Under the pieces are notes generated by a model. That model was not told the origin of the DNA and made no database searches. It was given only the letters and a program-made list of their open reading frames with translations. DNA of 64,000 nt from Antedon mediterranea (Eukaryota > Echinodermata > Crinoidea > Comatulida > Antedonidae), in assembly GCF_964355755.1 (NCBI RefSeq), contig NC_092670.1, positions 40,349,795 through 40,413,794 of the forward strand, in the 5' to 3' direction. The position numbers and the translations under genes were made by a program. This document shows, piece after piece, positions 1-64,000 of the stretch (the stretch's first letter is position 1; the number at the start of each line of letters is the position of its first letter).

Positions 1-359
1 TTTTTTGTCTTTTGTGAGATTCACTCACATTTATTTCATTCCTTACAATTGTTACAATAATCTATATCAACATTCATTGTCAACAACTTTTGTTTCAGTA
101 GAAAACTTTCTCTGCAGCTAAGTTTTGTTCATGTTTCTGTTATTTTGAGTATTTTACATAAATAAAAAAGTTAAAGTATTTAGAAAATAGACTAAAGTTC
201 TATCAAAATATACATCACTTAATATAGATTCACTATTGCCATTAGAACATCACAAAATAAAATATACTAATATACCAACAGTAAATAAAAGTGGTAGGGT
301 AAAAACAATACTAGAACACTAGTATTGTGTCGGAATCATATTTATTATATTGTTATTAT

Positions 360-960
360 TTAACAATTGTGTGACATTTTTAAATTTCTAAAATAATATT
401 TTTTACTTTTTCCCATTTTTTTATGCTTTTCTCTCTTATAAAATATATCACATTCTATTCTGAATAGAATTCCTTGTTTAAAAGATTTCCATAAATTAAA
501 ATAACTTTTATTTGTAACATCAGCCAGTATCTTTTTGTTTATAAACCGTGAAAGCAGCAAAGGTATATATGAAATCAGTAAGAATATTTCTTGTTCCAAT
601 TACCAGATTTTGAAAAGACATGTTTTATGATTGGTACCTTTAAAACAATCTCTATTTTTGTCCAAAAACCTTCAATAAATTTACAAGTAAAAAACATATG
701 CTCCTCATCTTGTACCTCTCCAGATCTACCACATATTATTAGTATCCTTTAGTTTCCATATAAACAACCTTTTGTTGGTTGCTAAAATTCTATTTAAAAA
801 TTTGTAATTAAATTGTATTAATTTTTTATTTTTCATTTTACAAACATTAGATAACCAACATGGCTTCCAATCAATCTTCAAATTATCAAAATATTTTTCC
901 TATTTTCTTTGACAAACCGGAGGGACAAAAATGTCCTCCACAAAACAGATATAAATACTC
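360..960 (-). mobile_element. L1-like LINE ORF2 3'-end relic
   Basis: On the minus strand the translation shows the cysteine/histidine motif of L1/Tx1-type ORF2 C-termini (CGRSGEVQDEEHMFFTC, about 690-735). It then continues, after one frameshift near 590, into a 79-residue open stretch ending at 360. The same kind of C-terminal region occurs in the better preserved LINE at 33.7-36.1 kb. Frameshifts and stops show it is dead. A T-run at positions 1-6 may be the poly(A) tail of this minus-strand copy. Coding evidence is limited to 360-960, so the outer limits are uncertain. Confidence 0.6.
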
Positions 961-1196
961 TTTGTTATAATGTCCTTATATATATTCTTAACAATATTTT
1001 CTGTTATATTATAATAACAATTATTCTCGTATTTGATTATAGTTTTACATAGCATTACATTTCTATTGGTAGGGTACATTAATTAAGTCTATTGACAACT
1101 TAAAATTTTAAAAAGGCGAAAAATACACTAGAATTTCTGTGACTTTCTAAAGCTTGTGATTGGTTAAAATCAGTATTCTCTTGAAAAGATAATGAA

Positions 1197-1735
1197 TTGG
1201 AAAATAACAATAAGTGCCTAAATGGACATGCACCACCCTATTTATCAACTCAATTTATATTTACTGAAGAGAGTCACAATAAAGGTACACGAAGTCAAAG
1301 TAACAACACTTTGATAATACCTAAATGGAATAATACACAAGGTAAAAGAACTTTTAATTACAGATCTACAATATTATGGAACTTTCTACCTAACAAAATA
1401 AAAAATGATCTTTATGATATGACAGTATCAACTTTCAAATCACAAAATTCAAAACTAAATCTAATTAATGCTCAATGATTAAAACTTCTTTTATCTTGTT
1501 TAAAAATCTCAATTATTTCTGTTTTTACCTTTAAATGTGCTTACTTTAATCATGGAGCTATAAATGTATAGCTCCATGCTTTAATTGTGTTAATTTGATT
1601 TTGACAATATTAGGTTTAATTTTATATTTTCTTTTGTCAATTTATATGCTGTATTTTATTTACTGAAATCAGTACATTGTATTGAAAGTGTATTTTAGAA
1701 TAAAGAAAGACTAAATAAATAAATAAACAATGATA
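1197..1735 (+). mobile_element. CR1-like LINE 3' end (RT C-terminus plus 3' UTR)
   Basis: The open stretch 1197-1478 has the typical end of CR1/jockey-type reverse transcriptases: a TRS motif, then IPKWN, then a TFNYRSTILWNFLP block followed by K-x-F-K. After the stop an untranslated tail ends in TAAATAAATAAATAAA (about 1712-1727), the usual microsatellite end of such elements. The copy is strongly 5'-truncated. It sits in the upstream flank of FReD copy 1 and is missing from the corresponding flank of copy 2 (about 7470-7500), so it probably inserted after the duplication. Confidence 0.7.
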
Positions 1736-3559
1736 TTTCTCTTGTATGTAACAATGATGGATATCATTTAATTAACAGTACCATTCACTTGGGCTTTGAA
1801 AAAACCAATATTATAAGGCTTATCTCAAACGTGAGTTTAAAACAAAACAAATATTAATATTTTTATCGTTCACATTTTGATTCTCATCCTGTTGTTATTA
1901 CCACAAAAACAATAAAATTTTAAATAATTTTAATCGTTTTATGCATTTCATCGTATTTTAACTTTTAACTTCCAAATTGTATCTACTTTTTGAACTTCAA
2001 CTTTTTAAGCTTTATATGCATTTTAACTTCTAAATTGTATCTTTTTAAGTTTTTGTGCAATAATGTGAGTGTATTCTATTTTTTAATGTTTGTTTATATT
2101 TTATATATATCTGTTTTTAATTGTACTAATAAATATTTGCCAATCTTTAAGAAGAATGATAATGGACAAATACAGCTATTCAGTATTCAGTCTGCCAAAA
2201 TATGCCTAACTTTCTAAAAAAAATAAAATTTTGTGTTTTATCAAATTATGATAGAAAATAAAGGAAAATTCCCATCAACTATCTTCAATTTAAGATATAA
2301 GAATTGCTACAACATTTGTTGTTTGCTCTTCTGTTGTCAGTTATATTGTGTGAGGAGCTTTCAAGTGTGATACAGAATGGACTGCAGAATGTTAGTAATT
2401 GGCTGTATGTTGGTTGTGATGGCTGCTGCCTGCTGCCCAGAAGATGATTGTGGATGCCCTTCTAGAAGTAAGTAGCATGACTCTATAACCAGCTGGTAAG
2501 AAACGGGTCAGCAGAGCAGAAATGGTACAAACTGTAAAAAGACAAATGTGTCATCTATTGGACATCTATGTCATCTATCAGACAATTAAATTCTAAATCT
2601 TACCTCTTGCAATTTTTAAATAAAAATGTTTAAAGTATACAATGGATCTAGTAAAAACTATCTTGTATAATTTAATAAATGATATTACTAAATAATTAGA
2701 GAGAAAACAGGAACAATTAAGTAAGGAGTAAAAAGTTGGCCAAAGTACCAAACTATATAGTAAATACATGAAAGTTATTTTCTAGTGTTAGAAAATTGAT
2801 TTATTTTGTATATTTAGAGAAGTGTTTTTTAAGGGACTGTGGTGAAATTTTGGAAAATGATCCTTCTGCTCAAAGTGGTGATTATTTTATACAGCCACAC
2901 GACGAATAACCTGAGTTTATGGTCTACTGTGACATGAGGAAAGATGGCGGATGGACAGCAAGTAATATTAATGAACAATAAAAAGTTAAAAGCAAAGATT
3001 TTTTGAGCCAAAAAATGAAAAACTTTAAATTTGTCACACATTCAATTTGAAATATATTATGTGGTATTTAGATTTTGATGTATTTTTTATAGTTCAGCTG
3101 ATGTGTAAAGTTTATATTTTTTATCCCAGGTGATACAACGAAGAGAGGATGGTTCAGAAAATTTCTACCGCGATTGGGCCAACTACAAAAAGGGTTTTGG
3201 AAATGTGCACTCAGAGTTTTGGCTTGGTAATGAAAAGATCAACCGTATAACATCTGATGGGGATTTTGAGCTATTAGTAGAGTTGACAGACCACTTGGAT
3301 GTAATGAAGTTTGCAAGATATTCTCACTTTCGTGTTGGTAGTGAGATGTCTAATTATCTTATGAGAATCAATGGATACACAGGAACTGCAGGTTAGTACA
3401 ATCAATCAATTTTTACACTAAAAATCCATTTCAAGTAAACAAAGAACTAACATTATTATTTTTCTTTGTAGACCAGCTACACCTTTGTACCTTGCAGTAT
3501 AACATAGACTAACACACACTGTGCGCTTTTTTGTTGTTGCATTTATCACTTTATATAAT

Positions 3560-3830
3560 AACTGATTATAATACTGAGTTAAATGATAAGAACATTGACT
3601 GGAATAATTTATTTAAACAAGCTTACAGCCCAGTTAACATATCTTTATTTGGATTTTCGACATGTAATGAATATGTTCTCATCAGAAGAATCCCATGTTG
3701 TATCTAATTATGTACCAGCATGTATAAACAATTTTTATCATACTCTTTCATTTTCATTGTTGTTTTTGGAAATCAGTACATTTGTATTGAAAGTATACTT
3801 GAGTTAAAAGAAAGAATAATTAAGATACAG
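3560..3830 (+). mobile_element. probable second copy of the CR1-like LINE 3' UTR
   Basis: The stretch around 3765-3820 (GAAATCAGTACATTTGTATTGAAAG, then an A-rich tail) closely resembles the 3' UTR of the LINE at about 1665-1720. It lies in FReD copy 1 intron 3. No coding part remains, and the left limit is a guess. Confidence 0.4.
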
Positions 3831-3984
3831 CAGATGGAAAATAACATAAAATTACAAATGAAATATTTAAAAACATTTTTATTCTTTCATTATTGTTTTA
3901 ACATTCCCAATGTATTACTGTTTTAGTAATGTCAAGTTTATCATTGTATTTTCATAGTTGTATTTTATGTTGTGTGTAATATGA

Positions 3985-5486
3985 TTAAATGTGAGTCATC
4001 CCTATTAAATGTGAGTAATCCCTATTAAATGTGGGTCATCCCTATTAAATGTGAGTCATCCCTATTAAATGTGAGTCATCCCTATTAAATGTGGGTCATC
4101 CCTATTAAATGTGAGTCATCCCTATTAAATGTGAGTCATCCCTATTAAATGTGAGTCATCCCTATTAAATGTGGGTCATCCCTATTAAATGTGAGTCATC
4201 CCTATTAAATGTGAGTCATCCCTATTAAATGTGGGTCATCCCTATTAAATGTGAGTCATCCCTATTAAATGTGAGTCATCCCTATTAAATGTGGGTCATC
4301 CCTATTAAATGTGAGTCATCCCTATTAAATGTGAGTCATCCCTATTAAATGTGGGTCATCCCTATTAAATGTGGGTCATCCCTATTAAATGTGAGTCATC
4401 CCTATTAAATGTGAGTCATCCCTATTAAATGTGAGTCATCCCTATTAAATGTGAGTCATCCCTATTAAATGTGAGTCATCCCTATTAAATGTGAGTCATC
4501 CCTATTAAATGTGGGTCATCCCCATTAAATGTGAGTCATCCCCATTAAATGTGAGTCATCCCTATTAAATGTGAGTCATCCCTATTAAATGTGAGTCATC
4601 CCTATTAAATGTGAGTCATCCCTATTAAATGTGAGTCATCCCTATTAAATGTGAGTCATCCCTATTAAATGTGAGTCATCCCTATTAAATGTGAGTCATC
4701 CCTATTAAATGTGAGTCATCCCTATTAAATGTGAGTCTTCCCTATTAAATGTGAGTCATCCCTATTAAATGTGGGTCATCCCTATTAAATGTGGGTCATC
4801 CCTATTAAATGTGAGTCATCCCTATTAAATGTGAGTCATCCCTATTAAATGTGAGTCATCCCTATTAAATGTGAGTCATCCCTATTAAATGTGAGTCATC
4901 CCTATTAAATGTGAGTCATCCCTATTAAATGTGAGTCATCCCTATTAAATGTGAGTCATCCCTATTAAATGTGGGTCATCCCTATTAAATGTGGGTCATC
5001 CCCATTAAATGTGAGTCATCCCTATTAAATGTGAGTCATCCCTATTAAATGTGAGTCATCCCTATTAAATGTGGGTCATCCCTATTAAATGTGAGTCATC
5101 CCTATTAAATGTGAGTCATCCCTATTAAATGTGAGTCATCCCTATTAAATGTGAGTCATCCCTATTAAATGTGAGTCATCCCTATTAAATGTGAGTCATC
5201 CCTATTAAATGTGAGTCATCCCTATTAAATGTGAGTCATCCCTATTAAATGTGAGTCATCCCTATTAAATGTGAGTCATCCCTATTAAATGTGAGTCATC
5301 CCTATTAAATGTGAGTCATCCCCATTAAATGTGGGTCATCCCCTAAAAAGAAAACAAAGTATAATAATAAAATGTGGGTCATCCCTATTAAATGTGGGTC
5401 ATCCCTATTAAATGTGGGTCATCCCTATTAAATGTGGGTCATCCCTATTAAATGTGGGTCATCCCTATTAAATGTGGGTCATCCCC
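3985..5486. repeat. 20-bp minisatellite, about 68+6 units, with AP-1 heptamers
   Basis: Tandem unit CCTATTAAATGTGAGTCATC. About 68 units run from 3985 to 5343, then a 30-bp interruption (CTAAAAAGAAAACAAAG...), then about six more units (5372-5486) followed by the same interruption sequence again. Most units carry TGAGTCA; about 14 carry TGGGTCA and a few other point variants occur. Variants recur at 60-bp intervals in the left part (4021-4380), indicating higher-order amplification. The array lies within intron 3 of FReD copy 1. Confidence 0.97.
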
Positions 5487-6066
5487 TAAAAAGAAAACAA
5501 AGTATAATAATAAGCAAACATTGAATGACCAACAAAATATCATAATATAGTAAAATAAATAACCATATTGTATAATGTATAGAATATAAGAAGCCTAATA
5601 ACAAGAACACTAGATTTGAAAAAATTGTTATGATTTAAAACAAAATTAAATCCCCTAAAAGAGGATTTAAACGTAAAAACATAATTAATCAAAACACTCA
5701 TTGGGTATATTGTATCATTTTACATCACATATACGGTATTCATTTTCTCCATTCTATTAAACAAACTGTATGTATGCTGTAAACTTAAAGATGATATAAT
5801 ATTTGGTTTGTTTAGGTGATTCTTTGGCACATAGCAATGGTGGACAATTTTCAACGTACGATACAGACAATGATAAGAATAGTGGTAACTGTGCTGAGGC
5901 ATACAAAGGTGCTTGGTGGCACAATTCCTGTACTCATTCAAACCTGAATGGGCTTTACCTTACACCAGGATCTTCTACTTCTTATACTGGCACATATTGG
6001 TATCATTTCAAGAACAAGTGGGAAAGTCTCAAGAAGACAGTGATGATGGTTAAAAGAGCACCATAA

Positions 6067-7862
6067 GAGAGTTTTCATCACTTTAGAAATTTGACATACA
6101 AAACGGCAAATATTAATTTGTTTCAAGATGTATTCAATAATCCTGTTTGGCTATCATACTTTTTGAATTATAGTAATTCAGTGTTTTAAATTAATAATAT
6201 AGAATTTGGTGATGGTAATTTTTTTAATTTTTGTCTCTTGAAAACAAATTTTATAAATAATTTTTTAACATATGATGACATAAAACAAATTTCAGTAATG
6301 TGCTATAATTATTATTACTAATCATACATACTGTATTGGGCCTACATACATTATGATTTGTTAATAAATTAAAATAATAATAATCATCAGAATTTTAAAA
6401 ATCTATGCTAATATTAGTAATACCTTAATGAATCAAATATATTTATTAAGTATAAGCTACTACTTTGGCTAGTCATATGGTATAAATTATTATGTTTTTA
6501 TTATTATTAGTTTTACTAAACTAAACGTTACCTACAGATGCTTTATTTATCATAAATATTGATAGTGTTATTGATACAACTCAACAATAGACATATCATC
6601 AGAAATCTGCTGAGAACTAAATAACTCTTTAGAAAAACCTACTCTTCATGCCTGAAAAGCAATTCAATATTAATGTGGATGAAAAACTTGTTTTTGTCCA
6701 TAAAATACTACAGAGAGGCATCAAATCCTGTTGTAAAATAGTTTATTAATGATTAACTAATTTTTCTTTTTCTGATATAAATACAACAAAGATAAATGCA
6801 TGAAAGTGTTTCTGTGTTATTTACTGTTGATATTGTTAACACTGGACCATATGGACAACTGGCGACCGAGAAACTAGGAGAAAGGGACAGTATATAGCCA
6901 GGAATTCATTGACATTAATCAAAATCAAGCATTAATATCATCCTGTCTTGAAAAAGCCAATTACTAAAGTGTTTAATCTCATTCACGAACAAATTGGCTA
7001 AGCAAATTAAAAGGTCCTAACAAAGATAATTCTGTCTTGAGTGTTTACAAAAAGCAAATTACAAAGTGTTATCTCATTCACGAATCAATTACCTGAAACA
7101 TTTATAACAAAATATCCAAACAAACTTATATGACATTCAAATATTGTTCTGTATAATATAATTTGTAACTTTGAGATTATGCAAAATCCTACTATTAAAC
7201 CTTTCAGTTGAAAGGATTTGAGAACATCTGGGTTGTTCCATAAAAGAGAGGTGTTCCAACATTGCACTGTCAGATAGATTCATCGTTCAGCTGAAGTGTA
7301 GAGAACATTGAACATACAATTGTAAGTATTACATGTTTACTTGAATATTAATTTAGCCTACTGACAACTTAAATTCTAAAATTAGAGAGACGAGTCCCTA
7401 TTGACAGTTTCAACAATTTAAGAACGTGGCATGATGATTGGTTGAAATCAGTATTTTATTGAAAAGATAATGACTTAGCAAATGGAAATAACATATTCTT
7501 TTGTATGTAGCATAAAATTATAGTCATTTAACAGTATTAAAATACTTTTGAAATATTCATTTATATATACTTTTTTAATTCTTTTTTTCTGGTGGAACTA
7601 GCCTTAAAGCCCTCTGGGCTTATATAAGTTTCTCCAGCATAAGTGCATACTAATTTTTTAAAATAATAATGTATTGTTATTACATAATGATGGATTTTAT
7701 GAAAATAAAATTGAATTATGGTAGAAAATAAAGGTGAATTGTATATTTTTTTTAAATTTAAATATTTATAAAACAAAATAATTGCTTCCAACATTTGATT
7801 GTTCTCCCAGTGTACTTCTATATTGGGTGAATTTGTAAGGAAGCTTTCAAGTGTGATCCAGA
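6067..7862. other. spacer between the two FReD copies
   Basis: No coding region found. The first part (6067-6170) matches the 3' flank of copy 2 (9791-9900). A sequence near 6950-7080 contains a degenerate internal duplication (AATCTCATTCACGAAC... and ATCTCATTCACGAATC...) that recurs near 10045-10080. From about 7330 the sequence matches the 5' flank of copy 1 (about 1075-1195), marking the start of the duplicated unit. Confidence 0.6.
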
Positions 7863-7959
7863 ATGGATTGCAGAATGTTAGTAATTGGCTGTATGTTGGT
7901 TGTAATGGCTTCTGCCTGTTGCCCAGAAGATGATTGTGGATGCCCTTCATTTTTTGGGG

Positions 7960-8570
7960 TAAAAGTTGTGTTAGACTGAATATAAATATGTATATTCTGA
8001 ACAATTTGACACCAAAAGCAAATCTGTATGACAAGTGGTTGTCGAGATATAAGAACCACACATTTCTAACCTTTGACCCCGATTTTGGGCATGTTCGCCC
8101 CAGATAACGAATTTGGCACATATCCCATGTTGTTCCTTGGGGTCTAATTATCCTATAACAGTTGAGATATTCTCTCCTAAATTAAATGCATACAAATCTT
8201 ACCAAGGTCCTAGACTAGCAGTAGTTATTAATGAATAAAGGTCAATGACCTTTGACCCGACTATCTGACCAATGGCACAAGTAACCCGAAATTTGCAAAA
8301 ACTTTATTTTGTTGTATGACCACTAAAACATAGATGTAGGCAAAACATTTGTCTTTTTAAACCCAGGAGTTGAGGAGCTATGAGCCATCAAATGCCACAA
8401 AAAGGTCACTGACCTTTGACCCTCAATATCTCACTAACGCAGCAACTAGAAGGCTGCAAAAATTTTTGGGTATTTATTCACACCTAAAGCTACAAGAAAA
8501 TACCAAAAGACCTTTTATTAGAATTTTTTCAAGGTTACATAGGATAAATGTCACATATAGCCTGTACTAA
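7960..8570. mobile_element. repeat insertion in FReD copy 2 with nuclear-receptor-type motifs
   Basis: This block replaces exon 2 and the start of exon 3 when copy 2 is laid against copy 1. It contains an internal near-duplicate motif, AGGTCA-N-TGACCT-T-TGACCC, at 8239-8258 and 8403-8422, plus a related ACCTTTGACCCC near 8070. No transposase-like frame is evident. The type of element is not recognised. Confidence 0.5.
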
Positions 8571-8984
8571 AAGGGTTTTGGAAATGTGCACTCAGAGTTC
8601 TGGCTTGGTAATGATAATGTCAACCGTATAACATCTGATGGGGATTTTGAACTCTTAGTAGAGATGACAGATTACTTGGATGTAATGAAGTTTGCAAGAT
8701 ATTCTCACTTTCGTGTTGGTAGTGAGATGTCTAACTATCTTATGAGAATCAGTGGATACACAGGAACTGCAGGTTAGTGTACTCTCAATCAACTTACACT
8801 AAAAAAATGTTTAGTGCTTTTACTTAACAATAAAATAACCATATTGTATAATTCATAGAAAAAATCCCAACAACAAGAACAAATTCCCTAAAACAGGATG
8901 TAAATCTCTGGCATACAAGTTTAAAGAAAAATAAATAAACAAAACATATTCCTTGGGATACATATTCCGTGACACATCATTACC

Positions 8985-9440
8985 TATCTCGTTGAAAAGA
9001 CAGGTCTTCAACCAATGCATCATACCAACCCTTATCTACAGTTCGGAAACATGGACCATTACTAAGCGTCTCGAAAAAAGGCTAAGAGTAACATAAAGGG
9101 CAATGGAAAGAGTACTAATAGGTGTCAAATACAAATCTCAGATTTAGATCAAGAGTTCAAGACATAATAAGCAGCATAAAATCAAAGAAATGGAGGTGGG
9201 CAGGACATTTGGCCAGGAGATGTGACAACAGATGGACAGTCAGACTGACAAATTGGACTCCAAGAACCTACAAAAGAGGCAGAGGGAGACAAAAGATGAG
9301 ATGGAGGGATGAACTAACAACACATGGTGGCATTGCATGGCAAAGAGTAGCTAGAGACAGAAGTAAATGGTCAATTGGTGAAGAGGCCTTCGTCCTACAG
9401 TGGAAAGAAATAGGTTAAGAAGAAGAAGAAGAAATAAACA
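8985..9440 (+). mobile_element. endonuclease-reverse transcriptase LINE fragment (ORF C-terminus)
   Basis: The translation of 9150-9415 has the hallmark C-terminus of RTE/L2-type endonuclease-reverse transcriptases: KWRWAGHLAR, RWTVRLTNWTPR, KRGRGRQKMRWRDE, then RDRSKWSIGEEAFVLQW. Upstream (8995-9120) the frame reads LIYSSETWTITKRLEKRLR with in-frame stops. The element ends in AAGAAGAAGAAGAAG (about 9416-9434), a short tandem tail. It is 5'-truncated and sits in the last intron of FReD copy 2. Confidence 0.8.
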
Positions 9441-10077
9441 AAAATAAATCAAAAAGCTCATTGGGTTTATTGTAAATCATTTTACATCGTATAATTGTTT
9501 CTATACTTTATATAGTAGAAGAAAAAAACTGTATTTGAATAATGTATCTAATATTTTGTTTGTTTAGGTGACTCTTTGGCATACCACAATGGTCAACAAT
9601 TTTCAACGTACGATAGAGACAATGATGTGCATTCTACACAAAGTCCTGTGGTTATTCAAACCTGAATGGCCTTTACCTTACACCAGGATCTACTTCTACT
9701 AGTACTACTGGCATATTTTGGTATCATTTCAAGGGAACTCATTATTACAGTCTCAAGAAAACAGTGATGATGGTTAAAAGAGCAACATAAGAGAGTTTTC
9801 ATTATCACTTTATAGTAATTTGATTTATAAATATACAAAATGGCAAATATTTAATTTTTTTTTCAAGATGTAGTAAAGTCAACAATCCTGTTTGGCTATC
9901 ATTTTTTAGTGTTATATTAATTATTTAAATTTAACTAGAATTTTGAATTAGAACTTTTTGTCTCTGGAAAACATTTCATTGTTTTATAAATGTTTTAACA
10001 TATGAAAATTAAATTAATTTTCTTAAATTATTATTAATCACAGTGTTTCATCTCAATCACAAATCAATTAGCCACAA

Positions 10078-10275
10078 CAAATTAGAAAAATCCCCAGGCC
10101 CCTTCTAAATCCCCAGGCCACCTCTAAATCCCCAGGCACCCTATAAATCCCCAGGCTCCCCTCTAAAAATCCCCATGCCCCCTCTAAAAATCCACAAGCC
10201 ACCCCTCTGAAAATCCCCCGGCCCCCCTCTAAAAATCCCCAGGCCCCTTTAAAAATCCCCAGGCGCCCTATAAAT
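10078..10275. repeat. degenerate AAATCCCCAGGCCCCCTCT repeat
   Basis: About ten imperfect units of 17-21 bp, C-rich on the plus strand. The open frame across it on the minus strand (GFLEGAWG-type) is an artefact of the repeat. Nearby at about 10345-10382 lies CCCCCTTTTTCAAAATCCTGGATCCGCCACTG, a terminus-like sequence with relatives near 11665, 27405 and 47185. Confidence 0.85.
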
Positions 10276-10900
10276 TTCACAAATTGTAATGCAAAAGATA
10301 GGACATCAAATTAAGTTCAGAATTTCATTTCACTACTTTTAGGCCCTGGGCCCCCTTTTTCAAAATCCTGGATCCGCCACTGGTAGAAGTGTTTAAAAGG
10401 CATGGGAACATTTGCATTTTCAATTCACATAGTTTTGCTGCTTATGGCGCCTCATACATGTGATGCACATATTCACCTTATTAATACAGGATGTTAGCCA
10501 TTTTTGAATAAATGCATTCACGAAGGATTTTGGATATTGTGTTTTGGAATTTGTTTGTACAGATAATTTATATACAGTTTGATATCATCATACAGTATAA
10601 CTTGAAGTATGGTTTATGTGATCCACCAATGATATCAGTACTATGATACTGAAGGTGTCAGCAATAGAGACAGAAATAAATAAATAAATATTGTAATCTG
10701 GCAAAAATTATTAAGTAAAAGCAGAACTATTTTCAATATATCAATTTATTAGAAGAATAGTATAAAACAGTTTGTTTGTTTGGTTTGTTTCATTATGCAT
10801 AAGTATAGGCAGTGTGTTGGATGACATCCCGTATGTAAGTTCAAAACAAAGGCCCAGAAGTCAGCATGTTGAATCTATGCCAGTATTACCTGTATAATCA
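10276..10900. other. TSEN34 3' flank
   Basis: No coding region. It contains the transposon-terminus-like sequence near 10345-10382 and an AAATAAATAAATAAAT tract near 10674. TTTATT near 10744 (AATAAA on the minus strand), about 155 bp past the TSEN34 stop, is a plausible polyadenylation signal. Confidence 0.45.
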
Positions 10901-13900
10901 TCATGATACTCCAGTCCACTGTACTGATGTATACACAAGTGTGTCTTGTTTATCTAGTGAACATATAATCACCGTTTTCCTGACATTGGAAGCCATGCGG
11001 CCAAACTGCACTAAATCACGCGCACTAAACAGCTCACAATGAGGGCGACAGATAGCAATGTAGGAGGAGTGGAATAGCAACGGGTTACCTGAGGGGAAAA
11101 AAGAAAATTTGTAACATTATTTATTGACAAAATGTATTTATTATAATTTATAAATTCAAAGGAAAGATACTGAAAAAAATCTCAATGGGAATACAAATGA
11201 AATAAGCAAACAGCAAGAAATAAAGTGCCAAGCTTTCAGAAAACACTATTCCTTTGTCAGGGCTATTATTATATTTATAAAGATATTATTAAACCTACAA
11301 ACGTGTTACTACTGTACCTGGGTAAACTAAAAAGTCACCTCCAAACTTTCCGCCACTTGTCAAGAAGTAGCCTTTCTCCCAGAAATCCTTAAAGACGCGG
11401 AATCTCAGCCAATCCGTTTCTGTTGATGGGTAGTTCCATTCATCGACGGGGTGTTTACTATAGTTGGTAGCACCTACAAATAAAATATCAAGTGGAAATC
11501 ATTAAAAATACAAAATGTTTCTTCTTACAAATAAATAAGAAGCAGGGAAGGATCCTTGGACGTAGCGCTTGGTCCCCTTGACAGCTAGAATGACATGAAC
11601 TACTTTTTGATATCTAGTTTTGACAGACTGTCAATATTACTATTAATATGTCAGCATTCCTCAATTAAAAAATCCTGGATCCACCCCAGAGAAGGGTTGT
11701 CTATATTGTATAATGTAAAAAGAGGGTGGCAAGTGGGTAGGCCTACAATATGAGGGAATCTATAAAGCTAAGAGAAAGGTCTACTGAGGAGGAAAAAGAA
11801 GATATTGATTAGTGGAGGGTGAGGTGAGATGCAATAACAAATTGCTTTTGTCTTACTTGTTGGTAGGTGTATGAGGCATCCTTGATTAGCCTTGCTAATA
11901 CTGGTTTCTTCCTTTTCATCCACTTTGAACAATTCACATTTGTTCTTAGGTTCTGCTTCTTTTGTTGAATAGTTTATATTACATGGTGTGTCTACATCTT
12001 CATTTTTGTTACTTGTTTTATCTTCAGTTAATTTTAAATGTCCATGCTTTGAAATATCAACTTGGCTTCTTTCCTCAAATTCTTTGGTCAACTCTGTTTT
12101 GTCTTCATCTTTATTTTCATCTATGATTTTTTGTCTTTTGACATGTTCTTCTGAATCAGTATTATCTCTTTCTCTTTTGCCATATTTGGTGATTTCTTCT
12201 AAATCATGATCGATAGTAGGATGTTTGTCAATATTCTTTTCTTTTTGTTCAACTACCTGTGTTGTTATAGAACAAGTATTAGACAAACAATCATATATTG
12301 AATCTTTAACTTCTTCCTCAGTAGGTTTATTTGAAAACAATTCTTCAACGACCTCATTAGATTCTATTTTCCTGGCTACTTCCTCTTTCGTCTTTCCACT
12401 CAGCATCATTTTTCTACTCCTTGCTCTCTCCTTTCTTATAGTTTTCTTCTTTTTTGCATGATCTGCCTTATTTTTATTTAAAAATTCCACTTTCTTTGAT
12501 TCTTTTTCTGACTGCATGATCTGTTTCTAAAATGAAAAATTGATAATGATAACACAGATGGAATAACATCAAGGAATAGACTCACATTTTAACAGATATT
12601 AAGCTCTGTCTACACTATCAAACTAGTGTGATGTACCCAAATATTGTAGTGATATGTCTAAATATGGTAGTGATATGACGTTACCATGTCCATATATAGG
12701 CACATCACATTTTTTGTCACATAAAGGTTGATAGTGTAGACAGAGCTTTAGTCTTGTAAAAGTTGACGATTTTAAATAAAGTAGAACTTCCAAACCTGTT
12801 CTGAGAAACTTTTCAATCTATCCTCCTGATACTTGTGCACATCTGCAGCTGTTGGAATTTTGACTTTTATATTTATAATCCTTGCCACACCTACAAAAAT
12901 TAAATATTCATACTTTTTTTTTAACGTTATATTACCGGCTCTTTAAAAAATTTTAAAAATTGGGAGAAACATGAAGTAATCTGGAGAGTTGGTACCAGCA
13001 TAGGAGGAAGTATATGGTACGAGAGATGGATTCAGGATGTTAGAAAATAAGAGATCCTACTTTCTTACAAATATAATGCAGGTGGGAAAGCCACGATTTT
13101 TTGAAATCGTACAATTTTTTTCTTTCGTCCAACCAGCAGTGAGCATTAATGATCTTGCTTGAAAACGGATAACCGAATCATGCTCGATGTGAAAGCTCGC
13201 TCAACGCTCGCGATATTTTTCTCAGGGCATGTGAAAGTAGCTCAACTCTGGTTAGTACTGTTAGGGTGCTGGTATGAGCTTATCATTCTTTTCCTTCTTC
13301 ACTTTCCTTCCTTTTTCACAGCACTTTCAAAGAAAGAAACCATTTAATGAATGTATTAATAAAGTGAAAATAGTAATACCATATTCTATCAGGACAGCTG
13401 CTTCTTCTGGCATAAGTTGAAGAGGAAGACCAAGCTGCAAATTCTGATGTGGTGCTCTTGGTAGGCAACCGATTAGCTTTCCAACAATGTTGTGTTTTTC
13501 TCGAATCGTTTTTACATCTAAAAAAGAAAGCAATTTATTCAATCAGATGTAAATTAATTTTTATGCGACATAACTAAACGGAATAATTTTTTTGATACTA
13601 GAGTAATTAACAAGTGGAACTCGCTGCCCGAATCTGTTGTCAATAGCAAGAGTGTAAATTCATTCAAAAACAAACTTGACAAATACACACACATACACAC
13701 ATATGAGAGAAGAGGCTCCCTACGAGTTTAAAAACTCATTGCCTCTTAACTTTACTAAAGGTAAGAATTACTAAAGGTAAGAATAATTACTTGTCGGTTG
13801 ATTATTAATATTTTTTAAAATTGATTATTTAATTGAAATCTAATCTAGGCTAGCCTATTAATACACAACATTTGAAATTAAAATGAAAACAAAACATTGT

Positions 13901-14162
13901 GAAATAAAAAGCAACTAACCACTACAGTGATACAAACAAAGCTAGGCCTAACTAGTGTTTGTTTTTATTTATTCCTAGCTAGTGTAGTGAGTCCTACTCA
14001 CCCTCCTGCCTGCTGCCTGCTGCTGGCAGGTTTTCAGCCTGGTCTGGCTGGACCAAGATCATTTATGTTTATAGTACTTAAAATGTACATACCTTCTGCT
14101 TTCCAAATCAAGATTTTATTACTACATAATAGAAGATCAATTACATCTTCTTCACTATCCAT
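10901..14162 (-). CDS. TSEN34: tRNA-splicing endonuclease subunit Sen34
   Basis: Six exons on the minus strand: 14162-14093, 13517-13380, 12890-12796, 12526-11857, 11473-11318 and 11088-10901. They join to 1317 nt (438 aa) with all phases matching and GT/AG junctions. The N-terminal domain carries GCLPRAPHQNLQLGLPLQLM and PEEAAVL, as in vertebrate Sen34. A long lysine/glutamate-rich linker (exon 4) follows, then the C-terminal nuclease domain: GYFLTSGGKFGGDFLVYPG, FHSSYIAI, SNVRKTVIICS. The catalytic triad is complete (Tyr375, His383, Lys414) with the same 8- and 31-residue spacings as the human enzyme. In the nuclear TSEN complex this subunit cuts the 3' splice site of pre-tRNA introns. The linker makes it longer than human Sen34 (310 aa). 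It is divergent from MCM3. Confidence 0.96.
12601..12748. mobile_element. MITE family A, copy 1
   Basis: About 148 bp with inverted ends AAGCTCTGTCTACACTATCAAACT and its complement, followed by TA on the right. The interior carries CCATATATAGGCACATCACA. It lies in TSEN34 intron 3. This is one of the best preserved copies and defines the family. Confidence 0.9.
13560..13795 (+). mobile_element. CR1-like LINE C-terminal fragment
   Basis: The plus-strand translation from about 13600 reads VINKWNSLPESVVNSKSV then NSFKNKLDKY, the conserved end of CR1-type reverse transcriptases. It is followed by a short tail with duplicated TTACTAAAGGTAAGAAT units near 13752-13785. It lies in TSEN34 intron 1, antisense to that gene, and is a truncated relic. 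Confidence 0.7.
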
Positions 14163-14462
14163 TTTATCTGAATTTTAATGTATTTCTTATGAAGCAACCC
14201 ACATGCGTTACGGATGGATGATTCCGTTGACTTTAAATAATGACCTTTGACCCTCTTATTTCCGCTGTGCGTTGTTAGATTGCTAGAATTTCCACCAATG
14301 GTAAAAGCGTATTCATTTAAAAGGACTTTACAAAAACATGAAATCACGTGGTGAAACCGCGCGAATTTGAGACACAGCGGCGGTAAGTTATTTTTGCACT
14401 GAGAAAAGAAAAAGGATAAACTGGTGTTTCTCTCTTTGTTTTAGTTAAAATAACGATTAAAA
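14163..14462. promoter_or_regulatory. shared divergent promoter TSEN34/MCM3
   Basis: Exactly 300 bp separate the two start codons. It contains a perfect E-box CACGTG (14345-14350), an E2F-like CCGCGCGAA (14357-14365; TTCGCGCGG on the other strand) and a DR1-type TGACCTTTGACCC (14241-14253). No TATA box is evident. A possible 62-bp MCM3 5'-UTR intron is suggested by GTAAGT at 14383 and TTTTAG ending at 14444. MCM genes are classical E2F targets. The sites are seen directly; their use is inferred. Confidence 0.7.
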
Positions 14463-24973
<10,511 letters not shown>

Positions 24974-25007
24974 AATCAACTCTGAACTAACTTAGAACTG
25001 ATACTGA

Positions 25008-25013
25008 AATAAA
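25008..25013 (+). terminator. candidate MCM3 polyadenylation signal
   Basis: AATAAA lies 35 bp after the MCM3 stop codon. A second AATAAA is at 25162-25167. Which one is used cannot be decided from the sequence. Confidence 0.5.
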
Positions 25014-25167
25014 TAAGTTAAAAGACTTGAATTAAAACTTATCTGGTGAAAAATATTCACCATAGTAAAATGCCAGTGTCTAGTTAAAAATATAAGTGGA
25101 TTTAAAAGCAAATACGGTAAAAATATGCACAATAATATTGTCTAGAAACATTTTGTCAGCCAATAAA

Positions 25168-26447
25168 GTTGAGTGGTTTAAAAAAGACCCAACCATTTCT
25201 ATTGGTTGAATCAAATCTAAAGACACTGGTAATCTATATTATATAGCACGATCTTATTAACATTCTGTCTCTGATGATAAAATTAGAATAAATGTGTGTT
25301 GGCCTATTAGCATACCTGTACTGTACATGGATGTGAAATAATATGAGGGTAAATAAATAAATGTCACCTGGTATGTAGATAGACTGTAGATGGACTGACA
25401 AAGGAAGCCCTCTTGAAAAAGATAGAAATAAAACAGTTTTTGTAAATTGTAGCTTTGCTAATTGTAAGTCTAGTTGTAAATATTTTGTACTGTTATTATA
25501 TAAAGTTTAACAATACAAGGATTACTGTGCAAAAATGCTTCAGAAAAACCAAAACAAAATTTAAAGAAAAGGTGATTATACTGGAGCTCTGTACATAGGC
25601 CTACTGTACACATGTTAAGGACGGTTTAGTTTATATAAACACATTTTGACAAATAAAACAAGTTGACACAACAACAATTATGACCTCTCTGTTTATCGTT
25701 TATCATAATAATATACAAATATAAATCGTTATTGTACTGCGTTAAGTATGTAGTAAAACCAATCGTATTCACAAACTTTAAGAAATTTGATTACTTAAAT
25801 GCCAAGGTTAACTTGTTTATTCCTTTTTTTTAATTGTTTTTTTTTTACAATAATATACAAACGGTTTTATTGCTGTGAGTTTGGAGTGATTCAAATGATA
25901 TCGGCACAATAAATTGTAAAATAAATGCTTATAAAGAAATAAAAACAGATTTGCAAGGTAAGCATTCTGAATACAATTAAAGGTATAGCAATCAATACTC
26001 TCATTGCATCAGTTGTCGCTCAATATAAAGAGCGATTTGAACCCACGACCCTGTAATTCGAAGTCACTTCCACTTTCTTATTTTAATTTACAATAAAAAA
26101 CCAGTAAATTCAAGCAGAGTAAATATAAATAAGTATATTGAATATGTAAGTTTAAAGACACCTTGAACAAATAGTAAGGATTGAAAACAAACACGAACCT
26201 GGATTTCGAGGGCTAATCAAATCAAAACTTTCATTTTTGTAGAACTGAGTGAAATAATTTTCGTTTTCTACAATTTGCGTTGATTTATTAGCAAAAGAAG
26301 TTTCCGTTTTTGTTGGTTTCAGTAAATTAAATTAATGTTTTTACTTTTGAAAGTATGCAACGTTTTAATCAGAGTCATGCTGATGACTAACCTAGGCCTA
26401 CCAATAAAAGTTGTCACTCACTCGATCACACAAGAACCATGCTTTTA
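25168..26447. other. intergenic, no gene seen
   Basis: AT-rich DNA with no supported coding region. A possible minus-strand tRNA-SINE remnant lies near 26020-26075; on that strand GGGTTCAAATCGC resembles a B-box. Confidence 0.4.
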
Positions 26448-26586
26448 AAGCTCAGTCTGCACTATCAAACTTTATGATAACAAAAATGAGATGTGCCCAT
26501 ATATGGACATGACGATGTCATATCACTACCATATTTGGGCACATCATATTTTTTTGTTAAACTAGTTTGATAGTCAGACAGAGCAC
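26448..26586. mobile_element. MITE family A, copy 6
   Basis: Left end AAGCTCAGTCTGCACTATCAAAC; the right end is degraded (GATAGTCAGACAGAGC). Intergenic. Confidence 0.82.
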
Positions 26587-26640
26587 GTTTTTAATCTCAA
26601 CATGATACAATTAACAATTTAGTTGTTAAGTTTGATTATT

Positions 26641-26772
26641 GGGTGCAACGCAAGGACGTACGCGCAACGCATGTAATGTTACCAATCACAAGCGACATGG
26701 AATGGTACGTCGATTGTGATTGGCCAACACCACTTGCGTGCATACCGTCCAAGTGGGAACCAAGCTTTAATA
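26641..26772. mobile_element. MITE family B fragment
   Basis: Reads GCAACGCAAGGACGTACGCG, then TTACCAATCACAAGCGACA, then GATTGTGATTGGCC, and ends GTCCAAGTGGGAACCAAGCTTTA. The left terminus is missing. The 82-codon ORF across it is incidental. Confidence 0.75.
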
Positions 26773-27454
26773 ATCGAGAACCAGAAGACATCGACATCGA
26801 ATTGAATTGCCTGTTGGTTGGGGGTTCCTTGTTTTTTTTAATACAACCGGGTGTTTCGCGTGCTATTTGCAAGCGTTACATGGATGGATAACAAGTACAT
26901 TAAATCATGTTTATACAAATAATCAATTCTTGACCTTTAACCTACAAATTCATGAAGAGGCAAAGGTTTTTTAAGACAATCCGTTAACTATCTATAGGAA
27001 ACATAGTCGAATCTCTTTATTTCCGTCGACAATCAATTAAATTTGCTAATAATAGACCTAGATTTGGTTAAATTACGCGTGGACCCTGTCTCGAGATGTG
27101 GTTTGCTTGTTTGTCTCCCAGACCAACCTGGTTTCCTGTCGTTTGACAGTTTTTCAGACGATCAGCTTCCTCAAACTTCTTAACCGCAAGTAGGCCTATA
27201 AGAGAGACTTATCACATTAACATTTTACAACTTATTTGTGTCTCAGCGTCAATTTTACGCAATATGGCCTTTTCATAACTTGTTGAAATTTCAAACACGA
27301 AAAACTGTTTTGGAATAGAGAAATAACGAGTTGTGAATTATGGTGAATGATCAGTAGTGGATATGAAATGGGAGGGGTCTAACATTTCTGAGGGGCGGGT
27401 CGGTATTCTTGGATCCGCCTATGTCATTTCAGCCTGAATGACGGATATTGAGAA

Positions 27455-27624
27455 GACGATGATGAGGATATCATGATGATGATAATGAGGATGTCATGAT
27501 GATGATAATGATGGTGATGATGATGTGATGATGATGGTGATTATGATAATGATGATGATGATGTGATGATGATGATAATATGATGACGATGGTGATGATG
27601 ATGATGATGATGATAATAATGATA

Positions 27625-27655
<31 letters not shown>

Positions 27656-27712
27656 CGACAACGACGACGATGATGATGATGATAATGATGATAACGATAA
27701 TGATGAGATGAA
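27455..27712. repeat. (GAT)n-type microsatellite
   Basis: About 260 bp of GATGATGATAATGATGATG-type sequence. The poly-Ser and poly-His ORFs on the minus strand are products of this repeat. Confidence 0.97.
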
Positions 27713-29827
27713 CAAGAACGAATCATGATAGGTTTTAATAATTGATGAAGATTGTTGAAGCATTATAAATGATAAAGAGATAAACTAGATGATGACACAG
27801 TCTTGCATCCAGTACTCGGTAGCAGCGATGGTAAACATCCATCTTGGATTACGTAGGATTCTTAAAGCACATAAAACTCATTGTGGTATCTTGTATATTA
27901 ATATGGTAACACGGTTTAAATGGATCAGTGCTAAGTAGCACTTTTCTCGTGGGAAATCTTTATTTTATATGACAAGATACCGTAAAAGCTGCTGCACATA
28001 CTTTGTTAAACAGTCGGCGAATAACGTGTTCTTTTTATTTTGTTTTTTACTTTATATATACCGTTATTATTTAATTTTCTTGTAGATAAACTGTGATCGC
28101 AAAGACCAATGGGTTGAGGCGACAATGCTAGATCGTCATGTACTAAAACGCTTTCAGCGACTCATGACATAATTATGGTAGGGTTAAAATTGTAACTGTA
28201 AACTTAAATTTAATTTACTCCTAATTAATTCAAACTGGGCAAGCACGCATTAATACACACCAGGAAATGTTAATCAATTAAAATAATTATCATCAGGGTC
28301 ACATCTACACAGTCCGCCTTGATACAACACGCGTAAAGTAAGCATACAATAATATGTTTAGACGCGCGCGTGAACTACCGTACTTTCCCATCGGCAGCGA
28401 GTACTGAGAGCATTACTCGCTTCATATATGTTTACGTACGCTTCATGTATTTTTTCAGACAAAAAATGTCCAAATATGTTCGTATTTCCGACGGCATGAT
28501 ATGATATGACGGGTAAAAGACATAACGGTTTTATCTCCATAGAAATTGTGTTTATTTATTTTTATATCCCAACTGAGTTTTTAACACATTTGCTTTAGAC
28601 GACAGAAATAATTAATCATTCAAGTTTTTAAAATTATATAAAATATTTTATGTCAATTTCAATAATACAGTATAATAATAAACAGATATTATTATACAGC
28701 AATACAGAAAACTAAAACAGAAAGAGATACATTGATTTTACACACGCGTCTAAATCCTGATAATAATAGTACGACTTTTGTACGCGCACGTGAACATTGT
28801 TGCTTCGTTGTGTAAAGCCCTCCATATATCGGTAAATACGGACGAACTAATTTATCGACATTACCTAATTTAAAATGTTTTAGTGGTTCGTACGAAACCA
28901 TTCAATTAATATACAAAAATAATTTAATTTGAACTAACCTCTGACCTTTAAGGTGATATAACAAAGATACACATTTCGACGCACATTATGACGACACAAT
29001 ATTAAATGAAACCTTACTTTTATTTTCATATCTCGTAATTATGTAAAAATTAGAATTTAAAAACAGATAAATAACTTATTAATTAGTTTAAATGGATGAA
29101 TTCTACATTCTATATTACGTAATAGTCGAGGGATTTCAGTTATGTAAAAGTCAGCTTTTCATTAAAAGAAAAGTAGTAAATAATTAATTTCACTAGGGCT
29201 ACATTACATTTGTAAAACTTACTAAGGGAGCATGTCAAATCCTACTGCAGTTACAGCAGGAAATATACTTTTTACCTGATTATGCTATAGTTAGTATTAT
29301 TTTGCAAACTATTTTTGGCTTATTGTTTATTGCAGTAACTGGCGCCTCATAAACTTTTAGGATTGAACAAAATTCATACGTTATTTTAGTAAATAATTAA
29401 GTTACTGCAGTAACTTCAGTAGAATAATTTTGACATTATTCATAATCTATATATAAATTTATTAATATAATATTATTGAGGTATAGCATTTAATAAATAA
29501 ATGAAATAATATTTGTGGGTTTAACCCTCATTATTTTGTACGATATAATTCTGTATCGTCCAAAAAGCTCTTCGATTTTGACGTTCCCTGGGCAAAAACA
29601 TGAATGTAATCAAAGGAGCTTTTACTGAATCAGTTCGTTCATTTCACTATTAACAGATTTGTTTATCTTTCGATGCCTCACACGATTGATGATATCATTC
29701 TTACTTGAAGGAGTTTGAACTTTTACTTCCCTAAATCGATCCTCACAAAATGATTTAATTAAATAGAGTACAAAGGCAAGCTTAGGTGGCACACACACGC
29801 ACATCTATTATCATTTGAAATATTAAA
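27713..29827. other. intergenic, no gene seen
   Basis: AT-rich, with no coding region, RNA gene or structured repeat that I can support. The short ORFs at 28358-28901 and 29622-29804 show no recognisable domain. Confidence 0.4.
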
Positions 29828-29828
29828 G

Positions 29829-30080
29829 CTTGGTCCCACTAGGACGCAACTTACAACGACGTGAGCGCAACGAAAGTAATTTGGCCAATCACGACGCGAT
29901 GTTAATGATTCATCGCGTCATGATTGGTTAAATTACTTGCGTTGCGCGTTTCGTCCATCAGCAGTAAATCGTGGTTCCCCACTAGGAGACGCAACGCAAG
30001 GACGTACGCGCAACGCATGCGAGTTTTGACGAATGACAAGCCACTGTTCGAATAATCCATCACTTGTGTTTATCACTAAA
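29829..30080. mobile_element. MITE family B, two adjoining degraded copies
   Basis: It starts AAGCTTGGTCCCACTAGGAC and holds TTTGGCCAATCACGACGCGA opposite CGCGTCATGATTGGTTAAAT. From about 29970 a second partial copy begins (GTGGTTCCCCACTAGGAGAC) and runs into the tandem triplication at 30081. Confidence 0.75.
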
Positions 30081-30626
30081 GCGTGGTTCCCACTAGCGAC
30101 GCAACACAAGGACGTAACGCACCGCAAGTGAATTGACCAATCACAAGCGATTGCTTATTCGTTTGTGATTGCTAACTGTCTATAACTTTGCTTGTCATTG
30201 GTTAAAACGCTTGCGTTGCGTTTACGTCCTTGCGTTACGTTCTAGTGGGAACCAAGCTTTAAGCGTGGTTCCCACTAGCGACGCAACACAAGGACGTAAC
30301 GCACCGCAAGTGAATTGACCAATCACAAGCGATTGCTTATTCGTTTGTGATTGCTAACTGTCTATAACTTTGCTTGTCATTGGTTAAAACGCTTGCGTTG
30401 CGTTTACGTCCTTGCGTTACGTTCTAGTGGGAACCAAGCTTTAAGCGTGGTTCCCACTAGCGACGCAACACAAGGACGTAACGCACCGCAAGTGAATTGA
30501 CCAATCACAAGCGATTGCTTATTCGTTTGTGATTGCTAACTGTCTATAACTTTGCTTGTCATTGGTTAAAACGCTTGCGTTGCGTTTACGTCCTTGCGTT
30601 ACGTTCTAGTGGGAACCAAGCTTTAC
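30081..30626. repeat. 182-bp tandem triplication of a family B MITE
   Basis: Three units start at 30081, 30263 and 30445 (GCGTGGTTCCCACTAGCGAC). I see no mismatch between them. Each is a near-complete family B element with CCAATCACAAGCGATTGCTT opposed by GTCATTGGTTAAAACGC, ending CTAGTGGGAACCAAGCTTTA. A partial remnant follows (30627-30672). Confidence 0.95.
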
Positions 30627-30672
30627 GTTGCGTTACGTCCATGCGTTGTCTCGCTAGGGGGAACCAAGCTTA

Positions 30673-31398
30673 AGATTTATCGATAGAATCAATCACTCAC
30701 AACTCTCCAAGTACATCTTCTATCCCTTCGTCTCTCCTAATCAATTCGTTTTACACTTCGATGGTGGTATATTGTATTTTAGTTTAAGACGCCATAGGCT
30801 TGATTCCCAAGGGGGTACAAACCAAGTTGTAAGCATTTGTTGAGCATGCGCAGACTTAATTTACCGGATAGGCTATGTAATCAACGTATGGAAAGTAATT
30901 AGCATGCGAGTAGCGTGTATAAATGTAATATTATGGAAACATTGGCCACTTTTTATTTGAGGAATATAGCAATTTGGATGTGAATGAGAAAGTTTTTTGA
31001 CGATTCTCGCTTTCACACACACACACACACTCATTATAAACATGTTTATCCTCATTTTCACTCTCATTATATTATTTTCACCATTAAATTACGTCATAAT
31101 ATATAATCATCCTTTCATTTAAAAAGTTGAGGTAGATCTTATATTTATTATGCAATGCACCACTGCCAGAGATTTGGAATTTGATGTACCTACTGTTCAA
31201 TTGTTTTAATAATCATTTCAGTCGGCCATAATTATGCGCGTCCCTCGTCATCTATACGCCCGGCGCGCTCCACACGCCACGCGCCTACTTTATTGGCGCT
31301 GCCTCTTCGCGTCAGATCGTCTTGACAGGACACTCCGGGTTTTGCTCTTAAACGTGTCATCCGTTGTTATTTATCGCAAACCATCTAGGCCTAAAACC
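30673..31398. other. 3' flank of the sulfotransferase gene
   Basis: No coding region seen. A short (CA)n tract lies at 31015-31030, and a GC-rich patch with CGCGCTCCACACGCCACGCG lies at about 31262. Confidence 0.4.
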
Positions 31399-33006
31399 TC
31401 AAAATAAATCCGGCTTAGGATATCCAAATAACTCAAAATCAAGTTTATATACATTCCATAGTTTTTTAATGACCCCAAGGGTCAATTGATCGTAATATCG
31501 ATAATATTGGTTTTTACTGTCTGTGGGATTGCTATTGTGAGCTTCCGGAAACGTTATTTCATCAGATACGTTAAAATTCCGTAAAATAAACTCGGAATCG
31601 TCTTTGATTGTCTCAAGTTTTGCTATATAATCATAATTTATTTTACACGGTGAGCAAATGCTCTTCATATCCTGCCAGTGGTTTTCAAAGGCTAGTCTTT
31701 GCTCTGGGTCTGTTAGGTAAGCGACGAATTCTGGCCAGCGGACGCCGCGTCCAGTTGCGAGGTTCATCCGCGTCGGTTTGCGGCGATAGCGCTGCATAAT
31801 GAGTTTACCGTAATATTGAAAATGAACCTTACTATCGTATTCAACCAAATCTTCAAATTTATTTTTATACGCTGATAGAATACGAACGAATGGATCTCTG
31901 GCCACCATAAATTTGGTGAAATTAGCTAAGACGGCTGATTGTTCTTCTAACGGAAGTGACGATAACAACGTCATGCCGTTGTTTTCATGTGCTTCCCATC
32001 CAGTGATGTCATTAATATGTTTAGGGTAACCTTCTAACACCATCATAACACGTTTCCAGTTGCTGCACGCTACTTTTGGAATATAACAATATATGCCTTT
32101 GATGTTATAGTTGACGTATATGTGATCTGCTGTCTCTTGTTCTATAGGTCCCTCACTAAGTTCTTTGTGTTCGCTACATACTTGTCTAAGATGTTTTAAT
32201 CTTGATTTCTGTTCTATTTCTTGAAGTTCCATAAAACTTTTCTGAAAGTAGACAACATATAACAATTATAAGTTTATATTCACAGTTTGTTTAACGTTCT
32301 TCTTAATTGCATGTAGTTCTATGGGTGTAGTTTCTTTGTACGCGTCAGTTTTGTATCTAATAGTACAGAAATCAAATCAGTCCACCATAGTTTTACATTT
32401 ATAATTTTAGCGTTTACTTACTGGGGGTGGTTCTGTTCTTATAACATCTCTCGCAACTGTGAATACAAAAACAAGAAGATATAATTAGTATTTTTTAAAT
32501 ATTATAAAAGAAGAGAGCGCAAGGTAAAAATGACGTACACACAATTTGACCAATTATAAGAAAGTTCGTATCCATCGCTTGTGATTGGTCCAATATTGTG
32601 GTGTGTCTTTGCGATTTGTCCCAATAGGAACAAGCTTGGTTCTCTAAAAGCAGCGTCGTACGCGCGCGCCCTGGCGCAATGCCAGTGGGTTGACGAATCA
32701 GAAGCGATGGTGCAGAGTATCCATCGCGTCGTGATGATTGGTCAAGTCACTATATAGCTCTCGCTTACGTGATTGCGTTGCGCTCATGTGGGAAACAAAC
32801 TTTAATAGGAGCTTTAGCCTTTACGATAAATGTTTGTACTTACGCAGGTAGGGGTTGTCGCCGTATCTAAATACAGCGGGAGATTGTCTTGTGGTGGCGA
32901 ACATAATTCCAAACAAACTAAGAGCTAAGCAGATCGCCAGTATCGACTTAGTGTTCCTCAGCATATTCAAACATATTGTAAACGGTGCACTTTTTAATCT
33001 CGTCAT
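31399..33006 (-). CDS. carbohydrate sulfotransferase, HNK-1ST/CHST8-14 family (Sulfotransfer_2)
   Basis: Three coding exons: 33006-32844, 32456-32422 (only 35 bp) and 32241-31399. They join to 1041 nt (346 aa), phases matching. Type II Golgi topology: short basic N-terminus, membrane anchor at about 21-37 (SILAICLALSLFGIMFA), then a stem. The 5'-phosphosulfate loop is IPKVACSNWKR (120-130) and the 3'-phosphate loop is ARDPFVRILSAY (180-191, Ser189). The C-terminus has DFELFGY. Two possible N-glycosylation sites (NFT, NVS) are present. The family transfers sulfate from PAPS to GalNAc or related sugars on chondroitin/dermatan chains or HNK-1-type glycans. It resembles CHST11-like enzymes in layout, but the exact substrate cannot be read from sequence. 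A family B MITE lies in intron 1. Confidence 0.92.
32550..32808. mobile_element. MITE family B, degraded copies in sulfotransferase intron 1
   Basis: It contains CAATTTGACCAATTATAAG and CGCTTGTGATTGGTCC, then a second half with GCGTCGTACGCGCGCGCCCT and CATCGCGTCGTGATGATTGG, ending GTGGGAAACAAACTTTAATA. Confidence 0.65.
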
Positions 33007-33160
33007 GATGAACGCTATTAAAATAAAAAGAAAAGTTCAAATTTAAATTATGATGATTTTTCGCACCTCTCATGTCACTCTGTGTCCCTACGGCCCCCTG
33101 CTGTGTGAGGGCAGCACAAATCAGTTTTGTTACAAAGTTTGAAATGAAAACTGAAGCATA

Positions 33161-33313
33161 AAGCTCTGTCTACACTATCAAAATAGTTTGAAAAAAAAGG
33201 TGTGATGTGCCCAAATATACAGTATCCACAAATATGGTAGTGATATGACATCAGCATGTTCATAGGCACAACATCCCATCACGTAATAAAGTTTGATAGT
33301 GTAGACAGAGCTT
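33161..33313. mobile_element. MITE family A, copy 7
   Basis: A near-complete copy with TA on both sides: AAGCTCTGTCTACACTATCAAA at the left and GTTTGATAGTGTAGACAGAGCTT at the right. It lies about 150 bp upstream of the sulfotransferase start codon. Confidence 0.92.
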
Positions 33314-33341
33314 TAGGTTGTGTCAAATGACTATGATTAAA

Positions 33342-33482
33342 AGTTGGTTCCCACTAGGGATGCAACAAATATTATTGGTTGTTCCTTCACAACGCAACGC
33401 AACGACATACGCGCAAGGACATATGCGCAACAACATACGCGCAACGACATACGCGCACCGTAAGTAATTTGACCAATCAGCT
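33342..33482. mobile_element. MITE family B, degraded copy
   Basis: It starts GTTGGTTCCCACTAGGGATG and contains a short internal amplification of ACGCGCAACGACATACGCGC, then TTTGACCAATCAGCTTAG. The right half is lost. Confidence 0.65.
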
Positions 33483-33709
33483 TAGTGAGAAGCGGAGGTA
33501 CAATGATTGGCATTAGTACTGTAGATTATAAGCGGCCTGTGAGCTAAGGTCGGCGGCGACGGCTTAATGTGCCATTATTCATACTCCTCGATTTTCGCTT
33601 TCAATCTTCATTTCCCTTACAAGATCTGTACGCCATTTTATTATAATCACTTATAAGCACAGTGTAGCAATAATGGGATTGTGCCTTATATGGAGAATAT
33701 ACAAAATAC

Positions 33710-36080
33710 GATCATTTCAATTTTTTTTTTTTTTTTTTTTTTTATTTCATCATATAATACATTACAAAGGAAAAACATAATCAAATAAAAAATTAAAATT
33801 AAAAGCAAACAAAAACAACAAAGATATCCATCTAACAAATTAAATAAAGGTTCATAAAAATTATTCTACTCTCTAACCATTTCATATTTGATTATAAATT
33901 CTTCTAATTTTATCCATTTCTATTAAAAATACTGTCTTCAAAATTCTGATGATAAATACATTTTTCTGTTTCGTAAAACCTTTTTAACTCGTTCATAACC
34001 ATTTTGATAGTTGGCTTACATTTTAACTAGTTTACATTTATAAATAAATGATTTTACAATTAGAATAATTGCATTAATGGCTTTTAAATTAAAAAACTGA
34101 TGCGCATCTTGGTATCCGAAAATTATGCTCTCTTTACTAAAAATAAATTGCACTCCAGTTTTTTCTGAAATTTTTTCCTGGAGGAGGTTCCATATCCTTT
34201 TTACTATTGGACAATTACAGAACAAATGCTGAATGGTTTCAATTTTACCATCTCCAAATGAGCACATTGAAGTTTCTTTTATATTCATTTTAAATAATTG
34301 TTCATTTGTTGCAATTATTCTATTTACAATTTTATATTGAAAATATATTAAAACAATATTCATTGTACACGTATGTGGAGCTAGGTAGATTGTTTTCCAT
34401 TGTTCGTTATTGAATACAAATTTATTTTCTGCCCATTTCTTTTGTGCTTTCCATGATTTAAACATTGAGTTATTTAAAACATCATAAAAAATACGACATC
34501 CCTTTCTTTGTTGAAAGAGTACTTTTATATGAAATGGAATATCTGGCAAAACTGTTTTTTTAATTTCACATATCATTAAATTGTTAAATTTTTCCCTAAG
34601 AAGCCTTTTTAAACCTATTAATTTTATATAATTTATCTTAATACCATGGTATCTTCGACTTCTTTTTTATTCATAAATTGCCCATTGCTGTTAAACAAAT
34701 CATTAACAAACAAAATACCTGCTTTTTCCCAATTTCCATATCTTATACATTCGTTGCCTATTCTTATTACTTCATCATTCCAAATTTGCATTCGTAATAA
34801 TAGCTCGTCAACAGACTTTGGATAATGAATAGAAATAAAATTATTCCATGCATCTATTACCTCTTTCCAGAAGAGAATTTTAACATTATCTCTAATGCTG
34901 GACAGACGTTTACAATTCGTTTCAAGTTGCATAGAGTTAGACAAATTTGTTATGTACTTAAATAGCTTAAATATTGGGTTGTCTTCGGATTTATTGTTGA
35001 AAATTCTACGCAACCAAGTTATTTTTAATGACATAAAAAACAAGTTTAAATCTACCATTCTTAATCCACCATGTAAGTAATCACTTTTTATCTGATGCCG
35101 GTTTATTTTATCAGGTTTGTTTTGCCAAATAAAACGAAAAAATAAATTATTAAGACGTACTACGTATTCATTTGATGGGTTCGGTAAGGACATGATCATA
35201 TGAATGAGTTTTGGTAACAAGAGTGATTTTATAATAGTTATTTTACCAATTACTGTCAAGTTTCTTTTAGACCATTGGTTTATCATACGCTCTATCGTTA
35301 GAAACACTCTTTCATAGTTTACATTAATCATTTGAACTGCATCTAATGAAAAGTCAATACCTAAAATTGAAAATATGGCATTGCCTATCCAGTTTATCTT
35401 TTTTCTTGTTTTTAACCTTACATTGCTACCTCTCTTACTACCTATCCATACAACTTTAGTTTTTTCTTCATTTATTCTTAAACCGGAAATACTCTCGTAT
35501 GTATCCAGTGTATCGAGTGTTGCATGCAGTGATGCTTCAGACCCATCAAGTATAATGGTAGTGTCGTCTGCATATTGAGATATTGTATATTCCTCATCTC
35601 TAATTTTAACTCCCTTAATTAGTTTGTTTTGCTTTATTAAATTATTCAATATTTTTGCACAAATTATAAAAATATATGGAGAAAGAGGGTCTCCTTGTCT
35701 ACAGCCTCTTTCAATTTTAAAACGATTTGACATAGCACCGTTAACATTAACTGAGGAATACATTTCCGAATAAAAAATTGTAATCCACCTTCTAATAGAC
35801 TCGCCAAAGTTAAACATTTCCATGGCTCTATCAATGAATATATGTGAAACAGAGTCGAAGGCTTTTTCGAAGTCAATTAATAATAGCATACCGGGAATCT
35901 TTAACTGTTCACTAAGACATATAATGTCATTCATTAGTCTAATATTTTCGCCAATAAATCTATCTGGCATAAAACCATTTTGCTCTCTACTTATAATATG
36001 ACTTAATACATTCTTTATTCGATTAGCTATACACCCAGACGCTAACTTATAGGTGATGCTTATGCTGATCATTTCAATTT
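33710..36080 (-). mobile_element. 5'-truncated L1-like LINE with target-site duplication
   Basis: A minus-strand non-LTR element. GATCATTTCAATTT occurs at both edges (33710-33723 and 36067-36080), giving a 14-bp target-site duplication. Next to the left copy is a T-run, the poly(A) tail in the element's sense. The ORF 36072-34633 holds the reverse transcriptase: YKLASGCIANRIK, LLIDFEKAFDSV, GCRQGDPLSPYIF and the catalytic QYADDTTI. One frameshift near 34650 leads into 34576-34016, which holds the C-terminal CSFGDGKIETIQHLFCNC motif. The endonuclease domain is missing because of 5' truncation. It is a relatively young but dead copy. Confidence 0.93.
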
Positions 36081-36387
36081 AGTTGAATGTCTGAATGAAC
36101 AATACGTATGTTGCAACACTGTCTTAAAAAATGAATAATAAATGTAATCATAAATAAGGTAAATGGCTCGATTCCTTGTACCATCCGGACTGCTGTGATT
36201 TGTCAACAATTATTTTTGTATGTATCTGTCGTATTGATATTGTATCTGTTTGTTTTCTATATTTATATTTATTGTAAGTGCATGAACGTGGGCTACCATT
36301 GTAAAGGTGTAGCTTTAATAAATATCAGTATAACATGTGTTGACAAAATGTGTTAGGGTTCCTTGTTGTGACTAATGGAGTGCACTA

Positions 36388-36478
36388 TAGGCATGTTTAT
36401 TAGCTTAACCATGGATGGATTCATGAATATTCATGTTTATTAGCTTAACCATGGATGGCATCATGAATATTCATTAAT
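36388..36478. repeat. 46-bp direct duplication
   Basis: GCATGTTTATTAGCTTAACCATGGATGG, then a CATGAATATTCAT block, occurs twice in a row. Confidence 0.85.
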
Positions 36479-36677
36479 TCATAGTTTACACTCACATTTA
36501 AGTTGCTTTATATAATCTGTCTAAATGTAATTATATAACATTTATTAACAACGGAGTGATGAAATATACGTAACGCAAGTAAGTCGCTTTTGATCAATGA
36601 AAGGGCCTTGCGATACGCGTATGCGCGCGCGTTGTGACTGAAACTATTGATGATACAATGAAGTTCGATAGACCAAC

Positions 36678-36836
36678 TCTACTGGTAAGGTTTGTGACTG
36701 TATGAATGTCTAAAGCAGCTTAGCAGCCAAGACACTGGTAAGGTTTGTGACTGTATGAATGTCTAAAGCAGCTTAGCAGCCAAGACACTTGTAAGGTTTG
36801 CGACTGTATGAATGTCTAAAGCAGCTTAGCCAAGAC
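36678..36836. repeat. about 55-bp tandem repeat, three units
   Basis: The unit contains GGTAAGGTTTGTGACTGTAT and GAATGTCTAAAGCAGCTTAG. The third unit carries a TGCGAC variant and a small deletion. Confidence 0.9.
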
Positions 36837-39382
36837 ACTTTAATAAGTTAATGATAATATACATTTTCATTATAACACTGGGGGATAGATATCAGAGTTT
36901 CCATACTTTTTTACGCATCATTTCTTTAAAACATGAATTAATATTAATGTTACTAAACGCTACTTTCTACGTAATCTTTTGAATGACTCACTAAGCTTAC
37001 GACTCGACAAGCTAATCCAGCAGCACAACAAATCTAAAATATTCTAATTAAATTGAAATGCATTTAATTTTTTTCCTGTACATCATTGAATAATTTCATT
37101 TCACGTCTACAACGATCATCTTCTATTGGCACGTGACGACGAAACTCGACACTTTCACGATTTAAGTAAAAGTTAGCTCATTTAAAACTAACGAACATGG
37201 TACCGTTTATGGGTATAACTCATGTAAATTCTTATTTTAGCGTTATTCAGCGCGTTTTAGTTGAGTACGTCAGAGCAAAGCATCAGCTTGGTTGCCGCGC
37301 ATTGCTTTGACGTAACGACGCGCGTACGCCAACGCAAGTGAGTTAACCAATCATATCAATCACGAAGCGATGGATCATCATTTTCATTCGCGCGGTGATT
37401 GGTCAAATTGCGTTGCGCTTACCTATTTGTTTTCTTGTGAACCGCTGCAGCGCGCTGGACGCACTTCGCAAAGTTCACTTGATAAATTTAGTTTGTAAAA
37501 TATGAGATATTACTATAAATAACTATCGGATACTGAGGTTTATGGTGTATACTCGGTACAGTTGATGAGTAATTATGATTTGAGTTCATTTAATGAATGC
37601 CAGCAGTGTGTTTGTCATACTGGCCTACAACAAAATGGAAGTGGGCTTTGACAGTGAATTTCCGCTGTGTTAATTCTTATACAAAAATGTCAAAAGGTCA
37701 TTTTATATTTTACTATGGTGTAATAAAAACAATCCACTGACAAGCGGTCGATGACGCAATTGAAGTGATAACGCGTTTTAGAAGAACCAATGCAATATAT
37801 GTCTTAATTATTTATACTTCTCCCTGCGTTACCACATTACTAGTATGTCTAGGCTGTTGTGTAGCGTAATAAATGATTACAGGTTTTGATAGCCGCGGTG
37901 CATAGCGCCTAATGGCTTGTCTACGCTGTATGTGATTCGCAGTTTTAGCGTTGACATATGGACTGCAATTAATAACCGTATTTGTAATTTCTTTATGTGC
38001 AATTTTTCGTTCATTAGGCATATAGGTTGATAGAATATTTCGATGATAAATTATTTACAATTAAAACTTATTGAAATACAACAGATGTTGACGCATTGTA
38101 TACATTAATGTGGGACAATTAGATGAGCAATTAATAATGATATTACGCTTAAAATTAATTAATCAAAATCAAATGTTATCACCTCATCATCATCCCAATA
38201 TGACCGTCCCACCCCCCCCCCCCCCCACCACATTCGAGACCAACATAGTTCATAAGATGATTACGCGCAGGAAACACGTAAGTATCTAATCATGCGTCCT
38301 ATAGTCATTTAAACATAGGTTTATTATTGTTATTAACATTTTTTACAAAGCACAAGTAATTGACTTGACTAATATTATCTAATTAGTTTCCGTAATTAGT
38401 GAGGTCATCATGATAATAAATTTGACCTTTTATATTAGTCCTCTATATGAAAGCAGAACAACCAAACCAAACCAATGAATAATACGACGTAGAAATAAAT
38501 ATAAACTAAATGCGAATGTCGCGCGCGACACAAGACATAAAGTTTACGCGCGCGTTCGAAACAGAGTTTGAACGCGCATTGAATACAATTTCACGATATA
38601 ACTATCATAATCTTGAATTTTTTATTTCTTATATACCTATATAATAATATTTACCAGCGACGTTGATGAAAAAATGCAAACAAAGATTTTATCTACAATA
38701 TGTAACTTGTTATGTAATTTTCTAAAGGTTGTGGCCTTATAAAAACACGATTTTCGATATTAAAACAAAAACACATTATCGATATTGACATGATTCTATA
38801 TCAAAAACTCGTATAACATGACCTCCATATCAGTATCCTTTGAAATTAATCTACTGAACTATGTAAATTATATAGTATTAGTATACTGTGACATTTGGTA
38901 CCAAGCTACAATCTAATATATTGTTCTTAAAAATGAAAAATAATATATAAAGTATACACTACCTTGTTAGTCAATAAACAGTATTATTATCCAAAAAACA
39001 AAGATTTCAATTTCAATCCATTCGTATTTCTAACGTAAATATAACTAATAAAAAGTGAAGGAATCAGCCTTCGTTTGGTTCTAACAATCCGTTTTGTGTG
39101 CTTTCTCTCATCCCTGCATTATAATTATTTTCGTCCTGTAGGAACATCACTTTTAACGCCAGTAATTCGGCCAGGAAATTAAATTTGTCGCTGGTGGCGC
39201 TATGAGTATTACGCCACACTTTTTTTGTATCCTTTTTAATTGTCTTTTTAATCTAATGTAACATTTTTACATTTGAAATGATTTCGAATGTAACCATCAC
39301 AAACCGATTCAGGTAGTAGGCCTACGCATTAATTAAATTATTATCGGCCTACACAATATTATTTTGTGCGCCGTAGTAAAAT
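36837..39382. other. intergenic, no gene seen
   Basis: AT-rich DNA with no supported coding region. It holds a degraded family B MITE at about 37290-37430 (AGTTAACCAATCATATCAAT; CGCGGTGATTGGTCAAATTG), a C-run at 38211-38226 and GCGCGCG-rich spots near 38520-38575. The short ORF at 37812-38021 shows no recognisable domain. Confidence 0.4.
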
Positions 39383-39527
39383 AAAGCTTGGTTCTAACAG
39401 GCGCAACGCAAGAACGAGTTGACCAATGAAAAGCGACAGTTTGAATATTTCATCACTTGTAATTGGTCAAATTATTTACGTTGCGTTACGTCCTTGCGTG
39501 GCGGCGCCGCTAGTGAGAACAAACGTT
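39383..39527. mobile_element. MITE family B copy
   Basis: It starts AAGCTTGGTTCTAACAGGCG and contains GTTGACCAATGAAAAGCGAC opposite CACTTGTAATTGGTCAAATT. The end is degraded (CTAGTGAGAACAAACGTTT). Confidence 0.8.
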
Positions 39528-39692
39528 TTGGTTCGTCGTGCATTACTTGAATTTATTTTAAATTATACATAAATAAAAAAGGCAAGAGAACACGAATAAA
39601 CAAGAGACAATCATGATTAGACTATTAAATTTGTTTCCGGGGTCCTAAAGTTGTTAAAACATAAATCCTCCTGCGCGCAGGCTACACAAACA

Positions 39693-39931
39693 ATAAGACT
39701 TGGTTCCCCCTAGAACGTATAGGACGTAAACGCAACGCAAGCGTTTTAACCAATGACAAGCGAAGTTATAGACAGTTAGCAATCAAAAGCGAATAAGCCA
39801 TCGCTTGTGATTGGTCAATTCAATTGCGTTGCGTTACGTCCTTGCGTTGCGTCGCCAGTGGGAACCACGCTTTAAAACGCTTGAGTTGCGTTTACGTCCT
39901 TGCGTTACGTTCTAGTGGGAACCAAGCTTTA
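39693..39931. mobile_element. MITE family B copy plus terminal fragment
   Basis: It is the same subfamily as the 182-bp triplication but in the opposite orientation (GCGTTTTAACCAATGACAAGCGAAG; CGCTTGTGATTGGTCAATTC), ending about 39874. A second terminal fragment (CGTTACGTTCTAGTGGGAAC) follows directly. Confidence 0.85.
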
Positions 39932-42780
39932 CACTTGCTGTTTCTATCAATACATGACATATAGCTTTACATAAGCTCTTCTCTACAAGCGGGTTTCCTT
40001 TTAGTAAGCTGTTTATGCAGATTATTAAAATCGTACCAATAGAATTCAAACACGTACACACAATTTTATTTTATTTTGTTTCATTCTCTCTCGTAGAATT
40101 TAAATTTTGCCTAAATTGCCTGATTTTAGGAATCGAAATGCATAGCAGCAGGGGACGGCTATGTGATGTCTCGCCGCAAATTCTACATTTTAATTTATAA
40201 CAGAACGTCTTTGGAAGCTTTTTCGAGACACGCGTTCACAACGCGTCAAAAAATATAAAAGAAACAGAGACGACGCGCGTTGAAGTGGGTTACGGGGCGG
40301 CACTCGACACACAAATGTCCTACAAACCATTGTCGTGATGCGCCTCGTATAGTCGATAGAAATAAAATTTGGTTAAACGTGATGTGTATTATACGACACA
40401 AATTCGACATTAACCTAGATATAAAATATGTATTATATTAGGTAAATGAAATATATTGGAATCAATTATTTGTATGAAAATCATGCAATATATTAGGCAA
40501 CAGATTTTAACATACGTTTTAGCCATGATTTAATTGTAATTCAATGTATTATTAAATTAATTTGTTTATCTATATTTTTTAGTATCTAGATTATTTTATC
40601 TTGATTATTGTCACGTTTATTTAAACTGACAAAAAACATGTACTGTAATTTCATTTTTCTTTGGGGGGGTGGTGGGGGGAAGTTTAGGCTACAAAGTGGA
40701 TGTAAAAAAAAGTACCACCACGGGAAATTATCTCACGCATGGCTAATCACACGGGGTTTCCCTCTTTCCATCTGAAAGTACGTCAATTATTACAAAATAG
40801 TATATGACGTAGCAAACGCGGTTGAATCTTCCGAGAATTGGTTAATGCGAATTGAGTGTTGTATTGCGAACTGGCTTCCTCAGAACCCCCCAGCCTCTGG
40901 CTTATAATGCAACATGGCAATTAGATTTGTTAACCTTACACGCATGATGTAACTTGTTGTTTTTGGCACGCCATTGATTGTTGTATAACTATGGTGTATA
41001 GCGGCTTAAACAACGGCAATTTAAATGTAAAATGCACAGGGGACTTGCACGTTGATTTAAGCAGGTTCAGAAACGAGTCAATTAATGTTAGTTGTACTTT
41101 TGATGATCGAATTCAGACTAAGTAATTATTGAAGAATAGATACTACTACAGCAGGTTTGGCATTGGTCAACTCTCGATTTCGATGTTGCGCTCGCGTATT
41201 TGTATAATGTATTAATTTAGAACGATCGTCGATCGACGATTAGTAGGTAGTATACATATTTTTATAACAGAAAACAACTAAACTAAATAAAAAAAGTCCA
41301 ATCGGATGACGTCATGATTAGTATGAGCAATCAATAACAATCAATAGCATGACCATACAACGATTTTATTGTTCTTATTGAAGTCATTGATTTGATTTTC
41401 GAAATATTAGTTTCATTAAAGACAGCATAAATGGTTATCCTATGTTGTTAGGTTATTGCGTAGTAGTATAAACGTGCCTTTTCTAATTTATAATTGTGTT
41501 TTATGGTTCTATAATGGGGGTTACTAGTGGGTTACGGTATTATTTTACTATTTCAAGTGTGCTTGGAAATAGCAGTAATGTTCAAAGGAAATGATGTATG
41601 ATGCATTGTCAATTAGATCAGAATTGTCAAGAATACTTAGAAGCATCAATATACAAATAAATACAAATATATGTTACGTTGGATTTTAAAATTTTATAAT
41701 CTATAGAAATTGTAATAATAACATTAAGCTTCGGTAGTTCTATGTCGCTCTCCGAAAGGTAGACAAATCATTGGGCGATGAACTATCCAAACTTCATAGA
41801 GAAATATTCTTATTTATAAAATTTGGACTTTCTGTGAATATATTAAATTAATGGGGAAACAGATAACGGAGGAGTCATGGTTGACGGTTGTTAAAATCAA
41901 CGTCAACAGGAGGAATATCCTTTTCAATATTAGTCGAGTTGAATGTTGTATATCCACCCCACGTGGATATAGACAGTATGGTGGTTATTATAAATGATCG
42001 GAGTAGTAGTAGTGGATAGTATTACGGCCTAGTTTCATCAAAAAATGTTATTGGTCCACTTTAAAATGGAAATTCATTTTGCTTGGCATAATAGTACAAA
42101 ATACATTAAATTTAAAAACAAAACGGTATAGGAGTGAATGAAGTGGAACAAAAGGTTGAATTTGAATGAATGAATTATTATACTGTACTGTCATATTTAT
42201 GAGGGTAAACTGAGTTATTCTTATTGTTTACTATTTACTCGCCACTCTATTTAGCCTACATCGGAATCTTGTCTACAATTGTTAATATCAAATTTCATAA
42301 AGGTATTCATAACCAACCTTGAGAAAAAAGGAAAATCGGCTTGCAATCGCAATGCAATCTCAACATACGTCATATTCACACAAGAAGTAAACTAAAAACT
42401 GCTAATAGCCTGGGTGCAGAACAGTTAATATACACATTTGCGGGAAAAAAGTATAGGAAAATTTTTTTTTTGTTTTTCTGATACATAAACATACATACCA
42501 TAAAGAATGTCAGAAAAAAAATCCCTCATCTCAGGGTCTTGGGGAAAATTTTAGAACAGCGGCACTTTAAAATGTTGCCCTATATAACACACACAAATGC
42601 CTATTAACACACACAAATACCTATATATAGGAGATAGGGAAAATCAATTAACGGTTTTTGTTACTTGCAGTTGTGTTTTAATGATTAAAATTAGTAGAGG
42701 CTTTATAATAACTACTTCTCATAGTAGTTGATGAATCAAGTCGATACGATGACATCATCATGCCAGAATCCAATATCATA
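39932..42780. other. intergenic, no gene seen
   Basis: No coding region supported. There is a G-run GGGGGGGTGGTGGGGGG near 40662 and a small inverted repeat TTGACGGTTGTTAAAATCAACGTCAA at about 41880-41906. Confidence 0.4.
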
Positions 42781-43075
42781 AAACATCATTTTTTGGTTAA
42801 AAATTAGCAATCATTTTTTTAAACCAAAAAATGATGTTTTACCCCAAAAATAAGTAGTTAGCAGCCAGTAGAAATTTAATTTGTTTTTTACATGGACATA
42901 CCCAGTGGGTTGTACACTACATGATTCAATCACTTTTATTATGTTGGATTGGTGGGGGTTTGCTATTTTTTTTTTGGAGATTTGCAGGGTTTAGCAATCA
43001 TTTTTTACCAAAAAATGATGTTTTACCCCAAAAATAAGTAGTTAACAGTAGAAATTAAATATTTTTTTTACATGG
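42781..43075. repeat. duplicated AAAAAATGATGTTTTACCCC block
   Basis: About 80 bp containing CCAAAAAATGATGTTTTACC, CCAAAAATAAGTAGTTA and TTTTTTACATGGA occurs at about 42818-42898 and again at about 43006-43075. The left copy is preceded by the inverse sequence AACATCATTTTTTGGTTAAA, so it can also form a hairpin. It may be an unrecognised element. Confidence 0.7.
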
Positions 43076-43117
43076 ATCAAACAAATGTGTTTGATGGGAT
43101 TGGATCAGAGTTCAGCT

Positions 43118-43243
43118 TGCTTGGTTCGCGCAACGCAAGGACGTACGCGCAACGCAAGAACAATCACGACGCGATGAATCATCAGAACTGTCACTTGTGA
43201 TTGGACTCGCTTCTTGCGTCCGTCCAAGTGGCAACCATGACTT
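43118..43243. mobile_element. MITE family B, degraded copy
   Basis: Contains GCTTGGTTCGCGCAACGCAA, AACAATCACGACGCGATGAA and CACTTGTGATTGGACTCG, ending TCCAAGTGGCAACCATGACTTT. Confidence 0.7.
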
Positions 43244-45660
43244 TTGACAGATTGTCTTTCTTAAAAAAATCTCCATGTACCTTTCACTTTACGTAACCCA
43301 CCAAAACGTTTATTTTGGAATTATGCAATTATGTAAGATTCTATCAAATTAATGACACTGCAGTACGCCATAAAATAAGAGTTTTTTATACCGTAAAAAA
43401 ATAGAATTTAATCTTTTACCTCATGTAATTATTTGTACCATCGCACTCATTCATAAACAACTACAAAAATAATGACACTGGGGTACGCCATAAAATAAAA
43501 TTTCCACCTCATTCATGCAATTATTGGTACCATCGTACTCATATAAGCTGTCATTATGTATAGGCCTACTACAACAAAAATGATATTGCATACGGTATAC
43601 GCCTTATAAAATAAAGAGACTTTACCGTAATTAGCAAACAATCTTCAGAAATCACATCACGACATTTTACATAACATCAGTCAAGAATAGCCCAAGAGCT
43701 ACAGCAGCAGAAATATAAATGGTGCTTCACGGCCTTGCCGCCTTGGATATGTATTTAACCAAAAGCAATCACACATACGTCACATCTAAATGTAATAATC
43801 CATCTATTTATCAAACCATATGAATATTCCTCAATTAACATTTGAGTTGTATAATTCTACTCGCCCATTTTGATGCGTGTTGTCTTCGTTCGAGAAAGAA
43901 GGAGAAAGTGATGCTCGATCCTCCGTCCTCTCTCCGTCGCCGTGGAAGAAGGTGATGAGACGCGAACGAACTAACGTGGCTTATTTTTATAAGATAAACT
44001 AATACAGATGGATTGATACGCTTCATTAGGTTTGGCCAGAGCGTGAATTTCGGGAATGAGCGAGATTGAGTTGGAGCATTCCCGCGGCGCAGTGTCTTAA
44101 AGTGACCCACATATTAAATTAGTATGACAACGATCGGAGCAAGACGATGATGATAGTAAGATTCCTTTAGAGGGTGACATGATACTTTAAGAAAGAAGAT
44201 GATGATATTAAAGCGATTGTCACCACTACTCTCTCTTAAAACGTTTTCCGTCATTCAGACATTACGCTTTCCACGATTTGTTGCCATATTTTTCTGTTTT
44301 TTGGGCAGGATGGTTTGTTATTGAATATATTAATTATTTCTTAGCGTAAGTAAGGCACTCGGTAATTTAATTTATTGTAATTGTATATTAATAGTTGTGT
44401 CCAATACGCGGGCCAATACGGTACTCGTAAGATGGATGACCATCAGTTTAATATATTTCATGTTCAATTGATTTATATGCATTTATATTCTAAGTTGTGT
44501 GAAAAACAAATATTACTATTAATCAAAATAAAAATGAATTCCATATATGGAAACAAAGGTCAAAGAACCAGTGTGCCAAGGTCACGTAGAACTACAACTT
44601 AACTCAAGTACGACATTCCTCAAATTCTCTCAAGTAATAAAATTATGAAACTTCGACTTTCTGCAATCACCTGTTAAAATTCTCCATCATCACTGTCATA
44701 AATCATGTATTTAACAACCTCCGCCACGACACAGCAGACACGATAATATGCATTTTATATATTTTTGTCGTATTGTGCATTGTCAAGTTTTCGAGAGCAA
44801 ACATAAATATATGCGTATAGGCCTACAATACACAGAGGAAAGTAATATTTATGTTACACGTATGTATGCGTTTTAAGTGTATTATTGCGTTCAGAGCGTG
44901 ACGTGTATATATTGCATTTTGAGTGTACTGCTTGTATTTCGTTGCGCGTATGTATTGCGTTGCGCGAACGTATTGTGTTGCTTCTAGAGTGGGAACCATT
45001 CATTTGTAATTCATTTTGACAAGATGGTAAAATACGAAATGAAATCACAGTTGTTTAGAGTTTTAGAAATATTGAAATGGTTATCATAGGTTATCCTTAC
45101 TTCCCGCCTTACTTACATTTGAGTGGTATGTGAGATTGGGGTGTGGGTCACGATCTAAGCATAATAAACATTGATCCTATCAAAGCAAAGCTGGGTTCTT
45201 TCTTGTTTAGGAATATATAAATGGTATCAAGACAATAACGACACCCAATCATTTTAACCACTTTTTATTTAATATCAGTTAAAATAAATTAGTATATGAA
45301 GTACATACTTAAATTTAATTGTAGTAACAAATTCATGATGATTTTCATTAAAATAATTAACATAACTTTATAAATGTTCTTACCTTATTGTAATGTAAAG
45401 AAATACTATACATCAATAAGCTTATTAATTTAATAATTATGCCAAAAAAAATTAAATAAAACACTACTTGATTAATGCCAGTGTTATTTTTAGGTATTTA
45501 AATAGACCTAACTTCTTAGACTGGCCACGCCTATTATAATTTGGTATGTGACGCAGTGACCACGCCCATTATGATATGGCCAATGATCACCATTATAATG
45601 TAACACATGCCACTGTCACAAATCATGTTTCCCTTTTCATGCAACTAAGTTTTCTCGTTA
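43244..45660. other. intergenic, 3' flank of NMD3
   Basis: No coding region supported. ORFs at 43835-44110 and 44381-44602 lack recognisable motifs or splice context. Degraded family B sequence is visible at about 44930-45000 (TATTGCGTTGCGCGAACGTA; AGAGTGGGAACCATT). A partial duplication of ATAATGACACTG(C/G)(A/G)GTACGCCATAAAATAA occurs near 43350 and 43470. Confidence 0.4.
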
Positions 45661-48600
45661 TTACTCCATTGTTGTAGCTTCATCAACACCGCCTCCACTT
45701 GCTTCGTCCATCCCCGACGCATCTTCCGCATCGGTCAGATGAAGGTCATCAAGCATTTCTTGCAGACTGACCCTTGGCATCTCACCTTCATCACTAGATT
45801 CAACAGCAACATTTACTTTTGAACGATCTACCAAGAGAAAAGACACACAGATGTAAAAACTCTTGTCTACACTATCAAATCCATATATGAACATGATAAA
45901 GACACACAGATGTAAAAACTCTGTCTACACTATATCAAATCCATATATGAATCAGATAAAGTCATATCACTACCATATGTTTTTGTCAAACTAGTGTAGA
46001 CAGAGCTTTAAAACAGCTGTTTATTCCTTGGATCTCTTTCCTACAGTGTATTGTATAGATTCAACAGAATTGATACTTTGGAAAATTTAAGGACACGACA
46101 AAGAGGTGACAAGGCACAGTTTACACTCCTCCTCACCCCACCTCCCCACTTTTCTAAGTTTGAAATGACTTTAAATGTGACTAACCTAGATAGATGTTGA
46201 CATTTTTCCTAAACTCTGCATCCTCCTCAAGATCTTCCAGAAACTGATTATAATCCCTAAAAACAGAAAAGACAAAAAAAAAACAATTAAACACACAAAA
46301 AAAAACCAAACAATTGAAAAACCATTGTGAATTAGTTTATCTTTATTACGAGAAAGATAATTTTTGTTTTAGTTATTTTTATTTTGTTGTAAAAATATTT
46401 CCTATTGCATACACACATACACATGGAGCATCAAAATGAAGGACCGAAATGGTACCAGAAAAGTTTTCAACTAGAAATCCACCACAAATCTTTGTTAAAT
46501 GTACATTATAGTTTAAATACATTATTACTGTACATTACCGTTTCACTGTATTTATCAGTAATTGGTTGTGTACTTACGTATTTGTGGAATCTGTATCCAT
46601 ATTATTAAGCTCCTTGTTGAGTGTCCTCAATTTCCAAGCTCTACGACGATTACGTTTTTGACGATTGCCGTAATATTTCTTCACCAAGATCACATCAGGT
46701 ACAAATTCGGAATTGATTGTACTAAAGTTTGGGTCATTTATGTTCGCATGGGTGAGGTCAAACCCGAGTACGCTATCTCCAACGCTGAGTAGATGACCAA
46801 GATGAGTCCGGCAGTGAATCTGGGCGTCGGTCATCCCGAGGTCTTGACTCTTTTGCACCCAAACATCTGCCAGTTGGTGCTATAATAAACATATTTCAAC
46901 TTGCAAGTATGTATATCAAAATATTTGTTATTTATTGTATTGTTTGTAAGTAATTTATTAGTCAATGGTGAATAATTAAACAAAAGAGGTCAAAATATTT
47001 CAGGCTATGCATTTACACATATCAACTTGCTAGACAACAGAAATACAGTATGTTTAGCACTTTATTTTACTTATTTTTAGGCCACTCAGGATCCCATCAC
47101 AACCAACCCTCACCCCACCCCTCCCCACCCATAAAAAAAAAAAACTGCCATGCACATCACCCCCTTGCACCCCACCCCCTTGCAACTTTTTCAAAATCCT
47201 AAATCTGCCAATGAGTATACTATATTTATAATGTTGGTTATCTTGATATGTTTCTATGTATGTGTTAAGGCCAGGTGCGTGCACAAAATTTCTATTGATC
47301 ATACATTCCAATAATTACCGATCTATAGTTTCCCCTATGTTTCAAAATTTTTTTTGGATTTTATTTGTCTTAAATGAGCTTGTTGAAAATAAGCACTTTC
47401 TTACCAGTGGGGGGGGATAATTCAAATTACACAGAAAAATCTCTATTCTTTTGTACACAAATTTTGTAAATAGAGAGGCATTTTAAAAAGCTACGAAAAA
47501 TAAACAGTGTGGTAAAAAATGTTATCAGATGACTAAGTATAGGTAATATAACTTGAATATTACATTTCTGGAATTTTTATTCAACTTCAAATTTTTATTT
47601 TCATGCTATAGCAAAAATTATCCACCGTATATCCACCCTCTTTTTTCACCTTCTAGGGAGTCACAAGACATATTATTACATTAGGTTAACTACGTAACTA
47701 CTGAAAAAAAGTCTTCCTGGTTTTTATGTAAGAATTGTGCCAAATTTTGTATTTGACCATATTAAGGGAAATTCATGTTTTTTCGTCATGATTTCTGTTA
47801 CAAATATTTGATTTATGTAGAATTAACCAAATATATTATATTTAAAATTCATGCCTGTATCTGAGCTTTAAACCTGTGCTGTGAAACTGACACAAGAAGG
47901 TAAATTACTTAAGATAAATGAATGTAACATTAGCCTATAGACATGACAAAACTGTGTTTGGTTTACAAGATCAAAGTGCACAGTATATTACAAACACACT
48001 GATCAATTTCAACAATAAAACCTAGCCTAGTACAATGCAGCCAAGTTCCCGTGTTAAGCACACACTCACTAGCTGGTAACTAAGTGCTAGATGCCTATAG
48101 GGCACTAACTTTACATTAGTAACCTAACACACAGTTGATATAGCAATACTCTGTGAGTGAGGGTATTAGAAGGTCAACCATGACCCATGGTACATCGCTT
48201 TAAAAAGTTCACAGAATTGCTGAATAAAACCGAGGGCCTGTTCAGACCTACTACAGATTGATGGTTTAGTATCGTAAAAATCCATCTGAATCTACGAAAA
48301 TATTACTGAAAGCCGCTTCTTAAGAGGATATTGACCTATCGTTTATTACAAAATCTCAAAGTGTACGAAAATGATACAATCAGTCTTTTTTTAGCTGTGT
48401 TATCAAACACAAAACATATTATGATTCCATTCAATCAAATTGAGAGCGATTTATTTCAATCTAAATAAATAAGTGATCTATTTCAATCTTCATTAAATAG
48501 TCAACATAAAAGTTATGGATGTCACCTGACATTAGTCATCATTTTCTGCAGCCTGGGGGCACAAATTTTATACTAGAGTACTTTATGATTGGTAAATTTT

Positions 48601-51600
48601 AATACCTTGGATGGGAGTTCATGAATATTCAACATCCGATCCTAAATATTCAGGTCAGAACCTTTCTACATTTGTTAGTATGATAAATTATTTTTAAAAG
48701 CATGCCACAAGCCATAATGCTTTATAATTAAAATAGCTGCCTGCAAACACACAACCACTACCCCCAATCCTCTTTCCTAAATAATGCAAAAGAGAGGACA
48801 TTTGATTAAATTAAGCACCCTTTAAAAATGTTATGGTTAGGCTTTCCCACCCCGGTCTAATAAATGATATAGACCAGTTACTGGGAACTGGTCAAAACTC
48901 TCACTAGCCCAGCGGCACAAGGTAAATTAAGAAACTAGTAAATATTAAAAGGAAATACATTTCAATAAGTACTATAAAGTAATGTACCTTAGCTGACACA
49001 GATCCTCTACCTGCTATGTGTCTCCTGTCTCTTTCTTCGATCCTTTCGGTTTGTAAGACGATGAATTCTGTGAGCTGTTTGTACGTGCAAAGACTGCTGA
49101 ATGGATTTTTCCAATACATGTTGCTTGGTACATCAGCAGCTAAATAATAACAAATCTCAAATATTATTAAAGTAATCAAAGCTCAACAGGAGCTGAAACC
49201 ATCGTTCATTTGAATACTCAGAATTTAAATAAAATGTGAACAAAATTCTTTGGAAGTCTTAAGGGGTGAAACGAATAATGTGGAATATATATTTCAACAC
49301 TATGACTGACCTCTACACTATGACCGACCTCTACACTATGACCGACCTCTACACTATGACCGACCTCTACACTATGACCGACCTCTCTTTAATTAAGGGA
49401 CCCCATTATTAAGAAGACACTTTGTTGCTTTTGGACTCAAGTGGAAACAGGTTTTTAACTTTTCTTGGCATTCCTCGTAATCTGTTTTTTATTTGTACAA
49501 TTGTTTCTGTATTATTTCTATGTTGTTGATTTTAACCTTGATTACCAAATAAAGAAATTTAAAAAAAAAAGAAAAAAAATCAAGTTGATAAGGGTTCTAT
49601 AGTATGAAGATTTGTTTATCAAACTTTATGTGAAAAACAAGTCTGATATTCCCACATATGGTAGAGATGTCATTGTGTCAAACTAGTTTGATAGTGTAGA
49701 CAGAGCTTGAAACGTGGATTCCACTAACGACGCAAGGACGTAAAGCAACGCATGTGAATTGACCAATCACAAGCGATGGCTTATTCGCTTGTGATTGCTA
49801 ACTGTCTATAACTTCGCTTGTCATTGGTTAAAACGCTTGCGTTGCGTTTACGTCCTTGCGTTACGTTCTAGTGGGAACCAAGCTTAAGAGTGAGTAGAAT
49901 GTAGAATAACATAACATGTCACTCACTTTGAAGCGTTGCTGGATTGATGAGTGAGATGCTGTTGGACACTTTAGTACAAATACATAGTTGCCCTAGGTTA
50001 CCGATGCTGCCTGCAAACTTCTTAGATAAACACACAATGTCTTCCTACAAAAAAAAACAAAATTTAAGCCATTTTGAACATTTTAGCCTAATAATATATA
50101 AAGCAGAAAAAGAAAGGATAAAGTTAATTTAATATTTGTCATTTTCTTTTACACTTATTAACATATCCTTCAATTCAACATGTTCTCAATTTAAAGAAAT
50201 GATAATCACAACCAAGTGGCATGTATAATGATAATCACAACCAAGTGGCATGTATAATGATAATCACAACCAAGTGGCATGTATAATGATAATCACAACC
50301 AAGTGGCATGTATAATGATAATCACAACCAAGTGGCATGTATAATGATAATCACAACCAAGTGGCATGTATAATGATAATCACAACCAAGTGGCATGTAT
50401 AATGATAATCACAACCAAGTGGCATGTATAATGATAATCACAACCAAGTGGCATGTATAATGATAATCACAACCAAGTGGCATGTATAATGATAATCACA
50501 ACCAAGTGGCATGTATAATGATAATCACAACCAAGTGGCATGTATAATGAGAATCACAACCAAGTGGCATGTATAATGAGAATCACAACCAAGTTGCATG
50601 TATAATGATAATCACAACCAAGTGGCATGTATAATGATAATCACAACCAAGTGGCATGTATAATGATAATCACAACCAAGTGGCATGTATAATGATAATC
50701 ACAACCAAGTGGCATGTATAATGATAATCACAACCAAGTGGCATGTATAATGATAATCACAACCAAGTGGCATGTATAATGATAATCACAACCAAGTGGC
50801 ATGTATAATGATAATCACAACCAAGTGGCATGTATAATGATAATCACAACCAAGTGGCATGTATAATGATAATCACAACCAAGTGGCATGTATAATGATA
50901 ATCACAACCAAGTGGCATGTATAATGATAACCACAACCAAGTGGCATGTATAATGATAATCACAACCAAGTGGCATGTATAATGATAATCACAACCAAGT
51001 GGCATGTATAATGATAATCACAACCAAGTGGCATGTATAATGATAATCACAACCAAGTGGCATGTATAATGATAATCACAACCAAGTGGCATGTATAATG
51101 ATAATCACAACCAAGTGGCATGTATAATGATAATCACAACCAAGTGGCATGTATAATGAGAATCACAACCAAGTGGCATGTATAATGATAATCACAACCA
51201 AGTGGCATGTATAATGATAATCACAACCAAGTGGCATGTATAATGATAATCACAACCAAGTGGCATGTATAATGATAATCACAACCAAGTGGCATGTATA
51301 ATGATAATCACAACCAAGTGGCATGTATAATGATAATCACAACCAAGTGGCATGTATAATGATAATCACAACCAAGTGGCATGTATAATGATAATCACAA
51401 CCAAGTGGCATGTATAATGATAATCACAACCAAGTGGCATGTATAATGATAATCACAACCAAGTGGCATGTATAATGATAATCACAACCAAGTGGCATGT
51501 ATAATGATAATCACAACCAAGTGGCATGTATAATGATAATCACAACCAAGTGGCATGTATAATGATAATCACAACCAAGTGGCATGTATAATGATAATCA

Positions 51601-54600
51601 CAACCAAGTGGCATGTATAATGTATTACGGGAAACAATGTCAAATAAAATTATGAATGAAGGAAATTTAATTTAATGTAAAAGATCAAAAGTCAAAAAGT
51701 TAATTCAATTAAAGTACCAAATTGAAGGGTGATACATAGGTAATACAGTACATAGACATGATAATGTGTGACCTTTTGAGGTCAAGATGGACTAGGCAGA
51801 AATGTCTGGGAGTGTGAATAAGGAAGGAGACACTATGTCTGATTTGGTAAAATATTTTATAAGGGTTTTAAATGTTATCAATGTGACATAATGAAAGTAT
51901 CAGCTACACATGTGTTGGAATTAAATACTAAAGTCTATTTTGATGTTTGACAAGAAACATAACATGTATGATGATATTAATAGTGACAAGGTACTATTGT
52001 AAACCACTTGGATTGTGTGACAGCTCACACCTATTGCCAATGGACAAGGCAGGCACATGTAAAAAATATTATAGAGGGCGCTATTCACAAGTAAGAAAAT
52101 GTTACGTACCTTACAAACTGGTGAGATCTCGACAGAAAATGTGTACTTGTAATTGTAAGTATTATTGTGGATGTCATGAGAAATCAACCTTTGTGAAGTT
52201 TTAAATCTGTAAAAAGAGATTCATCTATATATTTGTTCCTTGTGGAAACTAATATCACAAATCAAGCCATGTCTACTCCAGCATACTTTACTAAACTTTT
52301 ATTTGCAAATTTGCATCACTGTTTAGACAGTTTTAAAACTACAATCTCTGTTACTACAGACTGACATTTTGTCCTGCAAGATCACATGACTACAAAGAAT
52401 GTGATTCAATTGGCTACTAAGTTCACAAACATCAGCAAACTATTGTCAAGAAACTGCATGGACTAACTTTTTTAAAGCAGTTTACTAACGTTTGCTAAAG
52501 ATTGTCAACTGGTCTACACTAGAAAACTTTTTTTGCTAAAATAATAGTTTGTTCATTCAATCTCAAATAATGATAAAACTGCCTTTGTCTTGAATTTTAT
52601 TAGTTATACACTTAAAAAAACCTCAAGCGTCTTACCTGCATGGAATAACCGATGATAAGAACTCTACCAGCTTGCGGGCATTATCTTTAGAAGCAAAGTA
52701 GAAGTCTAGGCCCCCATCATGTTGTTTAATGTTCAAAGCTTTGCTGTGGCTACGATGCTTCAACATTAACTGTTCTACGTAGAAGAAGGTCTTTTTGTGT
52801 GTTGCCTAAATAGAGATATGCAACAGTTTAAACAATACATATCTCAATTTGTATTAACATAATATTTATAAATTCTAAATTAGAAAGAAAATGCCATTGT
52901 TCTCCCAAAGCCGGTTTTTACAAGCAAGACGTAATTTTTAATAACCAGAATCAAATTTCTTTAAACCGGTATCAAAAATGGTGAAAGAAAATATAACATA
53001 GAATAAACACACTTGTTTAATAGTGATAGGCTTAACCATTAACACATTACACAAGAGATGTATAAGTACAATATAGTTGATGTTTCTACATTTAGATACA
53101 TCTTATTCTTATATAACTTAAGTTCTGTCTACACGATCAAACTAGTTTGATGAAAAAAAAGTGTGATCTGCCTAAATATGATAGTAATGTGACATCATCC
53201 TGTCCATATATGGGCAAATCTCATTTATTTGTCACATAAAGTTAGAGTGTAGACAGAGCTTTAGTATTTGGTACATTTTCAATTCTATACATCAAATTTT
53301 CTGAAATTTATCTCTAAGTTTGCAGAACACTGAATACTACAACAAACAAAACCTTTTGTCTAATTTGAACAACCGCTTTCCAGAAATCCTTTGCTTCAAC
53401 TCGATGACAATCGTCACACATCTGATAATTAACGGTGAACTCTACGACAAACACCTGTTGTAAAACAGCGCCACCTAGCACTTCTTTCTGTATCGTCAGC
53501 TTGACTTTGATTCTTTTTGAGTGAGGTTCGGTCCAGACAAACGACGCATCGATCAGAGTCACCTTCTGGAGTCCTTTGAGCTTCTTGAGTAAAAGAGCAA
53601 GTAGTTCACGGGATTCCAAAGAACAGCTTACCCAGTGAGCAGGCGGCTGTAAATACCTAATGAAAAAACAAAACTTGATAACAATTGAGAGATTGATATA
53701 AAACATAAAAAAAATGAATTATATTTGAAATATTTGTTTAAACACTTTTTTTAAATAATGGTAGTGTATTCTATTGTTTATGTAGGAGTATTTTAATTAT
53801 CCTTGAATTTAAAATCTTATTAAAAACATGTCTTTGGAATTTGTTGGAAACTCAAACCAGGTTTGAACCTAGAACTCTGCAACCAGTAGCACTAACATCT
53901 TCTCAACCACAAAACTCCGAACTTTCGGACAAGAGAATGGAAGGTTAAGGGCGACTCACCTTTCGCATGATTTACAGAAGTAGATAGTTGCTTGTTTTGG
54001 GATTCCTTCGGTGATGTCAACCTGCGTCCGCATGCACGCAACACACATGTTGGCTGGATTTGGGGCGATTGGTGTCTCACAAAGACAGCATAAACTAGAA
54101 ATTATTAAAAAAAATTAATTAATAATATTAATAATGTAATTTAAATTTGTAAACAGGCCTATGCTACTAATCTATTAAAAACTATGAGAGGAGGTAGCCT
54201 ATACGAGTAATACTCTTTGCCCCCTTATTTCACAAGAATATATAATATATCTACAGTACAGAGTAGCAAACCAGACTGAGCCTGACTGACCCTCACTCAG
54301 GCTGAGAATACTGCTGACTGATTTACTATAAAATAAATAAATAAATTTGTAAAAATAAATAGAAGTTCGTTTGTAGATCTAAACTTATCCAGATATCCCT
54401 CCTACACACTACAAAAGCCTAAGGCCCTAGCTAGGCTTAGTCTACTTTGGTACGTCGGGAAGGGAAACTGCAGTGACAGACCTGTGTGTGAGACAGCTGC
54501 AGCTCCTGCTGTTAAAACATATAAAATAGGGCCTAGCCTAGCTAGGCCTAACTAGGGAATGGTAGAAGTTAATAGTTTAAATATATAAATGAGCAATAAA

Positions 54601-54677
54601 TGAATATTTCAAAAAACAAATGTACACACTTACATTGTACCCTCAGTCCGGGTTACATCACCCTGTAGATATTCCAT
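45661..54677 (-). CDS. NMD3: 60S ribosomal export protein NMD3
   Basis: Ten exons on the minus strand: 54677-54634, 54094-53960, 53656-53353, 52805-52636, 52206-52110, 50044-49927, 49139-48988, 46879-46578, 46256-46186 and 45827-45661. They join to 1560 nt (519 aa; human 503) with all phases closing. N-terminal zinc-binding cysteines are present (CCLC 17-20, CVAC 32-35, FCKSC 54-58, CDDC 140-143). Highly conserved blocks include FVWTEPHSKRIKVKLTIQKE and HRVEAKDFWKAVVQIRQK, plus a basic NRQKRNRRRAWK stretch. The C-terminal VSLQEMLDDLHL is a leucine-rich export-signal match. NMD3 is the CRM1 adaptor that takes pre-60S subunits out of the nucleus. Intron 5 contains the 29-bp minisatellite. The neighbouring lipase-like gene is divergent. 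Confidence 0.97.
45856..46008. mobile_element. MITE family A, copy 8 (internally duplicated left end)
   Basis: The left terminal block AAAGACACACAGATGTAAAA...TCTGTCTACACTATATCAAATCC occurs twice (45839-45897 and 45898-45953). The right end is ACTAGTGTAGACAGAGCTTTA. It lies in NMD3 intron 9. Confidence 0.82.
47080..47215. mobile_element. C-rich transposon-terminus remnant
   Basis: ACCCCACCCCCTTGCAACTTTTTCAAAATCCTAAATCTGCCA resembles the sequence at about 10345-10382. It is in NMD3 intron 7. The element class is not determined. Confidence 0.4.
49302..49386. repeat. 18-bp tandem repeat CCTCTACACTATGACCGA
   Basis: About five units, in NMD3 intron 6. Confidence 0.9.
49605..49708. mobile_element. 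MITE family A, copy 9 (left end degraded)
   Basis: The right end GTTTGATAGTGTAGACAGAGCTT is intact; the left shows only TTTGTTTATCAAACTTTATGTG. It lies in NMD3 intron 6, immediately followed by a family B copy. Confidence 0.75.
49712..49886. mobile_element. MITE family B copy
   Basis: Same subfamily as the triplication at 30081: CGTGGATTCCACTAACGACG, TTGACCAATCACAAGCGATGG, TTGTCATTGGTTAAAACGC, and the end CTAGTGGGAACCAAGCTTA. NMD3 intron 6, about 40 bp downstream (plus sense, right side) lies exon 6. Confidence 0.88.
50198..51622. repeat. 29-bp minisatellite, about 49 units
   Basis: The unit is AATGATAATCACAACCAAGT followed by GGCATGTAT. It is nearly homogeneous; rare variants are GAGAATCAC, GTTGCATG and GATAACCAC. 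It fills most of NMD3 intron 5. Confidence 0.97.
53121..53261. mobile_element. MITE family A, copy 10
   Basis: Left end AGTTCTGTCTACACGATCAAACTAG, right end GTTAGAGTGTAGACAGAGCTT then TA. NMD3 intron 3. Confidence 0.85.
53830..53918 (-). mobile_element. tRNA-derived SINE remnant
   Basis: On the minus strand there is an A-box-like GTGGTTGAGAAGATGTTAG and a B-box GGTTCAAACC at tRNA-like spacing, then a short tail. It lies in NMD3 intron 2. An alternative is a degraded tRNA pseudogene. Confidence 0.5.
54410..54560. repeat. GCTAGGCCTA-rich oligomer cluster
   Basis: CTAGCTAGGCTTAG and GCCTAGCCTAGCTAGGCCTAA words lie in NMD3 intron 1, next to exon 1. Confidence 0.6.
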
Positions 54678-56227
54678 TATAATTATGTTTTTTAATTTTT
54701 AAAATACAGTACTGTACTCGAAAAAACGACACATGGACCATGTGAAATAACTTGGTATTGCCTAACCAGAGGGCGCTATATAGATTTTTTAGGTCATCAC
54801 TTCAGAGGACACATTTTGTTTTTTTTTTTACTTTAAAAATAATGAGTTTTTTGTTAGTTCTAAATATTCAATAATATCCAATTTTTGTATAAATTAAAAA
54901 TATCTCATATTTTCAATATTAGATGGATATACATAACGATTCGATTTAAACTACAGTGAAATGTATAATATAACAATGCTACTCAAAGTATGTTGTACCG
55001 AATATTTAATATGACTAATTTTCCCCAACGCATTTTATTTTGCTGTAGGGCCTATTTATATAGTAATTCATGGTATATTCCCTGAGAACCATATTCATAT
55101 GAAATGCCAGCGGAAGCGTACCTCGTTTATAACACATTGCAAAGAACGTATGCTTTTATTACAAAGTTGTCGATTTTATCGTCGGATAAAGACCAAACGA
55201 CCTCATAAAATTAGATTCATTAGCAAAGATGATTCACAGAAATGAGCTGAAGGTATAGCGACAATAAAGCGAAATGCTCATTAGTTAAATATACAGTAAA
55301 ATATAGCCTTACATTGTCGTCGTCGCGTTAATTCATGGGAGAGTTTAACGCGCGCGTAATTTAGCAGCAGACGATATTTTGGTTTCACACTACACATCTG
55401 GAGCTCTCAAACATTCCTGCTTCATTAATTTGATCAGAGGTAATTCTATTTTTTATTTCCGATAGATGGGCGAAACTTTCCATATTTTGACATTTACTGA
55501 GGGAAAACGGTTGAATTCAAGGTAGGACATCGATCAAAGAGATTTTATATTTTAAGAAATTTACTTGACTAGTCAGGGATAGTCTATACTTTATTTTTTA
55601 AAGTGTAAAGTCATTTTACACTATACAAATATTGTTGTTGGTAATTTGGTGAGTAGGCCGGCCCTAGGGCATTTTATTATCTAACGATATTACCAGCATA
55701 ATATGGTACAATACGTTATTCGCTCTTACAACAAAATGAGCAACGAATTTCCGGATTCGTTTACGGATCGGACGGACTACAATTGTTGTGCGTACATAAG
55801 TAAGTTGTTCCGACTTGTGTGTAGTTAATTGACTTTGTGTACTTTTGATCTCATCTATCTCGTAGGCCTATGTACCCACACCTTACCATTCCTCACAATC
55901 ACAGTTTCCCCAACCCATTCAATTAGCAAATTATGAGATCATGGTTAGCAAGGCAATCTAAAAACAAAACACTGAGCTCGCCTTGGCAAGATAGGAACGC
56001 GTTGATCTTATGTCTGGCTGCGACAAATACAGACAGTTCTGTACTATGTACATATTCTCTGCGGCGCGCGGTGTCTGGGGGTGTGGACCTGATCGTGTCG
56101 CACAGCCACAGATAAACCTTTTGATATCCTGAGCTCAGCATCATGTTGTTAGATTACCTTGGTTAAAGTTAAAACAAACCAAAACTGTCGAGTTGAAAGT
56201 GAATTCTCTTCATGTGAGGATTAACCG
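54678..56227. promoter_or_regulatory. divergent intergenic region NMD3 / MGLL-like
   Basis: Spacer between two divergent genes. It contains a candidate 5' exon of the lipase-like gene: ATG at 55736-55738, open for 21 codons, then a perfect donor GTAAGT at 55800. Joined to the acceptor before 56404, that upstream frame would end at a TAA beyond the main ATG, so it would be an overlapping uORF. No TATA box is obvious. Promoter activity is inferred from gene orientation only. Confidence 0.4.
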
Positions 56228-56364
56228 TAGTTTCCACTCTATAGGAGACGCAACGAAAGTACCAATGTCGACAAGCAACTGAATAATCCATTGCATGTGA
56301 TTGGGCAAATCATTTAGGTTGCGTCACGTCCTTGCGTTGCGTCTCTAGTGGGAACCAAGCTTTA
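56228..56364. mobile_element. MITE family B copy at the MGLL-like 5' end
   Basis: CGTAGTTTCCACTCTATAGG, then AAAGTACCAATGTCGACAAG opposite TGCATGTGATTGGGCAAATC, ending CTAGTGGGAACCAAGCTTTA. It ends 43 bp before the first coding exon's start codon. Confidence 0.82.
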
Positions 56365-56406
56365 ATGTGTTATTAAAACTCGTGTATGCCTTTTATTGAT
56401 CAGGGG

Positions 56407-57492
56407 ATGGAGGAGAATAACGATAAGAACAAGACGTGCAGTGTGTTAAGTTCCACTTACAATGGACGTCCTTACTTCATCAATGCAGACGGACAACATG
56501 TCGTCACTAAATGCTGGGAAGTCCAGGGTGGAGATAAAGTGATTCGGTAAGTCATGGGTTGTTTATGGTTATCAAAATCGGCATTTATTTTTCTTTATTT
56601 AGTCATTCTTTCAATGTTTTTCCAACTCATTTTTTCTCTGTATCCGTAAGTTATAGTTTATATATAAAGCCTGTTTTCCTGTCGACGTTATTCGACCCTA
56701 TCGTCGTTGATCGTTAACAGTTCAACGACGATCGTTTGAAAACGATCAAGTTGAAACGATAACGATAGCGAGTACCTTTTCCTGTAAATCGTTAACATTT
56801 CAATGTTTACGTAAAAGATTTCCGATTATTGTTAACGATAGCAACGAATAACGTCGACAGGAAAACAGGCTTTACTTCCAGGAGGAGAACTCCACATTGT
56901 CGACAAAAAAATGAATACAGTAACATTTCTAAGGTATCAATAGTTTTTACATGAAATAAAAAAAACCCTAAACAGTTACTGAATATATTACAATCCCACG
57001 TATACTGTGCATTCATTGAACGTACATTATAACATCATTATATAATGTATATAACATTATCACATCGACACCTTCACACATGATCGTTGACAACAAGCAA
57101 AGTACTGCATGCAATGGTGGACTAATGGGAATCTTCCTTGTTGTTTTAATGCTCAAAAGAAGATGAACTTTTCCTCGCACTCGCCAAAAATGTAGTACCG
57201 TGAATATACATTAAATTATTTAAAATATATAAAAATAATATGGTTGAAATCATGCTAGTAAAAACATTTCGACATGGATGAGGTTACAAGGATTGGACAA
57301 GGATTAGATATTGTTGCTATAGGCCTAATAGTAACTTCTCAAAAGCACACTTCGCAGTATAAAATATTTTTTGTACATGACCCTAACGAACGTACGCGAT
57401 AACCAGAGGTAGTGTTTGTACGTTGCGGATACAGGATACAGATACAGAAATGAGCTTTTCTTTGCACTTGCCAAATTATAGTAGGCCTCAGT

Positions 57493-57551
<59 letters not shown>

Positions 57552-60500
57552 AATAAGAATACAAAAACATGATCATGGTTGAAATATCAGCAGCATAATA
57601 ATCATGGTGGTAAAAAATAATGGGAACAAATAGGAATTCTGTGAAAAATGTTGTACACTAGGATTTGATATGTTTGTTGTTTTCTATAGAAAGAGCTTCC
57701 TGACACCCGCCAACAGCAGTAACTATAACCTACATTAAAAATACAAAATATACAGAGTCTGTAAAAAAGGATATACAATACTTTGTTATTATCATTGATG
57801 TTATTATATCCACTTAGGCGATCCTAGAACCAGCAATTATTAGAAAAGCTTGATGATAAAACATTATTGCATGTCGATAAAAGATAATAGTGTCAATTTT
57901 GTTGTTAGCGTAAAAATAATACAAAACAGTGAACAATACAAGGATGGTTAGTGCTATTCTAAGATGGCTGCCATCTCAGATTATTACAAGGATGGTTAGT
58001 GCTATTCTAAGATGGCTGCCATCTCAGATTATTACAAGGATGGTTAGTGCTATTTCTAAGATGGCTGCCATCTCAGATTATTACAAGGATGGTTAGTGCT
58101 ATTTCTAAGATGGCTGCCATCTCAGATTATTACAAGGATGGTTAGTGCTATTTCTAAGATGGCTGCCATCTCAGATTATTACAAGGATGGTTAGTGCTAT
58201 TTCTAAGATGGCTGCCATCTCAGATTATTACAAGGATGGTTAGTGCTATTTCTAAGATGGCTGCCATCTCAGATTATAAATAACGCGATACTATTACGGT
58301 AGAACCTCTAATAAGAGGTAATGACGGTTAAAACATATTTCCCCTTCTTCGTTTTTACGGTAAAGTGTCCCCTTATAGGGATTCCCCTAAATAGTGATGT
58401 CAGAATATGGAGCTAGGTTCTACTGTGTAGCGATAATCAATGTAAAATAATAATCAAATATATAATAACTCACAATTATACTACTGTGGTGTATTATCTT
58501 AAATAAAAATAATATATTCTGGTCATTGTGGGAATTTATAATAAGGAAGGGGTTCGAAGCCTGTCTGAGGTTAAGATTTAAGAAAACTGTGTAGGCCTAG
58601 CTGTGTAAAAGGGATTCGTCTTTCTACAAAAGAGGAAACATGAGCTAGGCTAGTTTAAACAGGGCACTTCGCGGGGTGGGGAAGTGAGGGTTGGGGAAGT
58701 GAGGGTTGGGGAAGTGAGGGTTGGGGAAGTGAGGGGGCGGGGCTCGTTCGAAGTTTGTGTATATGTTTTGGAGGGGACGTGGAGTTTTCGGCACAAACAG
58801 AATGTTATATTAATATGTGCTTTATTTCGACAGCATGGAATGAACAATACAATAGATAAGTACGGCTAATAACACGTTAATCTCCCATGGCACCTACTAT
58901 AGTCCGCCGATGAGTCATTAACTATTATAATGCCTAATAAAATGGCTGTACAAGAAATAGATCAATGTAAATATGTATTGAATGGTTTTCCAATTTATCA
59001 TCATACAGGTCACAATTGCTTGAAAAATATTATTATTAAATATTTAAAATCGAAGTTAGCCATCACAGTTTCCTAAACCCGAACAATTTAAAATTTAACT
59101 TGACGTGAGATAAGGACTTGCGCGAAACATGTGTAATTTGACCAATCAGGTGACGGATCACCGAAAGTGTTGTGATTGGTCAGGACTTGCGGTGCGCGTA
59201 CGTCCTCCTTGCGCGTTGCTTCCTTCTGATATCATTGCCTCGCGTGTCACACGCGTGTAACATAGTAATTGCTCTCCACCCCTAGTGTCTAGTACCATTC
59301 ATATATGTTTAGATAGCGCAGAATGCTCTTTAATATTTTCCAAATACTGTTGTATTTTATGACAATCACTGTGCATACGATTAAACAAGTAATTGGTTTT
59401 GTTTCAGGGCGATCTTGCTAATCTGTCATGACGTTGCTGAGCATTGTCTGCGATACGAGGCCTTTGCAGAAGAAATAGTTCACAGGCGAATTCAAGTATA
59501 CTCACATGACCACGGTAAGGTTCATTCATTGGTGGCCTATATTGCAAAACGTGATGGAGTGGAAGTGGAATGATTTAATAGCCAAAACTAACTTTCCATG
59601 CCCCCCCCCCCCCAATAATTTTGGGTAAGCTACATCAATAACAATGCAGAATGATTTAGTTTAATAAATTGGCCAAATGTGCAAATTATTACCATTCACT
59701 TTTCCCTGTTGATTACGAAGAATAAAGCCTACATTTAATATTATTAATTATAATTTAATTTCTTTATTTGTTATCGCTTTTTAGTTGGGCACGGAGGTAG
59801 TGAGGGTGTGGCAGTTGACATTCTTGATTTTAAAACATATGTTAGAGACACGCTTCAACACATCGATATTATCAGACAAATTCACTCTTACGCTAAAATA
59901 TTCATATTGGGACATGGTATGGTAAGTTATCGTAAATATAAAGGTTTGTCCTCAGCTCACAGCACAGGACGCCGCGCACAACGCACGCACGTCACACGCA
60001 CTGGTGTACGTGCACTGTGACCAATCACAAGATGTCCAACTATAAGATATGTTACAGTGTAGATAGAACAACTTGTGAACGAAGATTTAACATCATTAGA
60101 CCACTCACAATTTCATTTAAAAAAAAAAATAAATAAAATAAAAACAGACTTTTTGTTTTTAACAAAGGGCGGTACAATAGCTATCAAGGCGGTGCTGTCA
60201 AGACCTAAAGAATTCGCTGGATGTGTGCTAATTGGTCCTGCTATCACACCTACTCCAGACCAAGCGTCCGCTTTTTCGGTTTGTTACATTTTACGTTACG
60301 TTCAATATTTTTTAATTTATAGCACTACCCATGTGTATGTACGTGTATACATCATAACATAGTGGGCAATACTGCATTTGTAACATCACCACTAATGGGT
60401 AATAAGAACACATTTTTATCTAATCATAAACTTAGATGGTAAATTAATCTACGTCTGATAAGTCAGATGACTATCCATCACATGATCAATTAATGTTATT

Positions 60501-61852
60501 TGTTATTGATTTTTTTAGCAATTTATCGACAAGACAGCGGCGTCGTTTGCACCTCTATTCGGTGTTACCAAGATAGATCCAGATTCATTAAGTTCGCATC
60601 CTAAAGAGGTAAATTAATATGAATGGCACGCCTAACTTTTTAAACGTTTGTGAATGGGGAATACATTCTAGTGAGGTGTTGTGTGTACTGTATGTCATGG
60701 TGTTTCCAAAAGAAAATAAAGTACTGTAGATCCAAAGATGACCATGATTAAATTTGATTTCCTCTTCAACCCACAATGACCAATCACAAGCGACAGTTTG
60801 GATGATCCATCGTGTCGTGATTGGTCAATTACCTGCGGTGCGCGTACGTATACGCGCTTTTGCGTTGCGTCCAAAAGTGGTGAGAAGAACCAAGCTTAAT
60901 AAGTTACACACCCGGCTTCTAAAACACATCGATACATTCGTCAAATTTATTTATTTTTTTATGTAGGCTACCGCAACTTCTTTTGTATGTCTTGTATTGT
61001 ATACTATCTCATGTTTAGATGAAACGAATACAGAACACCATCATCGACAACAAATGACGCGACGGACCCAATGACATACTGACATATGTTTCTTGTTTGA
61101 ATTAGATAGTAGATTACATCCAAGACCCTCTGGTGTATCACGGCAGACTACGTGCGAGACACTGCGTCATCTTCATGGAGGCCATGGAAGAACTCGAGCG
61201 AAAGATCTACAGCATTGACTGGCCGTTCTTTGTTCTACACGGTGAACGTGACAAACGATGCTCACTCGAAGGCTCAAAACTTCTATTTGAGAAGGCAAGT
61301 AGTATGGACAAAAAATTTAAGGTAGGCCTATATATATTTTTACGCATGATGCGCTAATATTTTATGTTTTAAAGCTTGGTTCCCACTAGGACAATGCACG
61401 GACGTATACTGCAACGCAAGCCAGTTGCCAACGCAAGCGACAGTTCGAATAATCCATCGCTTTTAATTGGTCAAATCAATTACGTTGCGCTTACGTCATT
61501 GCGTTGCGTCCTAGTGGGAACCAAGCTTTACGTCGTTTTACGTTTTCCTAAAGGCGTACTTTTTATGCACAATAATGCCTTTACGTTACTTTTTCCAATT
61601 TGGACACAACCCATTGACGTCGGAGCGTGTTGACCAATCACAAACGACAATTCTGGTGATCGTGTCGTGATTGGCCAAACTACTTGCGACATCCTGGGAA
61701 CTTAACCAAGTTGTATTGATTTTGCGGCATGCACTATTTTTTTGTGATTTCAGATTTACCCTGATCAACGTCACTCATTGCATCACGAGGCTCCTGAGAA
61801 AGCTGAAGTCGTCAAGGGTGACATTGTAGCCTGGTTGGTGAAGAGGATTTAG
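56407..61852 (+). CDS. monoglyceride-lipase-like alpha/beta hydrolase, catalytic Ser replaced by Gly
   Basis: Seven coding exons: 56407-56546, 59408-59514, 59785-59921, 60168-60278, 60519-60608, 61106-61321 and 61754-61852. They join to 900 nt (299 aa; human MGLL 303) with all phases closing. Family features: YFINADGQHVVTKCWE near the N-terminus, SHDHVGHGGSEG (79-90), the elbow ILGHGMGGTIAIKA (123-136), VLHGERDKRCS with Asp244, and YPDQRHSLHHEAPE with His274. Human MGLL has Ser122/Asp239/His269; here Asp and His sit at exactly +5, but position 127 is Gly (codon GGT, 59916-59918). The oxyanion loop HGAGEH is HDVAEH (54-59). MGLL cleaves monoacylglycerols; this copy should lack that serine-hydrolase activity. 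It may be a pseudoenzyme retained for another role. Confidence 0.92.
56667..56872. mobile_element. MITE family C, 206 bp with 28-bp perfect TIRs
   Basis: The ends AAGCCTGTTTTCCTGTCGAC (plus 8 more bases) are mirrored perfectly, with TA on both sides. The interior is rich in AACGAT/ATCGTT words. It lies in MGLL-like intron 1. This is the only copy in the window. Confidence 0.88.
57497..57547. repeat. (TA)n microsatellite
   Basis: About 25 TA dinucleotides in MGLL-like intron 1. Confidence 0.97.
57936..58277. repeat. 48/49-bp minisatellite, seven units, with inverted YY1-like pairs
   Basis: The unit contains ACAAGGATGGTTAGTGCTAT and AAGATGGCTGCCATCT. The AAGATGGC motif starts at 57961, 58009, 58058, 58107, 58156, 58205 and 58254. 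The first two units lack one T. It lies in MGLL-like intron 1. Confidence 0.96.
58672..58736. repeat. 15-bp tandem repeat GGGGAAGTGAGGGTT
   Basis: Four units, G-rich on the plus strand, in MGLL-like intron 1. Confidence 0.92.
59105..59222. mobile_element. MITE family B, degraded copy
   Basis: AATTTGACCAATCAGGTGAC opposite GTGTTGTGATTGGTCAGGAC, with GTGCGCGTACGTCC and CTTGCGCGTTGC. MGLL-like intron 1. Another fragment (GTGACCAATCACAAGATG) lies near 60017 in intron 3. Confidence 0.65.
60775..60898. mobile_element. MITE family B, partial copy
   Basis: AATGACCAATCACAAGCGAC opposite GTCGTGATTGGTCAATTACC; the right end AAGAACCAAGCTTA is present and the left terminus is lost. MGLL-like intron 5. 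Confidence 0.72.
61372..61528. mobile_element. MITE family B, complete copy
   Basis: TA on both sides of AAGCTTGGTTCCCACTAGGA...TCCTAGTGGGAACCAAGCTT, 157 bp. It defines the termini of the family. It lies in MGLL-like intron 6. A degraded relative follows at about 61600-61705 (TTGACCAATCACAAACGACA; GTCGTGATTGGCC). Confidence 0.92.
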
Positions 61853-61902
61853 ATCTCTGTCACGTTGCAGTCATTTTTCACGAGCTCATTTTGTTTACCC
61901 AA

Positions 61903-61908
61903 AATAAA
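61903..61908 (+). terminator. candidate MGLL-like polyadenylation signal
   Basis: AATAAA 51 bp after the stop codon. Confidence 0.6.
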
Positions 61909-62089
61909 ATGTTGTCAAAGTTCGAGTTAGTTTAGAGTAAAAATAGGCCACATAGGCTATTACTAATTTATTGTAGATATTTGTATATATTTATTTATTA
62001 GTTTTTTCTTTAACTTTTGCAGACAATACGATAGAGGTGTAATGAATTATTGTGGAATTGAGTTAGATTATGTGATATACACCCCAGTA

Positions 62090-62218
62090 AAGCTCTGTCT
62101 AACACTATCAAACTAGTTTGGCAAAGAAATTGCAATGCAGTGATATGACATCATCATGTCCATATATGGGCACATCACATTTGTTGTCACATAAAGTTTG
62201 ATAGTGTAGACAGAGCTT
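62090..62218. mobile_element. MITE family A, copy 11
   Basis: AAGCTCTGTCTAACACTATC at the left (one inserted A) and GTTTGATAGTGTAGACAGAGCTT at the right. The flanking TTAACTTTTGCAGACAA(T/C)AC occurs on both sides (about 62011 and 62229), so a local duplication may be involved. Confidence 0.9.
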
Positions 62219-62739
62219 AATGGTTAGTTAACTTTTGCAGACAACACCAATAAGAGGTATAATGAATTATTGTGAAAATTGTGTTATTATGGTGATATAC
62301 AAAAGTAAGATAAATGAGGCTCCACATGCACACATTTATTTTTATTAACAATTATAAAAAAAAAATGATATAATTAAATTTAAACAAAAATTATATTGTT
62401 CTCTTGTTAACTTTGATGACTAACCTTATATTTTAACAAACTAACGATTATTAATATTAACTATTTTAACCAAATTTGATAGCCTGTTATTGGCTGTACC
62501 AAGGTCACTTTTTCTCTATGTAGTTATTATACGCCGAGTTGTTATTGCCGTATTGTTGTATAAATAGAATTGAAGTATTAAAATATTATTTCATTACGGA
62601 CTTATTGGAAATGTGTGCGCGTACCGCTCACGTTTCCTCTACCAATTATCAAAGATTTATGTTTTTAATAATATGCATTTATCTATTTATATAGCGTATA
62701 GAAATTTGAAATAGTATTGGTAAAGTTTTTCTTACTAAA

Positions 62740-62891
62740 AGTCCCATAAGGACGATGATGCGCAACCAAAGCATTTTGGAAAAAATATTCGAATACAGTG
62801 ATTGGTCATTGTATTACTTGTAGTGCGTAGGAGGCCTACGTCATTGCGTTGTGTCCTCGATCCTATAAAGTCCATTGGGAATTACAAGCTT
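62740..62891. mobile_element. MITE family B, degraded copy
   Basis: GTCCCATAAGGACGATGATG, AGTGATTGGTCATTGTATTA, CGTCATTGCGTTGTGTCCTC, ending CATTGGGAATTACAAGCTTA. It abuts the next family A element. Confidence 0.65.
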
Positions 62892-63046
62892 AAGTTTGTC
62901 TACACTATCAAACTAGTTTGACAAAAAAAAAATGTGTGCAGTGGTATTGATATGCTCAAATATGGTAGTGATATGACATCATCATGTCTATATATGGGCA
63001 CATCATAATTTTGGTCACATCAAGTTTGACAGTGTAGACAGAGCTT
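62892..63046. mobile_element. MITE family A, copy 12
   Basis: AAGTTTGTCTACACTATCAAAC at the left and GTTTGACAGTGTAGACAGAGCTT at the right, then TA. Intergenic, after the lipase-like gene. Confidence 0.88.
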
Positions 63047-64000
63047 TATATACAATTTAATTTATTAGGAGTAAAGTTATTGTAGCATTTTGTTGATTTT
63101 AGATTTAATAAAATACAATTTTGTACTATTTATGGTGTTTAGTATTCTCTGAGTTTTTGAAAATTATATTGATAATATTTGTGGTAATAAATAGGTACCA
63201 ATAAATCGATTTTTGTAATCGATAGACAACACATCGTGATAATGCGGAGAACATAACACATTGATAAAGTTATATTTACGCATTTATAATAATGATCTTT
63301 CTTTATAGCAAATCTTAATTATCTACCTGAAAAGCAATGTAATTAATTTTCATTTTGATTAATGAAAGCAATTGGTACCAGACAAACTTTTCTTTTAATG
63401 TTTAAATAGCTTCAAAGTATAAATGTAGCTCTCAGTCTGAGAGGGAAGATTGGAAAAACACTAAAACGAGAAATAAACGAGTATAGAGTAGGGCCGGGAA
63501 CAATTGCGGTTTTAGTTGAGGGCGGGCATCATTTCCATCAGAAATTATCGAAAAATGGAATCGAATTGTTGGTTTCATTTTTAGATTTTCTTTGGCTTTT
63601 AAATTTTTTTATAAACTTTGTTGATAACTAAGGTAAAGAACATATATTATTACATGTATAATTTTATTATTGCAGTTTTAGAAATGATTCAGTCACCATT
63701 ACTATCGTTATTAAGCTAGGCCTAGCTAGAGAGGCAGAACGGGCTGTACGAACATAACGTCCCACTCTCCCAGGCCCTACCTAACCTAGTCCTAGCTAGA
63801 GCTAGTACTAGTAGGTGGGTAAGCTAGGCCTAGTAGTGGTGAGTGGTTATGCAGTCAACTACACACACCATGACCTTGAGTTTGATGGTTCTGCATTTTT
63901 TGTAATTTCCTTTTTTTTTTGCAACTTGTTGAAATGACAATAAATTTAATAATCATTCAGGCCTAGTAGGCCTAGGCTAGTATTATCTTATTGTAATATT
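63047..64000. other. intergenic to window end
   Basis: No coding region supported. The stretch 63714-63840 is dense in CTAGGCCTAGCTAG words like those beside MCM3 exon 1 and NMD3 exon 1. Confidence 0.4.

Follow-up and report, generated by a model that had tools for sequence, protein, structure and literature searches.

A Full-Length Monoglyceride Lipase Paralogue without the Nucleophile Serine in Antedon mediterranea, a Probable Pseudoenzyme

The locus and its gene model

The window, by which we mean the whole 64,000-nucleotide stretch of DNA that was analyzed, corresponds to positions 40349795-40413794 of contig C1 in the Antedon mediterranea assembly (354 Mb, 18 contigs). It carries a gene related to monoglyceride lipase (MGLL) that consists of seven coding exons on the plus strand (56407-61852). 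As the initial annotation had described, the exons join into 299 codons with no internal stop codon. The joined length is 900 nt including the stop, and all six introns have GT-AG borders. Exon 1 (56407-56546) is an open frame that provides the start codon, encodes MEENN...FINADGQHVVTKCWE, ends at a GT donor, and matches the first exon of a paralogue found on contig C9. Exon 2 (59408-59514) encodes the oxyanion loop HDVAEH (residues 54-59), exon 3 (59785-59921) ends with the nucleophile elbow GHGM, exon 4 (60168-60278) begins with GGTIAIKAVLSRPKEFAG, exon 5 (60519-60608) encodes what we take to be the lid region, and exon 6 (61106-61321) contains Asp244, the counterpart of human Asp239, together with a Pfam Hydrolase_4 match. 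Each of these five exons has AG/GT borders and the same length as its C9 counterpart (107, 137, 111, 90, and 216 nt, respectively). Exon 7 (61754-61852) follows an AG border, encodes His274 (human His269), terminates with a TAG stop, and is shorter than exon 7 of the C9 gene, which encodes a charged tail. The region 59785-60278, on which the initial annotation was centered, comprises exons 3 and 4 and the intron between them. A processed or decayed pseudogene was rejected as a description of this locus, given that introns are present between the seven exons and that 299 codons are read without a stop.

Several other features share the window. The minus strand at 52632-53718, which is upstream of the MGLL-like gene, carries exons of NMD3, a protein that acts in the export of the 60S ribosomal subunit (Pfam NMD3, E = 1.7e-33 and 8e-16). 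Five minisatellites are located at 3984-5485, 21413-22088, 24206-24636, 50198-51622, and 57937-58277, with units of 20, 47, 39, 29, and 49 bases, respectively, present in 7 to 75 copies with 95-99% matches. In addition, the 21-base word CTACACTATCAAACTAGTTTG occurs with up to two mismatches at 12610, 20194, 33170, 49679, 53129, 62100, and 62900, and was absent from shuffled sequences. At the last three of these sites, GTAGACAGAGCTT follows some 100-150 bases after CTACACTATCAAACTAGTTTG and is, by eye, the inverted form of the letters that precede CTACACTATCAAACTAGTTTG; the pairs resemble a short inverted-repeat element.

Descent from the MGLL lineage and the canonical paralogue

The best PDB match of the window protein is the monoglyceride lipase 3pe6, which we take to be the human protein (residues 15-298, E = 1.4e-56). 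Twenty distinct sequences were matched in this search; the top seven are all entered as monoglyceride lipase or MGLL protein at E values near 1e-56, and the next match has an E value of 9e-35. The window protein scores 210 bits against Pfam Hydrolase_4 (E = 4e-62), and the protein encoded on C9 scores 243 bits. In a tree built from three animal rows (the window protein, the C9 protein, and human MGLL) and 38 of the 80 prokaryotic relatives described below, the animal proteins are grouped with support of 100/100, and within this group the window protein is sister to the C9 protein, apart from human MGLL (98/89). The named outgroup did not form one side of a branch in this tree, which leaves the animal group unaffected. 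Based on these comparisons, the window gene is assigned to the MGLL lineage by descent.

The initial annotation had suggested looking for a second paralogue with a canonical GHSMG elbow, and such a gene is indeed present on contig C9 (7087836-7094329). Its six introns are identical to those of the window gene in position and phase, and exons 2-6 are equal in length. Since introns lie at matching places in the two genes, the pair would have arisen by duplication at the DNA level and not by retrocopying. The C9 protein ends in a Lys/Glu-rich tail of ∼60 residues (encoded within 7094039-7094329), which is missing from the window protein and from the matched part of human MGLL. The two proteins are identical at 132 of 294 aligned columns. 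At fourfold sites within identical amino acids, 27 of 45 differ, and the NG86 method gave a dN of 0.49 and no dS value, the synonymous sites being saturated. The low identity and the synonymous saturation together indicate that the duplication is old.

Genome searches with the window protein and with the C9 protein revealed no third MGLL gene, although a missing match is not equivalent to absence. The sole further match in the search with the window protein was a stretch of contig C8 at 4178818 (E 0.396). Other Hydrolase_4 matches were considered as paralogues and rejected. The nearest one downstream, at C1:40415631, would have been a tandem copy; it reads GRSLGG, has one weak stretch in common with the window protein (E 0.19), and is presumably ABHD13-like. 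Two matches on contig C8 read GHSLGG and are assumed to be ABHD4/5-like, and a match on contig C11 has only a chance-level stretch in common with the window protein (E 1.1).

Active-site losses and conservation

The catalytic triad of human MGLL consists of Ser122, Asp239, and His269 (numbering from PMC9198976, in excerpt). The initial annotation had aligned Ser122 with Gly127 of the window protein, and we obtained the same alignment. Codon 127 is GGT (59916-59918, plus strand), the elbow reads GHGMG, and the corresponding residue in the C9 protein is Ser125 (TCT). With the elbow Ser of the human protein numbered 122, Asp239 and His269 align with Asp244 and His274, at the proposed constant offset of +5. 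A tblastn search of the whole window with the C9 protein found no alternative exon encoding GHSMG; each of the best 20 rows was either one of the seven exons already described, at E values no higher than 0.018, or noise, which began at E 3.8. At the RNA level, A-to-I editing could change codon 55 from GAC to GGC at most, and a Ser codon would not result from GGT. The reading of codon 127 comes from a single assembly, and an assembly or sequencing error, or an allele specific to the individual, would mean that the true gene encodes an active lipase. We find this highly improbable. Two adjacent bases differ from the C9 codon TCT amid identical close flanks (GGACAT before, TATGGG after), a single wrong base could produce GGT only from an original AGT, and the change at Gly55, which is 72 codons upstream and in another exon, would require a separate error.

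This second change, at the oxyanion loop, had been put forward in the initial annotation as the replacement of HGAGEH by HDVAEH. The reading itself is correct and the substitution of Gly55 by Asp is unusual. However, the next two letters mean little, because the canonical C9 protein, with HGISEH, also varies at these positions (Ile and Ser). At the same two sites, among the best 80 of at least 174 prokaryotic relatives, the human Ala is found in none and the human Gly in 26. In human MGLL, Ala51 and Met123 build the oxyanion hole with their backbone NH groups (PMC9198976, in excerpt), as do Phe-29 and Met-98 in a bacterial MGL (PMC3829422, in excerpt), and therefore the side chains that follow the loop glycine may vary. 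With the change of Gly to Asp as the one unusual substitution, the oxyanion argument is weaker than originally stated.

Conservation was assessed in an alignment of 80 prokaryotic relatives with the window protein, the C9 protein, and human MGLL. The prokaryotic sequences are the best 80 of at least 174 confirmed relatives, which were drawn from at least 591 pattern matches using two search patterns that leave out both the elbow and the oxyanion-loop HG. For ten of the 80, the translation continued through a stop located at residue 280 or later, and those positions were set to X. Both the elbow Ser and the Gly of the HG position are present in every one of these best 80 of at least 174 relatives, as well as in the C9 and human proteins; with the ten masked rows removed from this best 80, the count is 70 of 70 for each residue. 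In viral contigs, 48 stretches fitted the patterns, and not one of them codes for a relative. One MGL relative, with 34% identity to the C9 protein, comes from a contig that is labeled as a metagenome assembly of Klebsiella pneumoniae; its nearest rows in the tree are bins of Myxococcales and Hyphomonadaceae, with weak support (78/87), and the species label is possibly a binning error.

We defined core columns as those conserved at 90% or more in the best 80 of at least 174 relatives and occupied by the same residue in human MGLL, which yielded 27 columns. The C9 protein differs at none of these, and the window protein differs at exactly two, Gly55→Asp and Ser127→Gly. Cut-offs of 85% (32 columns) and 95% (21 columns) gave the same two differences and no others for the window protein, whereas the C9 protein differs at one and none, respectively. 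The chance that two random losses among the 27 columns would both fall on human positions 50, 122, 239, or 269 is 0.017. This co-location at catalytic positions is suggestive only, as the catalytic set was fixed after the losses had been seen, though its members had been named in the initial annotation, and a single gene is concerned. By alignment, then, the window protein lacks two of the features of an active monoglyceride lipase that were examined, the nucleophile Ser and the HG glycine.

Lid and acyl-channel positions were also compared, and several of them differ from human MGLL in both the window and C9 copies. Across 37 human positions, the human residue is present at 21 in the window protein and at 22 in the C9 protein. 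Since the two copies match human about equally, the acyl channel, outside the head-group site, is not specially preserved in the window protein. All nine of human positions 53, 54, 57, 58, 121, 194, 239, 269, and 272 are kept in the window protein. These include Arg57, His121, and Tyr194, which line the polar cleft of human MGLL (PMC9198976, in excerpt), and Tyr58, His269, and His272, which together make up the aromatic cluster responsible for keeping the enzyme open (PMC7595040, in excerpt).

The retention of Asp244, His274, and the head-group residues could also reflect a changed chemistry, in which the Asp-His pair serves as the general base for water or some other substrate, or a substitute nucleophile is used; despite the absence of the Ser, ABHD5 is reported to have protease activity (PMC9694394, in excerpt). 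This explanation is very unlikely in our estimation. The HG glycine, present in all of the best 80 of at least 174 prokaryotic relatives, has been lost, which speaks against a working oxyanion hole, the human S122A variant is inactive (PMC7595040, in excerpt), and a candidate nucleophile was not identified from sequence alone.

Retention of the gene and comparison with known systems

The branch leading to the window protein is 0.92 changes per site, as compared to 0.37 for the C9 protein (38 prokaryotic and three animal rows). A relative-rate count gave 37 unique changes in the window protein and 23 in the C9 protein, a difference that is not significant (chi-square 3.27). We also applied a crude decay model that counts nonsense, splice, start/stop, and frameshift changes (0.05-0.15 indels per substitution), in which all rates are assumed. 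Under this model, the probability that an unselected gene still has an intact frame is 5% once 0.017-0.030 neutral changes per site have accumulated. An intact frame would thus survive for only a short time without selection, and decay, if any, would be recent, within about 2-3% neutral divergence. Because the gene is old and its frame is intact, it must have been under selection for most of its history.

These results bear on the possibility that the gene is dying, that is, that its product was a working lipase until a short time ago, that drift then abolished catalysis, and that stops or frameshifts have yet to accumulate. The longer branch and the continued presence of Asp and His agree with such a history, and a loss dating back less than about 0.02-0.03 neutral changes per site is expected to leave the frame intact. 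However, random recent decay should spread over the core, and here the damage is confined to two catalytic positions and leaves 25 of the 27 core columns, as defined from the best 80 of at least 174 relatives, in place. Moreover, both sites are two bases away from the C9 codons (TCT to GGT and GGA to GAC), so that each would have taken more than one step if the ancestral codons were like those of C9. We consider a dying gene unlikely, though it deserves some weight.

Our preferred reading, which we hold to be probable, is that the window gene is a full-length MGLL duplicate whose product no longer hydrolyzes esters but is retained in folded form. Apart from its overstated oxyanion argument, this agrees with the pseudoenzyme proposed in the initial annotation, in that the nucleophile and the HG Gly are lost from an old and intact paralogue that exists beside a canonical GHSMG copy. 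Several points count against it. The longer window branch also fits relaxed selection, the Pfam score is lower (210 versus 243 bits), and the catalytic loss could, under the decay model, be recent. The lack of special preservation in the acyl channel and the simulations of human S122A described below count against it as well.

In the MGLL mechanism, Ser122 carries out the attack after activation by His269 and Asp239 (PMC9198976, in excerpt). Because the nucleophile Ser is missing, an acyl-enzyme would not be formed in the window protein, and monoacylglycerol would not be cleaved through this mechanism. Human S122A is inactive, yet NMR shows it in the open form and its dynamics in hydrogen exchange are close to those of the wild type, whereas D239A is markedly more dynamic and destabilized; simulations in the same source favor a closed S122A form, contrary to its NMR (PMC7595040, in excerpt). 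We offer this difference as a reason why the nucleophile may be dispensable for the fold and the Asp-His pair may not. The probable reason for keeping the pair is its part in maintaining the open, lid-gated fold. In that case the window protein would retain the ability to bind a monoacylglycerol-like or fatty-acyl ligand, or a partner, and its role would be a lipid-binding or regulatory one. That it functions as a buffer, sensor, or partner, for example to the active C9 protein, is a guess drawn from ABHD5, which regulates lipid breakdown although it is not a conventional lipase. A wider version of this proposal is that a lineage-wide invertebrate pseudo-MGLL exists, an old duplicate that is now a non-cleaving monoacylglycerol binder and that buffers or senses 2-arachidonoylglycerol, the signaling lipid degraded by MGLL, or controls its active sister. 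We put this forward tentatively, as a possibility that is rather less likely to be right than wrong.

Among the open-access papers listed in literature searches, none was seen to describe an MGLL-branch pseudoenzyme, and the motif strings of the window protein had no match. If the preferred reading is true, the coexistence of an inactive and an active MGLL would provide a natural test of whether non-cleaving proteins read or buffer monoacylglycerol signals, and a clean case of nucleophile loss with retention of both the Asp-His pair and the head-group site.

Among known systems, human MGLL (PDB 3pe6, 3hju, and 3jwe) has in common with the window protein its descent, length, Hydrolase_4 domain, triad Asp and His, and head-group residues; it differs in that its nucleophile Ser and oxyanion-loop Gly are replaced by Gly and Asp, respectively, in the window protein. 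The engineered human S122A variant likewise has the nucleophile removed with Asp239 and His269 present (PMC7595040, in excerpt), but is a laboratory mutant with Ala instead of Gly and an unmutated HG glycine. ABHD5 (CGI-58), a regulator of lipid metabolism, is also an alpha/beta hydrolase in which the Ser of GxSxG is replaced (Asn153 in human) and Asp301 and His327 are kept (PMC9694394, in excerpt). It belongs to a different branch of the fold and has a different replacing residue, and by analogy would be the closest functional parallel of the window protein. Unlike the window protein, ABHD5 has known partners. In the NDRG family and in the neuroligins, the nucleophile is replaced by Gly. Both are non-enzymatic proteins that, like the window protein, have the alpha/beta hydrolase fold with catalytic residues replaced (PMC7022630, in excerpt). 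In NDRG3, however, all of the triad residues are replaced and helices block the pocket (PMC7022630, in excerpt), whereas the window protein keeps the Asp, the His, and the head-group residues.
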